From Bacteroidota bacterium (GTDB lineage: Bacteria > Bacteroidota > Bacteroidia > Bacteroidales > DTGW01): 64,000 bases of DNA. Location of the stretch: the NCBI GenBank assembly GCA_029550865.1, contig JAKPGM010000021.1:1-64000 (forward strand). The letters run 5' to 3'. Of this stretch, positions 1 through 64,000 are shown piece by piece. Positions within the stretch are counted from its first letter, which is position 1; each line of letters begins with the position of its first letter. The position numbers were made by a program, and so were the translations under genes. The notes beneath the pieces were generated by a model, which saw only the letters and a program-made list of their open reading frames with translations, was not told where the DNA came from and did not search any database.

Positions 1-54
1 AAGGGCGATGATACCTTTGAAAAATTAAACAATTTATCATCGCTTGTTTTACCC

Positions 55-85
55 TTGACAAATTCGCCAGCGGGGGCTATCTTTG
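55..85 (+). promoter_or_regulatory. Bacteroidota-type promoter, plus strand
   Basis: TTG at 55-57 and TATCTTTG at 78-85 are 20 bp apart, which fits the Bacteroidota -33/-7 pattern. A 9-bp inverted repeat (GACAAATTC at 57-65, GAATTTGTC at 103-111) brackets the -7 box. No plus-strand gene follows, so a short RNA would be the only product. Confidence 0.4.
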
Positions 86-92
86 CTTAACA

Positions 93-182
93 GGATGACA
101 AGGAATTTGTCCTAAACCATTTTTAAAAAAGTGTCCAGAAAATAGGGTGTTAAACCACACACAAAAACACGTCACCCTTTTT
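93..182 (+). ncRNA. candidate small RNA between promoter and hairpin
   Basis: A transcript from the promoter at 55-85 would run about 90 nt. It would contain a GACAA/TTGTC hairpin and end at an AGGGTG/CACCCT stem followed by five T. No known RNA family is recognised. The final hairpin may simply be the terminator of the opposite gene, so this is a weak call. Confidence 0.2.
144..182. terminator. bidirectional hairpin terminator
   Basis: AGGGTG (144-149) pairs with CACCCT (173-178). Plus-strand T-run at 178-182; on the minus strand the stem is followed by ATTTT. It lies just beyond the stop of the minus-strand protease gene and probably ends its transcript. Confidence 0.5.
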
Positions 183-185
183 GCA

Positions 186-1904
186 TTATCTTGCTTCGAA
201 ACAAGCTCCCACTTGAACCTCAAAACCTTTGTCAAGTATTAATATTTCGTCAGCATCAAATATTACGTTTGCTCCAGTTTGTATAAGAACGGGTCCATTG
301 AGATATGAAGTTGTTACACTGCTACCTGCAAAGATATTATTGCCAGTAATATACTTAATGTTGTTAAAAGTTCTATTTTGTATAAAAACATTATCGTTGT
401 ATAGATTAATTGTTCCTTCCCCTATTTTGATAATATTGGCAAGGTTGTTAACACAGTTTGAAGAATTACTAAAAACAGGATTTATTCCCCACTTGTAATC
501 GTTATGAAGATTGAGTACACTTAATTCATCTTGTAAGTTTAAAGTTGAATTGTTTTCTATGCATACATATCCACCTTTCATTATATCAATTCTATTATTT
601 CCAACAATGTTAACATTACTAGAAATTTTCAAAGTTCCACCGTTCAATATAGTAATGGAATGATCGGATATACTGACATTGGTTAGTTCAAGATAACCAC
701 CATTTTGCACCTCAATACCTTCCCACTTTTGTTCGCACTTGTTATCAAAAGAACCTTGATTTATGAAAAGTTTTCCACCATTTTTTATTATAACTTTTCC
801 TCCCTTTGGAATTGAAATAGTGCATTCTACATTTAAGGTTCCCCAAATCTCCACGTTGCCTAGCAAATTTTTTGAACTATTCCATGTAATGTTTTGATTA
901 GATGATATAGTTATTGATTGATCATCATGATAAGTGCAATAATCTCGGATATAGCATTTATTAATATAGCTTGATGGTGCTCCTACTATAAAATGTACCA
1001 ATGAAATCTGACATTCAGTGAACGAACACAATGTAGACCAGTCATTTGGATCAGAAGGATAATCCATAAAATTATTTGTTGAGTTTCGTGATTGGACAGG
1101 AAAGCAAGGAGCTTCAAACGAATGTCCTAATCCTAATGTATGAAATATTTCATGTATTAAGTGCCCTCTTTGTTTTTTAATTGCCAAATATTGTCCATCA
1201 TTGTTATAGGCCATATCATAAGCTCTAGTGATTATATACCATTTTGAATTCATCAGTCTGGCTTGACCACCAAAAATGCCATCAACTCCCATTGGTTCCA
1301 TAATAATATGCAATGTTGAATCTCTATCAATAGGAGTTAAACCTTCTTTAGGTAATATAACGTATTTAAAAATTGAATCTCCAATTATATTATCGGGATA
1401 ATAATAGTTTCCCTTAGAATTTTTAACTTTATGTAATGTATAATTATACAAAGCATCATTTTTTATAAAATGTATTTTATTCAACATCACCCTAATACGT
1501 GAGTCTGTTATACAATTATTACTTATTTCTAATGGTATCGAGGAACATAAGTTTGCTAATTGCTGATTTATGGAACTTACTAAATTTTGAAAGTAATTTG
1601 TTATTTGATTATCAGTGCCTTTGAAACTACCACTTCCGTCTGATTTCTGAATAACCCAAAATGATATTCGAATATATTTTATAGGTGTCATGTTATAGTA
1701 TGGATATACGGTATAATTCATATAATTTCTACAATTATCAGAAACTTTTGAAGAAAGACTTTGAATTGTTAAATAATTTGTTGAATCACAATATACCTGA
1801 GACAAAGAAAGGTTTGAAAATAAGAATGAAAATGAAAAAAACAAAGAGCATATTTTTAGTATAACATGCTTTATCTTATGAGTTAGATTAATTATTGGGA
1901 ACAT
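186..1904 (-). CDS. secreted metzincin-type metalloprotease
   Basis: This is a 572-residue predicted zinc endopeptidase of the extracellular space. An N-terminal hydrophobic stretch (about residues 13-36) looks like a signal peptide. The zinc motif HEIFHTLGLGH is at 251-261 and a Met-turn (NNFMDY) is near Met280, which together define the metzincin clan. The C-terminal half is Gly/Asn-rich and beta-helix-like. The final 45 residues resemble the '3-coathanger stack' C-terminal region of Bacteroidota secreted proteins, so export by T9SS is inferred. The exact peptidase family (M43-like or other) was not settled. The gene is AT-rich compared with the rest of the window. Confidence 0.75.
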   Translation of the reverse strand: MFPIINLTHKIKHVILKICSLFFSFSFLFSNLSLSQVYCDSTNYLTIQSLSSKVSDNCRNYMNYTVYPYYNMTPIKYIRISFWVIQKSDGSGSFKGTDNQITNYFQNLVSSINQQLANLCSSIPLEISNNCITDSRIRVMLNKIHFIKNDALYNYTLHKVKNSKGNYYYPDNIIGDSIFKYVILPKEGLTPIDRDSTLHIIMEPMGVDGIFGGQARLMNSKWYIITRAYDMAYNNDGQYLAIKKQRGHLIHEIFHTLGLGHSFEAPCFPVQSRNSTNNFMDYPSDPNDWSTLCSFTECQISLVHFIVGAPSSYINKCYIRDYCTYHDDQSITISSNQNITWNSSKNLLGNVEIWGTLNVECTISIPKGGKVIIKNGGKLFINQGSFDNKCEQKWEGIEVQNGGYLELTNVSISDHSITILNGGTLKISSNVNIVGNNRIDIMKGGYVCIENNSTLNLQDELSVLNLHNDYKWGINPVFSNSSNCVNNLANIIKIGEGTINLYNDNVFIQNRTFNNIKYITGNNIFAGSSVTTSYLNGPVLIQTGANVIFDADEILILDKGFEVQVGACFEAR

Positions 1905-1937
1905 TTTTTTAAATATTTAGAATAATTAAAACTATGT

Positions 1938-2810
1938 CTAAATCAATGCTTTAATCAACTTATAATAAAAATTACTATTTTTATTTTTTAGCCTCAGAAT
2001 GTATACGCCACTAGGTAATTCTGAAAGATTTATTGTACTACTTTTATGAACTTTCTCTTTTCTAACTAATTGACCATCAAGAGTAATTATCTCAAGTAGG
2101 TAATCGCTTTCTTGTTGAAAATTTACCCTTATGAACGAGTTGCATGGATTTGGGTAGATTTTTATATCGCTTACTTGGTCATTATGTATAGAAAACGCAT
2201 AATCTTTTGTTGCGAAGCAAATATATAATTTGTGTATAGGAACCAATACTGATTGAATTGAATCATAATAACAAAGAAACTTACTTCCATCTGGAGAATA
2301 AAGAATACTATCATTTATAGATAGTATGGTTGGGGATTCTACAGCATCAAACCAAAATCCAGGTTGAGAGGATATGATAAAACTATTTAGCAAAGTATCA
2401 TTCTGAAATAATGTTTTATTCCAGAATACTGTAATCGGAAAGAATTTTGCTAAGACATCAACTTTAATGATATATTCATCGTTCCAAGTTGATATATCCT
2501 TTGTAGAGATTAATTTTGCGTATTTCTTTTTTGTCTTAAATCTTGCTTTCTCATAATAACAGTTTTTGTCACCATAATATTTGACTTTAACGTTTGAAAT
2601 ATAAACATGGAAAATAGTATCAATTTCTGTTTCAGATATTTTTTTTTCGCCGAGACTTTCATTAATACTATCCGTAGCAAGAGGGGAATAGCCCACAACA
2701 ATACTATCCTGATTCCCAATAGCATCTTTAAATACGAAAGTAGTACTGAATTCTTGACTGACTAAAGTTGAACTTAACGGGAACAACAAAAAGATTAAAA
2801 GTTTTTTCAT
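1938..2810 (-). CDS. T9SS-sorted secreted protein of unknown function
   Basis: A 290-residue protein with a signal peptide (MKKLLIFLLFPLSSTLVSQ) and a typical type A T9SS sorting domain in the last 75 residues: KIYPNPCNSFIRV, then a LSELPSGVYILRL-type strand. The middle is not recognised. An in-frame TTG lies six bases upstream, but ATG at 2810 puts the signal peptide at the N terminus. It sits 33 bp from the metalloprotease gene and 17 bp from the S74 pseudogene, all on the minus strand. Confidence 0.7.
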   Translation of the reverse strand: MKKLLIFLLFPLSSTLVSQEFSTTFVFKDAIGNQDSIVVGYSPLATDSINESLGEKKISETEIDTIFHVYISNVKVKYYGDKNCYYEKARFKTKKKYAKLISTKDISTWNDEYIIKVDVLAKFFPITVFWNKTLFQNDTLLNSFIISSQPGFWFDAVESPTILSINDSILYSPDGSKFLCYYDSIQSVLVPIHKLYICFATKDYAFSIHNDQVSDIKIYPNPCNSFIRVNFQQESDYLLEIITLDGQLVRKEKVHKSSTINLSELPSGVYILRLKNKNSNFYYKLIKALI

Positions 2811-3347
2811 AAGCAATAATTGATTATTTATTTTGTGAAAATCATCTTTTTAGTAGCCACTTCATGGCCATCGCTTACAAGGGTATAGTAGTACATTCCT
2901 GGTCTCAGTTCCGAACCATAGATGATTATACTACTCTTTCCTAGCCTTGTTAACGGTATCGACTTTATTTGCATTCCACTCATATCATACAGGTAAATAT
3001 AAGCATTTTTTGTGTTATCTGGGAGGTAGTAATGTATTTGGGTATTTTGATCGAAGGGATTTGGAAAATTTTGTTCTAAGATAGCTAAATCAATATTATT
3101 TTCCTGGCTAATGTTCGTCGTTTCGTTTTCTTCAACTGCTGCTTTTAGTGATGTTTTAGACTTATTTATCAATTTTTTTAGCGAATCAATCTGGTACTGC
3201 TGCTCTTTGATAGCTTCGACCAAAACAGGGATTAATGCTACATAGTTGATTCCATAATATTTTTTTGCTGTATCATATACAACAATTTGGGGTAAAACCT
3301 GCTGTACTTCTTGTGCTACAAATCCCAAACGATTTTTTGTTTCTTTT

Positions 3348-3734
3348 TCATCCGAATAAAATTATTTAATATGTTGAATATTAATTATTTAAACCGTTCT
3401 TCCATTTCGTTGTATGGATAATATTCCCCATTTTATTCATTGTGTGTTTGTGCTTGAGCACAATCATGAAGGTTTCATCCGAATAAAATTATTTAATATG
3501 TTGAATATTAATTATTTACTCCATTTTTTCTATTTCGTTGTATGGATAATATTCCCCCATTTTATTCATTGTGTGTTTGTGCTTAAGCTCAATCATGAAG
3601 GTTTCATCCGAATAAAATTATTTAATATGTTGAATATTAATTATTTAAACCGTTCTTCCATTTCGTTGTATGGATAATATTCCCCATTTTATTCATTTTG
3701 TGTTTGTGCTTGAGTACAATCATGGGGGTTTCAT
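3348..3734 (-). repeat. three tandem ~128-bp repeats, ATGA-bounded family, subtype B
   Basis: Read on the minus strand, three near-identical units of 127, 129 and 127 bp begin at ATGA (3734, 3607, 3478) and share one ATGA at each junction; the last ATGA is 3351-3348. Each starts ATGAAACC, carries a hairpin around TTGTGCT/AGCACAA, then CACAAAC, and ends in an AT-rich tail and TTCGGATGA. The 3' tail aligns with subtype A (3731-3871), so the two are related. Longest open frame per unit is about 28 codons and probably not coding. Confidence 0.85.
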
Positions 3735-3871
3735 CCGAAAATATTATTAAATGTTTTTTAAATCGGTCGGATGGAACTCGCATGTGATGAACTTTCTACA
3801 CATAGGCAAGCATGAAACTGATAAATATTTTCATACTCGTTTGTGAATACTGCCATACATGCTCGTTTCAT
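3731..3871 (-). repeat. ATGA-bounded repeat, subtype A
   Basis: On the minus strand the unit begins ATGAAACGAGCATG at 3871 and ends TTTTCGGATGA at 3731. It is clearly related to the copies at 24454-24590 and 32694-32822. It can fold into two nested stems: ATGGCA (3856-3851) with TGCC-t-AT (3808-3802), and AGTATGAAA (3837-3829) with TTTCATGCT (3817-3809). It is the S74-proximal end of the array, and its first ATGA doubles as codons of the interrupted gene. Confidence 0.85.
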
Positions 3872-4325
3872 CAAATGTGTTCTTGGATCGAAAGTCAGTT
3901 CCATAATATTCTTCAGGCTTATAGTCAAAAGTAACTCCTCGTAAACGCTTAATAGTTTGTAAAGGAGTACTGATTGGTCGGATGTTTGACTTCATTCTTT
4001 CGTCGGAAGTGATAATAGGGTTGGGGCAATTGATAAATCTTGTATAAATTGTATTCCAGCGGTTATAATAACCAAGGTATCCAACATTATTTCTATCACT
4101 TTCGATGTTTATTTCGCTGTAATAGGAGTTAAAAAGTACTGTAGCGCTCTGTCCATAATAGGGAGTAGTGGTTACAATTCAGGTATTTCCAAAAATATCC
4201 ACTTTGTATGTTGGGGATAAAGTACCCAAACCGATATTTCCGTTGTTGTCAATTTTTATTTGTGCTAACGAGGGTATACTAAGCACACAGAGTGCAGCTG
4301 TGGCAAATGATGGTATAATTTTCAT

Positions 4326-4855
4326 TGTAAGTGGGTTTAAGCATAGACTTCGATACAGTCTTTCCCTGCTGTATCTTCAGGTAATTTTATGTAAATATAC
4401 ATTAAAATTTATTACATAAATCACTGATTATCAAATTTTTGATTAAGGGGGGGGGGGATGAGTGACGAACGGATGTTTTTCTTTGACGAACGGCTATATT
4501 TTTTACACGAAAGGGTGCGAGGTAAAACACGCTGGTTACAAATTGTAAGTAATACCCATCGTATGATAACCCTTATTTGCCAATAATCACATGAATATTT
4601 CCCCTTACAGCCCAGATTATTGGATTGATAAAAAATTTTTAAACAATATTTAAAATATATTTAAAATATTAAAATACAATAACTTATAAAGGTTTGGGGG
4701 ATTATAATTTTTAAGCATTGTAGGCAGTTGGGTTAAAAACGCTCTGAGGAAGGGGTCAATTCAAATATTCAGATTAGGAGTGAAATATGGGAAAAAATCA
4801 CCTCTTGCTTTGCGTGGGAGGAATGCCTTATGTGGGACGTGCAATAACCAATAAC
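4326..4855. other. 530-bp AT-rich intergenic region with an 11-G tract
   Basis: No gene was supported here. The notable element is a run of 11 G at 4447-4457, unusual for this AT-rich stretch and prone to slippage. Several hairpin-like AT-rich palindromes occur around 4640-4680. A 37-codon frame at 4787-4900 runs through the L31 terminator and was not accepted. Confidence 0.5.
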
Positions 4856-4883
4856 AAAAACTCCGGTCGTAACACAACCGGAG
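4856..4883 (-). terminator. rho-independent terminator of rpmE2
   Basis: On the minus strand CTCCGGT (4883-4877) pairs with ACCGGAG (4867-4861), followed by five T (4860-4856). It lies 30 bp after the L31 stop. Confidence 0.8.
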
Positions 4884-4913
4884 CCTACTATTGGGTATAA
4901 GCATTATCGAACT

Positions 4914-5180
4914 TTATTTGCTTTTTTGCTTGTCGTAATGTTTTTTATAGCGGTTCATGAATTTATCTACACGACCTGCCGTGTCTACCAGCTTCATCTT
5001 ACCGGTATAGAATGGATGAGAAGTACTCGAAATTTCAAGTTTCACCAGCGGGTATTCCACACCATCGATGGTGATAGTATCTTTGGCCGGAGCGGTCGAA
5101 CGACAGATGAAAGTAAAATCATTCGACATGTCCTTGAATGCTACAAGCCTGTAATTCTTAGGATGAATATCTTTTTTCAT
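4914..5180 (-). CDS. rpmE2: 50S ribosomal protein L31, type B
   Basis: An 88-residue large-subunit ribosomal protein. [19 protein letters not shown] and the [20 protein letters not shown] block are diagnostic for L31. It has a single Cys and lacks the zinc CxxC ribbon of type A, as is usual in Bacteroidota. ATG at 5180 is chosen because the -7 promoter box (5208-5215) overlaps the only upstream in-frame start at 5210. It is monocistronic, with its own promoter and terminator. Confidence 0.95.
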
Positions 5181-5207
5181 TTGTCTATAAATTTCAATTT
5201 GGGTTGG

Positions 5208-5237
5208 CAAATTTAAATGTTTTTTTTCTATTACAAA
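5208..5237 (-). promoter_or_regulatory. promoter of rpmE2
   Basis: On the minus strand a TTTG -33 box (5237-5234) and a TAAATTTG -7 box (5215-5208) are 18 bp apart, the same spacing as the ech promoter. Transcription would start about 5200, leaving a leader of some 20 nt. Confidence 0.65.
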
Positions 5238-5422
5238 AATATCTTGCTATTTTGTTTTTGAAACATATCGCGACGACAATAAAAACCACTTCGCGAAACT
5301 TGCGATTTGATTGAAAGATGATTCAAATTAATAGCCTAACATCATTGATGAAAATCCTCACTGGGGTACTTTGGAATTCGCTGAAGAAAGTTGTACCTTT
5401 GGCCATTGGCAAATATTTATGC

Positions 5423-6151
5423 ATGGGGAGCTTGTTTAGAAAGGAAATAACTGGTTTTTTTAGCAATATTACGGGATATCTGGTAATTATTGTTTTCTTA
5501 CTGGTCAATAGTCTGTTGCTCTGGGTAATTCCTGGGCAATACAACATCATGGATTTGGGTTATGCCACCCTTTCGCCGCTATTCGAGATATCGCCGTGGG
5601 TTTTTCTTTTTTTGGTACCAGCCATTACCATGCGTGCATTTGCAGAGGAAAAAAGACAGGGCACGCTGGAATTACTACTTACCCGTCCTTTAAGTGAACT
5701 GCAGATAATCTTTGCAAAATATTTTGCAGCCCTTGTTTTAGTAATTCTGTCCTTATTACCAACGCTTATATTTTACTTTTCGGTGTATCTGCTTGGCAAT
5801 CCCCAGGGTAATCTGGATACAGGCGGAACGTGGGGTTCATACCTGGGGCTCTTTTTCCTTGCTGCGATTTATGTTGCTATAGGTATATTCTCCTCATCGC
5901 TAACCGATAATCAGGTGGTGGCCTTTATTATTGCTACTATTCAGTGCTTGATAATGTATATGGGTTTCGATGTCATTGCCTCGTTACCCATATTTGTGGG
6001 CTATGAACACTGGGTAGCTTACCTTGGCATTCACGAGCATTATCAGTCGATTAGTCGAGGGATAGTGGATACCCGCGATGTTGTATACTTTATTACGGTT
6101 GCAGCGTTTTTTATTCTGCTTACCCGCGAAGTTATTGGGAAAGGCAAATAA
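5423..6151 (+). CDS. gldF: gliding motility ABC transporter permease GldF
   Basis: An inner-membrane permease of the GldA-GldF-GldG ABC transporter family of Bacteroidota. The family-typical N terminus MGSLFRKEITGFFSNITGYLVIIVFLL is seen in two parts: a cytosolic KEI segment and the first membrane helix; five further hydrophobic helices follow. RAFAEEKRQGTLELLLTRP is the conserved cytosolic loop. Starting at 5423 gives 242 residues, the usual GldF length; an in-frame ATG at 5318 would add 35 residues not typical of the family. GldG normally follows directly, but here a convergent gene begins 3 bp after the stop, so gldF is alone. Confidence 0.85.
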   Translation: MGSLFRKEITGFFSNITGYLVIIVFLLVNSLLLWVIPGQYNIMDLGYATLSPLFEISPWVFLFLVPAITMRAFAEEKRQGTLELLLTRPLSELQIIFAKYFAALVLVILSLLPTLIFYFSVYLLGNPQGNLDTGGTWGSYLGLFFLAAIYVAIGIFSSSLTDNQVVAFIIATIQCLIMYMGFDVIASLPIFVGYEHWVAYLGIHEHYQSISRGIVDTRDVVYFITVAAFFILLTREVIGKGK

Positions 6152-6154
6152 ATT

Positions 6155-9100
6155 TTACACTTTCAATCCCATGATAAGGATATCGTCGGTTTGTTCCATG
6201 GAACCTTTCCATTGCAGATGGCGTTGAAAGAGTTTTGTTTTTTGCTCGGCCATGGGCAAAGCATGTATTTCGAGTAAGAAACGAGCGAATTCATCTCTGC
6301 GGAATTTTTTAAGGGTTTCTTCGCCAATCTGGTCGCGGTAGCCGTCGGAGAAAAGATAAATGGTATCGTTGTCGAAGATTTCAATTACGTGAGCATCAAA
6401 GCTTTTCAGTACTGGATGTATGCCAATAGGCATACGGTCGGCTTTAAGTTCTATCAGTTGGTTTTGGCGAATAATGTATGCAGGATTGTTAGCACCAGAA
6501 TACTCGAGCGTACCAGCTTTTCGGTCGATAACACATAGGGCTATATCGATGCCATCTTTGGCTTCATCTTCTCTGCCCTGTTGGTGCAAGGCACTGATGA
6601 GTGCAGCCCGCAGCTGGTTGAGCACCTCGTTGGCATGTAATGGCTGCTCCTGCATCAGAATTATTTCTTTGGTGAGCGAAATGCCCAGGATACTCATAAA
6701 CGCACCCGGTACACCATGCCCCGTACAATCGGCAACCGAAACGTATATTTTGTCGCCTACTTCGGCCACAAAAAAATAATCGCCCGTAACAATATCTTTC
6801 GGTAAGTTGAGGATAAAGTAATCGGAAAAATAGGCTGCCAGGACTTCTTCGGGGGGCATGATGGCCTGTTGGATTCGACTGGCATAGCTTATGCTATCGG
6901 TCAGTTGTTGCTTCTGAAAACCAATCATTTCGCTAAGGATTTGCTTTTCGCGATACCGTTTGTATATCTGCAAGCTTAGAATAGCAAGCAGCATAGCTGA
7001 TAGAATAGAAAAGAGAAACAGGGAACGAAAACGAACAACCTTTGCATGTTGCTGTTGCAGTTCCATGTCTTTTATCATGAGTTCTTGCTCCTTTTGTTTA
7101 TTCATCAGTGCCCGATTGTCGGCCAAGATTTTCTGTCGGTAAAGCTCTTTGCGTAAAAAGCTGCTGATGTTACGTTCTTTTCCATATAAAAAACTGGTTT
7201 CGAGGACAGGGCTTTCAATTGAGACTGGCGCCACCGCAATGTTGGCATATTCCTTATATGTTTTGGCAGCATTACGAAAATCATTGCTCAACTCGTAAAC
7301 CCTTGCCAGGGTTAAATACGACTGCTGTAAAAGTTCAACAAACTGGTATTTTTTGGAAATGTCGATACTTTTTTGAAGAAATGCATCGGCATCTGTTAAT
7401 TTTTTTAGCTCCAAATAAGCAGTGCCGATGTTGTAGAGGGTAACCCCAACGCCAATCTGAAAGTCGATATCTTCCTTGATTTTTAAAGATTTGTCATAGA
7501 ATTCCAGCGCTTTTTCGTATTGGCGATGAACAAAATGTACATTGCCAATATTGTTGTAGGATAATGATATCTCCTTTTTGCTTTGAACGCTATTACCGAT
7601 GCGGATAGCACGATTAAACTCGGCCAATGCTGCTTCGAGATTGCCCATCTTGAAAAACAACACCCCGAGATTATTGCGCAACAGGCTCTGTGTTTTTCGA
7701 TCCCCAGTTTTTTCGGCAAGTTTTAAAGCTTCGTTGTAATAATTCATTGCCTGCGTATATTGGTTCTGAACATGGAAAATATCGCCTTTGTCGGTCGTTA
7801 GTTCGGTAATCAAACTGGTATCGTGTAGTTGTCGTGCCAGGTTAAGGGTTTTATCAAGGTATAACAGTGCTCGTTCGTATTGGTAGGTATTTACAAAATT
7901 TTGGGATTGCAAATTCAACAGGCGAACTGTTCTGAGGGTGTCCTGTGTTTTTAAGGAAAGGTTAATCGCCTCATCCAGTATCTCGATACCGGCGGAAAAA
8001 TTGCCATCGAAGAAATACACACTTGCCAATTCCTCCATTGTGCTTATTTGCTGCGGCAATTGAGTGTTTTTGCGAAATATTTCCAGCGCTTCTATTAAAA
8101 ATATCCGTGCGCTATCGGTTTTTCCTGCTTCGAGATACGCTTTGGCTATATGTTGACATAGCATGGCTTTCTCGGTACCTTTAGCAGTATTGTAATTCTT
8201 CCATAAAGATTTCAAATCGGTCACAGGGGGCTTGTGTATTTCTATGCTGTGGGAACGTTCGGTTTTTGAACCTATGTTTTTACCCGATTTCTGTTTTTCA
8301 ATCGTTATTTTGTTGAGCTGTTGTAGTGGATAATCCTCGTTGGGTTTAATGCGTGCAGCGGCTCGATATAGGGTAATGGCTACATCATACTGCTTATCCC
8401 GATAAGCTTCATCGGCCAGCTTGATGGTGTCGGAGTAATCTTGCTGAATCTTTTCCTGTTGCATGGCCTGGTTTGTCTCGGCTATCAAACGATTTATTTC
8501 TGAGGTGTTATAATCAAGGGTTAAGGCTTGCTGATATTTACCTAATGCTTCCTGAAAGTTTTTCTTTTCGCGCAGGGTAGCAGCTTCTGCCAAAAGCTGA
8601 TTGTACTTCGCAAGGCGTTGCTTTTCCTCTTGCTCTTTTTTCTTTTTTTCGTTGTCAATAGCTTTTTTAACGGCAGCTATCTGCTTATTCACATATACAT
8701 CGTCGGGAATGATGTCAAGAGCTTTTTCGTAAAATCCAAGGGCATCCTCGTACTTGCTAGCTTTTGTAGCTGCATCCCCCTTGTTTCGCAATGCATCAAA
8801 CTCATCCTTTTTTTCGCTGTACTGAAACGACAAAAGAGAATCGATATGATGCACCATCGACACGGCATAATTGTCTTTGCTTTTAATCAAGGCTGCTTGT
8901 TTGTACAGCTGCTGCGCCTGAAAATGCTTACCCGCCTTGCGAAGCTCATCGGCCTTACGAATTAAATTGGCAAAGTTCTTTTCCAGCGAGTCGGTACCTT
9001 TCAACTGGTTTTCCACTTCCTTGAGTTTGGCCATTGCCTGAGGATGCGACGGAGAGAGTTCAAGCACCTTTTTCAGGCTAACGTAGGCTTCAACTAAGTT

Positions 9101-9676
9101 TTTTGACTTAATATAATTCAGGGCCGTTTTTAGCTCGGCATTAGCTGTCCTATTCTTAATGCCCTTAAGTTGCCCTGTAAGACCACTTATCGGCTTAGAA
9201 CGTCGTCGATCGACCTCAAAATAATAACTGCGCTCGTTGTAAACGTAATACAAAATTGGCTTATCAAAGGTTTCGGCCTTAATCTCGGGAAAAATCTCAA
9301 ATACAGGAATATCGTTATCGATAGCTATTCCTATACCTCCCTCCTTGAGAAGCTTTTCGCTTACTTTGGTGTCGATAACTACCTTTTCAATAAAGAAGCC
9401 TTTTTTTACCAGTTCGAGGGTGTATTCTTTGTTGTATCGCAGGTACAACACAAAAGTGCCCTGACGCGATGTCAACAGTTGTTTTATCCTTTTCCCATCC
9501 AGATATAGATTCAGCACAACTGCTGGTACGGGGGCTTCGTTACTAACCGTTCGACCTTCGAAACGAAATGAATCGACAATAGCAAAATCAGAAACAGCTG
9601 AGATTGTTTGAGTATAGAAAAATAACAAAAAACTCAGAAGTAAAGTACTTGATTTGTAATATCCACGAGATTCCAT
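6155..9676 (-). CDS. TPR sensor protein with SpoIIE/PP2C-type Ser phosphatase
   Basis: A 1173-residue membrane protein. Order: signal peptide (to about 28); a carboxypeptidase-regulatory-like beta domain (about 35-110); TPR repeats in two blocks (about 195-470 and 500-840, the second in classical 40-residue spacing); a membrane helix (RSLFLFSILSAMLLAILSLQ, about 905-925); then a cytosolic SpoIIE phosphatase. The phosphatase shows KDIVTGDYFFV, VADCTGHGVPGAFMS and LFSDGYRDQIG, which hold the metal-binding Asp residues. It probably reads an envelope signal through the TPRs and dephosphorylates an anti-sigma-antagonist-like or other Ser/Thr-phosphorylated partner; the partner is unknown. The N-terminal domain and first TPR block are paralogous to the protein at 36028-39033. 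Confidence 0.85.
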   Translation of the reverse strand: MESRGYYKSSTLLLSFLLFFYTQTISAVSDFAIVDSFRFEGRTVSNEAPVPAVVLNLYLDGKRIKQLLTSRQGTFVLYLRYNKEYTLELVKKGFFIEKVVIDTKVSEKLLKEGGIGIAIDNDIPVFEIFPEIKAETFDKPILYYVYNERSYYFEVDRRRSKPISGLTGQLKGIKNRTANAELKTALNYIKSKNLVEAYVSLKKVLELSPSHPQAMAKLKEVENQLKGTDSLEKNFANLIRKADELRKAGKHFQAQQLYKQAALIKSKDNYAVSMVHHIDSLLSFQYSEKKDEFDALRNKGDAATKASKYEDALGFYEKALDIIPDDVYVNKQIAAVKKAIDNEKKKKEQEEKQRLAKYNQLLAEAATLREKKNFQEALGKYQQALTLDYNTSEINRLIAETNQAMQQEKIQQDYSDTIKLADEAYRDKQYDVAITLYRAAARIKPNEDYPLQQLNKITIEKQKSGKNIGSKTERSHSIEIHKPPVTDLKSLWKNYNTAKGTEKAMLCQHIAKAYLEAGKTDSARIFLIEALEIFRKNTQLPQQISTMEELASVYFFDGNFSAGIEILDEAINLSLKTQDTLRTVRLLNLQSQNFVNTYQYERALLYLDKTLNLARQLHDTSLITELTTDKGDIFHVQNQYTQAMNYYNEALKLAEKTGDRKTQSLLRNNLGVLFFKMGNLEAALAEFNRAIRIGNSVQSKKEISLSYNNIGNVHFVHRQYEKALEFYDKSLKIKEDIDFQIGVGVTLYNIGTAYLELKKLTDADAFLQKSIDISKKYQFVELLQQSYLTLARVYELSNDFRNAAKTYKEYANIAVAPVSIESPVLETSFLYGKERNISSFLRKELYRQKILADNRALMNKQKEQELMIKDMELQQQHAKVVRFRSLFLFSILSAMLLAILSLQIYKRYREKQILSEMIGFQKQQLTDSISYASRIQQAIMPPEEVLAAYFSDYFILNLPKDIVTGDYFFVAEVGDKIYVSVADCTGHGVPGAFMSILGISLTKEIILMQEQPLHANEVLNQLRAALISALHQQGREDEAKDGIDIALCVIDRKAGTLEYSGANNPAYIIRQNQLIELKADRMPIGIHPVLKSFDAHVIEIFDNDTIYLFSDGYRDQIGEETLKKFRRDEFARFLLEIHALPMAEQKTKLFQRHLQWKGSMEQTDDILIMGLKV

Positions 9677-9816
9677 ATATTTATAGTTACAGGCACAGCA
9701 AGTACGTTTCTTGGTATGATTTCATTTTTTTAAAATTAAAACATTCTGACTAATTATGCCAGTTATTTATTCCTATTACTTAAAACATTTCGTATTTTTA
9801 CCAAAAAATACTACCT

Positions 9817-10545
9817 ATGTATAAACACCTTTACCAGATTGTTCTTTTTTTGGGAATTTTGGTTTTATTTCCCTCGTGTCAAAACCAGACGATTGGTGGC
9901 AATGGTATTGTAAAGGAAAAAACTTATGCCCTGGAGGGTTTTCACACGCTTTCGATAAAAGGGGCATTTGAGGTACATCTATTACCTTCCGATAGTTTTA
10001 CTGCACGTATTATTGCTGACGAAAATATCATTCCGGAAATAGAAGTGGAAGTCAACGACAGTACGCTCGAAGTAGCTCCCCGTAAAAATATAATTCGTTC
10101 GCGAGAGCTTAAGCTTTACATTGGTTGTCCCGAGATTCGTTCCATTATTCTGTCGGGTGCATCGGAAATCATCACCGATACCCTGATGATCTCCCCCCAT
10201 CTTTCCATAAGCATTTCGGGTACTGGTAAATTGTCGTTACAGTTGCAGGTAAATACGCTTAATGTCAATATAAGCGGTGGGGCGGAAGTGGTGCTTCTGG
10301 GTAAAGCCAACCAGTTCAGTAGCAGTATTACAGGGGTTGGCAAGATCGACGCTGAGGATTTCTCGACCGATACTGCAAATATCGAAATATCGGGTTATGG
10401 TTATTTGATGGTCAATGCCAATAAGCTGCTCAATATAAACGTCTCTGGCTTTGGGAAGGTGTTTTATAGCGGAAATCCTGTTGTGAAGCAAAACATTACC
10501 GGTAGCGCTAAAATAAAGCAAAAGCCGACTGATGTTAGCCGTTAG
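9817..10545 (+). CDS. DUF2807 'head GIN' adhesin-like lipoprotein
   Basis: A 242-residue predicted lipoprotein: hydrophobic signal and lipobox LFPSC near residue 25. After it come VKEKTYALEGFHTLSIKG and repeated short beta-strand units (SISGTGKLSLQ, NISGGAEVVL, EISGYGYLMV, NVSGFGKVFY), the pattern of the DUF2807 putative auto-transporter adhesin head domain. Location is likely the outer membrane surface or periplasm. The last 14 bases overlap the methyltransferase start, so the two genes are probably co-transcribed. Confidence 0.8.
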   Translation: MYKHLYQIVLFLGILVLFPSCQNQTIGGNGIVKEKTYALEGFHTLSIKGAFEVHLLPSDSFTARIIADENIIPEIEVEVNDSTLEVAPRKNIIRSRELKLYIGCPEIRSIILSGASEIITDTLMISPHLSISISGTGKLSLQLQVNTLNVNISGGAEVVLLGKANQFSSSITGVGKIDAEDFSTDTANIEISGYGYLMVNANKLLNINVSGFGKVFYSGNPVVKQNITGSAKIKQKPTDVSR

Positions 10546-11329
10546 ACATTATGGACAAAGGATAGAGGCTTTTTTGCGTTTTTTGTGTCATGCTAAAGGA
10601 CGCAGGGGGCATGGTATTCATTCCCCTTTTGTATTTCATCTGGTAACTGAGGTGTTGAGCAACAACAGGGATGCTGCAACTGAATTGAAGCCAATTGAGC
10701 AGCTTCGAAGGTTACTTGCTGCCGACAAAAGAACCGTAAAAAATTATGACCTGGGGGCGGGTAATTGGTCGCAAAGCATTCGGGTAGGGGATATTGTCAA
10801 AAAATCGGTGAGTTCGCCCAAAAAGCTGCAGGTGCTGTTTCAACTTGCTCGTTACCTACAGCCCAATATAATTCTTGAGCTGGGTACTTCACTTGGAATT
10901 TCGACGCTTGCCTTTGCCAGGGCATGTCCACAGTCCCAAATTATCACTATCGAAGGATCGCCGGATATTGCAAAGTTAGCTGAAGAAAATTTCGGAAAAA
11001 TGGGGGTTGCTTCCATCGACCTACGGGTAGGATCCTTCGACCAACTATTGCCAGAAATCATGCCCCTGATTTCTCCGCCCTTTCTGGTTTACCTCGATGG
11101 CAATCATCGCTACGCTGCAACGGTTAACTATTTCAATACCCTTATTGAACCGTTCGACACCCGTTCGTGTATGATTATTGACGATATTCATTGGTCGACC
11201 GAAATGGAAAAAGCCTGGCAGGAAATATGCCTTCATCCCAAAAGCACATTCTGCCTCGACTTTTTTTATTTTGGCATTATCTTTTTTCGGGAAAATACAG
11301 TGAAGACCCACTATTGTCTGCGCTATTAG
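10532..11329 (+). CDS. class I SAM-dependent methyltransferase
   Basis: 265 residues, cytoplasmic. The Rossmann SAM site is visible as [16 protein letters not shown] (motif I) followed by [18 protein letters not shown] (acidic ribose-binding Glu). [18 protein letters not shown] and [17 protein letters not shown] match O-methyltransferase-like (Methyltransf_24) proteins. The substrate is unknown. It overlaps the upstream adhesin gene by 14 bp, and its stop overlaps the convergent clpX stop by 4 bp. Confidence 0.8.
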
Positions 11330-12561
11330 GCAGCTTTCAGACGACTTAAATCGGCCTTTTCGAGTTTTTCCTTTGCGTATTCCACCGTCACGGTAAACTC
11401 TTTGGATTGTTGACTGGGCAGTTCAAACATAGCATCTATCATAATCACCTCACAGATAGAGCGCAGACCTCTTGCCCCCAGTCGAAATTCTAAGGCTTTG
11501 TCAACGATGTAGTCGAGCGTGTCGTCATTAAATTGAAGCTTGATGCCATCCATTTCAAACAGCTTAATATACTGTTTTACAATAGCGTCCTTGGGCTCGA
11601 TAAGTATGCGGCGTAGCGAATCACGGTCGAGTGGATTGAGATGGGTCACAATGGGCAAACGACCTATAATTTCGGGGATGAGACCATAGGCACGTAAATC
11701 GTGCGGCGTGATGTACTGGAGCAAGTTGTTTCGATCGACCTGGTCTTTCTTTTTAGTAGCATTAAAGCCTACGGTTCTGGTATTGAGGCGCAGGGCAATT
11801 TTTCGCTCGATACCTTCAAATGCACCGCCACAAATAAATAGGATGTTTCGCGTATCGACGGCAATGAATTTTTGTTCGGGATGTTTACGACCACCCTGCG
11901 GGGGCACATTTACAATGCTTCCTTCAAGCAGTTTTAGCAAGGCTTGCTGAACTCCTTCGCCCGACACATCGCGGGTAATGGATGGATTATCCCCCTTCCG
12001 TGCAATTTTATCTATTTCGTCAATGAAAACGATGCCCTTTTCGGCTGCCTCGACATTGTAGTCGGCTACCTGAAGTAGACGGGATAGGATGCTTTCCACA
12101 TCCTCACCCACATACCCAGCCTGCGTAAATACGGTAGCATCTACAATCGTAAAAGGTACGTGTAACATTTTTGCAATGGTACGTGCCAGCAGGGTTTTAC
12201 CGGTTCCTGTTTCGCCTACTAACAGGATGTTCGATTTTTCTATTTCGACATCGTTCGTACCCTTTTTGGTCTTGTTGGCATGGATAAGTCGCTTGTAATG
12301 GTTATACACAGCTACCGACAAAAACTTTTTGGCCTCTTCCTGACCAATAACGTATTGGTCGAGAAAAGCCTTAATTTCAGTCGGCTTGTGCAGTGTAATT
12401 TTCGATACATCAAACGAGGAATGCATCGGAGCATTCTCGTTTATCATTTCGTAGCCATTAATAATGCACTGGTCACATATTTTGGCATTCATGCCATTAA
12501 ACATCATGTTGACCTGCTTGATACTACGGCCACAAAATGAACAATTGTTAGATTCCTTCAT
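11326..12561 (-). CDS. clpX: ATP-dependent Clp protease ATP-binding subunit ClpX
   Basis: 411 residues, the usual length. It unfolds substrates and feeds them to ClpP. The N-terminal zinc domain has Cys7, Cys10, Cys29 and Cys32. Walker A GETGTGKT is at 116-123, pore loop GYVG at 149-152, Walker B VFIDEID at 178-184, and sensor 2 (GARGLRS) is near the C terminus. The start overlaps the clpP stop by 14 bp, so clpP-clpX form an operon, as in most bacteria. Complete with no odd residues. Confidence 0.97.
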
Positions 12562-13246
12562 CTTTACGTATGATTTTTCTTCTTTCCAGTACTTCGTCGA
12601 CCATGCCGTATTCTTTGGCTTCAGCAGCGGTCATCCAGTAATCACGCTCAGCGTCTTTTTCAATTTTCTTGAAAGGATTTCCCGAATGAAGCGCTATGAT
12701 TTCGTATAGTTCTTTCTTCAGTTTCTGTATTTCACGGGCAGCAATTTCGATATCGGTAGCCTGTCCCTGAGCTCCTCCCATGGGTTGGTGAATCATGATA
12801 CGCGAGTGTTTCAGGGCAGCACGCTTACCTGGTGTGCCAGCACACAGTAACACAGCACTCATCGAGGCAGCCATACCCGTACAGATGGTGGCTATATCGC
12901 TGTTGACAAACTGCATGGTGTCGTATATACCAAGGCCAGCATGTACCATCCCACCCGGTGAATTAAAGTAAATCTGTATATCCTTGTGTGGATCCACTGA
13001 ATCGAGAAACAAAAGCTGCGCTTCAATCACATTGGCCACATAATCATCAATGGGTAAACCCAAAAAGATGATTCGGTCCATCATCAGACGGGAAAATACA
13101 TCCATTGTGGCAATATTCAATTGGCGTTCCTCGATAATTGTGGGTGAAATGTAGTTGTTATAGACCGATTTTATCCGGTGCAGGGTAAGGCTACTTACCC
13201 CCATTTTGCCCCGGGCAAACTGTTCAAATTCCTTTCCGTAATCCAT
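12548..13246 (-). CDS. clpP: ATP-dependent Clp protease proteolytic subunit ClpP
   Basis: 232 residues from ATG at 13246. The catalytic Ser is in GMAASMSAV (Ser128), His in RIMIHQP (His153), Asp in [11 protein letters not shown] (Asp202). It forms the barrel peptidase that works with ClpX. An in-frame TTG at 13276 would add ten residues, but it lies inside the -7 promoter box (13274-13281), so ATG is preferred. The gene sits between tig (upstream, separate promoter region) and clpX. Confidence 0.96.
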
Positions 13247-13273
13247 TTTTTGCGATTTTGGGATTAATACAGG

Positions 13274-13281
13274 CAAAATTA
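13274..13281 (-). promoter_or_regulatory. -7 box upstream of clpP
   Basis: TAATTTTG on the minus strand matches TAnnTTTG, 28 bp from the clpP ATG. No clear TTTG -33 box at 18-21 bp. Confidence 0.5.
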
Positions 13282-13395
13282 GTGCTTATTTACCACTTTT
13301 AGTGCATTTTCTTGCAAACAATAATTATCCATTTGCAAAAAAATAAACAACGTAATGGCGTATTTGTTAATAAAGTGAATGAGAAAAGCCGATTT

Positions 13396-14742
13396 TTATT
13401 TCACCAACTCATAAAATTCTTCGGGGGTAACCTTTTTGAGGTCGACCTTTACCTTATTTTTAGCAACGTCGAGTACTTTTAAATCGAGCACATCGAAAAC
13501 CATTCGTCTTACGTCTTCTTCTTTCTGTAGAAGCATTTTTCCGTATTCTCTCAACTTATCGACCGACAAACCAATGATGCCATAATAGTTTTTCATCTGC
13601 CAGCGCACGACATTGCTTGCATAATTCAGGATGTCGTCTTCTTCTACCTCAATCTGATAATCATTGACTATTTGGTTTTTGATTAATTGCCATTTAATGT
13701 CCTCTTCCAAGGCTGGGTATTGTTCCTCCAGTTTCGCTTCATTTTTTTCTTTTTGCGTACTTTTTAGCCATCTTTTGAGAAACTCAGTAGGTAGCTCTGT
13801 TTTCTGCGATGAAAGAAGATATTTCTTAAGTTCATTAATATTAGCAGCATCGCTCTCGCGCGTGTAAACGAAATGTAATTCCTCGCGCACTTTTTCGCGA
13901 AACATTTCCTCCGAGGTAACTACTCCTTCTCCAAAAATTTTGTCGAATAACTCCTGATTAATTTCGTGATCGTTATATTGAAAAATGGAGGTAATGGTCA
14001 CCCGAAAATTATCGGGGATATCGTTGATTGTTTTATTATCCTGATTGAGTCTGTACAGCAGTTCTTCTTCGCTATCTGTTATTTTTTTAAGATTTAGCTG
14101 ATGGACAGAACCTTTTTCAGCGCCAATAAGTTTTTTCTTCTCCTCATTTTCCGTGTTCGAAAAATCGATAAGAAAGTCTTTAACTTTTATACCCCGTTCT
14201 TTGACCTCTCCGGTTTCATCGATTTCGGCTACTTCAGCCAGAACTCTGCATTCTTCTGCTACTTTATCGAGATCAACACGTGAAGCTAAACGTTTTGTGT
14301 ATAATTTAATTTCAGTGTCCACCAGTTGGTCGGAAATGGTAATTTCGTATTGTGTAAGCTTATCTTTTTTAGGCCATTCGATGGTAATCTGAGGTTGTAA
14401 CCCTACCTCGAAGGCAAACTCAAAATTTTCTGCCTTATCGATATCGAGTGCTGGTGAATCGGCAGCCATGATGGGTTCACCAAGTATTTTGAGCTGTTCA
14501 GATTGAATATATTGGTCAAGGTGTTGATTGATCAATTTGTCCAGTTCGTCGAGTAGCACTGCCTTACCATACATGCGTTCAATCATCTGCATAGGTGCCT
14601 TGCCCGGACGAAACCCTGGAATATTGGCTTTACGCTTATATTCTTTTAGCGTTTTTTCAACGTTACTGGCATAATCTTCTTTGGTAATCTGTAAAGTAAT
14701 TTTCTCGGTTAATGTTCCAATACTTTGACGCGTAATGTTCAT
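13396..14742 (-). CDS. tig: trigger factor
   Basis: 448 residues, a ribosome-bound chaperone that receives nascent chains. The ribosome-binding tail is read in KANIPGFRPGKAPMQMIERM (GFRxGKxP signature, residues about 38-57). The PPIase middle domain is weakly conserved, as in other Bacteroidota, where catalytic residues are often lost. The C-terminal helical chaperone arms follow. It precedes clpP-clpX in the same direction with a 150-bp gap, the common tig-clpP-clpX order. Confidence 0.93.
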   Translation of the reverse strand: MNITRQSIGTLTEKITLQITKEDYASNVEKTLKEYKRKANIPGFRPGKAPMQMIERMYGKAVLLDELDKLINQHLDQYIQSEQLKILGEPIMAADSPALDIDKAENFEFAFEVGLQPQITIEWPKKDKLTQYEITISDQLVDTEIKLYTKRLASRVDLDKVAEECRVLAEVAEIDETGEVKERGIKVKDFLIDFSNTENEEKKKLIGAEKGSVHQLNLKKITDSEEELLYRLNQDNKTINDIPDNFRVTITSIFQYNDHEINQELFDKIFGEGVVTSEEMFREKVREELHFVYTRESDAANINELKKYLLSSQKTELPTEFLKRWLKSTQKEKNEAKLEEQYPALEEDIKWQLIKNQIVNDYQIEVEEDDILNYASNVVRWQMKNYYGIIGLSVDKLREYGKMLLQKEEDVRRMVFDVLDLKVLDVAKNKVKVDLKKVTPEEFYELVK

Positions 14743-14845
14743 GAGATAAAATTTAATTATGTATGCTAATTATTATCGTACTTCCTTTCCGATCGTTCAC
14801 CTCTATCAAAAGTGTACGATGTTTTACTTAAAATTTTCAATTCTG

Positions 14846-14927
14846 TGCGGATGAAGGGACTCGAACCCCCACGCCTTTCGGCACCAGATCCTAAGTCTGG
14901 CTCGGCTACCAATTACGACACATCCGC
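14846..14927 (-). tRNA. tRNA-Leu (anticodon UAG)
   Basis: An 82-nt tRNA with acceptor stem GCGGATG/CATCCGC, discriminator A, anticodon stem CCAGA/TCTGG around loop CTTAGGA, giving anticodon TAG (complement at 14891-14893). The long variable arm (TGCCGAAAGGCG) is the class II shape of tRNA-Leu, and GGTTCGAGTCC is the T arm. CCA is not encoded. Confidence 0.95.
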
Positions 14928-15085
14928 AATTTTGAGTGCGCAAAGTTACACATTTTTAATCAGATTTTTTATCAAATTCATCGGAACGTGTTAAAAATTA
15001 TTTTGGATGGTGATGAACACCTCATGGCGCTTACGGAACCCTCTTCTCAACACCTCATCCCGCCCTTCGGGCACCCCTTGTCAAC

Positions 15086-15147
15086 ACCTCACCCCGCCCT
15101 GTCGGGCACCCCTCTCCTTGGAAAGGAGAGGGGAAGGGGGTGAGGTG
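15086..15147. repeat. GC-rich imperfect palindrome, copy 1
   Basis: CACCTCACCCC at the left pairs with GGGGGTGAGGTG at the right. Inner arms CCCTCTCC/GGAGAGGGG and a small GCCCTGTCGGGC hairpin give a cruciform-like structure. Partial copies lie at 15015-15085. This kind of palindrome is widespread and intergenic in Bacteroidota. Confidence 0.8.
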
Positions 15148-15277
15148 GCTATCCCATTGCTACCAAAAGAGCCACCCCTACGGGGTTGGAAGAGGTAAAA
15201 TTTTTAGGTTTGTGCCTGCCAATGCATTGGTTGTCACAAAATCTGACTCTACCTTACCAATCACCCCTCTTCATATA

Positions 15278-15338
15278 ATCCTCACCCCGGCCTGTCGGCC
15301 ACCCCTCTCCTTGTAGGAGAGGGGATGGGGGTGAGGAT
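15278..15338. repeat. GC-rich imperfect palindrome, copy 2
   Basis: Same design as 15086-15147: ATCCTCACCCC ... GGGGGTGAGGAT with inner CCCTCTCC/GGAGAGGGG and a GGCCTGTCGGCC hairpin. Outer arms changed in a compensating way (CACCTC/GAGGTG versus ATCCTC/GAGGAT). The rest of 14995-15556 holds only fragments of the repeat and no supported gene. Confidence 0.8.
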
Positions 15339-15556
15339 AGAAAGGATGAGGGGCCAGGGGTGAGGATGGAAAGGTTACAGCGGCAGGGGTTGTGGAGGTA
15401 CGTTCACCATAATGGGTTAATGGGCATGGAAATACTTCTACCCCCTACCGTCATGGTAGATGAAGGTTTATAATATGTGCTTTACATCCGTCTTTATAAA
15501 AATAAAAAATCGTTTTTGGATAAAATTATATTTTTTTAATTCATAGGGGTTTGTGC

Positions 15557-15564
15557 TAACTTTG
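15557..15564 (+). promoter_or_regulatory. -7 box of rlmN
   Basis: TAACTTTG matches TAnnTTTG and lies 17 bp before the rlmN ATG. A convincing -33 box was not found. Confidence 0.45.
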
Positions 15565-15581
15565 CGCCGTTTTCAAAGGGT

Positions 15582-16607
15582 ATGGAAAAAATTAAATTAC
15601 TTGGATTAACCTTACCGGAGCTGACCGACAGGGTAAAAGCATGGGGACTTCCGTCGTACACTGCACAGCAGTTGGCTCGTTGGATTTATCAACGACAGGT
15701 GAACGATCTGGGGGTGATGACGGATATTTCGGTTAAAAACCGTCACTGGTTGGCTGAACGTTGCGAAATAGGGGCTTATCCACCCCTTGAGGTTGTAGCC
15801 TCGGTTGATGGTACGCGCAAATATCTATTTAAAGCAGGTGCCAATCGGTTCATCGAGTCGGTGTATATCCCCGATGACGATAGGGCGACCCTGTGCGTAT
15901 CGTCACAGGCAGGATGTCGCATGGGATGTAAGTTCTGCCTTACGGGGAAGCAGGGATTCAACGGACATCTATCAGCAACCGATATTATCAACCAGATATG
16001 GAGTATTCCCGAATCCAGGCAGCTTACCAATATTGTTTTCATGGGAATGGGTGAGCCACTCGACAATTACGAAGAGGTTAAGAAAAGTCTCGATATTTTG
16101 ACGTCGGCGTATGGTTTTGGCTGGTCGCCCAGGCGTATTACGGTATCGACGGTAGGAGTTATTCCCACCATGATACGTTTTCTTAATGAAAGTAAATGTC
16201 ATCTGGCCATAAGTCTGCATACGCCCTTTCACGAGGAGCGACTGCGTATAATGCCTGTTGAAAAAGCCTATCCCATTGAACAGGTGGTAAAAGAATTAAG
16301 AAAATTCGACTTTAGCCAGCAGCGTCGATTGTCGTTCGAATACATAATGCTGAAAGGAATTAACGACACTCCTCGCCATGTGAAGGGGTTGGTTCGATTG
16401 CTCAACGGGTTGAAATGCCGCATTAATCTGATTCGTTACCATGCTATTCCCGGGGAGGAATGGCAGACATCGGATGATGCAACCATTTTTTCCTTTCAGA
16501 ACCAGTTAAAGGAGAAAGGCATCATCACTACGTTACGTGCCTCAAGGGGGCAGGATATATGGGCAGCTTGCGGCATGCTATCGACCGATGCTCTGCTCAA
16601 GCAGTAA
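15582..16607 (+). CDS. rlmN: dual-specificity RNA methyltransferase RlmN
   Basis: 341 residues, cytoplasmic radical-SAM enzyme that methylates C2 of A2503 in 23S rRNA and A37 in some tRNAs. The cluster motif CRMGCKFC places Cys112, Cys116 and Cys119. GMGEPLDNY and the terminal GQDIWAACGML, with its catalytic Cys near 332, are family signatures. It ends back to back with the convergent TPM gene. Confidence 0.96.
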   Translation: MEKIKLLGLTLPELTDRVKAWGLPSYTAQQLARWIYQRQVNDLGVMTDISVKNRHWLAERCEIGAYPPLEVVASVDGTRKYLFKAGANRFIESVYIPDDDRATLCVSSQAGCRMGCKFCLTGKQGFNGHLSATDIINQIWSIPESRQLTNIVFMGMGEPLDNYEEVKKSLDILTSAYGFGWSPRRITVSTVGVIPTMIRFLNESKCHLAISLHTPFHEERLRIMPVEKAYPIEQVVKELRKFDFSQQRRLSFEYIMLKGINDTPRHVKGLVRLLNGLKCRINLIRYHAIPGEEWQTSDDATIFSFQNQLKEKGIITTLRASRGQDIWAACGMLSTDALLKQ

Positions 16608-17447
16608 TTACCAGCTTCCGCTGGCACCGCCGCCTCCAAAAGACCCTCCGCCAAATCCTCCAAAACCACCTGATCCTGAAGAGAAACTTCCCCAATCGCT
16701 ACCACGCGAACGACCCGAACCACCCAGCATGCTCCCCCATAAGATCCAGAAGGGGATATCGTTGTGTGCATGACGTCCTATCGTGTGCCGTCTGTTACGC
16801 GATTGTATGAGGGAGAGGAAAAAAGCAAAAAACATAAATGCAAGAACACCCAGCGCAAACCATGGCGAACCCTCAAAATCCCCATTCTTGCGAGGCATGG
16901 CCTTATATTGGCCTGTACTGGCCAGCATGATAGCCTTTACCCCTGCCTGGATACCTTCGAAATATTGGTTATTACGGAAAAAGGGAATGATTTGCTGTTC
17001 GATAATTCGTTTCGAAAGCGCATCGGTAAGCACATGTTCGAGTCCGTAACCCACGCTGATAGCCACCTGTCCCCGTGAATCGGAAGTTTTAGGCTTTACC
17101 AGCAGTACCACCCCATTGTTTCTCCCTTTTTGGCCAACTCCCCAGGACTCGCCAATCTTGTATGCAAAATAGTTGGCATCTATGCCTTGCAGAGAATTTA
17201 CTATAACCACCACTATCTGCGTCGAAGTAGTATCGTTAAATGTCACTAAATCTTTTTCGAGCCTGGCAGCTTGCTCTGCGCTGAGTAAACCCACAAAATC
17301 ATTTACCAGTCGTGGAGGATTCAGCGGACGTGGCAGATCCTGACCCGTTAGTAAGGTGCAATAAAAAAAGCTTAATATCAACCAGGCAAACCTTAATGTT
17401 GATAACTCTGGTTTGACTTGATTCTTATTTTCCAAAAGATATCTCAT
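16608..17447 (-). CDS. TPM-domain protein with Gly/Ser-rich tail (YgcG-like)
   Basis: 279 residues. Signal peptide, then a TPM domain (VNDFVGLLSAEQAARLEKDL ... GVVLLVKPK ... VAISVGYGLEHVLTD), a membrane helix near 195-215 (FALGVLAFMFFAFFLSLIQ), and a Gly/Ser/Phe-rich tail typical of YgcG proteins. The family is linked to envelope or photosystem-repair functions; the molecular role is unclear. The start overlaps the second TPM gene by 23 bp. LemA, which often accompanies such pairs, is absent. Confidence 0.8.
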   Translation of the reverse strand: MRYLLENKNQVKPELSTLRFAWLILSFFYCTLLTGQDLPRPLNPPRLVNDFVGLLSAEQAARLEKDLVTFNDTTSTQIVVVIVNSLQGIDANYFAYKIGESWGVGQKGRNNGVVLLVKPKTSDSRGQVAISVGYGLEHVLTDALSKRIIEQQIIPFFRNNQYFEGIQAGVKAIMLASTGQYKAMPRKNGDFEGSPWFALGVLAFMFFAFFLSLIQSRNRRHTIGRHAHNDIPFWILWGSMLGGSGRSRGSDWGSFSSGSGGFGGFGGGSFGGGGASGSW

Positions 17448-17865
17448 TGCTTAATTCGTTTACATCATCTGTCAGAATTGGAAAATGTTTCTTGAGCTTC
17501 TCACCTATCTTTTTGATAGCTTCGACAATACCTTCAGCAAATCGCTGTTGTTTAAAATAATTAAGCATCAGTTCTTTTTCATCTTCCCAAAAATTGGGTG
17601 GTACTACAGCGTTGATACCAGCATCGCCCAGGATAGCAAATCTTCGATCGTTAACCGAAAGATAAATCAGCACTCCATTGCGAAACTTAGTCTTGTGCAT
17701 GCCCAATAGTGCAAAGGCAGCAGCAGCACAATCCTTAACGTCGGCTTTACCACAGGATAATTCAATGTGAACACGAATTTCCCCCGAGGTCTTTTCCTCG
17801 GCTTGTCGGATGGCATCCACAATCATCTTTTTTTCTTCCTCGGTAAAAAAATCAGAAGCCTTCAT
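17425..17865 (-). CDS. TPM-domain protein
   Basis: 146 residues from ATG at 17865 (an upstream in-frame start at 17892 adds nine residues not typical of the family). MKASDFFTEEEKKMIVDAI, EEKTSGEIRVHIE and NGVLIYLSVNDRRFAILGD are the TPM_phosphatase pattern. No signal peptide, so cytoplasmic or peripheral. It is the first gene of a two-gene TPM operon. Confidence 0.8.
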   Translation of the reverse strand: MKASDFFTEEEKKMIVDAIRQAEEKTSGEIRVHIELSCGKADVKDCAAAAFALLGMHKTKFRNGVLIYLSVNDRRFAILGDAGINAVVPPNFWEDEKELMLNYFKQQRFAEGIVEAIKKIGEKLKKHFPILTDDVNELSNEISFGK

Positions 17866-17928
17866 GCATTTGGAATTTTGGTAAAGGTACATTAAATTAT
17901 AAAAAACTGGGACGAAAACAATCTAAGA

Positions 17929-19677
17929 TTAATATATGAAGTTTAGAGTTTTTGTTGTCTTATTTCCACAATGGTCTTCTACTCGAAGCTCGAGACGATG
18001 TAATCTGTTGGTTTGAACACATTTTTCATCAAAGGTGTATCGCAATTCATCGTTTTTTTTGTCATACTCAAATAATACCCATTGTCCATCGATATAGCCT
18101 GCCCAGGAGCGTATTCCTGCCAGATTATCCCGAACTCTTGCCTGTATAAATTTCGAGGCTGTAGCATTTTCCTTCACATTCAAAAATTCGATGGTAGGCG
18201 GGATGGTGTCGAGAGCAATAGAAAAATTACCCAGTACCTTAGTTTTAGCTTTAAGAGTTGTTCCGTCAACTTCACCACCTATACTTTCCATTCCATTGCC
18301 CATTAACTTCACAATTCTTAGCTTAGGCCAATATTGATGGGGGATAGGATCCAAATTAAATTCCAGGGTAATGTGACTTTTAAGTGGGATAGCTTCATGC
18401 CCTACTTCAATATAATAGCCTGTATAAAGCGAAGATCGTCTAACACTTCGAACCTTGATTTTACTATTGGTGTAAAGACTATTGGGAGAAAATATCACGT
18501 TTGCTCTTGATAGCTTAATTTTTCTCGTAATTCCTGCCGGAACAATTAATTTCGATGCAATAGGAGAATTTTCATGTCTATCTTTTTCTGTATTCAATCG
18601 TTGTATTTTTATACGCAGCACAGCAGTATTGCCTGTAAAATCGGCAACCTCAACCGTAAGCTGATGAACAAGCGTATCTTTTAAGACAATTAAACCATTA
18701 TTTACTGCTTTTTTTACTGGCATAGGTCTAAAACCTGGGTAGAGAAACTGGAAAAAGATATTCTCTTTCTGTAGTCGTTTCCGCTGAAAATCGATTAATC
18801 CATTCACCCAACCCATTTCGCTGAATGGTAACTCGTCCAATACTAATTCAAAAATCAGCGTAGTATCCAACCATACCCGGGAAAAATAAAATGACAGCTG
18901 GCGAGCATTATCCTCCAATTTATCGTAGGCCAAAATACCTATGTAAAACTCTTTTGGTACACGCCAAATAGAATCAAGCAATTTGTATTCTCGGCTTTTA
19001 AAAGTGCTTTTATAGGAAGAAATCTTCATGTTTTTACCTGATGATACGCTTATAGCAGGTATAGGGTCTTTGGAAAGGTAATAAAATCGTGGATAAAGAA
19101 GCACTTTATCAATAAACGGAGGAATAGTGTCGCGTGGGTGAAAGGAAAAGATGTAGGGTTGAATGGTATTTTGGTTTTCGGTTTTGCGTAACTCAAAGTG
19201 CAAATGTGGGCCGGTCGATTGGCCACTATTGCCGCTATAACCTATAATTTCGCCTTTTTTTACCCTGAACTGGTCTTGCTCGAGCATGATGTCTTGAGCA
19301 AACGACTGCATTTGATACTGCTTTTCACGTACAAACCTCGTTATTACAGGGCTAAATGAATCGAGATGGGCATATACCGAAGTGATGCCAGATGCATGGG
19401 TGATGTATATTGCTTTACCATAGCCCCCAGCCTCTACCTTCAAACGACTTACATACCCTGAGTCAATGGCAAAAACAGGCAAACCACGGCTTCCATTGGT
19501 AGTATAGTCGATACCAAAATGAAAGGAAGACGCTCTGACATCACCATAATTACCCGAGATGGACAATGGGACGTTCAGTGGGGCACATAAATCATTACGC
19601 ATGTGAAACAGTTCTTGTGCCCTAAGCTGTAGGCTGAGAAAAGTCAGAAAGAGAATACGTAAATATCGATTATTCAT
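17929..19677 (-). CDS. M23 family metallopeptidase
   Basis: 582 residues, exported. The LytM-type peptidase domain is N-terminal (about 35-185): SSFHFGIDYTT gives the zinc His and Asp, and GPHLHFEL gives the HxH motif. The remaining 400 residues are beta-rich and end in an Ig-like region (FLNVKENATASKFIQARVRD). Likely a peptidoglycan endopeptidase or a LytM-fold envelope protein. It is followed by a 36-bp gap to the TPM genes. Confidence 0.85.
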   Translation of the reverse strand: MNNRYLRILFLTFLSLQLRAQELFHMRNDLCAPLNVPLSISGNYGDVRASSFHFGIDYTTNGSRGLPVFAIDSGYVSRLKVEAGGYGKAIYITHASGITSVYAHLDSFSPVITRFVREKQYQMQSFAQDIMLEQDQFRVKKGEIIGYSGNSGQSTGPHLHFELRKTENQNTIQPYIFSFHPRDTIPPFIDKVLLYPRFYYLSKDPIPAISVSSGKNMKISSYKSTFKSREYKLLDSIWRVPKEFYIGILAYDKLEDNARQLSFYFSRVWLDTTLIFELVLDELPFSEMGWVNGLIDFQRKRLQKENIFFQFLYPGFRPMPVKKAVNNGLIVLKDTLVHQLTVEVADFTGNTAVLRIKIQRLNTEKDRHENSPIASKLIVPAGITRKIKLSRANVIFSPNSLYTNSKIKVRSVRRSSLYTGYYIEVGHEAIPLKSHITLEFNLDPIPHQYWPKLRIVKLMGNGMESIGGEVDGTTLKAKTKVLGNFSIALDTIPPTIEFLNVKENATASKFIQARVRDNLAGIRSWAGYIDGQWVLFEYDKKNDELRYTFDEKCVQTNRLHRLELRVEDHCGNKTTKTLNFIY

Positions 19678-19976
19678 GTTATTTTGTTATACAATTTTTA
19701 TTCCCTAAAGAAACAAATAATTTTGATTCATGGCTATGTGTCGAAAAGCCATATTCGCTGATCAAGTTCAAATGTAATAAATATGCTTCATCCCAAGTAT
19801 ATTACAAGTTTACTGGACTATGAATTATTCCAAACATTAAGATGATGGGTAATGTGCTATGTGAAAGTGTTGTAGAATAGGATAAAATATACCAATAGCG
19901 ATTCGTACAACGAATCAGAAAAATAAAATTGAATTGCTCCGGTAAATAGGGAAATGGCTAAAGTTGCTTTTTCCTG
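19678..19976. other. 299-bp intergenic region without a gene
   Basis: No coding sequence supported. Two hairpins are visible: ATGGCT/AGCCAT near 19732-19754 and GATTCGT/ACGAATC at 19900-19916. Their role is unknown. Confidence 0.5.
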
Positions 19977-20354
19977 TTATTTTTTAAAAATGAAATATAC
20001 CGCCAGGATCAAAAACAGAAAGCCAATCAGATGATTAATCCGAAAAGTTTCATTCTTAAAAAGCAAAAGAGAGAAAATGACGAATACGGTAAGCGTAATA
20101 ACCTCCTGAATTACTTTGAGCTCAACTAATGAAAAGGGACCACCGTATTCTTTATACCCCAGGCGATTGGCTGGCACTTGAAAGAAGTATTCAAACAGGG
20201 CAATTCCCCAGCTGATGAGAATAACCGCCACGAGTGGTAAAGCAGAAAAACCTTTAAGATGCTTGAATTTTAAATGACCATACCAGGCAAGGGTCATAAA
20301 AGCGTTAGAGGTAATGAGCAATGCAATGGCATAAAGTCCCTTTATCTTATCCAT
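19977..20354 (-). CDS. DMT-family (DUF486) membrane protein
   Basis: 125 residues with four membrane helices. MDKIKGLYAIALLITSNAF and SWGIALFEYFFQVPANRLGY are DUF486 signatures. A small EmrE-sized integral protein of unknown transport role. ATG at 20354 is chosen because further upstream in-frame codons (to 20513) overlap the gltX promoter and lack family similarity. Divergent from gltX. Confidence 0.8.
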   Translation of the reverse strand: MDKIKGLYAIALLITSNAFMTLAWYGHLKFKHLKGFSALPLVAVILISWGIALFEYFFQVPANRLGYKEYGGPFSLVELKVIQEVITLTVFVIFSLLLFKNETFRINHLIGFLFLILAVYFIFKK

Positions 20355-20406
20355 ACCACAACTTTCTAAATTTGCGCGCAAAATTAACAATCTGGTTAAA
20401 AGGATG

Positions 20407-20438
20407 TTTGAATTTTTGACAAAATTCATGTAGGTTTG
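20407..20438 (+). promoter_or_regulatory. promoter of gltX
   Basis: TTTG at 20407-20410, 20 bp spacer, TAGGTTTG at 20431-20438. The start codon is 20 bp further. Confidence 0.5.
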
Positions 20439-20457
20439 ACCCAAAATTTGTGCCAAA

Positions 20458-21981
20458 ATGGAAAGACGAGTTCGAGTTCGTTTTGCACCCAGTCCTACTG
20501 GGCCTTTACACATTGGCGGTGTTCGTACAGCGCTATATAATTACTTGTTTGCGCGCAAGCATGGTGGTGATTTTATTTTGCGTATTGAGGACACCGACAG
20601 CACGCGTTGGGTGGCTGGCGCAGAGGAATACATCATAAAATCGTTGGCATGGTGTAACATTCGTTTCGATGAAGGAGTAGTAGAGGGTGGGCCGCATGCT
20701 CCCTATCGACAGAGCGAACGCAAAAACATTTATTTTCAGTATGCCCGACAACTGGTTGAAAGCGGACATGCTTATTATGCTTTCGACACTCCCGAAGAGC
20801 TGGAAGCACTCCGCAAAGATGCCGAATCGAAAGGAGGCGCTTTTACATACAATTACCAGGTACGCGAACAACTTAAAACATCGCTCAATCCTGCCTTTGC
20901 TAATTATGAAGAACGTATTTCCCGTGGCGAAAAATGGGTGATTCGTTTTAAGGTTCCTGCTAACCAGGAGATTCATATGTTTGACCTTATTCGGGGCGAG
21001 GTGGTGGTGAACTCATCTACCCTCGACGATAAGGTTCTTTTTAAAAGTTCCGATGGGCTTCCTACCTATCACCTGGCCAATGTGGTGGATGATTATCTGA
21101 TGCAAATCAGCCATGTGATTCGAGGCGAAGAATGGTTGCCTTCGTTACCCTTGCATGTCCTATTATACAAAGCGCTTGGCTGGGAGGAAGTAATGCCACA
21201 ATTTGCCCATCTGCCCCTTTTGCTCAAACCCGATGGCAAGGGTAAGCTGAGCAAACGTGATGGCGACCGCATGGGCTTCCCCGTCTTCCCCTTACACTGG
21301 GTTGACCCGGCAACTGGCGAGGTAAGCCTCGGATACGATGATTATGGCTTCTTGCCCGAAGCCTTCGTCAACTTCCTTGCCCTGCTCGGTTGGCACCCCG
21401 GCAACGACCAGGAAATATTTTCGATGGAAGAGCTCATCGAAACTTTTTCCATCGATCGCATTAGCAAGTCGGGCGCTAAATTTGACTTCGAAAAAGCTAA
21501 GTGGTTCAATCAGCAGTACCTGCGTCAAAAAAGTAACCAGCAATTGCTCCCGATCATCAAACCTATCGTCGAAAAACAGGGTGTAACCGTCAACGACGAT
21601 TACCTGCTGAGAATCATCGACATGGTTCGTGAGCGATTGATATTGCTTACCGATTTTTGGAAGCAAGCCCACTTCTTTTTTGTTGACCCCGATACTTACG
21701 ACGCCGATGTAGTAAAAAAACGCTGGAAGGACAACGTCCCTCAGCTTATCCAACAACTTAAAAACGAGCTTTCGCAACTCGAACATTTTAAAGCAGATGA
21801 ATTAAAAGAGTTTCTGCATCATTTTGTTGAAAAAAACAATGCCAATATGGGGGCTGTAATGAATGCGTTGCGGCTTTGTATGGTGGGAGGGTCGTATGGG
21901 CCTGAGCTACCCTTGATACTTGAAACATTAGGAAAGGAAACCACCCTGCGTCGCATAGAAAACGCCCTCAAAAAATTATAA
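20458..21981 (+). CDS. gltX: glutamate--tRNA ligase
   Basis: 507 residues, class I aminoacyl-tRNA synthetase that charges tRNA-Glu. The HIGH motif appears in PSPTGPLHIGGVRTAL near residue 10 and KLSKRDG near 266. DTDSTRWV and LRIEDTD are further signatures. Full length, single gene with its own promoter. Confidence 0.97.
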   Translation: MERRVRVRFAPSPTGPLHIGGVRTALYNYLFARKHGGDFILRIEDTDSTRWVAGAEEYIIKSLAWCNIRFDEGVVEGGPHAPYRQSERKNIYFQYARQLVESGHAYYAFDTPEELEALRKDAESKGGAFTYNYQVREQLKTSLNPAFANYEERISRGEKWVIRFKVPANQEIHMFDLIRGEVVVNSSTLDDKVLFKSSDGLPTYHLANVVDDYLMQISHVIRGEEWLPSLPLHVLLYKALGWEEVMPQFAHLPLLLKPDGKGKLSKRDGDRMGFPVFPLHWVDPATGEVSLGYDDYGFLPEAFVNFLALLGWHPGNDQEIFSMEELIETFSIDRISKSGAKFDFEKAKWFNQQYLRQKSNQQLLPIIKPIVEKQGVTVNDDYLLRIIDMVRERLILLTDFWKQAHFFFVDPDTYDADVVKKRWKDNVPQLIQQLKNELSQLEHFKADELKEFLHHFVEKNNANMGAVMNALRLCMVGGSYGPELPLILETLGKETTLRRIENALKKL

Positions 21982-22032
21982 AATTCCCCTTCTTGTTTAC
22001 ATTTTTGCTAACCCTGATGCACGAGGGTGGCC

Positions 22033-22040
22033 TACCTTTG
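22033..22040 (+). promoter_or_regulatory. -7 box upstream of GH5-like gene
   Basis: TACCTTTG matches TAnnTTTG. TTTG at 22004-22007 is 25 bp away, wider than usual. Transcription from about 22047 would leave almost no leader for ATG 22055, which favours the later ATG at 22106. Confidence 0.45.
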
Positions 22041-22054
22041 TAGAAAAAAATACT

Positions 22055-24172
22055 ATGAAGGGAGTTTTAATTATTGGGATAAAAGCATATGACGGCTTTA
22101 GGGGAATGTATTCGAAGACATTCAAGAGGTCTGCCATTCGTGCATGTTTGTGGATATTGCCCTGTCTTTTATCATTGACGCTAATTTTTCCCGCTACGGC
22201 AAATGGTCAAAATAGCGAGTTGCTTGAGGTAGATGGAAAACCTTTTTTTGCCAGCGGGATGAACCTGGCATGGATAAGCTTTGCCAATGATTTGAACTAT
22301 TTCAATGCTTCAGCTTTTACTCAGCAATGCAAAGCGCTTTCTGCTGCTGGTGGCAATACGTTACGATGGTGGCTGCATACCAATGGTACCGTTAGTCCAA
22401 AGTTTACCAACGATACGGTTAGCGGTATTACAACAACCGAAATAAATAACCTTAAGCGTGCACTCGATACTGCACAGCGTTACAACATCCGGTTAGTACT
22501 CTGCCTATGGTCGTTCGATATGCTTCAATCGAATGCAGGAAGTGGTATAGCCCGAAACAAAAAGCTTATCGAGGATTCGGTAGCAACTGCGGCATACATT
22601 CGTAATGCCTTAACCCCAATGGTGAATGCTTTAAAAGATCATCCTGCCATACTTTGCTGGGAAGTATGTAACGAGCCCGAAGGCATGTCGGTAGAATATG
22701 GCTGGTCGACCAAACGAACCACCATGGCTGCCATTCAGGCCTGGACCAATCGTATCGCCGGTGCCATTCATCGCCTTGCTCCGCAGGCAAAAGTCTCTAA
22801 TGGATCGTGGAATATTAAAGTACTCACCGATGTTAACGGTATGCACAACTATTATCGCGATGATCGGCTCATTGCTGCGGGGAAAGACTCGCTGGGTACA
22901 CTCGATTTTTACATGGTGCACTACTACAATGTACATTTTGGGCCTAACGAATCGCCTTTCCATCACCCTAAATCATACTGGAATCTCGACAAACCCCTCG
23001 TGATAGGAGAATTTCCAGCTATGGGCATGTATGGTGGCCAAATTAACACCCCTATCTCCCCCATTGAGGCTTATAATTATGCCTACAACAACGGTTACGC
23101 AGGTGCTTTATCGTGGACTATGACTGCCCACGATGGCAATGGAGGACTTACAGAGGCCGCTCCTGCCCTGGAAAACCTTGTTGCACAACACGCCGATACC
23201 CTTCAGATTGACAGAAATCAATTTAATTTTTCACCACGCTTCGTTCAACGACTCAACGACATTGTTCTTACCAACAGACAATCTTTTACCGTTACCCTGC
23301 CATTGCATCAGATGATTATCGACCCCGACGACACAATTTTTACCCTGAAAATATCCAGCAATACCAACACTACGCTTGTAAACGTTACGCTGATTAATGA
23401 TTCTGTCTTAACCATCTCCCCCGATCCATCGGCCACGGGGATAGCCCTGATTACCCTGAAAGTAACCGACGCACGAGGAAAATCTTCAACAACTTATTTT
23501 AATATCTATGCGCCCGATACTACCTCGTCCAATAAAGCATTGTACCGCAAAACAACAGCATCCGACCAATTCTACAATTATTACCCCTACATGGTAACGG
23601 ATGGTAAAACCTCAACGAACTGGTGGTCGTACGCCACAACAGCCCAACTGGTGATAGAATTTGAAAAGCCGCAGATTTTTAATAAGGTAGTGCTCAACTG
23701 GTCGGACAAGTATGCCCGCAAATATAACCTCGAAACATCTGATGACGGAGAAAATTGGACAGCTGTTGCCAATATCCTCAATGGTAAGGCAGGCATTAAT
23801 ACCCATGCCTTCAACGCAACGACTGCTAAATATTTGCGAATCAACTGCCTTACACGAGTTTCTACCAATGGATATTCGCTCTACGAATTGGAGGTGTATT
23901 ACGATAGTACATTAAATGCCCCGCAATTGCCTAAACAATCGTTTAAAATGTATCCCAATCCCGCCAGGGAGTGGCTTGTAATAGACTTACCATCATTAAA
24001 GACAAATTATGCTAAGGCCAACATTATCAATCTCAAAGGACAGGTAGTAAAAACGTTTTCGATGATGCAACCTACAGCCCAGATTGATGTAGGCGACCTA
24101 ACAAACGGAGTTTATCTGATCCAGATTGCAGCGGATGGAACTTATCTGTCTCAACAATTTGTAAAACAATAG
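22055..24172 (+). CDS. secreted GH5-like glycoside hydrolase with discoidin domain and T9SS tag
   Basis: 705 residues, extracellular. The TIM-barrel (about 55-385) has the acid/base Glu in CWEVCNEPEG (Glu207) and the nucleophile in LVIGEFPAMG (Glu319), the pattern of GH5 beta-mannanases/cellulases. A cadherin-like stretch (about 395-490) is followed by an F5/8C discoidin-type carbohydrate-binding domain (about 495-615) and a T9SS sorting domain (KMYPNPAREWLVI ...). Probable role: hydrolysis of mannan or a related beta-glycan at the cell surface. The signal peptide fits best with ATG at 22106. No other polysaccharide genes lie nearby. Confidence 0.85.
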   Translation: MKGVLIIGIKAYDGFRGMYSKTFKRSAIRACLWILPCLLSLTLIFPATANGQNSELLEVDGKPFFASGMNLAWISFANDLNYFNASAFTQQCKALSAAGGNTLRWWLHTNGTVSPKFTNDTVSGITTTEINNLKRALDTAQRYNIRLVLCLWSFDMLQSNAGSGIARNKKLIEDSVATAAYIRNALTPMVNALKDHPAILCWEVCNEPEGMSVEYGWSTKRTTMAAIQAWTNRIAGAIHRLAPQAKVSNGSWNIKVLTDVNGMHNYYRDDRLIAAGKDSLGTLDFYMVHYYNVHFGPNESPFHHPKSYWNLDKPLVIGEFPAMGMYGGQINTPISPIEAYNYAYNNGYAGALSWTMTAHDGNGGLTEAAPALENLVAQHADTLQIDRNQFNFSPRFVQRLNDIVLTNRQSFTVTLPLHQMIIDPDDTIFTLKISSNTNTTLVNVTLINDSVLTISPDPSATGIALITLKVTDARGKSSTTYFNIYAPDTTSSNKALYRKTTASDQFYNYYPYMVTDGKTSTNWWSYATTAQLVIEFEKPQIFNKVVLNWSDKYARKYNLETSDDGENWTAVANILNGKAGINTHAFNATTAKYLRINCLTRVSTNGYSLYELEVYYDSTLNAPQLPKQSFKMYPNPAREWLVIDLPSLKTNYAKANIINLKGQVVKTFSMMQPTAQIDVGDLTNGVYLIQIAADGTYLSQQFVKQ

Positions 24173-24203
24173 CATAATCAAACTAAGTATGTATACCAGC
24201 TTG

Positions 24204-24237
24204 TTCGGCGAGAGCTCTAACCTCGCCGAATTTTTTT
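24204..24237 (+). terminator. rho-independent terminator
   Basis: Perfect 9-bp stem TTCGGCGAG (24204-24212) with CTCGCCGAA (24222-24230), then seven T. Ends the GH5-like transcript. The region 24238-24453 that follows holds no gene. Confidence 0.9.
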
Positions 24238-24453
24238 ATATCATTACATGCTCTGTTGCTCACTGATTCTGCGTTATCACGACATAAACCAATAACTATT
24301 CTTCCTCCATGATAAGTTATGGTTTGTAATTTTTGCCTCAAGCTATTAACTTTGAAATTTGCTAAATTCTCTGCAAAAAACGCTAAGAAAAATTTCTGAG
24401 GACTTTGCGTACTTTATGGTCCTTGCGTGAGGATATTTTAAAATAATTTTCAA

Positions 24454-24590
24454 ATGAAACGAGCATTTATGGCAGAATTCACAAACAAGTATGAAAATAT
24501 TTATCATTTTTGTACTTGCCATGTGTAGGAAACTCATCACATGCGAGTTCCATCCGACCATTAAAAAACTTTAAAAATATTTTCGAATGA
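24454..24590 (+). repeat. ATGA-bounded repeat, subtype A, at S9 peptidase start
   Basis: Starts ATGAAACGAGC at 24454 and ends TTTTCGAATGA, where the last ATGA (24587-24590) is the start codon of the peptidase gene. Nested stems: ATGGCA (24469-24474) with TGCCAT (24517-24522), and AAGTA (24487-24491) with TACTT (24513-24517). A further stem CATGTG/CACATG (24520-24525, 24538-24543) has a loop, GGAAACTC, that could pair with GAGTTCC at 24545-24551. Similar over its length to 3731-3871 (minus strand) and 32694-32822. Confidence 0.85.
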
Positions 24591-26467
24591 AGCGTTGTTT
24601 AATTTGCGGGCTTACTGTATTATTGTTGCTTAATTTTAGTAGCGCTATGAGCATACCCCGCAGAATTCCGTTAGAAGATTTTTTTCGCAATCCTGAAAAG
24701 GCTAATTTTCAACTTTCGCCACAGGGTGATTATATCTCGTATACTGCCCCTTACAAAGGTCGGATGAACTTGTTTGTACGGCCTGTTGCTGCTGATACGC
24801 CGGTACAACTCACCTTCGAAACCGATAGGGACATCAGGGCCTATTTCTGGGCGAATAACCGACGTATCTTGTTTTTAAAAGATAACGGGGGCGACGAAAA
24901 CTATAAATTATATGGTGTCAATATCGATGGTAGCGATTTTAAATGCCTGACCGACTTTGATGGGGTTCGTACCGAAATTATCGACGACCTGGAAGATATT
25001 GAGGATGAGGTGATCATCGGTCTGAATCGTCGTAATAAAGAAATCTTCGATCCCTACCGCCTGAATATCGTCACCGGTGAAATGACCCAGCTGGCCGAAA
25101 ATCCTGGCAATATTCAGGGCTGGATGACCGATCACGATGGAAGATTAAGGCTTGCCCTATCCGTTGATGGTACTGACGAAAGTATTCTTTACCGGGAGCA
25201 TGAGCAAGATGATTTTCGAACCATACTCACTACCGACTTTCGCGAATCGGTCGATCCACTTATGTTTACCTTTGATAACCGGGAGTTGTTTGCCGCATCT
25301 AATCTTGGACGAGATAAAAAAGCAATTGTCAAACTTGACCCGGCTACGGGCAAAGAGATAGAGGTATTATATGAGGACCCCGATTACGACGTTACGGGGT
25401 TGGCATATTCGAAAAAAAGAAAAAAAATCACCGTTATTGCTTATCATACCTGGAAACGTAAATTGGTTTTTCTCGACGAAGAAGTAGAACGTTTGTACCG
25501 ACAGCTACAGCAACATCTGGGGACGAAATACGAAATTTCACTTACGGCTTCCAATAAGGAGGAAAATAAATTTATCGTGCGCACCTATAGCGACCGTTCC
25601 TTGGGTTCGTATTATTACTATGATTTTGAACGCGATTATCTTGAAAAAATTACCGATTTAAGCCCCTGGCTTCATGAGGAGGAGCTTGCCGAGATGCAGC
25701 CCATAGAATTTCAATCGCGCGATGGGCTAACCATTCATGGTTATCTGACCTTACCTGTAGGTCGTGAACCCAAAAACCTGCCTGTAGTGGTCAACCCGCA
25801 TGGTGGACCATGGGCACGTGATGTATGGGGCTACGATTCCGAGGTTCAATTTTTAGCCAATAGGGGCTACGCTGTACTACAAATCAACTTTCGGGGATCG
25901 ACAGGGTATGGCCGTAAATTCTGGGAGGCATCATTCAAGCAATGGGGACGCAAAATGCAGGACGACATTACCGATGGTGTCAACTGGCTGATAAAGCAAG
26001 GCATTGCCGACCCCAAGCGTATTGCCATTTATGGCGGTAGCTACGGAGGATATGCGGTATTGGCGGGCTTGTGCTTCACCCCCGACCTCTATTGCTGTGG
26101 TATCGACTACGTAGGGGTTTCCAACATTTTTACCCTATTGCAAACCATCCCTCCTTACTGGCGGCCAGTACTTGAAATGATGTATGAGAAAATAGGACAC
26201 CCCGAAAAAGATAAGGAACTGCTCATGCAGATTTCGCCCGTATTTCATGCTGATAAAATTAAAGCCCCCTTGCTCATTGCTCAGGGCGCTAATGATCCGC
26301 GCGTCAATAAAAATGAAAGCGACCAGATGGTTGAAGCCATGAAAAAAAGAGGTGTCGAAGTGGAATATATCGTTAAAGATAATGAAGGACATGGCTTTCA
26401 AAATGAGGAAAATCGCTTTGAATTCTACCGGGCTATGGAAAAATTTCTGGAAAAACACATGCAATAA
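24587..26467 (+). CDS. S9 family (prolyl oligopeptidase-type) serine peptidase
   Basis: 626 residues. Signal peptide in the first 22, a beta-propeller (about 40-365), then an alpha/beta-hydrolase domain. Catalytic Ser485 in YGGSYGGYA, Asp570 in QGANDPRV, His602 in NEGHGF. Likely a periplasmic peptidase that trims peptides. Its ATG is the terminal ATGA of the repeat just upstream, so any original 5' leader has been displaced by 133 bp. glsA follows 12 bp after the stop. Confidence 0.92.
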
Positions 26468-26479
26468 AATTTCAGCGTC

Positions 26480-27298
26480 ATGCGGGTAAACGTACGCCAG
26501 GTACTCAACGACAAGAATCCAAAATTGGCACGCTGGATGCCAGGAGTGCTACTGAACTGGCTCGAACGTATCATTCACCAAAAAGAAATCAACGATTTTC
26601 TCGACAAATACGGTCATTTAACAGGTATTGAGTTTTGCAACCAGGTTATCCAATATTTTAATGTTACAACCCACATTCGTTTTCTTGAACCTATTCCGGT
26701 AGGAGGGCGATATGTTTTTGTCTCCAACCATCCCCTTGGGGGGTTCGACGGTATCATTCTGATGAAGCTCATTGCCGAAAATTTTGGCGATGTAAGAGTT
26801 CCTGTTAACGATATCCTGATGAATATCCCGCAATTGCGACAACTGTTTATTCCCATCAACAAGCATGGGCATCAGAGTAAAACAGCAGCCCAGGCCATGG
26901 AGGAAACCTTTCAATCCGATATCCCTATACTTACCTTCCCTGCAGGACTTTGTTCGCGAAAAATTAAGGGACAAATAAGAGACCTGGAATGGAAAAAAAA
27001 CTTCGTGGTAAAAGCCATTGAAAGCAAGCGCGACATTGTTCCTATATATTTTGAAGGAAGGAATAGCGATTTTTTTTATAATCTTTCTAATCTACGTAAA
27101 AAATTGGGCATAAAAGCCAACATTGAAATGATTTTTTTGGTCGATGAAATGTTTCGTCATCGAAATAAAACTTTTGAGGTATATGTTGGCAAAATTATCC
27201 CCCATACCAGTCTCGACAAAAGCAAAAACGCTCATGAGTTGGCACAGGAAATACGTAAACATATTTACAATATACCGTTAAGTTTTTCTGAAATTTAA
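26480..27298 (+). CDS. glsA: PlsC-like acyltransferase, probable glycine-lipid O-acyltransferase GlsA
   Basis: 272 residues. The acyltransferase motif NHPLGGFDG (NHxxxxD, about residues 80-88) and FPAGLCSRK (motif III type) are clear. In Bacteroides, glsA lies beside glsB, and together they make N-acyl then O-acyl glycine lipids. The same pairing here, 28 bp apart, supports that role. A phospholipid sn-glycerol acyltransferase is the alternative. Inner-membrane surface. Confidence 0.65.
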   Translation: MRVNVRQVLNDKNPKLARWMPGVLLNWLERIIHQKEINDFLDKYGHLTGIEFCNQVIQYFNVTTHIRFLEPIPVGGRYVFVSNHPLGGFDGIILMKLIAENFGDVRVPVNDILMNIPQLRQLFIPINKHGHQSKTAAQAMEETFQSDIPILTFPAGLCSRKIKGQIRDLEWKKNFVVKAIESKRDIVPIYFEGRNSDFFYNLSNLRKKLGIKANIEMIFLVDEMFRHRNKTFEVYVGKIIPHTSLDKSKNAHELAQEIRKHIYNIPLSFSEI

Positions 27299-27326
27299 TA
27301 ATTTTGTTGCAGGAAACGACTTCCAC

Positions 27327-28298
27327 ATGAAACAAAAAGAGATAATACCGCCTGTTGCGCCCGAACTTATAGAGCAGGAGCTAACAGAAGACAAATTTGT
27401 TCGAAAAACCAATTATGGGGGAAATCTTTTATATATAGTTACAGCCCATGATTCACCTAACACCATGCGCGAAATAGGATGGCTGCGCGAAATTTCGTTC
27501 CGACACGCAGGCGGAGGGACAGGGGCTGAAATGGATATCGATGAATTCGATACCTCCGACGACCCCTATCATCAGTTAATTGTGTGGGATCCTCAGCATC
27601 GTGAAATACTGGGAGGATATCGTTTTTATGTGCCCAATAAAAATGACAAAGGTAGCGATATCGTTAAGCGTTTGTCGACCTCTCATTTATTCCGTTTTTC
27701 CGAGAAATTTATCAACGAATACTTACCCTATACCATCGAGCTCGGTCGTTCATTTGTGCAGCCAGCCTATCAAAGCACCAACCGGATGCGAAAGGGGATT
27801 TATGCGCTCGACAACCTGTGGGATGGCCTGGGTGCCTTACTGGTTCATAATCCCGACAAAAAATACTTTTTTGGTAAGGTAACCATGTACACCCATTTTA
27901 ATAAGTATGCGCGTAACCTCATCCTGTATTTCTTAAAAAAACATTTTGGCGATAAAGAAGGGCTGGTAACCCCCCTCGAAAATATGGAGTTGAAAATTGA
28001 TTGGAACGAGGAGGAAATGGCAAAGATATTTAACGGGTCCAATTACAAGGAAAATTATAAAATTCTTTCGCGGTTGGTACGTGCACATCACGAAAACATT
28101 CCCCCACTCATCAATGCATACATGAACCTCTCGCCATCGATGCGCACCTTTGGAACAGTTATCAATCATTACTTCGGAGGGGTAGAAGAAACAGGAATCC
28201 TTATTACGATTGCCGACCTGTATCCCGAGAAAGTACAACGGCATGTTTCCACTTACAAACGCGTTCGTTACTTTTTACGGAAAGATAAAATGTTTTAA
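27327..28298 (+). CDS. glsB: GNAT/hemolysin-type N-acyltransferase, probable GlsB
   Basis: 323 residues. YTIELGRSFVQPAYQS and the KVTMYTHFNKYARNLILYFL region match the OlsB-like N-acyltransferase family that transfers acyl chains from ACP to amino acids. Next to the PlsC-like gene this fits the first step of glycine-lipid synthesis (N-acylation of glycine). Specificity for glycine is inferred from the gene pair only. Last gene of a possible S9-glsA-glsB operon; Rrf2 is convergent. Confidence 0.65.
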   Translation: MKQKEIIPPVAPELIEQELTEDKFVRKTNYGGNLLYIVTAHDSPNTMREIGWLREISFRHAGGGTGAEMDIDEFDTSDDPYHQLIVWDPQHREILGGYRFYVPNKNDKGSDIVKRLSTSHLFRFSEKFINEYLPYTIELGRSFVQPAYQSTNRMRKGIYALDNLWDGLGALLVHNPDKKYFFGKVTMYTHFNKYARNLILYFLKKHFGDKEGLVTPLENMELKIDWNEEEMAKIFNGSNYKENYKILSRLVRAHHENIPPLINAYMNLSPSMRTFGTVINHYFGGVEETGILITIADLYPEKVQRHVSTYKRVRYFLRKDKMF

Positions 28299-28355
28299 TG
28301 GCCAATACCTTTTAGTTCTATTTTCCTTCTTAATAAAATATTGTAAGCTGCTGGA

Positions 28356-28757
28356 CTAAATATAATCCAGGAGGGTGTGCTGTTGCATGTAATTTTTAAA
28401 GCTCTGTGATAAATCGTAAACGATGTTATTTAAAAAACATTGACCGAAGTTGCAAACAGGTTTTTCCATAGGGCATTTACTCTCAGTAATCTTTCCCTCA
28501 ATGGCCTCATATATTTCCAGTAGAGTAACTTCTTCGGGTTTGCGGAGTAAATAAAAACCCCCGCTGGGTCCCCGTAACGAACTTACATATCCTTCCTTTG
28601 CCAGGCGCTGCATTACCTTGGCAATATGATGCCGTGACGAGTGGGTAGCTTCGGCTATTTGATCTACATTGATATACTTATCTTTATGCCTGGCCATTAA
28701 AATCATGGCGTGCAGGGCTATTGAGGCTGCTTCGGAAAGCGTAACAATTTTGGCCAT
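28356..28757 (-). CDS. Rrf2 family transcriptional regulator
   Basis: 133 residues. Winged helix at the N terminus (MAKIVTLSEAASIALHAMIL; INVDQIAEATHSSRHHIAKV as recognition region; LRGPSGGFYLLRKPEE wing). Three Cys in CPMEKPVCNFGQC near 96-108 form the usual Fe-S ligand set of IscR/NsrR-like members, so redox or Fe-S sensing is likely. It is transcribed away from the four-Cys gene and the ech operon, making it a candidate ech regulator, though this is not shown. Confidence 0.85.
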   Translation of the reverse strand: MAKIVTLSEAASIALHAMILMARHKDKYINVDQIAEATHSSRHHIAKVMQRLAKEGYVSSLRGPSGGFYLLRKPEEVTLLEIYEAIEGKITESKCPMEKPVCNFGQCFLNNIVYDLSQSFKNYMQQHTLLDYI

Positions 28758-28760
28758 AAT

Positions 28761-28787
28761 GATACAAGTATTTCGATACCAAAATTA
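28761..28787 (-). promoter_or_regulatory. -7 box and possible operator of the Rrf2 gene
   Basis: TAATTTTG on the minus strand (28787-28780) is a -7 box. Just downstream, GTATCGAAATAC (inverted 4-bp arms) and a second GTATC overlap the likely start point, where an autorepressor could bind. No -33 box at the usual spacing. Confidence 0.4.
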
Positions 28788-28971
28788 TTATTTTTTTGAC
28801 ATAAAACACGCAACAAAACGATAGTATTTTTTTAACAAAAATGCGTATTTCGCCCAATAACTCCTTCTTCCGTCAATCGTATCCATACAAAAAAACACAT
28901 CGAAATTAACTGTAAAGGTGCTATGTAAAATAGTAGGCTGTGTGATAATGATAAACTGTAAAATCAACGCT

Positions 28972-29229
28972 ATGAAACGAATGAAACAATTGAAGGCCAG
29001 TGTTGAAGACGAGGAAATTATTCAACAGGGAATGTTTTATTGTCCATACGGGCGAGAGAACTATCGTTGCTTCTTTTTATGGCTACAAAAACGTACCTTG
29101 CAGGAAAAAATGGAATGGTACAACAAGCTTACCCCCAAAGATAAACGAGAATTGCTACAATGCCATCGCGGATGTACAGATGGTAGGCCCATGCCTCTCG
29201 ACCGGATTCGATGGATACAACATAATTAA
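28972..29229 (+). CDS. small four-Cys protein of unknown function
   Basis: 85 residues from ATG 28972 (upstream frame extends to 28918 but adds an unlikely segment). Four Cys in FYCPYGRENYRCFF and LQCHRGC suggest a metal or Fe-S site. Charged, no signal peptide or membrane helix. It lies between Rrf2 and echA in the ech direction; the gap to the ech promoter is about 105 bp. I do not recognise the family. Function in hydrogenase biogenesis or electron transfer is only a guess from position. Confidence 0.6.
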   Translation: MKRMKQLKASVEDEEIIQQGMFYCPYGRENYRCFFLWLQKRTLQEKMEWYNKLTPKDKRELLQCHRGCTDGRPMPLDRIRWIQHN

Positions 29230-29288
29230 AGTCTTGCCAGAACTTTATCGTACGAAAATTAACATGCTATAAAATAACCAATTTGATA

Positions 29289-29306
29289 AAACATTTCAGA
29301 ATGTTT
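29289..29306. promoter_or_regulatory. perfect palindrome upstream of ech promoter
   Basis: AAACATT (29289-29295) and AATGTTT (29300-29306) flank a TCAG spacer, 30 bp before the -33 box. It could be an activator site or an attenuating hairpin after the four-Cys gene. Confidence 0.35.
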
Positions 29307-29335
29307 CTAAATTAGCCTTTTCGGTTAATTTCTGG

Positions 29336-29369
29336 TTTGTGGTATGATGCAAATGCATAAATTTGCATC
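29336..29369 (+). promoter_or_regulatory. ech operon promoter with overlapping palindromic operator
   Basis: TTTG -33 (29336-29339), 18-bp spacer, TAAATTTG -7 (29358-29365). A perfect inverted repeat GATGCAAAT (29346-29354) / ATTTGCATC (29361-29369) covers the spacer and -7 box, so a bound dimer would block polymerase. Transcription would start about 29372, 23 bp before the echA ATG. Confidence 0.6.
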
Positions 29370-29394
29370 TTTTAAAAACAAAAACCACAGTTCC

Positions 29395-31266
29395 ATGAAT
29401 TGGCTATTTTATAGTTTGTTTTTGATTCCCCTGATTGTGAGTGGGTTAATACTCGTTTTGCCTAAAAAGATTAATCAGGCACTTATTATTATCACCGCTG
29501 CAGTACTTTCTGGAATATCGCTGTATTTGTTTGGTAGTGTCCACCAGTCTGTTGCCCTCCAGGTGCCAGATATTATTAACCAGCTGGTAGCAGGTGTGGA
29601 TATTTTACTGCTGCTGTATTTTGGTTTTATTGCAGTAAAGCATCGCAATGTGTTGGTGGGTATACTCAGCATATTGCAGCTTGCTGGGGTTGTTTATGCA
29701 TTATCTATTGCACCGCATCATTCAATCCCACAATTTTACATCGACCGACTCAGCCTGATGATGTTTCTGCTTATCAACATTGTCAGCGGTATCATTGCTA
29801 TATACGCCATACGCTATATTGACGAAGAGCATTGCAGTGAGGGAAGAAAGAAATTTTTTCTTTCCGTTATCATGTGGTTTATTGGGGTAATGAACATGAT
29901 AGTTTCGGCCGATAATCTCGAATATTTCTTCCTATTTTTCGAGCTTACCACCCTGGCTTCATTTCTACTTATTGGATTCCGTAAAGACGAGATATCGATT
30001 CGTAATGCACTCAATGCATTATGGATGAATCAGATAGGTGGCGTAGCGATTTTAGGCGCTATCATTTATGCTATTTACACCCCCGAATATCAGCAGGTTA
30101 CCTTCAGCGGCTTATTGAACAATGTATCCGCCACAGGCTTATTGCTACCTTTTGCCCTATTGGCTGTTGCTGCTTTAATCAAAGGTGCACAGATGCCTTT
30201 TAGTAGTTGGCTCTTAGGCGCTATGGTTGCGCCTACGCCTGTGAGTGCGCTACTCCATTCATCTACCATGGTTAAAATAGCACCATTTGTTATACTTCGT
30301 ATATCGCCGGCTATTAAGGATACGCAGGTAGCTACAGTCATCATGCTACTTACTGCGTTTGTGTTTCTGGTAGCTGCCATCAGCGCTCTCTCGCAGGATA
30401 CTTTTAAACGCATACTGGCCTACTCTACAATATCGTTGTTGGGACTGATGTGTTTGTTAGCTGCTGCAGGGAGTGAAACTGCTATCACCGCCGCACTGCT
30501 ACTCATTATTTTTCATGGTGTATCAAAGTGCATGCTATTCCTTAATGCGGGCATCATCGAACACGTATATCATTATAAGGAAACCAGTCAGATGGACCGT
30601 CTGGGTGAATTGGGACCTTTTACTGCACTGGCAGTGGCCATAGGTTTTATGTCGCTTCTGCTTCCCCCTTTCGGAGGTTTCATAGGGAAATGGTTTAGTA
30701 TCGAAAGTATTGGATCGGCACTGCCATCGATAAAACTTACGGGGGCGCTCATCATTGCAGCTATGGCTATTGGTGGTGCAGTAATGGCATTATTGTATTT
30801 TAAGGTCACGGGAGTACTTTTTGCCCGCAGCGGCGAACAGGAAACTATTCGATTTGAAAATACGCATCCGCTTTACCGATCGAGCATCATCATCCTCCTT
30901 TTCCTTATCATTGGGGGGATGCTGGCATTACCCTTTTTAATTCCATCGCTTTTTGCGCCCGTAGCATCGGCTATTACGCAAACCAGCATTATCTGTGAAT
31001 TTCGATCATGGGCGTTGTATCTCAATCAACTTGCATTGCCTTTAATACCCATGCTAATAGCTTTCCTTGTTTTACCCCTTACCATCATTGTTTCGATGTT
31101 TATCCATTTCCGTAGGGTCGATCGTGTGAAGGAATACACCTGTGGGGAAAAAGTGGAGTATCGTTTTTCATCGTTATATTTTTCTACCGAAAAAGCCATG
31201 CCCTATTACATTGTAATTGGAGGCATATTTTTCGTTGCATTAGTTTTTGTTGGTGGAATGTTATAA
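29395..31266 (+). CDS. echA: Ech hydrogenase subunit A (NuoL/antiporter-like)
   Basis: 623 residues, about 16 membrane helices, ion-translocating antiporter-like subunit. MNIVSADNLEYFFLFFELTTLASFLLIG and KGAQMPFSSWLLGAMVAPTPVSALLHSSTMV (read in two parts) hold the conserved Glu and Lys of the channel. FIGKWF and the YTCGEKVEY tail are typical of group 4 hydrogenases. ATG at 29395 is chosen because the promoter and palindrome lie over the earlier in-frame ATG at 29344. First gene of echABCDEF; its last bases overlap the upstream frame of echB. Confidence 0.88.
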   Translation: MNWLFYSLFLIPLIVSGLILVLPKKINQALIIITAAVLSGISLYLFGSVHQSVALQVPDIINQLVAGVDILLLLYFGFIAVKHRNVLVGILSILQLAGVVYALSIAPHHSIPQFYIDRLSLMMFLLINIVSGIIAIYAIRYIDEEHCSEGRKKFFLSVIMWFIGVMNMIVSADNLEYFFLFFELTTLASFLLIGFRKDEISIRNALNALWMNQIGGVAILGAIIYAIYTPEYQQVTFSGLLNNVSATGLLLPFALLAVAALIKGAQMPFSSWLLGAMVAPTPVSALLHSSTMVKIAPFVILRISPAIKDTQVATVIMLLTAFVFLVAAISALSQDTFKRILAYSTISLLGLMCLLAAAGSETAITAALLLIIFHGVSKCMLFLNAGIIEHVYHYKETSQMDRLGELGPFTALAVAIGFMSLLLPPFGGFIGKWFSIESIGSALPSIKLTGALIIAAMAIGGAVMALLYFKVTGVLFARSGEQETIRFENTHPLYRSSIIILLFLIIGGMLALPFLIPSLFAPVASAITQTSIICEFRSWALYLNQLALPLIPMLIAFLVLPLTIIVSMFIHFRRVDRVKEYTCGEKVEYRFSSLYFSTEKAMPYYIVIGGIFFVALVFVGGML

Positions 31267-31288
31267 GGTCAAATCTAAGGTCATACAT

Positions 31289-32125
31289 ATGAATAAAATT
31301 CTTTTTGCCGTTATTTTTATCGTATTGGCGCCCATTTTGGGAGGTCTCATCTATGGGATAGAAAGAAAAATTAAAGCTCGGATGCAACAGCGCATAGGGC
31401 CACCTATTTTACAGCCTTTTTACGATTTTTTTAAGCTTGCTCAGAAGCGTACTTTCATCGTACACTCTACGCATGCTTTTCTGGGTATTATGCATTTTGT
31501 TTCACTTTGGTTTGCCCTGGCTGTGTTGGTATTCGGGGGCGACTTTATCCTGGTCATTTACCTGCATCTATTGTCAACAGCCTTGTTAATCATTGCAGGG
31601 TATAGTACACGTTCGGTATTCAGTCATCTGGGCTCGAACCGACTGGCTATCTCGGCACTCGCTTACGAACCAGTGCTTATCCTCATTGCAGTTTCACTTT
31701 ACATGGTTACCGGGAGTTTCAACATTTCTTCCATTACCAATCTTGAGGAACCCTTGCTGGTGAAAATGCCGCTGGCTTTTATCGCTTTACTGTTGGTATT
31801 GCCCATTAAGCTTAAAAAATCGCCTTTCGATGTTGCAGAAGCTCATCAGGAAATTACTGGTGGTGCTGAAATTGAATATTCTGGTATTTTTTACGAATTC
31901 CTGTATACGGCAAAATGGCTTGACTATATTTTTGCCTATGCGCTTGTTTATCTTTTTGTTTCTTCAAACATTTTTCTGGCAATTACCGTATTAATCCTGA
32001 CATTTCTGTTAATCAATGCAGTGGACAATTCGACTGCCCGTGTCGATTACAAGCAGATGTTGAAGTTTACCTTCTGGACTGCTCTGCCAGCTGCCTTGAT
32101 TAACCTGTTGTGGGTAACCTTATAA
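31289..32125 (+). CDS. echB: Ech hydrogenase subunit B (NuoH-like)
   Basis: 278 residues with eight membrane helices. GGLIYGIERKIKARMQQRIG and KKSPFDVAEAHQEITGG are the NuoH/EchB loop signatures that bind the peripheral arm and contain the acidic residues of the quinone-like cavity. It anchors the hydrogenase module to the membrane. Starts 22 bp after the echA stop; ATG at 31289 chosen over 31247 because it places the first helix at the N terminus. Confidence 0.9.
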   Translation: MNKILFAVIFIVLAPILGGLIYGIERKIKARMQQRIGPPILQPFYDFFKLAQKRTFIVHSTHAFLGIMHFVSLWFALAVLVFGGDFILVIYLHLLSTALLIIAGYSTRSVFSHLGSNRLAISALAYEPVLILIAVSLYMVTGSFNISSITNLEEPLLVKMPLAFIALLLVLPIKLKKSPFDVAEAHQEITGGAEIEYSGIFYEFLYTAKWLDYIFAYALVYLFVSSNIFLAITVLILTFLLINAVDNSTARVDYKQMLKFTFWTALPAALINLLWVTL

Positions 32126-32136
32126 TTTGAAAATGT

Positions 32137-32655
32137 ATGGAATTGAAGCTGTATCGTAAAAAGTCGCCATGGATACTTCACTATAATGCAGGAAGTTGTA
32201 ATGGCTGTGACATTGAGATATTAGCCTGTTTATCGCCCAAGTACGATGTAGAGCGATTTGGGATGATAAACACGGGCAATCCCAAGCAATCGGATATTCT
32301 CCTTATTACAGGACCTGTGACCAAGCGTTCGCGCGAACGATTAGTAGAAATATATGCCCAGATGCCCGAACCAAAAGTAGTTATATGTTGTGGTTCGTGT
32401 GCTTCAACGGGCGGTGTTTTCCGGGAAATGTATAATATCGAGGGGGGCGTCGATCAAGTTATACCCGTCGATGTATATGTGCCTGGTTGTGCCTGCCGAC
32501 CCGAACAAATTATTGACGGCGTAGTAGCGGCGCTCGAAATTCTGGAAAAGAAAACTAAAGCTATCGAAAAACCTCTGCGTTACGCTAATGACGTTAAGGA
32601 AGAAAATGAACAAGTTAACCGGCGCATCCTACCCGGAACAGTACTCAATAAATAA
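32137..32655 (+). CDS. echC: Ech hydrogenase small subunit C (NuoB-like)
   Basis: 172 residues, carries the proximal [4Fe-4S] cluster. Ligands: NAGSCNGCDIE (Cys21, Cys24), ICCGSCASTGG (Cys85 or nearby) and VPGCACRPEQ (Cys118). It passes electrons from EchF to the [NiFe] site in EchE. Begins 11 bp after echB. The gap to echD is 163 bp, of which about 125 bp is a repeat insertion. Confidence 0.93.
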   Translation: MELKLYRKKSPWILHYNAGSCNGCDIEILACLSPKYDVERFGMINTGNPKQSDILLITGPVTKRSRERLVEIYAQMPEPKVVICCGSCASTGGVFREMYNIEGGVDQVIPVDVYVPGCACRPEQIIDGVVAALEILEKKTKAIEKPLRYANDVKEENEQVNRRILPGTVLNK

Positions 32656-32693
32656 GTTAATTCCTTGATAATGAGGAATAAAAAAGTAACATT

Positions 32694-32822
32694 ATGAAAC
32701 GAACATGTAAGGCGATATTGACAAACAGGCATATAAATTTTACTTCATGCCTACCGATGTTGCCTCTTACATGTAAGTGTAAAAGACCATTTAGAAACAT
32801 TTTAAAAACTATATTCGGATGA
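32694..32822 (+). repeat. ATGA-bounded repeat, subtype A, inside ech operon
   Basis: Starts ATGAAACGAACATG (32694) and ends ATATTCGGATGA, where the last ATGA (32819-32822) is the echD start. Nested stems: ACATGTAAGGC (32703-32713) with GCCT-c-TTACATGT (32762-32774), and AGGCAT (32727-32732) with ATGCCT (32747-32752). These stems use different bases from the copies at 24454 and 3871 but keep pairing and position. Without it, echC and echD would be 38 bp apart. Confidence 0.85.
32694..32822 (+). CDS. possible 42-residue peptide spanning the repeat
   Basis: An open frame runs the full length of the repeat: MKRTCKAILTNRHINFTS at the start, basic with several Cys, ending at TGA inside the terminal ATGA. 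Its stop overlaps the echD start, the arrangement used for translational coupling. The two other subtype A copies begin MKRA but hit stops after 24 and 37 codons, and coding evidence is otherwise lacking. Confidence 0.25.
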   Translation: MKRTCKAILTNRHINFTSCLPMLPLTCKCKRPFRNILKTIFG

Positions 32823-33157
32823 GACGAATAGACCTTCCCCTGGATAAGGTTGTAGAAGAAATCGGGAAATTTTACCAATTCGATAAGCATCATTTCATTG
32901 TGATGAATGCTGTTGATCTGGGCGACTCGATTGAGCTACAATGGTTTTTTGCCGATTATGCAGCTCCTGGCGAGGTAACTATGTTTGCAGCCAGGTCGGA
33001 TGCTTCGCAGTTGATTCCCAGTATTACCAGTGTGGTTCCCTCGGCCTGGGTAGCAGAAGCCGAATTGGTTGACCTGATGGGTATTAACATTGAAAATGCT
33101 AAAAAAGGTTTTGTTCTTGAAGAAGATTTTGAAGGTGCACCTTTAAGAAAGAAATAA
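32819..33157 (+). CDS. echD: Ech hydrogenase subunit D (NuoC-like)
   Basis: 112 residues, peripheral subunit related to the NuoC 30-kDa family. SITSVVPSAWVAEAELVDLMGINI is the recognisable segment. It lacks cofactor motifs. Its ATG is the terminal ATGA of the repeat, so translation may depend on the inserted leader. Ends 5 bp before echE. Confidence 0.85.
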   Translation: MRRIDLPLDKVVEEIGKFYQFDKHHFIVMNAVDLGDSIELQWFFADYAAPGEVTMFAARSDASQLIPSITSVVPSAWVAEAELVDLMGINIENAKKGFVLEEDFEGAPLRKK

Positions 33158-33162
33158 TAACT

Positions 33163-34251
33163 ATGGCAACATATTATGACATACCGGTAGGCGCACAGCA
33201 TATTTCGCTGTTGGAGCCATTACATTTTAAACTTACTACCGAAAACGAAAAGATTGTTGATGTTGAGGCCAATGTGGGTTACGTACACAGAGGGATTGAA
33301 AAAGCCTGTACCACAAAGTTTAAATTCCGACAGGTAAGTTTTGTCATTGGACGTATCTGTGGTTTGTGCTCGATTTCCCACACCACGGCTTACTCGCAGG
33401 TAGCTGAGAAGTTGTTGAACCTTGAGATACCCCTGCGTGCCAAGTATTTGAGAATATTGGCGCTGGAACTCGACCGCATCCATTCGCACATGCTTTGTCT
33501 TTCGCATGTGGCCGAGAATTCGGGTTTCGAGGCTTTATTCATGCGTACCATGAAGGACCGCGAAATATCGATGGAGTTGCTTGAGGCATTGTGTGGAAAT
33601 CGCGTACAGTACGACTATTCCATTGTTGGTGGCGTAGCCCGTGACCTTCGTCCCGAGGTGGCTCAGATGATTCTCACCCAATTGAAAGAACTACGTTCAA
33701 AAGTTGACGATTTGATCGATATTTTCCAGAGTAACTGGAGTCTTTCGTTAAAAAACAAGGGTATAGGTGCCATCTCGCGCGAGGATGCCATGCGATTGAA
33801 TGCCGTAGGTCCACTGGCAAGAGCAGCCGGCGTACCTGTCGACGTTCGTAATGACACCGAAGATCTGCTCCCCTGGAAACAGGTAGGTTTTGAAATCGTG
33901 CTGGAAAATGGTGGTGACGTTCATGCACGGAATATGGTACGATTAAAAGAAATCCTGGTTTCAATGAAAATCATAGAAAACGTTATTCAGGGTTTACCCG
34001 AAGGACCTGTAGTTGCCGAAACCAAAGCACTGCCTGAAGGAGAAGCTGTTGTGCGACTGGAAGCTCCGCGTGGCGAGTTGTTCCATTATGCCAAGGGGAA
34101 TAAGACCCAATTTCTCGAACGACTTAAAGTTAAGGCACCAACCTTCTCAAATATTCCAGCATTTGTCGAAATGTTCAAAGGTAATGAATATGCCAGTGCT
34201 CCGGCTATCATAGCCTCATACGATCCTTGTTTGAGCTGCACTGCGCGATAG
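33163..34251 (+). CDS. echE: Ech [NiFe] hydrogenase large subunit E
   Basis: 362 residues, catalytic. The [NiFe] ligands are Cys66/Cys69 in GRICGLCSISH and Cys356/Cys359 in the terminal DPCLSCTAR. The C terminus ends three residues after the last ligand, so there is no peptide for a maturation protease to remove, as in other EchE proteins. It reduces protons with electrons from ferredoxin, or the reverse. The Hyp cofactor-assembly genes are not in this window. Confidence 0.95.
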   Translation: MATYYDIPVGAQHISLLEPLHFKLTTENEKIVDVEANVGYVHRGIEKACTTKFKFRQVSFVIGRICGLCSISHTTAYSQVAEKLLNLEIPLRAKYLRILALELDRIHSHMLCLSHVAENSGFEALFMRTMKDREISMELLEALCGNRVQYDYSIVGGVARDLRPEVAQMILTQLKELRSKVDDLIDIFQSNWSLSLKNKGIGAISREDAMRLNAVGPLARAAGVPVDVRNDTEDLLPWKQVGFEIVLENGGDVHARNMVRLKEILVSMKIIENVIQGLPEGPVVAETKALPEGEAVVRLEAPRGELFHYAKGNKTQFLERLKVKAPTFSNIPAFVEMFKGNEYASAPAIIASYDPCLSCTAR

Positions 34252-34276
34252 GTAGAAAAAATTAAAATTACTTGCC

Positions 34277-34714
34277 ATGAAAGCGTTTTTGATAGCTATA
34301 GGGAACCTGTTTAAACGACCCGCTACCATTCAATATCCTTTTGCACCCACCTATAAGCCCGATGATTATCGAGGGCTGATTCAGCATAATCCGGAATTGT
34401 GTATCTGGTGTCGTCGTTGCGAAATGGCTTGTCCTCCGGGGGCTATTGTTTTTTCACAGGCTATGGATGGTACGCAAACCTATCATTACAATCGAGCTGT
34501 ATGCATCTATTGTGGTGAATGCGTGCGTAACTGTCCCAAACCTGGCGCTATTATTCAAACAGCTACGCCGGCCAGCCCTGCACTGAAGGATGAAAACATC
34601 AACAATAGCTGGGCAGAGACGGTTAAGCAAGCGTTGGAAAGTCGCGCAGCTTACATGGCTGAAAAGAAAAAACAGGCCGCTGCGAAACAACAGGGTGGGG
34701 AAAATCCTGCCTAA
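34277..34714 (+). CDS. echF: Ech hydrogenase ferredoxin-like subunit F
   Basis: 145 residues with two [4Fe-4S] motifs: Cys42/45/48/52 (CIWCRRCEMACPPGAI) and Cys76/79/82/86 (CIYCGECVRNCPKPGAI). It takes electrons from soluble ferredoxin and hands them to EchC. The tail is Lys/Ala/Gln-rich. Last gene of the operon, 25 bp after echE. Confidence 0.93.
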   Translation: MKAFLIAIGNLFKRPATIQYPFAPTYKPDDYRGLIQHNPELCIWCRRCEMACPPGAIVFSQAMDGTQTYHYNRAVCIYCGECVRNCPKPGAIIQTATPASPALKDENINNSWAETVKQALESRAAYMAEKKKQAAAKQQGGENPA

Positions 34715-34834
34715 ATATATTTGTTTCGCATAGCCTTTTCTGTGCTGGCAGCTTTTAGCTAGCAAAGGGATTGTTTTTCACAAATGTAAAATTGTCTTAT
34801 ACTTTCCGGTGGGCGAATCACTGACCGTTAGCAA

Positions 34835-35995
34835 TTAGTATAGTTTTCTATAGAAATACAGGCTATCGTTATGAAAGGAACCACCTGGATGAAGTATTTT
34901 TACCAGATCGGACAGAATCAGATGGGGCTTTACTGTGCCCGACTCCCAGTAGTCGTTACCTCCCTGAGGACGAATGCGTGCAACATTGTTAAATAGGTTG
35001 CCATTTTTAAATGGACTAAATAGCGCCAACCTTGTATCGGTATTGATGATGTCGGTTTTGCTCATTGCCTGTCCGATGTTGATCCAGAAGTCGGCATGCT
35101 GGCATTGTTCAAATACCGTTTCAAAGTCCATAGGGATGCTTATGTTATTATGGAGATTGTCCCACAGATACTTGCCTCCCGCATCGGACACGAGTTGTGC
35201 TACGTAGGTGTTTGCGCCCGACACATACCAGCTTCCATTCCAGGGTAAACCCATCATTACTTTAGGACGGTCGTTGTACTGGTTGGCCTGTGCCTTCCAG
35301 AACTGATATAAGCTGTCGGAATGAGCAAATATTTGTTCTGCTTCATCCAGCTTATCGAAAAAAATAGCAAAAAATTTCAACCATTCGGTTCGTGCCAGCG
35401 GATGTTGCTCCAGATATTCACCAATAAGTATTACCGGAATACCGAGCTGTTGTAGCTTATCAACGTAACCATTTATTTCGGAGCCAATCCCGTAGGCAAA
35501 TACCACGTCAGGGGCAGCTTTAATAAATTTTTCGTAATTAAGGTTGTTTTCGTAACCGGCTTCAAATAGGCTATCCCGTTTCCAGCGCCTTACGATGGCA
35601 GCATCATATACATTGTTAATGCCAGAAACTCCACAAATGGTATGGCTTTCGTTTAAGGCATTCACAAAGGCAATGTGCGTACTCGACAGGCAAACGATTT
35701 TTTTGACGGGGATATTTATTGAATGAGCCCTAAGGTCGCTTCTGTTAGCCTCATGATTACGTTTGAGATGGTATTGCAGGGTAACATTACTGGCCTGTTG
35801 CCAGGGATTAAAAACCTCGGCAATGTACCCATCGTTGGTACGTATGATGCGAAACCCCTTAGCATACCTGTTTATAAGGGTGTCGCTGCTGGTGAATGAA
35901 GAAGGCTTTTCGAGATGAGTACAGGAGATTAATATGTAGGATGTCAACAGGATAGCTAACCTTGTGATTAACCGCCACAAACCACGTAAGCCCAT
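34835..35995 (-). CDS. ABC transporter substrate-binding lipoprotein (BtuF/FepB-like)
   Basis: 386 residues. Lipobox LISC in the first 35 residues. VKKIVCLSSTHIAFVNALN and APDVVFAYGIGSE are the TroA-type binding-protein motifs used for cobalamin, haem or siderophores. The permease and ATPase are not adjacent, so substrate is unknown. ATG at 35995 is preferred to a TTG nine codons upstream. Third gene of a tight minus-strand set with the TPR protein and serine protease. Confidence 0.8.
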   Translation of the reverse strand: MGLRGLWRLITRLAILLTSYILISCTHLEKPSSFTSSDTLINRYAKGFRIIRTNDGYIAEVFNPWQQASNVTLQYHLKRNHEANRSDLRAHSINIPVKKIVCLSSTHIAFVNALNESHTICGVSGINNVYDAAIVRRWKRDSLFEAGYENNLNYEKFIKAAPDVVFAYGIGSEINGYVDKLQQLGIPVILIGEYLEQHPLARTEWLKFFAIFFDKLDEAEQIFAHSDSLYQFWKAQANQYNDRPKVMMGLPWNGSWYVSGANTYVAQLVSDAGGKYLWDNLHNNISIPMDFETVFEQCQHADFWINIGQAMSKTDIINTDTRLALFSPFKNGNLFNNVARIRPQGGNDYWESGTVKPHLILSDLVKILHPGGSFHNDSLYFYRKLY

Positions 35996-36027
35996 AGGTA
36001 AATGTTTTCGGCAAACATACAAAGAAT

Positions 36028-39000
36028 CTACATTTCAACTGTTACAAAATATTCACCTTCCCTGGGTTTTACCTGGCTGTTAAAATACAGGTCGGTAATG
36101 GGCTTATCGTTGCGGTAGTATTCTACTCCCCATTTATATTCTATTTTTCTGTAATCGTTGGCCTCGTTTTCTCGTATTACAATATAACGGGTAATTTTCC
36201 GATATTTTTCCTTGTAAATTTCGCAGGTTATCCCTGCTGGATATTTTACAATGAGTTCTTTGAGGTATTTCTCACGTTCCTCTTTACTGTTAAACTTCAA
36301 GTCGGGGAGGACGGTTTCTTTTTCAGCTGGCTTTGGCTGAGCTGCTGGTTTTTTGGCTTCCTGAGCAAGCAAATTTTTTATTTCTCGAATTTTGCTGAGC
36401 CGCTGTTTGGGATAAACCTCATCGGGTAGGATGGTTAAAGCATTTTCGTATTCTTTGGCAGCCTGATCGTAGTTGCCCTGGTTGAAAAGCTGGTCGGCAC
36501 GATCGATAACTGCCTGATAGCGTTTTTGGAGTTCCTCACGTTGTTTTTTCTCAGCAGCCATTTTGGCTAAAATGTCATCTATTTCTTTAATTTTTTGTTT
36601 GGGGTAATTTTCGTTGGGTTTTAAGTTTTGTGCACTCTGATATTTGCTGCGAGCCTGTTCATAGCTTTTAACCTGAAAAAGATTGTCGGCCTCAGCAATC
36701 ATGTTTTCGTAGTTTTTCTGAGTGGCAATGTCTTTGAGGATGCGATCGATTTCTGCAATGCGTTGAGCTGGGTAAGGTTTATCGGGAAAGATGGATTGGG
36801 CACTCTGGTAAAAAATCTTAGCCTCTTCGTAGTTTTTTACAGCAAAGCTTTTATCCCCATCGGCAATAGCTTTATCGTATGCATCCTGTCGTGCTTTTTG
36901 GTCTGCTAAAGCTTTCAGTTGGTCGCTGATGGCTTTTTCTGTTTTTTGCAACTGTTCGGTGGCATAACGATCATTGGGGACAATGGTTAATGCCTGTTGG
37001 TAGTATAGCTTAGCTTCTTGATAATTTTTCTTTCCATAAGCAGCATCGGCACTTTGAATGGCCTTGCGATAATTTGCCTCCCGTTCTTTCTGCTGTTTTA
37101 TCTGGTTAATTTCAGCAATTTTATTCTGGGGATATTTTTCATCGGGTAAGTAATTCAGAGCTTCTCGATAAGCTACCGTAGCGTCATCATATTGTTGGTT
37201 ATTGAAGAGTTGGTCGGCACGGGCAATAGCTTTACGATAGTTTTCTTCTTTGGCTTTTCGTTCTGCCTCAGCTTTTTGTTGTTCGGCCAGAAGTTTATTG
37301 ATTAGTTCGACCTGTTGTGTAGGATAGCTTTCACCTGGCTTAATTTGCAAGGCAGCCTTATAATCGGTAAGAGCAGCGCTATAATTTTTACTGGCAAAAT
37401 TCTTATCGCCCGATTCGATTTTGGCTTTATAGTTTTGTTCGTTTTGTCGTGCCTGTTCGGCAAGTATCTGGTCAATTTCTTTTAGCTTGTCCTTGGGGTA
37501 TTTTTCAGAAGGTATAAGCGCCAATGCCTGCTGATACAGATTCGAAGCCTGATCGTATTGCGCATTTTTCATAGCCTGGTCGGCCTGGTTGATAAGCGTC
37601 TGATATTTCTGCTGGTTGGCCTTTTTCTCGGCCTCCTGTTTCTGGATTTCGGCCAGAATTTTATCAATGTCGCTTATTCGGCTTTTGGCATAGGTGTCGT
37701 TGGGTTTTATGGTCAGTGCCTGTTGATAAGCCGTTTTAGCTGCTGCATAATCTTCATTGTCAAATGCTTTATCGGCCTGTTTTATTAAATTTTTATACTG
37801 ATTATCGGTAGCTTTGGCCTGTTTTTCGAGTTCGCGATTAATTTCATCGATTTTAGTTTTAGGATATTTTTCGTTGGGCAAAATATTTTGTGCCGTTTGA
37901 TAGGCGGTAATAGCTTTATCGTATTGCTTGAGGTTGTTAAGGCTATCGGCCTGACGAATTGCCTGCTGGTATTTTGCCTGCATTTCTTGCTGTCGAGCTT
38001 GTTGGGCTTGTTTTTTATTACATTCCTGCTCGGCTTCTTTATATTTTTTCTGTGCTACAGGGTCATTGGGTTTTATTTCCAATGCTTTTTTGTAAGCTGC
38101 CAGGGCTTTTCCGCATACATCATCGTAAAATGCGTCATCCCCCTGAGAGATTAAATCGTTAAAAGTTTGCTCCTGCGTTCTCTGCAAGTTTTTAGCCTCA
38201 GCTTCCTTATTCAGTATGCTGTCGATACGTGCAATCTGTCGGATGGGATAGCTCTCGTTGGGACGAACCCCCAATGCTCGCTTGTACCATTCTTTGGCTA
38301 AAGGATATCGTTGGTTATCAAAGTATTTGTCGGCCTGTGTTATGAAATCGGCATATTTTTTTGCATCATCCTTTTGCAGGGCAAGTAGTCGGTCAATTTC
38401 AGCTATTTGCTGCTTTACATATTTGTCGTCGGGCTTAATCTGGCTTGCATCGACATATACCGGGCGTGCTTCAGCATAACGTTTTTCGTGGAATAACCTA
38501 TCGGCTTTATTTACAAGGTCTTTAAATTTAGCATCGATACATTCCTTATTCTTTTTCATCAGTTGCTCGAGCTTGCTTTGCATAATTTTGTCATATAGCT
38601 TATCGGGCAGGAAATCTCGTTTAACGTCGTTGTAAACCACTTTCAATACAGGGCTTTGTAATACCGAATAGTCAAGTCCTTCACAGGGAACAAAAAGCAG
38701 TACTGAGAAGGCAATTTCAAATTGTTGATTCTCGTAATCGGGAACTTTAGTATTAATACTTACCCGCTTCGAAACATAGCCTTCTTTGCTGATTTCAATG
38801 ATATATTCGCTGTTTGGCTGAAGCGTGAAAGTGATAATGCCATCTGATTTCGTAATCACGTTGGCTATTTCTTTGCCCTTTTCGATCAATACAGCTTTTG
38901 CACCAGCCAGCGGAACGTCAATATCTTTTTCAACCATAATCCCCGTGGTGATGCTCACCTGCTTTTGTCCCTGTGCGCCTACAAGGGTTGAAAAGCCAAA

Positions 39001-39033
39001 GAAAATGATTATGTGATACAGTATATTTTTCAT
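36028..39033 (-). CDS. exported protein with twelve TPR-like repeats
   Basis: 1001 residues. Signal peptide (first 20), a carboxypeptidase-regulatory-like domain (VPLAGAKAVLIEKGKEIAN...), then twelve units of about 55-70 residues from about 165 to 900. Each has the pattern IxxADxxFxxxxYxxAxxxY, then ALxIxPxxxYPxxxIxEID. The last 100 residues form a separate domain (YLKELIVKYPAGITCEIYKE...). Probably a periplasmic or outer-membrane scaffold. Paralogous in its first part to the PP2C protein at 6155-9676. No function can be assigned. Confidence 0.75.
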   Translation of the reverse strand: MKNILYHIIIFFGFSTLVGAQGQKQVSITTGIMVEKDIDVPLAGAKAVLIEKGKEIANVITKSDGIITFTLQPNSEYIIEISKEGYVSKRVSINTKVPDYENQQFEIAFSVLLFVPCEGLDYSVLQSPVLKVVYNDVKRDFLPDKLYDKIMQSKLEQLMKKNKECIDAKFKDLVNKADRLFHEKRYAEARPVYVDASQIKPDDKYVKQQIAEIDRLLALQKDDAKKYADFITQADKYFDNQRYPLAKEWYKRALGVRPNESYPIRQIARIDSILNKEAEAKNLQRTQEQTFNDLISQGDDAFYDDVCGKALAAYKKALEIKPNDPVAQKKYKEAEQECNKKQAQQARQQEMQAKYQQAIRQADSLNNLKQYDKAITAYQTAQNILPNEKYPKTKIDEINRELEKQAKATDNQYKNLIKQADKAFDNEDYAAAKTAYQQALTIKPNDTYAKSRISDIDKILAEIQKQEAEKKANQQKYQTLINQADQAMKNAQYDQASNLYQQALALIPSEKYPKDKLKEIDQILAEQARQNEQNYKAKIESGDKNFASKNYSAALTDYKAALQIKPGESYPTQQVELINKLLAEQQKAEAERKAKEENYRKAIARADQLFNNQQYDDATVAYREALNYLPDEKYPQNKIAEINQIKQQKEREANYRKAIQSADAAYGKKNYQEAKLYYQQALTIVPNDRYATEQLQKTEKAISDQLKALADQKARQDAYDKAIADGDKSFAVKNYEEAKIFYQSAQSIFPDKPYPAQRIAEIDRILKDIATQKNYENMIAEADNLFQVKSYEQARSKYQSAQNLKPNENYPKQKIKEIDDILAKMAAEKKQREELQKRYQAVIDRADQLFNQGNYDQAAKEYENALTILPDEVYPKQRLSKIREIKNLLAQEAKKPAAQPKPAEKETVLPDLKFNSKEEREKYLKELIVKYPAGITCEIYKEKYRKITRYIVIRENEANDYRKIEYKWGVEYYRNDKPITDLYFNSQVKPREGEYFVTVEM

Positions 39034-39039
39034 AGCGGG

Positions 39040-41172
39040 TCAGAGTTTTACCATTTTTATAATCTGGTTACTGCCATCGAATCGATAAATTTTCATAAAA
39101 TACACTCCCGAAGGATAAGAGAATAGATTGATCGGATAAACCTGATTTCTTTTTTCGAATTTAATATTTATTTTTTGCCCAGCCAAGTTAAATATCTCAA
39201 TATTTTTGATGATATTTTCTGAAGTACGCAGGTAGAAATAACCGGACGAAGGGTTGGGGTACAGTTCTATCACACTTGGCAAGGGTTTTTGCGAATCATT
39301 GGTCATGGTCTGGCATTGCATAGCTTTTATGTCGAACGAGGCATCCCAGCCAGCATAGCTATCAAACGAGAGCCATTGCTGATTATTATACACGTATGCA
39401 GTATTCAAAAGTCCAGCACTACGTTTGACCATGGCCAGGTTAAAGGTATCGAGGGACGAGGTGGGTAATTTTAGGGCAATAAAGTAATTTCCTTTTAGTG
39501 AAACGAAAGGATAAAGCTCGATAGTATTCAGATGAAATGCTCGTAGTTGTGTAGCAGGTATCAGTTTTTCAAATTTTAATTGTTCGGGATAAGTTGAGCC
39601 TTCGTAAATCTGGAGTGTAATAAACCCTGTTTTAAGTGTATTGTACTGTACTTTCATTTCAACAGCGTAGAGATAAGCGCTGTCGGGATTTACAATTTTT
39701 TCTGCAAAAAGTGTGATACTATCGGCATTGTAGCCACCGTAGAAGCCATTCAGGGGATGAGGTTGTGAATCCGATATTTCGTTCGAAGCAATATTGGTAA
39801 GGGTATCGCAGCCGCTAAAGGGATGTGGAAATGGGTCGTAGCCATCGAGATATTGGATATTTAGCTGGTCGGGATTAAGAATCTCGTGCATGGGATTTCC
39901 AATAAGAGGGGCTGCGTAATAGCTATACGAAAACTTCTGATAATAATCGTAGAGGTCTTTATTGCAAGTAGTAGGATTGGAGCTATCGCCACCTGTGAGG
40001 GTTCCCACCAACTGATGATTGAGATCGAATAGCCCGGCACCGGACGAACCGTTTTCGGTGATGCCAAAGGTGTACTCCGGAATGTTCCAGAAAGCATTGG
40101 TAGCATAGGGTGCACTGCCCTCCTCTACATAGGTGCTTGAGAGGGGATGGTTGTTAGCCTGTGTGATTTTTTTAACCCTGCCATTAGGGTGATGAATGGT
40201 TACAACCGTGTTCATGTTGGAACCACTATCAAGGCTCCAACCAGCGTAGTAAGGATAAAAGGCAATGGGCGGATGCTGATTGAGCTCTACCAGACTATAA
40301 TCGTTTTCATATCGGGTAGATAGCACTTTTGCCCCAAATAACATATTTTCTCGTAAGCTATAATTAAGCGAACATGCTGGACTTTCAAAATTGAAAATAA
40401 AGATGGTACGCTCGGCATTAAAATCATTTTCGATGCAATGGTTAGCAGTAATGAGTAACGGGCGACCATCGTTACGGGTGTTATTGAGCAAGGTGCCACT
40501 ACACAGTATGGTTCCTAAGTATCGTTGAACAATTAATTTGGCAACAGCTCTTTTTTCCTTTTGCCAGCCAACTCCTTCGGGACAGCTGATATTGACATTG
40601 CAGGGATCTTCTTCGTTATAAATATTCACAAATCCCAAGGAAAGGGTAGTGAGGGTAAATGTTCCACATTCCGAACTGTTGTATGGGGTAGAAAACTCAA
40701 TAATGACTGATTGCCCCCGTATGGGACGTACGACAAAAACTTTGCTCCGTGGATTGTGTTCGCTGGTAAATGCACCAGCAATGTCTGTTTCGTTGTATAA
40801 AAATAGTTTCTCCCCAACTTTTAGCTTAAAGTTTTCAAAAACAAAGCCTAACGAATATACCTCAGGGGCATAGATTTTAATATACCAAACATTCCGCCGG
40901 TTAATTTTCGTCCATACTCCTGCATTTTTCGGGTTTATTTCAACCTCCTGGTTTTGGGCAAACATAAGTGCTTTGCTGCGTGTAAGCGCTCCCTTACTGG
41001 CCAGATAACGAAGTTCAGAAAAATTAGGCCCCGGCACCTCGAAAATAGCCTTTTGCTCAATAGCTCGTCCAAATGTTAAAGGTGTGCCTCCAACACCTAC
41101 TTGCCCTTCAATATTATTCCTTGTAAACCACCCCAAAATACATAACCACAATATGACCAGGTATTTTTTCAT
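39040..41172 (-). CDS. T9SS-sorted trypsin-like serine protease (lysyl endopeptidase-like)
   Basis: 710 residues, secreted. Signal peptide, pro/beta region to about 200, then a chymotrypsin-fold domain with His in LLITANHCIEN, Asp in YENDYSLVEL and Ser in ENGSSGAGLFD. The C-terminal type A sorting domain starts at IELYPNPSSGYFYL. Similar in layout to lysyl endopeptidases of Bacteroidota. ATG at 41172 begins MKKYLVILWLCIL; a TTG five codons earlier is less likely. First gene of the set with the TPR protein (6 bp) and the binding protein. Confidence 0.87.
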   Translation of the reverse strand: MKKYLVILWLCILGWFTRNNIEGQVGVGGTPLTFGRAIEQKAIFEVPGPNFSELRYLASKGALTRSKALMFAQNQEVEINPKNAGVWTKINRRNVWYIKIYAPEVYSLGFVFENFKLKVGEKLFLYNETDIAGAFTSEHNPRSKVFVVRPIRGQSVIIEFSTPYNSSECGTFTLTTLSLGFVNIYNEEDPCNVNISCPEGVGWQKEKRAVAKLIVQRYLGTILCSGTLLNNTRNDGRPLLITANHCIENDFNAERTIFIFNFESPACSLNYSLRENMLFGAKVLSTRYENDYSLVELNQHPPIAFYPYYAGWSLDSGSNMNTVVTIHHPNGRVKKITQANNHPLSSTYVEEGSAPYATNAFWNIPEYTFGITENGSSGAGLFDLNHQLVGTLTGGDSSNPTTCNKDLYDYYQKFSYSYYAAPLIGNPMHEILNPDQLNIQYLDGYDPFPHPFSGCDTLTNIASNEISDSQPHPLNGFYGGYNADSITLFAEKIVNPDSAYLYAVEMKVQYNTLKTGFITLQIYEGSTYPEQLKFEKLIPATQLRAFHLNTIELYPFVSLKGNYFIALKLPTSSLDTFNLAMVKRSAGLLNTAYVYNNQQWLSFDSYAGWDASFDIKAMQCQTMTNDSQKPLPSVIELYPNPSSGYFYLRTSENIIKNIEIFNLAGQKINIKFEKRNQVYPINLFSYPSGVYFMKIYRFDGSNQIIKMVKL

Positions 41173-41277
41173 ACTTTTGATTTTCAAAGTGCAATTTAAA
41201 ACTCTTTGTCTTATTTGCCCAAACCAATTTTGTGTTTTTTAACTTTTTTGTACGCCTGTGTTGAGTGCATTTTTTAC

Positions 41278-41285
41278 TATTTTTG
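41278..41285 (+). promoter_or_regulatory. -7 box of gldB
   Basis: TATTTTTG matches TAnnTTTG, 21 bp before the gldB ATG at 41307. It rules out the longer frame that begins at 41265. Confidence 0.45.
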
Positions 41286-41306
41286 AAGCATGACAAAGTA
41301 TACCCA

Positions 41307-42329
41307 ATGATGAGAATAAGAAAAATTTCCCCGGCAATTTTTGCAATATTTTTAATGTCGATTTCAGGATGTAGGTTGTCTACGCCATCAGGTGTAGATC
41401 TGTCAAATACCCAAATTAATTTACGTTTGATGCATTTCGAACGCGATCTTTTTGGGGTAGACCTGGGACGACTGAAGGATACTTTGCCCGATATTCGGGC
41501 CAAATATGGAGAGTTTTTCGATTTGTTTAGCTATAAAGTTATTAAAATTGGCAGCCCCGATAATCCCTCTTATCCCGACTATTTATTGGCCTTTTTAACC
41601 GATTACAATATTAACAAGGTGAAAAGGGTGGTTGATAGTACTTTTAGCAACTTTGACTCAACTTATGGAAAGAGATTGGAGGATGTGTTCCGATATTTTC
41701 GATATTATTTTCCGCAGGTTCCTATTCCTATTGTAATTACTTACGTTTCGGGATTTAACCAGTCGATGGTAACCACCGATACCATCCTGGGCATTGCATT
41801 GGATAAATATCTGGGAGGTCAAAGTCCATTTTACGGCATGTTAGGGTTGCCACGCTATTTACGGGCACGCATGTATCCCGCTTATATTCCTGCCGATGCA
41901 GCAAAAGCCTGGCTGGTTACTCAGTTTCCCCTGAGTGATAGTATTGCCAATAGCCTTCTTGCACACATCATTTACGAAGGCAAGGTTATTTATAGCGCCA
42001 AACAGCTTTTACCCCAGGAACCCGATACGTTGATATTTGGTTTATCAAGTCGTCAGCTTGCATGGTGTAAAGAATATGAAAAACCTATGTGGGAGTATCT
42101 GCTCGATAAAAAGCTGTTATTTAGTTCTGATTTTCAGGTTATTAAACGATTTGTGGACGAAAATCCTTTCACCAAGGACTTTGGGCAACATTCGCCCGGT
42201 CGTGCGGTTGTGTGGATTGGGTACAGAATTGTTGAGCAGTATGTAAAAAAAACGAGCAGTACCCTCTCCGAACTTATGCAGGAAGACGACATGCAAAAGA
42301 TTCTACGTACCTCGAAATACAACCCATAA
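41307..42329 (+). CDS. gldB: gliding motility lipoprotein GldB
   Basis: 340 residues. Lipobox SISGC near residue 21. MHFERDLFGVD, PVPIVITYVSGFNQSMV (here QVPIPIVITYVSGFNQ) and HSPGRAVVWIGYRIVEQYV match the GldB family of Bacteroidota, a cell-envelope lipoprotein needed for gliding in flavobacteria. In non-gliding Bacteroidales its role is unclear. Ends at a bidirectional terminator shared with the ferredoxin gene. Confidence 0.85.
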   Translation: MMRIRKISPAIFAIFLMSISGCRLSTPSGVDLSNTQINLRLMHFERDLFGVDLGRLKDTLPDIRAKYGEFFDLFSYKVIKIGSPDNPSYPDYLLAFLTDYNINKVKRVVDSTFSNFDSTYGKRLEDVFRYFRYYFPQVPIPIVITYVSGFNQSMVTTDTILGIALDKYLGGQSPFYGMLGLPRYLRARMYPAYIPADAAKAWLVTQFPLSDSIANSLLAHIIYEGKVIYSAKQLLPQEPDTLIFGLSSRQLAWCKEYEKPMWEYLLDKKLLFSSDFQVIKRFVDENPFTKDFGQHSPGRAVVWIGYRIVEQYVKKTSSTLSELMQEDDMQKILRTSKYNP

Positions 42330-42330
42330 A

Positions 42331-42355
42331 AAAACCCGCTTCGATAGCGGGTTTA
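42331..42355. terminator. bidirectional terminator between gldB and ferredoxin gene
   Basis: AAACCCGCT (42332-42340) pairs with AGCGGGTTT (42346-42354). A and T runs flank the stem on both sides. Confidence 0.85.
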
Positions 42356-42373
42356 TGCTAAGTGCCCGATTGG

Positions 42374-42541
42374 CTATGCTGGATGGATAGCTCCTACGGG
42401 ACATACATCGGCACAAGCGCCACAGTCGGTGCAAACTTCGGGATCAATCTTGTAGATTTGTCCTTCCGAGATTGCTTCTACAGGGCATTCGTTGATACAG
42501 GTGCCGCATGCAGTACAATCATTGTTAATTACATGAGCCAT
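42374..42541 (-). CDS. 2[4Fe-4S] ferredoxin
   Basis: 55 residues. Two motifs are read: CTACGTCINECP and CTDCGACADVCP, each CxxCxxCxxxCP. It is the classic clostridial-type electron carrier, and a plausible partner of Ech, pyruvate:ferredoxin oxidoreductase and others. It has its own promoter and terminator. Confidence 0.95.
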   Translation of the reverse strand: MAHVINNDCTACGTCINECPVEAISEGQIYKIDPEVCTDCGACADVCPVGAIHPA

Positions 42542-42578
42542 TGTTAGAATTTTTTATTCAACTACTTAAATTACACGA

Positions 42579-42606
42579 CAAAGTTAATGGAATTTACCCT
42601 GTCAAA
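42579..42606 (-). promoter_or_regulatory. promoter of ferredoxin gene
   Basis: On the minus strand TTTG (42606-42603) and TAACTTTG (42586-42579) are 16 bp apart. Leader of about 30 nt to the ATG. Confidence 0.5.
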
Positions 42607-42733
42607 AAAGTATTTTAACGCTTGAATAGCAATTTAGAACCGATAAAAATTATTGCACCTCGTAGCATCTCTTAGTTAATTTGCTTGTTAATTAATTATC
42701 CCCCATTTATTACGTAATTTATGAAGCTGTGAG

Positions 42734-42755
42734 GTTCAAAAGTGAACTATCTTTG
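42734..42755 (+). promoter_or_regulatory. promoter of ECF sigma gene with small palindrome
   Basis: TATCTTTG (42748-42755) is a -7 box. GTTCA (42734-42738) and TGAAC (42743-42747) form an inverted repeat directly before it. The rest of 42607-42878 shows no gene. Confidence 0.4.
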
Positions 42756-42878
42756 TAATGCCGATTGTGTTTAACATGTTGACAGTGAATGTTCTATAAG
42801 AGTATGTCGCTTGAATTCTGCGAAAAAAAAGTTTCTTGAGCAACTTTTACCCAAAAATAACATCTAACAATAAAAAGA

Positions 42879-43454
42879 TTGACTGATCAGCTACGGGAAA
42901 TAATAGCAGGCTGTTTGAAAGGAGAACTCTCTGCACAGGAAAAACTGTATCGTCTGTATGCAGGAAAGATGTGGGGGGTATGCCGTCGCTATGCCATGGA
43001 TGCTGAACAGGCAAAAGATATTTTGCAGGAGGGGTTTATTGTAATATTTGAAAAATTACATCAGTATAAGGGCAAAGGTTCATTGGAGGGATGGATGCGA
43101 CGGATATTCGTCAATCTTGCGTTGGCCGAATATCGAAAAAAAAGGCTATTTTTTTACGATACCAATGAACTGCCCATCAATTTGCAGGACGATGTCTCGG
43201 AGGAGGAACTTGAGGAAGCGTGGGAGTTTAGTGAGGAAGAGCTCATGGAAATGATAACCTCTTTACCGCCACAGTACCGTATGGTTTTTAACCTATATGC
43301 CATAGAAGGGATGAGCCATAAGGAAATAGCTCAAATGCTGGGTATATCGGAAGGTACCTCAAAATCCAATCTCTTTAGAGCACGCGAGTGGTTAAAGAAA
43401 AAAATCGCAGGGAAAAAAGAAATGGTGCAAAAAACATTGAAACTAAAGTCTTGA
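42879..43454 (+). CDS. RNA polymerase ECF-type sigma factor
   Basis: 191 residues. Region 2: AKDILQEGFIVIFEKLHQYKG; region 4: LPPQYRMVFNLYAIEGMSHKEIA and GISEGTSKSNLFRAREWLK. No region 3, so ECF class. The start codon is TTG at 42879; no ATG fits. The next gene begins 11 bp after the stop and carries an anti-sigma-like N terminus. Confidence 0.9.
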   Translation: MTDQLREIIAGCLKGELSAQEKLYRLYAGKMWGVCRRYAMDAEQAKDILQEGFIVIFEKLHQYKGKGSLEGWMRRIFVNLALAEYRKKRLFFYDTNELPINLQDDVSEEELEEAWEFSEEELMEMITSLPPQYRMVFNLYAIEGMSHKEIAQMLGISEGTSKSNLFRAREWLKKKIAGKKEMVQKTLKLKS

Positions 43455-43465
43455 AATACGAACAA

Positions 43466-44800
43466 ATGCGTAGGTCGGAAAATAGAATCGATCGGCTATT
43501 TAGAGAAAAGCTCTCGCATTATGAGGCAGAAGTTTCGCTCCATGTGTGGGAGAAGATTACGGATCGTTTGGCGCAAAGGCGTCGTATGCGCCTGTTACGC
43601 ATCTACCTTTCTTTTGCTGCCTCGGTTGCGCTTGTAATATCTTTGGGCATAGGGTATTATCTTGGACAATCTCGTGCCAGCCGAGTGTTTTCAGTGACGA
43701 ATTCTCAACAGCAACATAATGCTGGTACTTTATCAAAAACGAACACCATTGAAATTGCGGCAAATGCTGCTAAAAGTGAACCCTCTCATCCGGCATCCCA
43801 TCATTTACAGGGTAAAAAATATGAAGGCCAACCTTCAACGCCAGAAGATACCCTTTCTTTCGATACCATCCGTTCAATCCATACAGTTGTGAATCATAAT
43901 CCTTTACCGGGTTATTTAGCGAGCAATCCGGGGATGTGTCGACTTGAAAATTCAAATCATCAGCTAAAGAAGACGCTGTCTGGTAATTCAATACAGGCTG
44001 AAATAAAGCGGTCTGTTATCGATAGGGTTTACCTTTCGTTTACCGCTACACCTTTGTATTCGTACAGGGTGGTAAATGGTGTGCAGTCGGCAACACTCGA
44101 TAAATTTGAAAAACCTGCAATAACGTTTTCGGCAGGGATGAATGCCATTTTTACTAAAGGTCGACTTCAATTTTCGCTTGGTACGTACTTCACCCAGATG
44201 GCACTTCGCATCGATAATGTAATGCTACGAAGGAATGGACTTTTGTCTTTCGACACGTATGCCCTCGATAAAAATGTTCAGCCTGCTACTCTTTTAAATT
44301 CATCGGGGAAAATTATTACCGATACCCATGAATGGATAGCATCTAATTCGGAACCTTTTATTACTGCGCAATATTCTGATCAGACATTTTTACGCAACGA
44401 TGATAGGGAACTGGCTCAAATGAATAAAAACATAGAGTTGACCTCTCTAACCCAGAAATTTAATTACCTCGAAATTCCGTTGAATTTTCAATATAATATT
44501 TACCAGCGACAGTTTTTGTTGGGGATTCAAGCGGGTATCAACGCTAATCTACTTGTGTCGAATGCCACGATGGCGAAGGTCGATGGTCGGCAAATTAGGG
44601 TGGGGGAAACAACAAGTCTTCGTACTTTCAATATAGTAACTACCTGTGGGCTGTCTGTTGCCATACCATTTACCGACCGGCTGAGTTTTTTGATTGAACC
44701 AAGACTACGCTACTACATCTTTTCGGTCAATAGAGGCGTAGCCATCGATACACATCCATATACGTATGGAATATATACAGGGATAATGATCAGGTATTAA
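43466..44800 (+). CDS. anti-sigma-like/outer-membrane beta-barrel fusion
   Basis: 444 residues. An N-terminal charged segment (SENRIDRLFREKLSHYEAEV...WEKITDRL) resembles the cytosolic part of anti-sigma proteins. One membrane helix follows (LSFAASVALVISLGIGYYLG, about 50-70), then a Ser/His-rich linker, and a C-terminal region (about 200-444) with alternating strands ending in ...GIYTGIMIRY, an outer-membrane barrel-like end. The design would place one chain in cytosol, inner membrane and outer membrane. It probably controls the sigma factor upstream. The final bases overlap the purH stop. Confidence 0.6.
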   Translation: MRRSENRIDRLFREKLSHYEAEVSLHVWEKITDRLAQRRRMRLLRIYLSFAASVALVISLGIGYYLGQSRASRVFSVTNSQQQHNAGTLSKTNTIEIAANAAKSEPSHPASHHLQGKKYEGQPSTPEDTLSFDTIRSIHTVVNHNPLPGYLASNPGMCRLENSNHQLKKTLSGNSIQAEIKRSVIDRVYLSFTATPLYSYRVVNGVQSATLDKFEKPAITFSAGMNAIFTKGRLQFSLGTYFTQMALRIDNVMLRRNGLLSFDTYALDKNVQPATLLNSSGKIITDTHEWIASNSEPFITAQYSDQTFLRNDDRELAQMNKNIELTSLTQKFNYLEIPLNFQYNIYQRQFLLGIQAGINANLLVSNATMAKVDGRQIRVGETTSLRTFNIVTTCGLSVAIPFTDRLSFLIEPRLRYYIFSVNRGVAIDTHPYTYGIYTGIMIRY

Positions 44801-46323
44801 TGTTTAAAGTGCCGGATACCTGTAAATACCATAGCCATATTGTGTTCATTGCAGAAATTGATAGAGTCGTTGTCGCGGATAGATCCGCCCGGTTGTATTA
44901 TGGCTGTAATACCTGCCTGATGGGCAATCTCTACGCTATCGGGGAAAGGGAAGAAGGCATCGGAGGCCATCACCGCCCCTTTCAACCCAAATCCGAAGCT
45001 TCCGGCTTTTGCAATGGCTTGCTTAAGGGCATCCACCCTTGAGGTCTGACCTACTCCGCTGGCAAGCATCTGTTTATTCTTAGCCAATACTATAGCGTTT
45101 GATTTGGTGTGTTTTACAATTTTGTTAGCAAAAAGAAGATCAGCTACTTCCTCGGGTGTAGGCGCGCGCTTGGTTACCTGGCGCATATCCCCTTCATCTT
45201 CAATTTTCGTGTCGCGATCCTGGAATAACACACCATTCAGGATTGAACGAAATTGGGTATGAGGAAAATCAAATTTCTTTTGACGTAAAATAATGCGATT
45301 TTTTTTCGACATCAATATTTCAAGAGCATCATCCTCGTAGCCCGGCGCTATAACCACTTCAAAAAATATTTTGTTCATCTCTTCGGCCGTATCCTTGTCA
45401 ATAACTGCATTGGTAACAATTATTCCACCGAAGGCAGAAACCGGATCGGCTGCCAGGGCATCTTTCCATGCTTCAACAAGTGTACTGCGTGATGCTAACC
45501 CACAGGCATTATTGTGCTTAAGAATGGCACAGGTAGTTTCGTTAAAATCATTTATGAGATTAACCGCTGAGTCGATATCCAGCAGGTTGTTGTATGAAAT
45601 TTCTTTTCCTGATAACTGGTCGAAAATTTCTTCAAAATTACCAAAGAAAATACCTGTTTGATGAGGGTTTTCGCCATAACGGAGTGCTTTGGACTCTTGA
45701 ATGCTATATTTAAATACGGGGGCATTAAAATCGCGGTTGAAGTAATTGAAGATAGCTGTATCGTAATGTGATGAAACGTTGAAAGCTTCGGCAGCAAACA
45801 TTTTCCTGTCGTTGAGCGACGATTGGCCATCTTTCGTTTCGAGTAAATCAAGTAGGTCTTTGTACTGTGCTCTCGAGGCTACAATGAGAACATCGGTGAA
45901 ATTTTTTGCTGCTGCCCGGATAAGCGATATTCCCCCAATGTCAATCTTTTCGATGATTTCTTCCTCCGAGGCTCCCGAAGCCACAGTTTGTTCAAATGGA
46001 TAGAGGTCGACAATTACTAAATCAATTTCAGGTATTTCATATTGTTTCAGTTGTTCAAGGTCATTTTGGTTTGAACGGCGAGCCAGTATACCACCAAATA
46101 TCTTGGGATGAAGCGTTTTGACCCTACCGCCCAGTATTGAAGGATAACCCGTGAGCGTTTCTACAGCGGTGACTTCTACTCCCAACTTTTTGATATAGTC
46201 GAAGGTACCCCCTGTTGAATATATTTTAACCCCCAGGCTATTTAATTTCAGCACAATTTCATCGAGGTGATCCTTATGATAAACGGATATAAGCGCGGAG
46301 CGTATCTTTCGCAAACCAGTCAT
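44797..46323 (-). CDS. purH: bifunctional AICAR transformylase/IMP cyclohydrolase
   Basis: 508 residues, the usual length. N-terminal IMP cyclohydrolase (MGS fold: IRSALISVYHKDHLDEIV, STGGTFDYI) and C-terminal AICAR transformylase (ILKHNNACGLA, ASDAFFPFPDSVE, GGSIRDND). It carries out the last two steps of IMP synthesis. ATG at 46323 is supported by a -7 box at 46339-46346. Confidence 0.96.
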   Translation of the reverse strand: MTGLRKIRSALISVYHKDHLDEIVLKLNSLGVKIYSTGGTFDYIKKLGVEVTAVETLTGYPSILGGRVKTLHPKIFGGILARRSNQNDLEQLKQYEIPEIDLVIVDLYPFEQTVASGASEEEIIEKIDIGGISLIRAAAKNFTDVLIVASRAQYKDLLDLLETKDGQSSLNDRKMFAAEAFNVSSHYDTAIFNYFNRDFNAPVFKYSIQESKALRYGENPHQTGIFFGNFEEIFDQLSGKEISYNNLLDIDSAVNLINDFNETTCAILKHNNACGLASRSTLVEAWKDALAADPVSAFGGIIVTNAVIDKDTAEEMNKIFFEVVIAPGYEDDALEILMSKKNRIILRQKKFDFPHTQFRSILNGVLFQDRDTKIEDEGDMRQVTKRAPTPEEVADLLFANKIVKHTKSNAIVLAKNKQMLASGVGQTSRVDALKQAIAKAGSFGFGLKGAVMASDAFFPFPDSVEIAHQAGITAIIQPGGSIRDNDSINFCNEHNMAMVFTGIRHFKH

Positions 46324-46338
46324 AAATTTTCTTTTTTG

Positions 46339-46346
46339 CAAAATTA
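46339..46346 (-). promoter_or_regulatory. -7 box of purH
   Basis: TAATTTTG on the minus strand, 16 bp before the chosen purH ATG. It lies over the upstream in-frame codons, supporting the shorter protein. Confidence 0.45.
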
Positions 46347-46405
46347 GGAAAATTATCACAATAATCGGGTAACTTTACGCTTCAATTAAGTGAAAAACCA
46401 GAAGG

Positions 46406-47677
46406 ATGACACCAGTACGTCAAAGGAGGGTATTGTTTACCAATTTGATTGTCGAAAGTTTATCGATGGCATGGCAATCGATACAGGTAAACAAGTTGCG
46501 TGCAGTGCTTACGCTATTTGGACTAAGCATTGGTATTTTTTCTATAGTGGCAGTATTTACTGCAGTCGATGCATTGGAACGAGGTATCCGACAAAATGTT
46601 GCCAGTCTGGGTAGCGATGTATTATACATACAGAAATGGCCATGGTCATTCGAGAGTGACTATCAATGGTGGGAATATGTCAAACGACCTGTACCCACGT
46701 ATAGCGATTATGAGGCTATTTCAAAGAAAATAACTTCGGCCGAAATGGTGGCTTTCTCGGTAAGCAGTGTAAGAACTGTAAAATATGGAAAAAAGGTTTA
46801 CGAACAGGGGGGGATTTGGGCAAATACTTACGATTTTATTTATTTGAGAAGTTTCGAAATTGAAAAGGGACGTTACTTTTCGCCTGCTGAGTACCAGTCG
46901 GGGAAAAATATATGCCTGCTGGGAGCCGATGTAGCCCAAAAATTATTTGACAAGGAAGATGCGCTTGATCAGCATATTGTTATTGATGGGAAAAAAATAA
47001 AAGTGGTAGGCGTATTGAAAAAAGAAGGTGCAGGATTGGTGGGAGGAAGTCTCGATAATCTGGTATTACTCCCCATGACGTTTGCCCGCAATGTATTTGA
47101 TATTCGTAGCGATAATCTCAACCCATTTATCATGGTCAAGGCTCGTGAGGATGTGCCACTCGATCAACTTCGCGAAGAACTTCGAAGTTTCCTGCGTAAA
47201 CGTCATGGTTTAAAACCCGGGCAAAAGGACGACTTTTCAATCAATCAATCCAGCATGATTATTGCAGGTATCAACCAAATTTTTAAGGTGATTCATATTG
47301 CCGGGTGGATTATTGGTGGTTTTTCGCTATTGGTCGGTGGTTTTGGTATTGCCAATATTATGTTTGTGAGTGTTAAGGAAAGAACTAACCAGATTGGTAT
47401 CCAGAAAGCCCTTGGCGCTAAGAATATTTTTATTTTACTTGAGTTTCTGTTTGAAGGTGTCATTTTGGCTTTGTGTGGAGGATTGGTAGGTATTTTGTTA
47501 GTGTTCGTTCTGGTTCAGGTGGCTCAGGTAGCGCTGGATTTTCCGCTAATGTTTACGTTGGCTAACGCTTCGTTTGGCCTGTTGGTTGCAACGTTGGTGG
47601 GTATAGTTTCTGCGCTTTGGCCAGCCTATACTGCTGCACGTCTTAATCCGGTGGAGGCTATTAACACAACTTTTTGA
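46406..47677 (+). CDS. MacB/FtsX-type ABC transporter permease
   Basis: 423 residues. N-terminal helix (LTLFGLSIGIFSIVAVFTA), a periplasmic MacB-PCD domain (about 65-285), then three C-terminal helices (GWIIGGFSLLVGGFGIANIM; LFEGVILALCGGLVGILL; FGLLVATLVGIVSALWPAYTA). VSVKERTNQIGIQKALGAK is the family loop. The ATPase is not adjacent. Substrate unknown. The stop overlaps the reading frame of the aminotransferase gene. Confidence 0.87.
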   Translation: MTPVRQRRVLFTNLIVESLSMAWQSIQVNKLRAVLTLFGLSIGIFSIVAVFTAVDALERGIRQNVASLGSDVLYIQKWPWSFESDYQWWEYVKRPVPTYSDYEAISKKITSAEMVAFSVSSVRTVKYGKKVYEQGGIWANTYDFIYLRSFEIEKGRYFSPAEYQSGKNICLLGADVAQKLFDKEDALDQHIVIDGKKIKVVGVLKKEGAGLVGGSLDNLVLLPMTFARNVFDIRSDNLNPFIMVKAREDVPLDQLREELRSFLRKRHGLKPGQKDDFSINQSSMIIAGINQIFKVIHIAGWIIGGFSLLVGGFGIANIMFVSVKERTNQIGIQKALGAKNIFILLEFLFEGVILALCGGLVGILLVFVLVQVAQVALDFPLMFTLANASFGLLVATLVGIVSALWPAYTAARLNPVEAINTTF

Positions 47678-47712
47678 AACATATTTCTGCGTGTGAAAAA
47701 TTGAATGTGAAA

Positions 47713-48555
47713 ATGAGTGTACAAGAGTTTTTCCTGCACAATGGGCAGACTTTTCAGAAAGTAAATTTTAATTTACCTCTTCTGTATGATGTATGTATTT
47801 ATGAGGTTGTAAGGGTAATAGATGGAGTAATACTTTTTGTCGAGGATCATGTGGATCGATTATTTGCTTCACTCGATAAAAAGGGAATAGTTCATTTGCT
47901 TGATAAAAAAAACGTTATTGACGAGCTCTACCGGGTGGTAAGATTAAACCAGGATGTGGAAGGCAATATTCGATACGATGTGTATATAAGTAATGGCCAA
48001 GTTCAGCGATGGGTGTATTATGTTCCGCATGTGTATCCTCCGCAGGCTTTATATCAGCAAGGGGTTAAACTTGTAACGTTAAAAGCCGAGCGTGCCGAAC
48101 CTTCGGTGAAAATGTTTCATGGCTCATTGCGAAAGCAAGTAGAAGAGCTTATGCAGAAAACCCATGCTTATGAGGTAATCCTTGTCGATACCAATGGCCG
48201 AATTACTGAAGGGAGCAAGTCAAATATGTTTTTTATCCAACAGGATAAGGTTTATACTGCTCCCGATGAGATGGTACTTGCCGGTATTACGCGAAAAAAA
48301 GTTATTGAAGTAATTAATCAACTTGCTATCCCAATCGTATTTGAACCTATCCCTTATGCCCATTTGCGCCAATACGAGTCCGCCTTTTTAACGGGAACTT
48401 CGCCAAAGGTGCTTCCCATACGAAAAATCGACGAAGTAGTCTATTCGGTCAACCACCCCTTTCTTCTGCAAATAATGCAGCACTTTGATGAGCTTATAGC
48501 AAATTATATTAAATCGCATAAATTACATAGCGCAGCCAATGATACGAATTATTGA
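47713..48555 (+). CDS. class IV PLP-dependent aminotransferase
   Basis: 280 residues. The likely PLP Lys is in VKMFHGSLRKQ, spaced as in D-alanine and branched-chain aminotransferases from YEVILVD. DTNGRITEGSKSNMFFI is the cofactor-binding signature. Could be an IlvE-like transaminase or aminodeoxychorismate lyase; sequence alone does not decide. ATG 47713 is preferred over a TTG 13 codons upstream. Confidence 0.8.
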   Translation: MSVQEFFLHNGQTFQKVNFNLPLLYDVCIYEVVRVIDGVILFVEDHVDRLFASLDKKGIVHLLDKKNVIDELYRVVRLNQDVEGNIRYDVYISNGQVQRWVYYVPHVYPPQALYQQGVKLVTLKAERAEPSVKMFHGSLRKQVEELMQKTHAYEVILVDTNGRITEGSKSNMFFIQQDKVYTAPDEMVLAGITRKKVIEVINQLAIPIVFEPIPYAHLRQYESAFLTGTSPKVLPIRKIDEVVYSVNHPFLLQIMQHFDELIANYIKSHKLHSAANDTNY

Positions 48556-48577
48556 TAACGATTAACATCGCTTGGTT

Positions 48578-49522
48578 ATGAGTCAGGTACTTGTTGAGCA
48601 ATTCTATGTATATTTTATTCTGATATTGGCAGGATATATTGCGGCCAAAACCCATATTATCCACGACGATAACGCCTCTTTCCTTTCTGCTTTTATCCTT
48701 AAAATAACATTCCCTTTGTTATTGGTGACTACTATTCCCCATTTACCTTTTAGCACCAGCACTTTAAAAAATTTAGGATTGGCTTTTGCGATTAGTTATC
48801 TTGCGCTGGGGCTTTTATTTCTGGTGGGGTATGTAACGCAGGGTATGTTTAGGTTTACAGCCTCCGATCGAAAAGTTTTTCTGCTACATTCGGTGTTTGG
48901 CAATATCGTTTTCATTGGTTTCCCCTTTATTACTTCGCTTTTTCCAAAAGGTGAGGGCTTGTTGTATGCGGCAGTATTTCAGATTGCTTCCGATTCGTTG
49001 TTATGGACACTGGGCATAGCTTCCTTACAGCGCACGCGCCAGAGAAAATCAATTGAGTATTTAAAAAAGCTATTCAATATCAACACCTTAGCTTTTATAG
49101 TGGCTTTGTTGTGGTGGATATTTCAAGTGCGCATTCCGACAATGATTGAGCGACCATTTGCAGCTATTGGGAGCACAACCCTTACGCTTTCGCTGGTTTA
49201 TGTAGGTTATATTCTTTCACAGGTGGCTATCGATAAGACCATTCGCAAGGGTTGCATATACATTTTATCGTTTAATAAATTATTACTGGTTCCTATAGTT
49301 GTTTTGGCTTTGTTATGGTTTTTTTTGCCCCACCTACCCAAAGCCATGGTGGCAGCCATCGTATTACAAACCGGTATGCCAGCAATGGCTACTATTGCTA
49401 TATTAGCCCGTGAATATCTTGAGGATGACCTGCTGGCTTCAGAAAATATTCTCGTCTCTACCATTTTTAGCACAATTAGTTTACCTTTACTATGGTATTT
49501 AATTAATCTCTTGTTTCCGTGA
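48578..49522 (+). CDS. AEC family transporter
   Basis: 314 residues with about ten membrane helices. YFILILAGYIAAKTHIIHDD, LKITFPLLLVTTIP and LQTGMPAMATIAILA are auxin-efflux-carrier family features. Substrate unknown (organic acids or similar). ATG 48578 follows a TTG. Its stop overlaps the GTG start of rsgA by 4 bp (GTGA). Confidence 0.85.
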   Translation: MSQVLVEQFYVYFILILAGYIAAKTHIIHDDNASFLSAFILKITFPLLLVTTIPHLPFSTSTLKNLGLAFAISYLALGLLFLVGYVTQGMFRFTASDRKVFLLHSVFGNIVFIGFPFITSLFPKGEGLLYAAVFQIASDSLLWTLGIASLQRTRQRKSIEYLKKLFNINTLAFIVALLWWIFQVRIPTMIERPFAAIGSTTLTLSLVYVGYILSQVAIDKTIRKGCIYILSFNKLLLVPIVVLALLWFFLPHLPKAMVAAIVLQTGMPAMATIAILAREYLEDDLLASENILVSTIFSTISLPLLWYLINLLFP

Positions 49523-50454
49523 ATGAAGGTATAGTTACAAAAGCTGCAGGAAATGTATATACGGTACGAACAGCCGAGGGCAATCTGATTCCTTGTTTTG
49601 CCAAAGGTAACCTACGTATTCAGGGTTTGAAGAGTACAAACCCTATTACCGTGGGTGATAGAGTTCTGTATACCCTGCAATCGGTCGATCATAAGGGGGT
49701 TATACATAAAATTCTCGATCGAAAAAATTATATTATTCGACGTGCCACCAATTTGTCGAAGCAATATCACATTATTGCTGCGAATATCGATCAGGCCATT
49801 CTGGTTGTTACGCTTACCGATCCGCCAACCAGTATAGAGTTCATTGATCGATATCTGGTTGGATGTGAGGCTTTTCGTATCCCAGCTGTGTTAGTATTTA
49901 ATAAAATTGATACTTATAATCAAGAACAACTCGACCAGTGTAGGGAAATTGAGGATATTTATACGAAGATTGGATATACCTGTTTAGAAACATCGGTGAC
50001 GAAAAATATCAACATCGATCGTTTTAAAAATCTGATTACTGGTAAGGTTTCGGTATTAAATGGACATTCGGGGGTGGGTAAATCGTCGTTGGTAAAGGCT
50101 ATTGCCCCTGAGCTTGAAATCAAAATTGGGGACATTTCGGAATATCATCGAACAGGGCGACATATTACTTCTTTTTCGCAAATGTACGAGCTATTTGAGG
50201 GTTCATTCATTATAGATACCCCTGGTATCAAAGGTTTCGGCCTGGTCGATATTGAAAAAAACGAGCTGTATCATTTTTTCCCCGAAATCTTTGCCCAGTC
50301 CACTTCGTGCAAATATCATAATTGCACCCATATTCACGAACCCGACTGCGCTGTTATAGAAGCTGTACGGGATAATAAAATAGCATATTCTCGTTATCGT
50401 AGTTATGTAAATATATATTTTGATGAAAATGAAAAATATCGTAGCCCTTTTTAG
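49519..50454 (+). CDS. rsgA: ribosome small subunit-dependent GTPase A
   Basis: 311 residues, late 30S assembly GTPase. OB-fold first, then a circularly permuted GTPase: G4 NKID, G1 GHSGVGKSSL, G3 DTPGIKG, and the zinc motif CKYHNCTHIHEPDC. Start codon is GTG at 49519. The histidine kinase gene overlaps the 3' end. Confidence 0.95.
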   Translation: MNEGIVTKAAGNVYTVRTAEGNLIPCFAKGNLRIQGLKSTNPITVGDRVLYTLQSVDHKGVIHKILDRKNYIIRRATNLSKQYHIIAANIDQAILVVTLTDPPTSIEFIDRYLVGCEAFRIPAVLVFNKIDTYNQEQLDQCREIEDIYTKIGYTCLETSVTKNINIDRFKNLITGKVSVLNGHSGVGKSSLVKAIAPELEIKIGDISEYHRTGRHITSFSQMYELFEGSFIIDTPGIKGFGLVDIEKNELYHFFPEIFAQSTSCKYHNCTHIHEPDCAVIEAVRDNKIAYSRYRSYVNIYFDENEKYRSPF

Positions 50455-53344
50455 GCAATGGGTTCAGCATATTGTGGCTTTAACTTTAAAAAATACCCGT
50501 CTTTTTGTGCTGGGGGTTGTCCTTTGCATGCTGCTTGGGAATGTTTTTCTTTTCGTATACGTATTCATAAAGCAAAAAAGTTATCAAGAAGCTGTAATGC
50601 TACAGCAAGCAGAGACCTTTACATCACATCTGGAACAGGATGCGCTCATGTTTATTAACGATTTTAATCAGGTTGCTTTTCATTATATAGAACAGACTTC
50701 TAATCAAGTATCATCGGGAAATTTATCCCCTTTACTGCTCGAGAAAATTAAACTTTTTTATGCCAAACATCAGCCCCTGGTAAGTAATGTTTACCTTGTT
50801 GATACAGCTTTGCGGGTTGTAAATGTGTATTGCGATCCTTCGGGAAACTTTTTGATTGATAGTTATGAGTCCAAACAAAGAAATTCGCTTCAAACCACTG
50901 AAAAGCTTGTTATCCGAAATGGCGAATACCTATATACGGTTCCTTTATTCAGGGAAGGAAAGCTGGTAGCTAATCTGGTGGCTTCGCTCAATATAAAAAA
51001 TTATTTTCGCGCTCAGCTCCAGACTGTATTTGTGGGAAAAGTTATTTTTCAGGATGTTTATACTCCTCTTGGAACATGGGAATCGTTACCTTTGTTGAAA
51101 GTGGATTTCAATGAGGAAGTAAAACGATTGATTGATAGGGTCTTACAAACCAATAAACCGGCAATCTCCATCAGTCCGCTGCAGGTGAATGGTAGCCACG
51201 AAAAATATCTCCATGTTTTTTATCCATTTAAATTTTTAAATACTCCATTTGTATATCTGTATCATTTTCAAATACAGTATATTGTAAGGCAGGTGTTTTT
51301 GCATAGTATACTTCTTATAGGGTTTAACCTGATTTTGCTATTTATAGTTATATTCTATTATCTGCAAATGGTGAGGAACAAGAATATCGAGGAAGAAAAG
51401 CTGCGGGAATCGGAGGAAGCCTTCAAGGAAATTATTGAATCGATGCCTATAGGCATAATCCTTACCACTAAAAATAATCAGATAATCAGTATCAATAAGC
51501 TGGCAACACGCATATTGCAAATCAGCAATTCCGGAGAGCTGATTGGGAAGAATATAAGTCATAAATTTCTGACCACCAAATCGCTGGCATTTGATGATGA
51601 AATCGCCTCTGCTTTTGAAACCGACCACTTTATACAATACGAAAGTAATGGAAATGAAATAGTACTTTATAAAAAGGATATACCGTTGCGTTTGAAAGGG
51701 GAAGAAATAGTTGTGCAAAGCTTTATTGATGTTACGCCTATTGAAAAATCGCGTAAGCGAGAGATTGCTGCCAATATGGCCAAGTCGGAGTTTCTTGCAA
51801 AAATGAGCCATGAAATACGCACACCGATGAATGGCATCGTAGGCATGGCTGATGCGTTGCTTTCTCAACCGCTAACAAAGGAACAGATTGAATTTGTTAC
51901 CATCATCAAAAAATCGGCCGATACCCTCTTAAATATCCTGAATGATGTTCTGGATTTGTCGAAAATAGAGGCAGGTAAAATGATACTCGAGGAAATTCCT
52001 TTTGAGCTCCGAAAAGAGCTTGCTCTGGTCGCTCATTTGTTTAAGGTGCCTGCTGAAGAAAAAAAACTATCGCTTCAGGTGGAAGTGGAACCTTCCGTAC
52101 CCGAAAAAGTTATCGGCGACCCGTTCCGCTTGCGGCAAATCCTGACTAACCTGATAAACAATGCAATAAAATTTACCCACGAGGGGAAAATTGTAATTGC
52201 AGTAAAAAAAGTCGAAGATTATAACCGCAATTTACTGTTGCAATTTAAGGTGGCAGATACGGGCATCGGGATTCCCAAAGACAAGCTTTCGAAAGTTTTT
52301 CAGTCTTTCTCACAGGTGGATAATAGTACCACTCGTAAGTATGGGGGAACGGGATTGGGGACTACAATTGCCAAGCAATTGGTTGAACTGATGAATGGTG
52401 AAATTATGGTCGAAAGCCCTTCTGGTATTTCCGATAATCCCGACTATCCTGGGACTTGTTTTACTTTTACCATTGAGCTTTTTTCAAATGAGAAACAAAC
52501 AAAAAGTATTGATACAGAAAAAGTAACTTCATTTCAACAAATCAAAACGCTGTTAATAACCAATCAAACGCCCGATGATAATTCTATTACTGAGACTTTT
52601 GCACTTTTTAATGTATCCATTGAGGTTCATCGTTTTACCAAGAGCACCATTGATAGCCTGAAAAAGAATGCATTGACCGAGAACGTTGAGGCTAAGTATC
52701 AGCTCTTAGTTATTCGCGATACCCCCCATTTCGACGGTTTTAAATTACTGGCACGTCTGCAGGAGGCGCAGCTGGTTAATGCTTATCATATTCTTATAAT
52801 CAGCAATAACGATCGTCAGGGTAATTTTCTGAGAGCACTTCGCATGGGAGCCGATCATTACATTATTATGCCTTACGAAACGTCCGAAATCTTCAATTTC
52901 CTTTGTGAGACCTTTGTAAATCTTAAGCTCGAAGACGAAATAGCCAAATTTAAAGTTCAACAGCTTCGTCCCAATCTAAAGATACTGGTAGCAGAGGATA
53001 ATCCTATTAATCAAAAAGTAGCCTTTACTCTTTTTAAAAACATAGGTTATGAGGTGGATTTTGCAAAAAATGGCCTTGAGGTACTCGATATGCTAAAAAA
53101 ACAACATTACGATATCATTTTCATGGATATTATGATGCCCGAGATGGATGGTATTCAGGCTACGCTGGAAATTCGAAAATCTGGCAGTCGTATTCCTATT
53201 ATTGCTATGACAGCCAATATATCGAAAGATGAACGTCGTGAGGCGCTAAATGCTGGAATGGATGATTACGTAACCAAGCCTGTTCGCATTGATACCGTCA
53301 AAAAAATTCTGATTAAATTGTTTTCGCACGATATGAATCAATGA
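50423..53344 (+). CDS. hybrid sensor histidine kinase with two receiver domains
   Basis: 973 residues. Two membrane helices (about 27-50 and 292-315) flank a Cache-like sensor region; a PAS domain (about 330-445); HisKA with phospho-His in [12 protein letters not shown] (near 463); HATPase with [11 protein letters not shown] and [14 protein letters not shown] first receiver (about 705-830) is degenerate: the Lys is missing (IIMPYETS). The second (about 850-970) is normal, [26 protein letters not shown]. Overlaps rsgA by about 30 bp. Signal and partner unknown. Confidence 0.9.
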
Positions 53345-53354
53345 GTTTGAATAA

Positions 53355-53387
53355 AAAAACGCTAAGCAAATAATGCTTAGCGTTTTT
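53355..53387. terminator. bidirectional terminator after histidine kinase gene
   Basis: AAAAACGCTAAGCA (53355-53368) pairs perfectly with TGCTTAGCGTTTTT (53374-53387). A/T runs serve both strands. Confidence 0.9.
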
Positions 53388-53404
53388 AATCTTCAAATAT
53401 TTTC

Positions 53405-54229
53405 TTAAAAATGAAACATCACGTATAGTCCCCCATAAGTGGCAGGACGGAAAGTAGTAATGCTGAAGCTCCTGTTACCCGGGGTAACGGGTTGGTCGCG
53501 TTCAAAACGTGCACCATTCTGAATTAATTCGGTTTTAGTATTTCCCTGTGTTCCCCAGCTATAGTTTAGCATAAGACTGGCTTCACCGCCAATACATACC
53601 TTAGGCAGGAAATAGTATTCGACACCCAGGAAAACCCCTCCACCAATCAAATGATTGATGCCATTGTCGTTTAGTAGTGTACGTTCGGTGACATTCCCCC
53701 AGATGGAGGTGGGAGCAGGATTAGCAACGGTCATTTCATTGCCATACTCGTATTTTATCTGATTTCGTCCAAAAGCATATCGCAATTGAGCGCCGTAGAA
53801 GCCACGCACTTTCTCGTAACCCCGAGTTTTCATTATGCCCAGCGTTAATCCATAGTTCTGGTTGTGGTTTATCTGAACATCGATAACTTTATCCTGGCTG
53901 AGGGGATCGACGAATACAGCTGCATCGTCGCGAACATAGGTGCGGTTCTTGGTTGTATTATCAGTCACCGAGATAATTGCTCTTACAGCCATATCGTCGG
54001 ACAGGAAATAACGAATGTAAACATTAGCACTTCCTAATGCCAGCGTATTATTGGCAGTATTATTGAAAATATTGCCAAGGTAATTTAGGTAGGGCAAAGC
54101 ATCAATTCCAAAGGCAATATCCCCTGCAACCGGTAGTCTGCCTGACCCCGTGGAAGCCGTCGTAGCTTCCTGTGCCTTAATATTGAGGGCACAAATAAAT
54201 GCGGTTATTATTGTCAGTACTTTTTTCAT
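53405..54229 (-). CDS. outer-membrane beta-barrel protein
   Basis: 274 residues. Signal peptide (to about 19), then alternating strands with aromatic girdles (NVYIRYFLSDDMAVRAIIS, GFYGAQLRYAFGRNQIKYEYG, GGVFLGVEYYFLPKVCIGGE) and a C-terminal YGGLYVMFHF, typical of small porin-like barrels. Function unknown. 47 bp downstream of the lipoprotein gene, so likely co-expressed. Confidence 0.7.
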   Translation of the reverse strand: MKKVLTIITAFICALNIKAQEATTASTGSGRLPVAGDIAFGIDALPYLNYLGNIFNNTANNTLALGSANVYIRYFLSDDMAVRAIISVTDNTTKNRTYVRDDAAVFVDPLSQDKVIDVQINHNQNYGLTLGIMKTRGYEKVRGFYGAQLRYAFGRNQIKYEYGNEMTVANPAPTSIWGNVTERTLLNDNGINHLIGGGVFLGVEYYFLPKVCIGGEASLMLNYSWGTQGNTKTELIQNGARFERDQPVTPGNRSFSITTFRPATYGGLYVMFHF

Positions 54230-54276
54230 TTTATCCCAAATTAGTTAACTTCAAAGATTGTGTACTTTCTTAGGAA

Positions 54277-55095
54277 TTAGGGAACAGGTACTCCACCACC
54301 CAAATCAAGCGTTACTTCGCTTTCGGTAGCAAAATTGCCAACATAGCCACCTTTTACCTCATACTTGTAGTTTTCCTGTTTGTATCCAGTACCATCAGGG
54401 ACAGTCTTAGCATATTCAAAGGAAATTGTAAAAAAGATATCTTGATTAGCTGGTACTGTAGCGGTAAACTCACCATTGTCGTCGGTTGTGTATTCCTGTG
54501 CCCATCCGTTATTGTGGAGCGTAATTTTTTGGTTGGCTACCTTTTCGTTGCCTGCAATAGAATTGTTAAGCTCGGCTTCAACGGTAACTTTGATTTGAGT
54601 CTTTTCTACATAACTTGCAGGCGTTATAGTAGCATAGAATACCTGAATTACTGGAACCGAGGTAGTAGATACCCCTACAACAATAGGAGCAGCAGTATAA
54701 AATTTGGTAATAGTATTACTATTCGAACCAAATGGTTGAATCTGATCGTATTCAAACGAAGCAGCCTCAATGGTTAGGTTAACGCCGTTGTCATCTACCG
54801 GAATCTGAAGCGAGAACTGTCCATTTTCATCAACGCGGGCGGTGTCAGACCATTTGCCAGCACCAGCAGCTGGATTTAAATCGCTGTAAGGTATGCTGCA
54901 GTATACCAGGGTTCCTGCAGGAGCAAATTCCCAACCAGCACGGCGATTATTCAATTCAGCATAAACGTATCCTTTAACTGTGACGGTACGCGATAAGTTT
55001 ACGACTAAAGCTGTGCTGTCCACCTCTTTATCGCAGGAAGTCATGAATACTCCTGCCAACAGTAGGGTAGGCAAAATAAGCATTTTCTTTTTCAT
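54277..55095 (-). CDS. lipoprotein with repeated beta-sandwich domains
   Basis: 272 residues. Lipobox FMTSC near 21 (LLLAGVFMTSCDKEVDS). Two carboxypeptidase-regulatory-like units: TVTVKGYVYAELNNRRAGWE...DENGQFSLQIP, and VTVEAELNNSIAGNEKV...DDNGEFTATVP. Function unknown, likely surface or periplasmic. Pairs with the barrel gene downstream. Confidence 0.65.
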   Translation of the reverse strand: MKKKMLILPTLLLAGVFMTSCDKEVDSTALVVNLSRTVTVKGYVYAELNNRRAGWEFAPAGTLVYCSIPYSDLNPAAGAGKWSDTARVDENGQFSLQIPVDDNGVNLTIEAASFEYDQIQPFGSNSNTITKFYTAAPIVVGVSTTSVPVIQVFYATITPASYVEKTQIKVTVEAELNNSIAGNEKVANQKITLHNNGWAQEYTTDDNGEFTATVPANQDIFFTISFEYAKTVPDGTGYKQENYKYEVKGGYVGNFATESEVTLDLGGGVPVP

Positions 55096-55140
55096 ACATT
55101 CTCAATTTAAGGGTTTGTAATAATAATATAAAGTTAAAAT

Positions 55141-55707
55141 TTATTTTTTAATTCGATGAGGATTCTTTTTTAAAAAATCCGACCAGCCAGTTTTGGTGTT
55201 TTTAGATTTTTTTGCGCGGGATTCAACAGGATATTGCATTTGAAAGGCATGGCATACAGCGGCGGCCAGGCCATCGGTTGCATCGAGATACTCTGGTATG
55301 GCCTCGAGACGAAACATTTGTAAAAGCATATAGGCAACCTGCTCTTTTGATGCATTCCCTAGCCCGGTAATAGCCTGTTTGATACGCAGGGGGGCATATT
55401 CTGTAATGGGTATCTTGCGGTGTAAGGCTGCTGAAATAGCTGCACCCTGTGCTCGCCCCAATTTTAGCATCGACTGTACGTTTTTGCCAAAAAATGGCGA
55501 CTCAATGGCCAGGTGTTGTACCTCATATTCGTCAATGAGCGAAAGCGTACGATCAAAAATCTTACTTAGCTTTTCATAGTGGTCATCCAGTTTTGAGAGT
55601 TTTAGTACCCCTATGGTCAAAAGCTCCATCGATTTCCCTTCAACTTTTATGGCACCATAACCCATTACCGTGGTGCCAGGGTCGATTCCTAAAATGATTT
55701 GTTCCAT
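55141..55707 (-). CDS. ruvC: Holliday junction resolvase RuvC
   Basis: 188 residues. Catalytic acidic residues are visible in ILGIDPGTTVMGYG (Asp9), LAIESPFFGKN (Glu) and YLDATDGLAAAVCHAF (Asp pair). Cuts four-way junctions in recombination. ATG at 55707 is chosen; the longer frame would overlap the upstream S41 gene and has no family similarity. Lys-rich tail. Confidence 0.95.
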   Translation of the reverse strand: MEQIILGIDPGTTVMGYGAIKVEGKSMELLTIGVLKLSKLDDHYEKLSKIFDRTLSLIDEYEVQHLAIESPFFGKNVQSMLKLGRAQGAAISAALHRKIPITEYAPLRIKQAITGLGNASKEQVAYMLLQMFRLEAIPEYLDATDGLAAAVCHAFQMQYPVESRAKKSKNTKTGWSDFLKKNPHRIKK

Positions 55708-55717
55708 ACTTTGGTGG

Positions 55718-56965
55718 TTAGTAGGCTCCAAATTCACGATCCCACCAGGTTCTGGGTTCTGGTCGTTCCGTACGTTGGCCTGTGCGCAGTAGGTATCGGA
55801 AAGTTCCCTGTTCAATAAAGTTCATCGTAGTCTGCAGGCAATCTTCCTGCGTGTCGCCAAAATTATGTGCAATGTCATCGTTGACTTCGGCATTGACCGG
55901 CAACCCATCGTAGTATTCGCCTTCGCCATTTTGATTTACAATCCTGAAGGTTATGGGGAATAGTACATAGTCGTGTTGCTTCCAGGTTAATATTTCCATA
56001 CCCACGGGCTTTCCATGGGTTTTTTCCCCGATGGTATACACATCCATGAAAGGTCGCAGGCCATTGATAATCATTTCGCTGGTTGAGGCCGTACTACGCG
56101 TGGTGATAACAAATAAACGATTGATATTGAGCGAGTTGTTTTTCGATTCAAGCCGTAATGAGGTGTCCAGGTCGGTCTTTTTATTGTTATGCAGGAAGCT
56201 GCACCATATAGCCCCCGAATGGTTTTGCCCCGCAATGTATGATGAAAGTAATAACCCAATGTTGGTAAATCCACCGGTATTGTATCGCAGGTCAAGGATG
56301 AGTTCGGTTACGCCATTTGTCGCAAACTTACCGAATACCCTGTCGATTTCACTGGCAGCATCTGCAATAAAACTATATAATACAAGGTATCCTATCTTTT
56401 TCCCGGATGAACTGGTGTAAATGGTATCGAGCAGTACCATGTCCATGCTTACTTCCTTCTTTTCAGAGGAAATAACTGTATCGGCACCCTCGGGACGACC
56501 AAAGGTAAAAACGTTGGTTATTCCAGCTTTGTTCTCACCAAGCAAATTGCTAATATTCTGTGGTGTCACTTCTGTATTGTTTATTTTTTTGATCGTCCAC
56601 CCTCTACGAACCCCAGCCGGGTAAAGATCGGAGTTTTTGAAGATGTATGTTATTCGTACATTTGCATTAGCATCAAATCCGTAACCAAATCCGTGGCCAA
56701 AATATTTGCCTTCCACAAAATATTGCTGATATTCATTGGTGGTGATGATGAAACTCCAGCGGTCGAGTTTTTTATATTTAATGGCTTCCAACAGCTGTGC
56801 AGGGGTTTGATATTGCTGCGGATCGACTGATGGTATCTGGTCGTACCAAAGATACCATTCTTTCATAGCATTGTAAATGGCTACATTTACGGGTTCGTTT
56901 TCTTCTTTCGAACATGAACCCAGAAGGATTACACTCAGGAAGGCTAATAAAAGAATTTTTTTCAT
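55718..56965 (-). CDS. S41 family (CtpA-like) peptidase lipoprotein
   Basis: 415 residues. Lipobox LLGSC near 17. PDZ-like region (about 100-170), then the S41 core: ELILDLRYNTGG, nucleophile in STASTSEMIING, Lys in GEKTHGKPVG. The Ser-Lys dyad appears intact. Probably periplasmic protein processing. Overlapping starts at 56986 and 56974 are possible; 56965 gives a clean signal peptide. Confidence 0.87.
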   Translation of the reverse strand: MKKILLLAFLSVILLGSCSKEENEPVNVAIYNAMKEWYLWYDQIPSVDPQQYQTPAQLLEAIKYKKLDRWSFIITTNEYQQYFVEGKYFGHGFGYGFDANANVRITYIFKNSDLYPAGVRRGWTIKKINNTEVTPQNISNLLGENKAGITNVFTFGRPEGADTVISSEKKEVSMDMVLLDTIYTSSSGKKIGYLVLYSFIADAASEIDRVFGKFATNGVTELILDLRYNTGGFTNIGLLLSSYIAGQNHSGAIWCSFLHNNKKTDLDTSLRLESKNNSLNINRLFVITTRSTASTSEMIINGLRPFMDVYTIGEKTHGKPVGMEILTWKQHDYVLFPITFRIVNQNGEGEYYDGLPVNAEVNDDIAHNFGDTQEDCLQTTMNFIEQGTFRYLLRTGQRTERPEPRTWWDREFGAY

Positions 56966-56978
56966 GGCCAACATGTTT

Positions 56979-57953
56979 TTAGTCATACTCCAGATTCCAT
57001 TGACCTCGAATGGTATCGAGCAGAGAAATAAGTTTTTCGCTAAAACTCAAGGGAAGTAATGGGCTTTCCTTTAGCCCCTGCAGTAGGCAGTTGGTTACTT
57101 CCTGGGCTTCGTACTCATAACCATTGGCTGCATAGTTAAAGCGTATGTCCTCGCTCGTGCCATCGTTTTTGGTAAGGGTTAAAAAAGTAGGCATGTGCCA
57201 CATCCGATGGAAACGAATTCTTCCTTCTGTTCCACTGATGATGGTTTCGGTTGGAGTATTTGCCATAAAGGTTGAAGTCAGACTGGCAATTTTGCCGTTA
57301 TTGTATTTGAAAATAGCCCCTATAGATTCGTCTATGCCGGTTTTTCCTATTACTGCCGACGATACAATTTCATCGGGCATACCCAGCAATAGCAAAGCGA
57401 TAAATACGGGATATATGCCGATATCGAGTAGGCTACCTCCACCGAGCTGCTTATTGAATAGCCGCCATTGGGGATCGTATTCAGCCTTAAAACCAAAGTC
57501 GCTTTGAATTTGAATGATGTCTCCAATGACGCCCGAAGCTATGAGTTGCTCAGTATGTCTCACAGTAGGTAAAAAGCGAGTCCACAATGCCTCCATCAGA
57601 AACAGGTCTTTTTCCTTTGCTTTCTTTATCATGTCGCTGACCTGACGGGCATTCATGGCAAAAGGTTTTTCACATAAGACGGCTTTTCCAGCCTCGAGAC
57701 ATAATAACGTATGCTCGGCATGAAATACGTGAGGACTTGCTATGTAAATCACGTCGACGTTTGGGTCTGCTGCTAATTCGGCGTAGGAACCGTATGCACG
57801 AGGTATGTTATACCTGCTGGCAAATTGAATGGCTTGTTCCTTCGTACGCGAACCTACTGCATATAATTGGGCGTTAGTAACATGTTGCAGGCCAATGGCA
57901 AATTTTTCGGCTATTCGTCCTGTTCCTAAAATACCCCAATGGATGGTTTTCAT
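56979..57953 (-). CDS. Gfo/Idh/MocA family oxidoreductase
   Basis: 324 residues. NAD(P) site GILGTGRIAEKFA at the N terminus; catalytic Lys in VLCEKPFAMN; GGGSLLDIGIYPV is the dimer/substrate region. Sugar or polyol dehydrogenase of unknown substrate. ATG 57953. Stop overlaps the 5' region of the S41 gene by a few bases depending on its start. Confidence 0.87.
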   Translation of the reverse strand: MKTIHWGILGTGRIAEKFAIGLQHVTNAQLYAVGSRTKEQAIQFASRYNIPRAYGSYAELAADPNVDVIYIASPHVFHAEHTLLCLEAGKAVLCEKPFAMNARQVSDMIKKAKEKDLFLMEALWTRFLPTVRHTEQLIASGVIGDIIQIQSDFGFKAEYDPQWRLFNKQLGGGSLLDIGIYPVFIALLLLGMPDEIVSSAVIGKTGIDESIGAIFKYNNGKIASLTSTFMANTPTETIISGTEGRIRFHRMWHMPTFLTLTKNDGTSEDIRFNYAANGYEYEAQEVTNCLLQGLKESPLLPLSFSEKLISLLDTIRGQWNLEYD

Positions 57954-57991
57954 GGTTGACAAAATTTAAGTATAAAATTACATTTTCTTTT

Positions 57992-59404
57992 TTACATGTC
58001 CCCCCTTGCTCGCATTATTTTAAATAAATCGAGCTCGAAGTATTCGCCTGGCGACTTAGCTGGCGAAAGCAATAGCTTACCGTCGGGACCTATCAGGTAG
58101 TATGTCGGAAAGCCTCTGATATCATACTTTTTGACAACATCGGGTTGATGTCCATAATGTAAAAAAATCCAATTCATGCTGGCTTTTTCGGCATAGGGTA
58201 GCATGCTGGCCGTATCTTCGTCAATGACGACCGTAACAATGATAAAATTTTTATTGCTATACTTCTGGGCTAAATTTCCAAGCAAATCAAATTCCTTTAA
58301 GCAGGCATAGCTCTGGCATGAGCAAAAGTTGAGATATACATAATAGCCTTTAAAGTCCGAAAGATTCACCAGGCGATGATGTCTGTCATACAGGCTAAAA
58401 GCAGGGGGAGCATAACCAGGCATCAAACGGGTAATTTTTTCTCTAATCGATAATGCGTATTGCTTGTGAATGGTATTGGTAGTATATTTTATCAGGCTAT
58501 CGAGAATATTTAGGAGTCCCGAACGCGAAAAGCGGCTGGCATAAAATTCATCATGGAGGTTTTTGAGGATAACAAGCGTTCGTAATTCAGCGTTAGTAAG
58601 TACCGGATCATTTTGCAATAGACTATCAAGCGCACGATAGTCTTTTCGATCGTTGATGATATTGTAAATGGACTTTCCCTGTAGCGATTGGCCAAAATAA
58701 TAGAAGTATTTATCGTAAACCCTATTGAATAGGTCGAGATAAGCCTCGTTGTTATATAGTAGGGGCTTGTTCTCGAAATACTGTTTTGATAGATGTTTAA
58801 CACGATATTGCATGGCAAGTAATTCCAGTAAGCCAATTTTATAGGTGGCATAGTCTTTAAAAAATATAGGCGCATCGTTAGTGACCAGGCTCAACAGCAT
58901 GTTTTTTACCTGGTTAAGGGTGTCGCGGTTGATGTTGCGGGGACGGGTAAATTTTGCCAGGTATTTGAAGTATAGCGTGTCGAACTGTAAAATTGACCGG
59001 TTAAGGGAGTTGGCATTGGTGTCGTTTTCGAGGGAAAACTGAAATTCAATAGGTTCGAAGAATGGATTGAGCTTGTCAGCAGGCGACATGTCCTGCCATT
59101 CGGGTAGTGATATTACATATTTTTGGTTGGGCTCTACATGCAAATATCCTTTTAGTGCCCCCAGTCGTGTATAAATCAGTTGGGGCTGTTCTATTTGAAA
59201 TATTGCCCTGAAACACCCCGTTGAATCAACCTTGCAGGTAGCGATGATGGAATCTTTACCGGTAAACGGATCTTGAAAGGTGGCAAATGCAAGAGTTTTT
59301 CCCGCATAGCTTGTATGGTTACCTTCAATAATAACTTGCCCTGCTGATAAATTTTCTGGTAGAAAAACCGCCAGAAACAGCAGTAAAAGTAAGCTGACCC
59401 TCAT
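57992..59404 (-). CDS. TlpA-like thioredoxin-fold protein with altered active site
   Basis: 470 residues, exported. A DUF4369-like beta domain (about 20-110) is followed by a helical middle and a C-terminal thioredoxin fold (about 330-465; DRHHRLVNLSDFKGYYVYLN, cis-Pro in RGFPTYYLIGPDGKLL). The expected CxxC is read as SYAC in CSCQSYACLKEF, so the first Cys is missing while two extra Cys precede it. Classic disulfide exchange is doubtful, but an alternative Cys pair is possible. Co-directional with DUF6427 gene, 3 bp apart. Confidence 0.75.
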   Translation of the reverse strand: MRVSLLLLLFLAVFLPENLSAGQVIIEGNHTSYAGKTLAFATFQDPFTGKDSIIATCKVDSTGCFRAIFQIEQPQLIYTRLGALKGYLHVEPNQKYVISLPEWQDMSPADKLNPFFEPIEFQFSLENDTNANSLNRSILQFDTLYFKYLAKFTRPRNINRDTLNQVKNMLLSLVTNDAPIFFKDYATYKIGLLELLAMQYRVKHLSKQYFENKPLLYNNEAYLDLFNRVYDKYFYYFGQSLQGKSIYNIINDRKDYRALDSLLQNDPVLTNAELRTLVILKNLHDEFYASRFSRSGLLNILDSLIKYTTNTIHKQYALSIREKITRLMPGYAPPAFSLYDRHHRLVNLSDFKGYYVYLNFCSCQSYACLKEFDLLGNLAQKYSNKNFIIVTVVIDEDTASMLPYAEKASMNWIFLHYGHQPDVVKKYDIRGFPTYYLIGPDGKLLLSPAKSPGEYFELDLFKIMRARGDM

Positions 59405-59407
59405 ATA

Positions 59408-60385
59408 TTAGTTTAAATAGCGTATAAGTACAATAGAAATTACCAGTATGTCAAAAAGTATCAACATCAAACGCGTATATCTTGCCGACTGAAAATAGAA
59501 CGCCATAATATACGAAACCGGGATGGCGAGGAGAATAAAAATTTCGTTTCCTACCTGTGGCACAAGCCAATACAGCATTACCAGATGAATGATTAATAGA
59601 AAGAAGATATAATACGATTTTCGAGCGAGTATTTTGATATTACCCATCATACGTAATAGATGCAATATTGCTACAAGCAGTATTAAAGCAACGAACGATA
59701 AGACAATACTGGTAGTTGTGGATGTTTGCAATTTATGACAGGAAAAAGTAAGCAAATCGATATAAGTGGAAAAGAAATGGTTGCTTTCTGGTTTATCGAA
59801 TAGGTACAATATGGCAAATGTAAAATAGAAAGGTATAGCCATTCCAATGAATACCATGACCCATTCCCGCCAATAAAAGGGACGAAGAATAGGTAAAGTT
59901 AGCAGTAAGAATAGGAGTAGAAAAAAAAGAGGCGGGTAGAAAGTTGCTGCCAATCCTATCAGAAAAGCTGCATCAAACACCTGATAGGAAAGATTGTCGT
60001 ATCGATAGGTGCTAATCAGGCGGTCGAGAGCAAGGAGTAATAATATTCCAGCCCAAAAAATTGGGTGAAAGTGCTGAGTTTTATAGAACAAAAGGCTTAG
60101 CAATAGAAATAGGATACCCGGTAAATACGAACGTTGACCGACAAATAAAAATTTCGTGTTGAGCTGTATTACCAGGGAAGCCATGAGCAATAACGACGCC
60201 AGCCCGGTGAATCGTGCTAACAAGCCTGTATCTTCCGATAAATGATCAATCCAGCGAAATATTGAGATGTTGGGAATATTACAATAATTGGTTTTGATCG
60301 ATACAGTAAACCACATTACACCCACCGCCAACATGAGGAGAATCAGTATATAGGGTTGGGTCGAACGGGCTAATCGTAAAAACAT
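59408..60385 (-). CDS. multi-pass membrane protein (DUF6427-like)
   Basis: 325 residues with about ten membrane helices. The WFTVSIKTNYCN start and DRLISTYRYDNLSYQVFDAAFLIGLAATFYPP (read in two parts) fit a Bacteroidota family of unknown function seen near purD and gliding genes. No active-site motifs recognised. 12 bp from purD, 3 bp from the TlpA-like gene: a likely operon. Confidence 0.65.
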   Translation of the reverse strand: MFLRLARSTQPYILILLMLAVGVMWFTVSIKTNYCNIPNISIFRWIDHLSEDTGLLARFTGLASLLLMASLVIQLNTKFLFVGQRSYLPGILFLLLSLLFYKTQHFHPIFWAGILLLLALDRLISTYRYDNLSYQVFDAAFLIGLAATFYPPLFFLLLFLLLTLPILRPFYWREWVMVFIGMAIPFYFTFAILYLFDKPESNHFFSTYIDLLTFSCHKLQTSTTTSIVLSFVALILLVAILHLLRMMGNIKILARKSYYIFFLLIIHLVMLYWLVPQVGNEIFILLAIPVSYIMAFYFQSARYTRLMLILFDILVISIVLIRYLN

Positions 60386-60397
60386 AGCATAAAGGTG

Positions 60398-61666
60398 TTA
60401 CAGGTCGAAGCCAATATCGCGACGATAATATTTTCCCTGAAAATCTATTATTTCTGCATTTTTATAAGAAAGGGCGAGAGCTTCTTTCAGGTTTTTTCCC
60501 AACGATGTTATGCTTAACACCCTACCGCCTGAGGTAACCGTACGTCCATTGTGAAAGGTAGTTCCTGCATGGAATACAATAGAGTCTTTAACGTTAACCA
60601 GGTTGTTAATTTCAAATCCTTTTTCATAGGTGCCTGGGTATCCCTTCGAAACCAACATCACAGTAGCTGCAGTGCGGGTATCAATATTCAATTGAAATGT
60701 ATTTAATGTTTGATTGGCGATGGCATTAAAGAGTTCAAGTATATCGTTCTTAATACGTGGGATAATTACTTCTGTTTCGGGATCACCCAAACGAGCGTTG
60801 TACTCTATTACATAGGGTTCGTCGCCCACTTTCATCAAGCCGAAGAAAATAAAACCTTTATATTCGATACCCTCTTGTTGTAGTCCGGCAATGGTAGGTT
60901 TTATAATTTTATTTTCTACTTTTTGCATAAAATCTGGTGTGGCAAATGGAACCGGGGAAACAGCCCCCATTCCGCCCGTATTGGGGCCCGTGTCTCCTTC
61001 CCCCACACGCTTGTAATCCTTGGCCTCGGGGAGTAAGATATAGGATTTGCCATCGGTAGCCACAAATACCGATAATTCTATGCCTTGTAGATATTCTTCA
61101 ATAACCACCTCTTTCCCAGCCTGTCCGAATTTTCCCTGTAACATGGCATCAATTTCTTGTTCGGCTTCTGGCAGCGTGTTTACAATAACAACCCCTTTAC
61201 CAGCAGCCAACCCATCGGCTTTGATTACGTAGGGTGGTTGTAAAGTTTGCAAAAACGCCTTTGCTTCCGATCGATTCGATGCGTTTACCCGGAAAAATCG
61301 CGCAGTGGGAATATGGTATTTCGTCATAAATTCTTTGGCAAATGCCTTACTTCCCTCAAGCATCGCACCTGCTTTTGAAGGTCCAATGATGGGAACTGAC
61401 CTTAATCGTTCGCTACTGGCAAAAAAATCAACCAGACCCTTCACCAGGGGCTCTTCCGGACCCACTACCACCATGTCAATTTTGTTGACAATCACAAATT
61501 TCCCAATCGACTCGAACGAATAAGGTACAAACTCTATATTTATAGCTATGTTCCCAGTGCCTGCATTTCCTGGCGTGACGAAAAGTTGCGTTAAATGTTT
61601 GCTTTGTATAATTTTCCATGCAAGAGCATTTTCTCTGCCCCCTGAACCTATTAATAAAACCTTCAT
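60398..61666 (-). CDS. purD: phosphoribosylamine--glycine ligase
   Basis: 422 residues, ATP-grasp enzyme of purine synthesis. MKVLLIGSGGRENALAWKI at the N terminus, ADGLAAGKGV for ATP binding, and EYNARLGDPETEV for metals. ATG at 61666 is inside TTCGGATGA, the same sequence that ends the ATGA-bounded repeats. Starts an apparent operon purD-DUF6427-TlpA. Confidence 0.96.
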   Translation of the reverse strand: MKVLLIGSGGRENALAWKIIQSKHLTQLFVTPGNAGTGNIAINIEFVPYSFESIGKFVIVNKIDMVVVGPEEPLVKGLVDFFASSERLRSVPIIGPSKAGAMLEGSKAFAKEFMTKYHIPTARFFRVNASNRSEAKAFLQTLQPPYVIKADGLAAGKGVVIVNTLPEAEQEIDAMLQGKFGQAGKEVVIEEYLQGIELSVFVATDGKSYILLPEAKDYKRVGEGDTGPNTGGMGAVSPVPFATPDFMQKVENKIIKPTIAGLQQEGIEYKGFIFFGLMKVGDEPYVIEYNARLGDPETEVIIPRIKNDILELFNAIANQTLNTFQLNIDTRTAATVMLVSKGYPGTYEKGFEINNLVNVKDSIVFHAGTTFHNGRTVTSGGRVLSITSLGKNLKEALALSYKNAEIIDFQGKYYRRDIGFDL

Positions 61667-61728
61667 CCGAAAAAATTTTAATCGTGTGCTAAAATAATGA
61701 ATTTTTCCCACGCATTCGATTTGCGTGA

Positions 61729-62982
61729 TTATTTTTGAAGCGAATTTATCATGGTATAGCCAATTAGCCTTTGGTAGCGAGCAGTATAGGCATGATAATA
61801 AACAAAAACATAATAATCGTTCTCGGTTTCAAAATGATCCCCTTCGGCATAAGAAAAGTTTACCTGTCCGTTGTCGGTACGATACGCGATAAGATAATTG
61901 TAATATCCTTGTTTAAGCAACATGCTGGTTTTGTATGCTTTTTCATCAAGGTTGTAGGTAAGGCGCGATTGTTGGTTGCATTGCCAACCATTAAAACCAC
62001 CTATCAGGTATAGTTGCCCTTCCATCAGGGGTTCTGGCGTGGGTAGGGTAAAATGTACCATCACATAATCGGCGTCTCTGTCCTTGTTCGTCCCCTGTTG
62101 ATTGGCTATCAAAAATTTTCCATTCATGTCAATTTCACGTGAGTAACGGGCACGATGTCGCCACTTTTCAGGGGTAAGATATATTTCGTAATAGGCGTTA
62201 AGGTACTTCGTCGATTGGATTCGCGGGGTAAGTGCCTTGAAATTTTTGGTATCGAAGTATCTAAACTCATTCCCTGCCAGAAAAAGATTTGAATCAGGAT
62301 CATCGTAAATCAGTACCTTCCCTTCTCTTAATTCCGAAAGGTAACATTTTTGCGTGGTGTACGGATTTAGATTTTGAACAATCAGCGTGGTAATTTCTTC
62401 ACGCAAATTATGAGAGTCGTTACAGTTGGGTACTAATTTTATTTTATACTGCTGATATCGTTGCAAGTAACGGGGTATTTCGGGACGAAGTAATTGTATT
62501 TCGATGTTTGCCTGCGGCTCAACTACATAAAATTGGGCGGTAAAAAGCACTTTTTCAGGATTGTTGTCCTCAAAAACTTTTATGCGATAATTGCCCGAAG
62601 TCTTTATGCGACAGTTTTCGTTCGGGAAAGTCAATTGGTAATGAATGTAATTCACCACTGTACCTACCGAAAAGGCATATTCGGTAATGGGATTCGACTC
62701 AAATCCATCGTAAAATTCACTATAGGATAAATCGTCGGTTTCCCAGTTGTGATTACAGTGCTCAAAAGAGTACCATAAGTTGCGTACCTGAGGCGAAAAG
62801 TCGTCAAAGGCTAATACCAACCTGTCGTTTGTACCCAGAAATATTACGGGTGGTGATGTTTCCCAACCCTGTTTGTATAGCTGTACGGTATGTATCAGAC
62901 TATCAAGTATCTGTGCCGAAAGGCGAGCAGACCACTGCAGAAGCAATGCAATGTAGATGATGCGGAAGATTCTTACATTCAT
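61729..62982 (-). CDS. T9SS plug-type protein (DUF5103)
   Basis: 417 residues. Signal peptide, then VIFLGTNDRLVLAFDDF, NLWYSFEHCNHNWE and GFESNPITEYAFS, the DUF5103 family renamed T9SS plug protein. In flavobacteria the plug caps the SprA translocon. The C-terminal part has a CBM48-like strand set (LYLIGGFNGWQCNQQ). ATG 62982. Confidence 0.8.
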   Translation of the reverse strand: MNVRIFRIIYIALLLQWSARLSAQILDSLIHTVQLYKQGWETSPPVIFLGTNDRLVLAFDDFSPQVRNLWYSFEHCNHNWETDDLSYSEFYDGFESNPITEYAFSVGTVVNYIHYQLTFPNENCRIKTSGNYRIKVFEDNNPEKVLFTAQFYVVEPQANIEIQLLRPEIPRYLQRYQQYKIKLVPNCNDSHNLREEITTLIVQNLNPYTTQKCYLSELREGKVLIYDDPDSNLFLAGNEFRYFDTKNFKALTPRIQSTKYLNAYYEIYLTPEKWRHRARYSREIDMNGKFLIANQQGTNKDRDADYVMVHFTLPTPEPLMEGQLYLIGGFNGWQCNQQSRLTYNLDEKAYKTSMLLKQGYYNYLIAYRTDNGQVNFSYAEGDHFETENDYYVFVYYHAYTARYQRLIGYTMINSLQK

Positions 62983-63015
62983 GCGTAAAGCGATAAAATT
63001 ACAACTCACTGAACT

Positions 63016-63129
63016 CTATGTTTTTTGTATTACTAAACTTCTGATAATTCTCTTTCTTAATTTGCTCAACTCATTAATGCTTTTCAAAGCTTCCTGATAT
63101 AGAGATAATTTTTCTTTAATAATATGCAT
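63016..63129 (-). CDS. possible 37-residue helical ORF
   Basis: MHIIKEKLSLYQEALKSI begins a helix-rich, basic frame. It continues the frame of the 63169-63876 gene beyond its TGA stop, so it may be a lost C-terminal extension or a small ORF. Weak evidence. Confidence 0.2.
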   Translation of the reverse strand: MHIIKEKLSLYQEALKSINELSKLRKRIIRSLVIQKT

Positions 63130-63168
63130 GCTGTGCTCATATTTACTTGATGCTATAATAAATGTCGT

Positions 63169-63876
63169 TCATAATTTTCCAATTGAAAATAATTCAAAAG
63201 ACTTCGTGTGTAAATTAGTTATGAATTCATAATCTAAGAATTTTACGCGATCTTTAATATCCGTAAAAGCTCTGTAGTTGATTTTTTGGTCAAATTCTTT
63301 TTTTCTTTCTATAGCACTAACAATGTAAAAGTATGAATAAAAATCCTGCAAATCGTTAAATTTCAGGAGCGAGTTTTGGATATCGGTTGAATATTCAACT
63401 TCAAAAAATGAATATGGCATATTGCGGTTATTGAACCATATTACATCAATGGTTTTTGCTCTTGTTACAAATTCGCTATAGGAAAAATTAGGTATTCTGT
63501 CCAGTGTAGAGATACTGCCTAAAGGAGTATTTAAAAATAACTTGTTTTTATCCTGAGGCGGAACATATGTTTGCAGCCCTTTTAGATTGCCAATTTCTAC
63601 GATAAGGCCCTGATAATAAGTATGATTAAATTTTTTGTCTTCTGCAGAATTTTTTAAACTGAGTTTCTTGACAATATCAGCCTTGCATTCATTTAATGCC
63701 CATAGTCCTGGTTTTATTTTATAAAAATATCGCTCGTCCTGAACAATTCTTCTAATAGAAGCAAATGGAGTTTTCGTTGTCCACTTTGATACGTCAACAT
63801 TTTGATAAAGGAAGCCAAGTGTGGCAAATCCCCCATTTTTTCTCATTACATCAATTACTTGTTCATACTGTTTCAT
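63169..63876 (-). CDS. winged-helix/PD-(D/E)XK-like nuclease candidate
   Basis: 235 residues, no signal peptide. The N-terminal 70 residues look like a winged helix (YEQVIDVMRKNGGFATLGFLYQ; SIRRIVQDERYFYKIKPGLW). The C-terminal half has KTIDVIWFNNRNM and YSFFEVEYST, where the Asp and the ExE could be PD-(D/E)XK nuclease residues, followed by LLKFNDLQDFYSYF. A fold seen in restriction-like or defence-associated proteins. The gene is AT-rich at the window edge, next to a core T9SS gene. Function is not established. Confidence 0.5.
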   Translation of the reverse strand: MKQYEQVIDVMRKNGGFATLGFLYQNVDVSKWTTKTPFASIRRIVQDERYFYKIKPGLWALNECKADIVKKLSLKNSAEDKKFNHTYYQGLIVEIGNLKGLQTYVPPQDKNKLFLNTPLGSISTLDRIPNFSYSEFVTRAKTIDVIWFNNRNMPYSFFEVEYSTDIQNSLLKFNDLQDFYSYFYIVSAIERKKEFDQKINYRAFTDIKDRVKFLDYEFITNLHTKSFELFSIGKL

Positions 63877-64000
63877 ATATTTAACATTAGTTGGGATATT
63901 AACGCCCCCCTATTATCTATGTGAGTATGTGAAGAATAAAGTAGAACTGCAGGGGAATGTTCAAAAACGTTAAATTTACTATAACAGTCGGAGCTGCGTT

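What the first reader, a model, noticed from the sequence alone, without database searches (positions are those of the whole stretch)
3475..3734. Two diverged subtypes concatenate head to tail sharing a single ATGA
Three subtype B units (127, 129, 127 bp) and one subtype A unit (137 bp) are joined so that each junction holds one ATGA, preceded by TTCGG or TTTTCGG and followed by AAAC. The subtypes share their 3' tail (ACSGWTTAAA..., TTCGGATGA) and CACAAAC but differ elsewhere. Serial insertion at the ATGA ending the former unit, rather than slippage, explains a mixed array. This resembles cassette accumulation at one site.
Basis: partly seen in the sequence, partly recalled or inferred. Interest (0 to 1): 0.6.

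Follow-up and report, generated by a model that had tools for sequence, protein, structure and literature searches.

The report
RNA-guided transposon satellites at start codons
The stacked repeats look like tiny passenger elements of an RNA-guided jumping gene whose guide RNA spells ATGAAA, the usual beginning of a gene, so copies pile up one behind another, mostly just in front of genes and without cutting into them.

Summary
The array is real: four units (137, 127, 129, 127 bp) on the minus strand at window 3348-3871, with one ATGA per junction. It belongs to a dispersed family in this 2.5-Mb Bacteroidia genome: 94 arrays and 140 units in the stretches read. Array neighbours are no closer to each other than to units elsewhere (nearest relative in the same array for 1 of 30 A and 1 of 7 B units), so serial insertion, not duplication, built the arrays.

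The best-supported mover is an IS110-family, RNA-guided transposase. A full element in the same genome has B's left end, the same right end (TTTTCGG|ATGA), a 411-aa DEDD transposase and a 3' noncoding RNA with two guide hairpins. In 16 Bacteroidota elements, hairpin 1 co-varies with the left (target) junction and hairpin 2 with the right end. Both guides read NN-ATG-AAA. Hence 9 of 13 assessable full elements, and about half of the satellite 3' ends, sit exactly on a gene's start codon; the right end supplies a new ATG.

The units lack transposase and guide RNA: satellites. Start-codon targeting and stacked IS110 satellites were not found in the open-access searches made. The copy in this window hit an internal GATGAA of a decayed gene.

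The parts
3348..3871 (-). whole array A-B-B-B of four satellite units, ending in ATGA
3735..3871 (-). unit A, 137 bp: left end ATGAAACGAGCATG, CACAAAC at position 27, inner inverted copy CATGCGAGTTCCATC, right end ATTTTCGG
3608..3734 (-). unit B, 127 bp
3479..3607 (-). unit B, 129 bp
3352..3478 (-). unit B, 127 bp
3348..3351 (-). ATGA carried by the right end of the last unit; host gene continues in frame after it
2828..4325 (-). host gene (Peptidase_S74 + Por_Secre_tail), interrupted by the array at GATGAA; joined flanks give one open frame after an upstream in-frame stop
24454..24586 (+). single A-type unit whose right end abuts the start codon (24587) of a Peptidase_S9 gene
32694..32818 (+). 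decayed A-type unit (ATGAAACGAACATG ... TATATTCGG) abutting an ATG start at 32819 (gene looks like nuoC; name recalled, not tested)
61664..61680 (-). possible right-end relic TTTTTTCGG|ATG at a start codon (gene looks like purD; name recalled, not tested)

Best explanation
The units are non-autonomous satellites (mini-ISs) of an IS110-family, RNA-guided transposon with a downstream bridge RNA. Shown by sequence: (1) the full element in the same genome shares its left end with B and its right end with A and B; (2) its 3' noncoding RNA has two hairpins; the guide in hairpin 1 reads NN-ATG-AAA and co-varies with the left (target) junction, and the guide in hairpin 2 co-varies with the element's right end; (3) the units carry neither transposase nor this RNA; (4) arrays arise by independent insertions; (5) the ATG at the right junction comes with the element, while the target's own start codon stays at the left junction. 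Inferred: transposase and bridge RNA act in trans on circles of the units and join the right-left (CGG|ATGAAAC) donor to an ATGAAA target. Because each insertion recreates CGG|ATGAAA beside the gene, a near-perfect match to the target guide of the resident element (CGCGG|ATGAAAC), further units go in at the same place and stack. When the ATGAAA is a start codon, the coding sequence is untouched: host ATG -> left end ... right end with ATG -> gene. Insertions inside genes are presumably lost, except in decayed genes such as the one here.
For: Full element L077 (G000:C69): left end ATGAAACCTTCATGATTGTGCTTAAGCACAAACAC, 411-aa transposase, noncoding 3' end, right end TTTTCGG|ATGAAAGCG on the start codon of a 600-codon ORF; transposase Pfam DEDD_Tnp_IS110 + Transposase_20, NCBIfam 'IS110 family RNA-guided transposase' 266 bits against a cut-off of 140, PDB IS621 E=8e-11. 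Four further left ends at contig edges and a second right end. RNA: 11 of 24 consensus pairs show compensatory change in 12 sequences. Guide co-variation by a fixed rule in 16 elements: hairpin 1 vs left junction 18 of 22 bases (6.75 expected, p=2e-5), hairpin 2 vs right end 29 of 30 (13.4 expected, p=2e-5); crossed comparisons weak (9 of 22, p=0.13; 17 of 30, p=0.009). One element (L132) has TAG both in guide 1 and at its left junction. Model R1 hits G000 only at the two full-element copies and nothing in the window. 9 of 13 assessable full elements abut the start of an ORF of 248-600 codons. Satellite 3' ends: 32 of 63 open an ORF of 50 or more codons at that ATG. Of 47 arrays with both ends, 8 have a left junction other than ATG and 7 of those 8 still have ATG at the right. 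Precedent: a mini-IS with 84 bp of left and 71 bp of right end moves when transposase and seekRNA are supplied in trans (PMC11187229, passages).
Against: No transposition, circle or RNA was observed. The left-end inner motif (positions 27-46) of the G000 A unit matches the resident IS at only 11 of 20 ungapped positions and the G253 IS at 14 of 20, so A may have been moved mainly by another, unassembled or extinct helper; only B is a clean match at the left end. A-A arrays show no clear polarity. About half of the satellite 3' ends are not at a recognisable start codon (31 of 63), nor is the copy in this window. The right-target guide signal is weaker (10 of 14 at the first base, p=0.006). Only one full transposase gene is assembled. 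R1 found only one other genome among the 394 other phylum genomes scanned, under strict filters.
Confidence: 0.85

Rival explanations
1. The arrays grew by tandem duplication (slippage or unequal crossing-over) of units already in place.
For: Units are head to tail in one orientation, and the B units of this window are alike.
Against: Nearest relative is in the same array for only 1 of 30 A and 1 of 7 B units; identity to array mates is about the genome-wide mean; different subtypes alternate with exact ATGAAAC joints.
Confidence: 0.03
2. Another enzyme (Y1/HUH, another transposase or a tyrosine/serine recombinase) moves the A units; the IS110 element merely uses the same target or shares B.
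For: A's left-end inner motif differs from the resident IS; three Y1 genes exist in the genome.
Against: The three Y1 loci do not show these ends by eye; the one at L044 is flanked by GTAG-type palindromes. The A right end CGG|ATGA matches donor guide 2 of the resident IS, and in G253 the A right end CAG|ATGA matches that genome's own IS guide AG. A and IS have CACAAAC at the same position of the left end. Genome-wide searches for other recombinases were not made.
Confidence: 0.1
3. The insertion machinery targets any ATGAAA; start codons are over-represented only because insertions inside genes are purged, so start-codon targeting is not an evolved trait.
For: The guide contains only NN-ATG-AAA; sites that are not recognisable starts are also used; this window's array is inside a decayed gene.
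Against: Guide 1 keeps ATG in 15 of 16 elements while the two bases before it vary freely, although ATG is not obligatory (TAG in L132). Full elements are at start codons in 9 of 13 cases.
Confidence: 0.4
4. The units are host regulatory leaders (5' UTR elements, promoters or upstream ORFs) kept by selection on gene expression.
For: They sit directly before many genes and supply the start codon; an A unit can read from ATG as a short frame of 37 codons (C61 row).
Against: Dispersed over unrelated genes, present in arrays of variable number, decayed copies common, also inside a pseudogene; found in numbers in only 2 of 395 class genomes.
Confidence: 0.08

Closest known systems
IS110-family transposons with bridge RNA / seekRNA (IS621; ISEc11 of the IS1111 group)
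   Same: DEDD transposase, noncoding RNA with guide loops for target and donor, insertion without an added duplication, mini-IS movable in trans (PMC11208160 and PMC11187229, passages seen)
   Different: Guide 1 spells NN-ATG-AAA; the right end carries its own ATG; 411-aa transposase; over 100 satellite copies, many stacked in arrays
IS1111 group
   Same: Noncoding RNA downstream of the transposase gene
   Different: Transposase 411 aa rather than 330-350 (lengths from PMC11187229, passage); subterminal inverted repeats not shown in the full element
MITEs of bacteria, e.g. QMITE1/2 of Coxiella
   Same: Short, high-copy, noncoding, dispersed repeats
   Different: No target duplication here; end recognition by guide RNA inferred; QMITE2 is a target of IS1111, not a derivative of it (PMC5896051, passages)
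Integron gene cassettes
   Same: Serial insertion that regenerates the site, giving mixed head-to-tail arrays (recalled)
   Different: Arrays at many genomic sites, noncoding units

Membership tests
IS110 family (full helper element) | DEDD transposase domain plus Transposase_20 domain | tested here: met
   Pfam PF01548 and PF02371; NCBIfam NF033542 above cut-off
IS110 family (full helper element) | structured noncoding RNA in an end, with separate target and donor guides | tested here: met
   11 of 24 pairs compensatory; guide co-variation p=2e-5 for each loop
IS110 family (full helper element) | insertion without extra target duplication | tested here: met
   tested on the satellite array of the window only: flanks joined at one GATGAA give a continuous frame
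IS110 family (full helper element) | circular intermediate joining right and left ends | not testable with these tools
   no reads available; unit-unit junctions have the same sequence as the expected circle junction
IS1111 group | RNA-bearing noncoding region downstream of tnp | tested here: met
   and R1 hits
IS1111 group | transposase of 330-350 aa | tested here: not met
   411 aa; not filed under IS1111 for this reason
IS1111 group | subterminal inverted repeats of 11-13 bp in the full element | not tested
   only the A units were seen to have an imperfect inverted pair (ATGAAACGAGCATG / CATGCGAGTTCCAT), by eye
MITE | noncoding, ends shared with an autonomous element | tested here: met
   B left end and A/B right ends vs L077; no RNA-model hit in the window
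MITE | target-site duplication | tested here: not met
   none in the window array; called satellite or mini-IS instead
IS200/IS605 or REP/RAYT elements | Y1 transposase with the same ends | tested here: not met
   three Y1 genes without these ends in their loci, by eye
Integron cassettes | accumulation at one platform beside intI | tested here: not met
   94 dispersed arrays; intI itself not searched

The most novel reading that the evidence does not exclude
A Bacteroidota lineage of RNA-guided transposons has evolved the start codon itself as its target: its bridge RNA reads NN-ATG-AAA and its right end donates a replacement ATG. It can therefore enter in front of many genes without breaking them, and it feeds swarms of guide-less satellites that stack into cassette-like arrays between a gene's original leader and its coding sequence, replacing the sequence in front of dozens of genes at once.
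Probability: 0.55. Interest if true: 0.82.

Novelty: new variant of a known kind. Interest (0 to 1): 0.74.

Why it matters
Natural bridge RNAs are known to be programmable, but what targets evolution chooses, and how an element can reach high copy number without killing its host, is open. A guide that spells ATGAAA is a simple answer that can be tested by computation. The satellites would show naturally what was shown with engineered mini-ISs: DNA with only the two ends can be carried in trans. Stacking would give a natural cassette system based on RNA guides, and every insertion at a start changes the sequence directly before the start codon, so it is a possible source of expression change in Bacteroidota.

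Tried and rejected
HUH/Y1: three Y1 genes found, rejected as helpers because their loci lack these ends by eye. Rfam scan of the window: only a tRNA. DNA fold of single units: no strong structure (z -0.9 to -2.3). Relatives searched with the array DNA: 6 of 40 other genomes had weak matches; with the transposase, 15 of 59 other genomes had matches, none close over full length; phylum scan with the RNA model, 1 of 394 other genomes; class scan with the transposase at E<=1e-40, 6 of 394 others. Insertion polarity within A-A arrays: no clear trend. Co-adaptation of the satellite left end to the helper: good in G253 (18 of 20), poor for A in G000 (11 of 20). More distant homologues (Alicyclobacillus, Proteobacteria and others, about 40-46% identity; G042 and G027 at about 34%) show other ends, so the ATGAAA trait was seen only in closer Bacteroidota elements (by eye). 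Viral contigs: one distant hit; plasmids: no record at 60% identity or more. In one search the automatic rule seems to have picked a wrong left end for L145 (one search has another); it was kept in the count as printed. A short in-frame ORF in A units was not pursued.

Full report
What is there. On the minus strand of window 3348-3871 lie four head-to-tail units, A (137 bp) and B (127, 129, 127 bp). Each junction reads TTCGG-ATGA-AAC, and the array ends in ATGA. The array interrupts a gene for a probably secreted protein. When the two flanks are joined at one GATGAA they give a continuous frame (KNTFDE|KETKNRLGFVAQEV) with Peptidase_S74 and Por_Secre_tail domains. That is an empty site with no added duplication and no loss. 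The gene also has an in-frame stop further upstream, so it is decayed.

A dispersed family. The genome (2.5 Mb, 79 contigs, 84% complete) holds 66 BLAST matches to the array and 107 exact copies of the A hallmark CATGCGAG(N)TTCCATC, against 0 for the reversed pattern (133 of CATGCGAGTTCCATC with up to one mismatch). In the 295 kb of stretches read I counted 94 arrays with 140 units (partial ones included): 60 single, 25 double, 6 triple and 3 of four. Of 46 unit-unit junctions, 44 are intact and all 44 hold one ATGAAAC. This window carries an A unit at 24454-24586 directly before the start codon of a Peptidase_S9 gene, and a decayed one at 32694-32818.

Insertion, not duplication. The nearest relative of a unit lies in its own array for 1 of 30 A units (0.33 expected by chance) and 1 of 7 B units (0.62 expected). 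Identity to array mates (0.806 A, 0.935 B) is about the mean over all pairs (0.794, 0.947). B follows A in 15 arrays and precedes it in 1. Within A-A arrays I could not tell which end is younger (11 of 18, 7 of 15).

The helper. A partial B at two contig ends runs on into unique sequence and a transposase start. The full copy (L077, contig C69) has: left end as in B; a 411-aa transposase of the IS110 family (IS621 in the PDB, E=8e-11); then a noncoding stretch; and a right end TTTTCGG|ATGAAAGCG, where the ATG opens a 600-codon ORF. That ORF resembles NuoE/NuoF (recalled, not tested). Four more left ends sit at contig edges. In C74, C39, C25 and C11 they directly follow a satellite right end or similar sequence ending in CGG.

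The guide RNA. Homologues in Bacteroidota carry the same 3' RNA. Twelve sequences give a two-hairpin structure with compensatory change in 11 of 24 pairs. With a fixed rule (right end = first ATGAAA after hairpin 2; left end = last GAAA..ATG motif before the gene) the two bases before ATG in hairpin 1 agree with the left junction in 18 of 22 cases (6.75 expected, p=2e-5). Those in hairpin 2 agree with the right end in 29 of 30 (13.4 expected, p=2e-5). The crossed comparisons are weak (9 of 22, p=0.13; 17 of 30, p=0.009). An earlier run with hand-set anchors gave the same picture (17 of 20 and 27 of 28). L211 was read after that run and agrees in all four bases. L132 has TAG instead of ATG in both guide 1 and its left junction. 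The right-target guide gives a weaker signal (10 of 14, 5.8 expected, p=0.006). The p values treat elements as independent; they are related, but the guide bases change between close relatives (GG, TT, AA among elements 66-87% identical to the G000 transposase).

Who carries the ATG. Of 47 arrays with both ends readable, 39 have ATG at the left junction and 8 do not (GTG 3, TTG 2, AGG, TGG, CTG); 7 of those 8 have ATG at the right. So the right ATG belongs to the element, and the left one is the target's. Over 61 left junctions: ATG 47, GTG 5, TTG 2, CTG 2, other 5. G precedes the ATG in 29 of 47 arrays whose left flank does not end in CGG, against 31 of 98 ATGAAA sites in the window (p=6e-4), as the GG guide predicts.

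Start codons. Of 13 full elements whose right flank could be read, 9 abut an ORF of 248-600 codons beginning with that ATG (L128, L132, L190 and L209 do not; L144 could not be read, L145 has no right end in its locus). Of 63 terminal A-type right ends, 57 read ATGAA and 32 open an ORF of 50 or more codons there (of 109 hallmark sites seen, 35 led into another unit, 7 had no right end and 4 were at contig ends). Where the empty site could be rebuilt, 11 of 22 arrays are start-like (long frame downstream, short frame upstream), against 26 of 229 ATGAA sites of the window. Purging of insertions inside genes would enrich starts too, so the enrichment alone does not show an evolved preference.

Other genomes. 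Only G000 (107) and G253 (27) of 395 class genomes hold the hallmark in numbers; G494, G515, G738 and G446 hold one each, and the G446 site looks unrelated. G253 also has the helper and its RNA. Its satellites mostly end in CAG|ATGA, and its guides read AG, whereas G000 has CGG and GG. G738, G515 and G494 have single units before ATG starts (by eye). G584 and G458 show units of the same plan beside a helper (by eye).

Mechanism. Transposase plus bridge RNA most likely excise or copy units as circles whose RE-LE joint is the donor, and join them at ATGAAA (inferred). Since the new right end makes CGG|ATGAAA, close to the target guide CGCGG|ATGAAAC of the resident element, the same place is hit again. 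Published work shows that a mini-IS with 84 and 71 bp of ends moves when transposase and seekRNA are given in trans (PMC11187229, passages) and that IS1111 elements have the RNA downstream (PMC11208160, passages).

Print. Searches for IS110/IS1111 with start codon, MITE, miniature, nonautonomous, tandem array, bridge RNA and Bacteroid terms (listings, open-access papers only) showed no start-codon-guided IS110 lineage and no IS110 satellites in arrays. The held library lacks preprints and most subscription journals.

Noticed in passing
L044 (G000:C65), downstream of a Y1 transposase gene: Dense array of GGTAGTCCCGTTAGGGACGAC-type palindromes beside a RAYT-like gene, a second repeat system in the same genome.
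   Followed up: no
C67, C79_80100, C35 and C44 islands of G000; window 24401-24453: Another repeat with CGCAAAG...CTTTGCGTGAGG sequence lies directly before or after several satellite units and often ends in the same TTTTCGG/TTTTCAA tail; it may be a further subtype or an element inserted into a unit.
   Followed up: partly
left ends of helper elements, positions 27-46 (e.g. L077 left end AAGCACAAACAC): The left end carries a same-sense copy of the 5' strand of bridge-RNA hairpin 2 (CACAAACAC, or CACACAGG in other lineages); possibly a donor contact or a mimic in the mRNA leader.
   Followed up: partly
A units: ATGAAACGAGCATG / CATGCGAGTTCCAT (G000), ATGAAATCGAGCATG / CATGCGAGATTCCAT (G253), ATGAAATAGCCATAT / ATATGGCGTATTCCAT (G584, L211): An imperfect inverted pair inside the satellite changes on both sides between genomes, as if kept for pairing or as a subterminal inverted repeat.
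   Followed up: no
L077:3963-4559 (-): The full helper element has inserted near the 3' end of a NUMOD4/HNH endonuclease gene.
   Followed up: no
left ends ATGAAACNNYCATGA of helper elements: The left end makes a five-codon frame ending in a TGA that overlaps a second ATG (CATGA); the host leader might drive transposase translation by coupling.
   Followed up: no
window 61664-61680 (-): A lone TTTTTTCGG|ATG at a gene start, perhaps the relic of an old right end.
   Followed up: no

Follow-up and report, generated by a model that had tools for sequence, protein, structure and literature searches.

The window analysed here, a stretch of 64,000 nucleotides of a Bacteroidota genome, carries an Ech-type hydrogenase operon. 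Pfam matches identify echC and echD, and the neighbouring genes as proton-antiporter, NADHdh, 49-kDa/NiFe and ferredoxin genes. The gap between echC and echD is 163 nt, whereas the other gaps in the operon are an overlap of 20 nt and then 11, 5 and 25 nt. This gap is made up of 38 nt and a 125-bp element, which is placed exactly before the ATGA of echD (Table 1). The flanks of the inserted copy read TAAGTTAATTCCTTGATAATGAGGAATAAAAAAGTAACATT/ATGAAACGAACATG...ACTATATTCGG/ATGAGACGAATAGAC, where a slash marks the end of the element, here and below. The element starts with ATGAAACGAACATG, followed by a long imperfect hairpin and an A/T-rich tail with the 3' terminus TTCGG. Its strand folds better than 200 of 200 shuffled sequences (z -3.3), and the hairpin is intact.

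Table 1. Features of the echC-echD junction and the other element copies in the window
Feature	Position	Strand	Basis
echC (Oxidored_q6)	32137-32655	+	Pfam
Pre-insertion spacer between echC and echD (38 nt), holding GAGGAATAAAAAAGTAACATT, the presumed native initiation region	32656-32693	+	Sequence; relatives
Inserted element, 125 bp	32694-32818	+	Own-genome BLAST, alignment and covariance model; same junction without element in two relatives
42-codon frame (incidental) whose stop overlaps the echD start	32694-32822	+	ORF list; not conserved in other copies
Hairpin, arms ACATGTAAGGC... and ...GCCTCTTACATGT	32703-32774	+	RNA fold (z -3.33); bottom-strand DNA fold pairs the same arms
Degenerate guide region, GTGTAAAAGACC where GTTCCATCCGACC is expected	32777-32788	+	Alignment; guide analysis in other copies
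A/T-rich tail ending in TTCGG, putative initiation region for echD	32789-32818	+	Sequence
Target ATGA (echD start codon plus A)	32819-32822	+	Sequence, congener comparison, flank analysis
echD (Complex1_30kDa), 112-codon frame	32819-33157	+	Pfam; start conserved with G001
Second copy, directly before the start of a 626-codon frame	24454-24586	+	Alignment
Third copy, within an S74/tail-fibre-like frame, then a second repeat type in three tandem units	3735-3871	-	

The initial annotation had placed a repeat between echC and echD, and this is borne out by the matches in the own genome and by the junctions of two relatives. The comparison of ech operons that it proposed was carried out: the echC-echD spacer lacks the element and is 50 nt long in a congener (G001) and 40 nt long in a relative of the same family (G002). 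The annotation had also regarded the terminal ATGA of the repeat as the echD start. The start itself is backed by the congener sequence (MRRIDLPLDKVVEE versus MKRIDLPLDKVVEE), in which the N-terminus of EchD aligns from the same methionine, but the ATGA is the target of the insertion and lies outside the copy.

The inserted sequence belongs to a large family. It matches 40 places in the own genome by BLAST (best non-self E 5.5e-8), and an alignment of 19 copies, the window copy included, extends from 5' ATGAAACGA through 3' TTCGG. The general plan of a copy is /ATGAAACGA..CATG, the hairpin, CATGCGAGTTCCATCCGACC, the A/T tail and CGG/, then ATGA, and the length across the family is about 90-140 bp. 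A covariance model built from the 19 copies detected at least 150 copies (E < 1e-4) in the 2.5-Mb MAG, which is 84% complete. The window copy scored 94 bits (E 1e-14) under this model; since it was among the training copies, independent support for it comes from the BLAST match and the alignment. A short core pattern was found at 140 places in the own genome versus 3 for a reversed control. This core is shared, with a patchy distribution, by Marinilabilia, Anaerophaga, Prolixibacteraceae, Carboxylicivirga and other Bacteroidota. Within the order, 15 of 149 genomes had any match, and only a few (G000 and G069) had many copies. In G000, an element copy marks the very start or end of several contigs (C47, C49, C51, C76 and C79), which makes the element a probable cause of breaks in the assembly. 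No Rfam family matched at its gathering score, all matches being at chance level, and a search for plasmid or phage carriage gave no match. No description of the element was found in the open-access literature, where absence is no proof; it is apparently undescribed, and it is very abundant.

Other repeats were also observed. The third window copy, whose S74-like frame was recognized by inspection of the translated flanks and not by a database match, is directly followed at positions 3346-3731 (minus strand) by three tandem units of about 128 bp, ATGAAACC..CATGATTG..TTTATTCGG/ATGA. This second repeat type has the same 3' terminus as the element. It also follows element copies at contigs C46 and C21, and similar starts (ATGAAACCTCCA) are present at C10 and C18. 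A different repeat of about 150 bp, seen at L208:1280-1436 of Anaerophaga thermohalophila, has dozens of copies in both Anaerophaga genomes.

Comparison with the congener provides empty sites. G001 has one copy genome-wide under the covariance model, versus at least 150 in the own genome. Four further sites of the own genome are syntenic with the G001 contigs that were fetched, and two of them are clear empty sites. At a SusC/SusD-like gene pair, two tandem copies lie immediately in front of ATGA in the own genome, and none in G001. At a small AtpZ-like gene (MKKKKPTTPSQNFALEKENFK versus MKKKGASEPSKNFALEKENFK), the gene start of G001 is without the element. Both gene names come from reading the sequences, not from database matches. 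The remaining two sites have a different gene start or a spacer too divergent for a call. The sites compared between the two Anaerophaga genomes gave no filled/empty pair; they were orthologous, degenerate or at contig ends, hence uninformative.

The insertion point is 5' of ATGA, which follows nearly all 3' termini. Target and placement were analysed in a sample of 16 large contigs of the own genome, amounting to 1.21 Mb or 48% of the MAG. Among 49 solo copies with a readable flank, 35 are followed by ATGAAA and 5 by ATGAAG. Copies also stack head to tail, because the element itself begins with ATGA. The adjoining ATG opens into a called gene in 25 of the 51 solo copies where it could be classified, compared with 441 of 3293 intergenic ATGA sites (13%; odds ratio 6.2, p 1.6e-9) and 119 of 542 ATGAAA sites (22%; p 5.7e-5). 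The gene caller was of a crude codon-score type, and the frame-based test was applied equally to copies and controls. A stricter version demanding the exact called start, which missed many starts, gave 14 of 62 solo copies versus 7.5% of control sites. This excess at start codons may reflect target choice or selection.

The enrichment exactly at start codons would also be expected of a functional leader or uORF module that is kept before genes and couples or regulates their translation, and the window copy, with its overlapping stop and start and its strong hairpin, resembles such a module. The 42-codon frame is present as initially annotated, its TGA overlapping the ATG at 32819. However, coupling as its purpose, which the annotation had suggested, finds no counterpart in the other copies. 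A frame that ends at the ATGA is found in only 5 of 43 full copies from the sampled part of the own genome and, among relatives, in 7 of 32 copies at gene starts. The lengths of the latter are uniform modulo 3 (11:11:10), and their commonest frame has 4 codons (MKRA-stop). Neither reading frame nor length modulo 3 is conserved, and translational coupling as a conserved design was rejected on this ground. Moreover, about half of the solo copies are not at gene starts, a copy (the third in the window) lies within a coding frame, the congener runs the same genes without the element, and no Rfam family corresponds to it. We therefore consider a leader module unlikely. The stop/start layout at echD appears incidental to the element, although it could still matter at echD alone. 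Insertion into an operon, which the annotation had thought unusual, is not so for an element that targets ATGA and very often lies exactly before start codons. As for other signals, no intrinsic terminator-like site was found in the element, and matches to sigma-70 promoters, which may not apply to Bacteroidota, were near chance level; both signals were rejected.

The element contains an internal guide. The hairpin pairs are retained in 99% of cells, and one pair is compensatory. The reverse complement of the guide GTTCCATCCG is CGGATGGAAC, which corresponds to the 3' terminus together with the target (CGG/ATG). The guide is also complementary to the 5' end ATGAAAC, with one A-C mismatch in nearly all copies. 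The last triplet of the guide covaries with the terminal triplet of the element: CCG goes with CGG, CTG with CAG, and CAG with CTG. The combination of guide CTG and terminus CAG is found in G006, G033, G093 and G110. Of 242 copies, 179 have a fully complementary guide and terminus, where 107 would be expected (0 of 5000 shuffles); this permutation treats the copies as independent though they are related. Within Anaerophaga alone, CAG with CTG versus CCG with CGG gave a Fisher p of 6e-4; within G069 alone the covariation is only a trend (8 of 20; 1430 of 20000 shuffles). The covariation had been predicted ahead of the data from G069, G033 and G093, while the examples from G006 and G010 were already in view. 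Since guide and terminus covary, the element fits the guide-directed insertion of the IS200/IS605 type, for which a guide at the foot of a hairpin has been described (PMC6006769). In G069, the composite copies L369, L374, L380 and L381 have the guide CTATACG with the terminus and target CGT/ATAA. They look like copies of one ancestor, were counted as one event and represent a possible retargeting.

What mobilises the element was sought among Y1 genes in 41 genomes: the own genome, 10 relatives, 7 reached via named contigs (one of them apparently a repeat of G002) and a further 24. At none of the Y1 loci that were fetched did a Y1 transposase lie inside element ends, and no autonomous element with the same ends plus a Y1 tnpA was found among the loci read. 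At one Anaerophaga locus (L229), in a copy-dense genome, clear copies and a Y1 gene are separated by a few hundred bases; the other Y1 loci had weak element matches only. By motif-based classification, the Y1 genes of the own genome are subclass-1.2-like only and those of G069 are of the NHWH type only. These classes differ, so no common candidate emerges, and the high-copy genomes have no Y1 subclass in common. A Y1 gene as a linked mobiliser was therefore rejected, as the presence of Y1 does not track the element either. Elsewhere in the own genome (L032; C65, 98256-99651), a Y1 gene precedes an array of GGTAGTCCCGTTAGGGACGAC-like palindromes in what may be a REP/RAYT-type locus.

Alternatively, the family could consist of REP sequences that depend on a RAYT (TnpA-REP), such as one of the Bacteroidetes subclass 2.6 with atypical structures. 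Like REPs, the element is small, intergenic and present in high copy, has a hairpin with a guide at its foot (PMC6006769) and would be expected to depend on a trans-acting enzyme; genes of the subclass 2.6 type (YIH[QN]NP) occur in some hosts. However, it lacks the GTAG/GGAG head, the bottom-strand guide being GGATGGAAC, and its core is conserved over many genera of Bacteroidota, whereas REPs are described as species-specific (PMC6006769). No cognate RAYT was identified, and no subclass 2.6 gene was seen in the many-copy genomes, namely the own genome, G002 and G069. A REP/RAYT system thus seems improbable.

The small size, high copy number and ATGA on both sides would suit a MITE derived from a DDE transposon, the ATGA being a 4-bp target duplication, yet this is very improbable. 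The ends are asymmetric, without terminal inverted repeats (5' ATGAAACGAGC versus CCGAAAATA, the reverse complement of the 3' end). The few copies with ATAA, ATGG or ATGT as the 3' flank still start with ATGA, which argues against target duplication, and covariation of a guide would not be expected. A search of the hosts, which was not exhaustive, revealed no DDE element with the same ends. Equally hard to credit is an origin from an IscB/IsrB element as a solitary omega-RNA or HEARO-type remnant. Such a remnant would share the rule of lying directly 5' of ATGA/NTGA, NTGA being the target-adjacent motif of DtIsrB (PMC9581776), but the element has no protein gene, matches no Rfam family and, at 90-140 nt, is under half the length of the roughly 300-nt IsrB RNA (PMC9581776). 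The HEARO model RF02033 matched neither the own genome and 10 relatives nor any control genome.

We consider it probable that the sequence before echD is a non-autonomous mobile element of Bacteroidota, IS200/IS605-like, inserted exactly 5' of the echD ATGA. It resembles the non-autonomous derivatives of IS200/IS605 (palindrome-associated transposable elements, PATEs) in its asymmetric ends and subterminal hairpin, in that it inserts, without target duplication, next to an invariant tetranucleotide, which reads TCAT on the bottom strand, and in a guide by the hairpin foot that is complementary to target and end. Unlike PATEs, it appears to use a single hairpin and a single guide for both of its ends, no autonomous relative sharing those ends was found, and insertion is very often exactly before start codons. 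The element works like a non-autonomous element of the IS200/IS605 type; we do not file it as a member because no tnpA sharing its ends was found among the Y1 loci read.

The element is most likely mobilised in trans through a single-stranded DNA form, as IS200/IS605 elements are, presumably by an HUH-type mechanism and an enzyme supplied from elsewhere. The bottom strand would read TCAT/CCG, tail, guide (CGGATGGAAC), hairpin and GTTTCAT/, and the guide at the hairpin foot would pair with the left cleavage and target site TCATCCG and with the right end GTTTCAT. As the target ATGA would be kept on insertion, the downstream start codon would survive. At echD, the presumed native initiation region is now 5' of the element's own ATG; it would have been pushed upstream to face the ATGAAA of the element, and the A/T-rich tail would act as the new initiation region, with a possible effect on echD translation. 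The 42-codon frame and the stop/start overlap would be by-products. The guide-at-foot pairing to the ends is lost in the echD copy itself, whose guide region is degenerate (Table 1). This copy is therefore probably decayed and immobile.

A broader and rather doubtful extension is that such elements are mobile start-codon leaders throughout the Bacteroidota. A single guide would read both ends and the ATGA and be retargeted by mutation (CCAT to CTAT and ATGA to ATAA, as in the G069 composites), and the elements, moved by a not-yet-known enzyme, would insert exactly ahead of ATG, so replace the initiation regions of host genes with their own, and rewire translation genome-wide.

In conclusion, the puzzling insertion in the hydrogenase operon is explained as one copy of an abundant element. 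The ATGAAA frames of the element may mislead gene callers in host genomes. The guide and terminus that change together offer a clean natural test of guide-directed target choice, and the family provides hundreds of natural experiments in which the initiation region is replaced and the coding sequence is left untouched.
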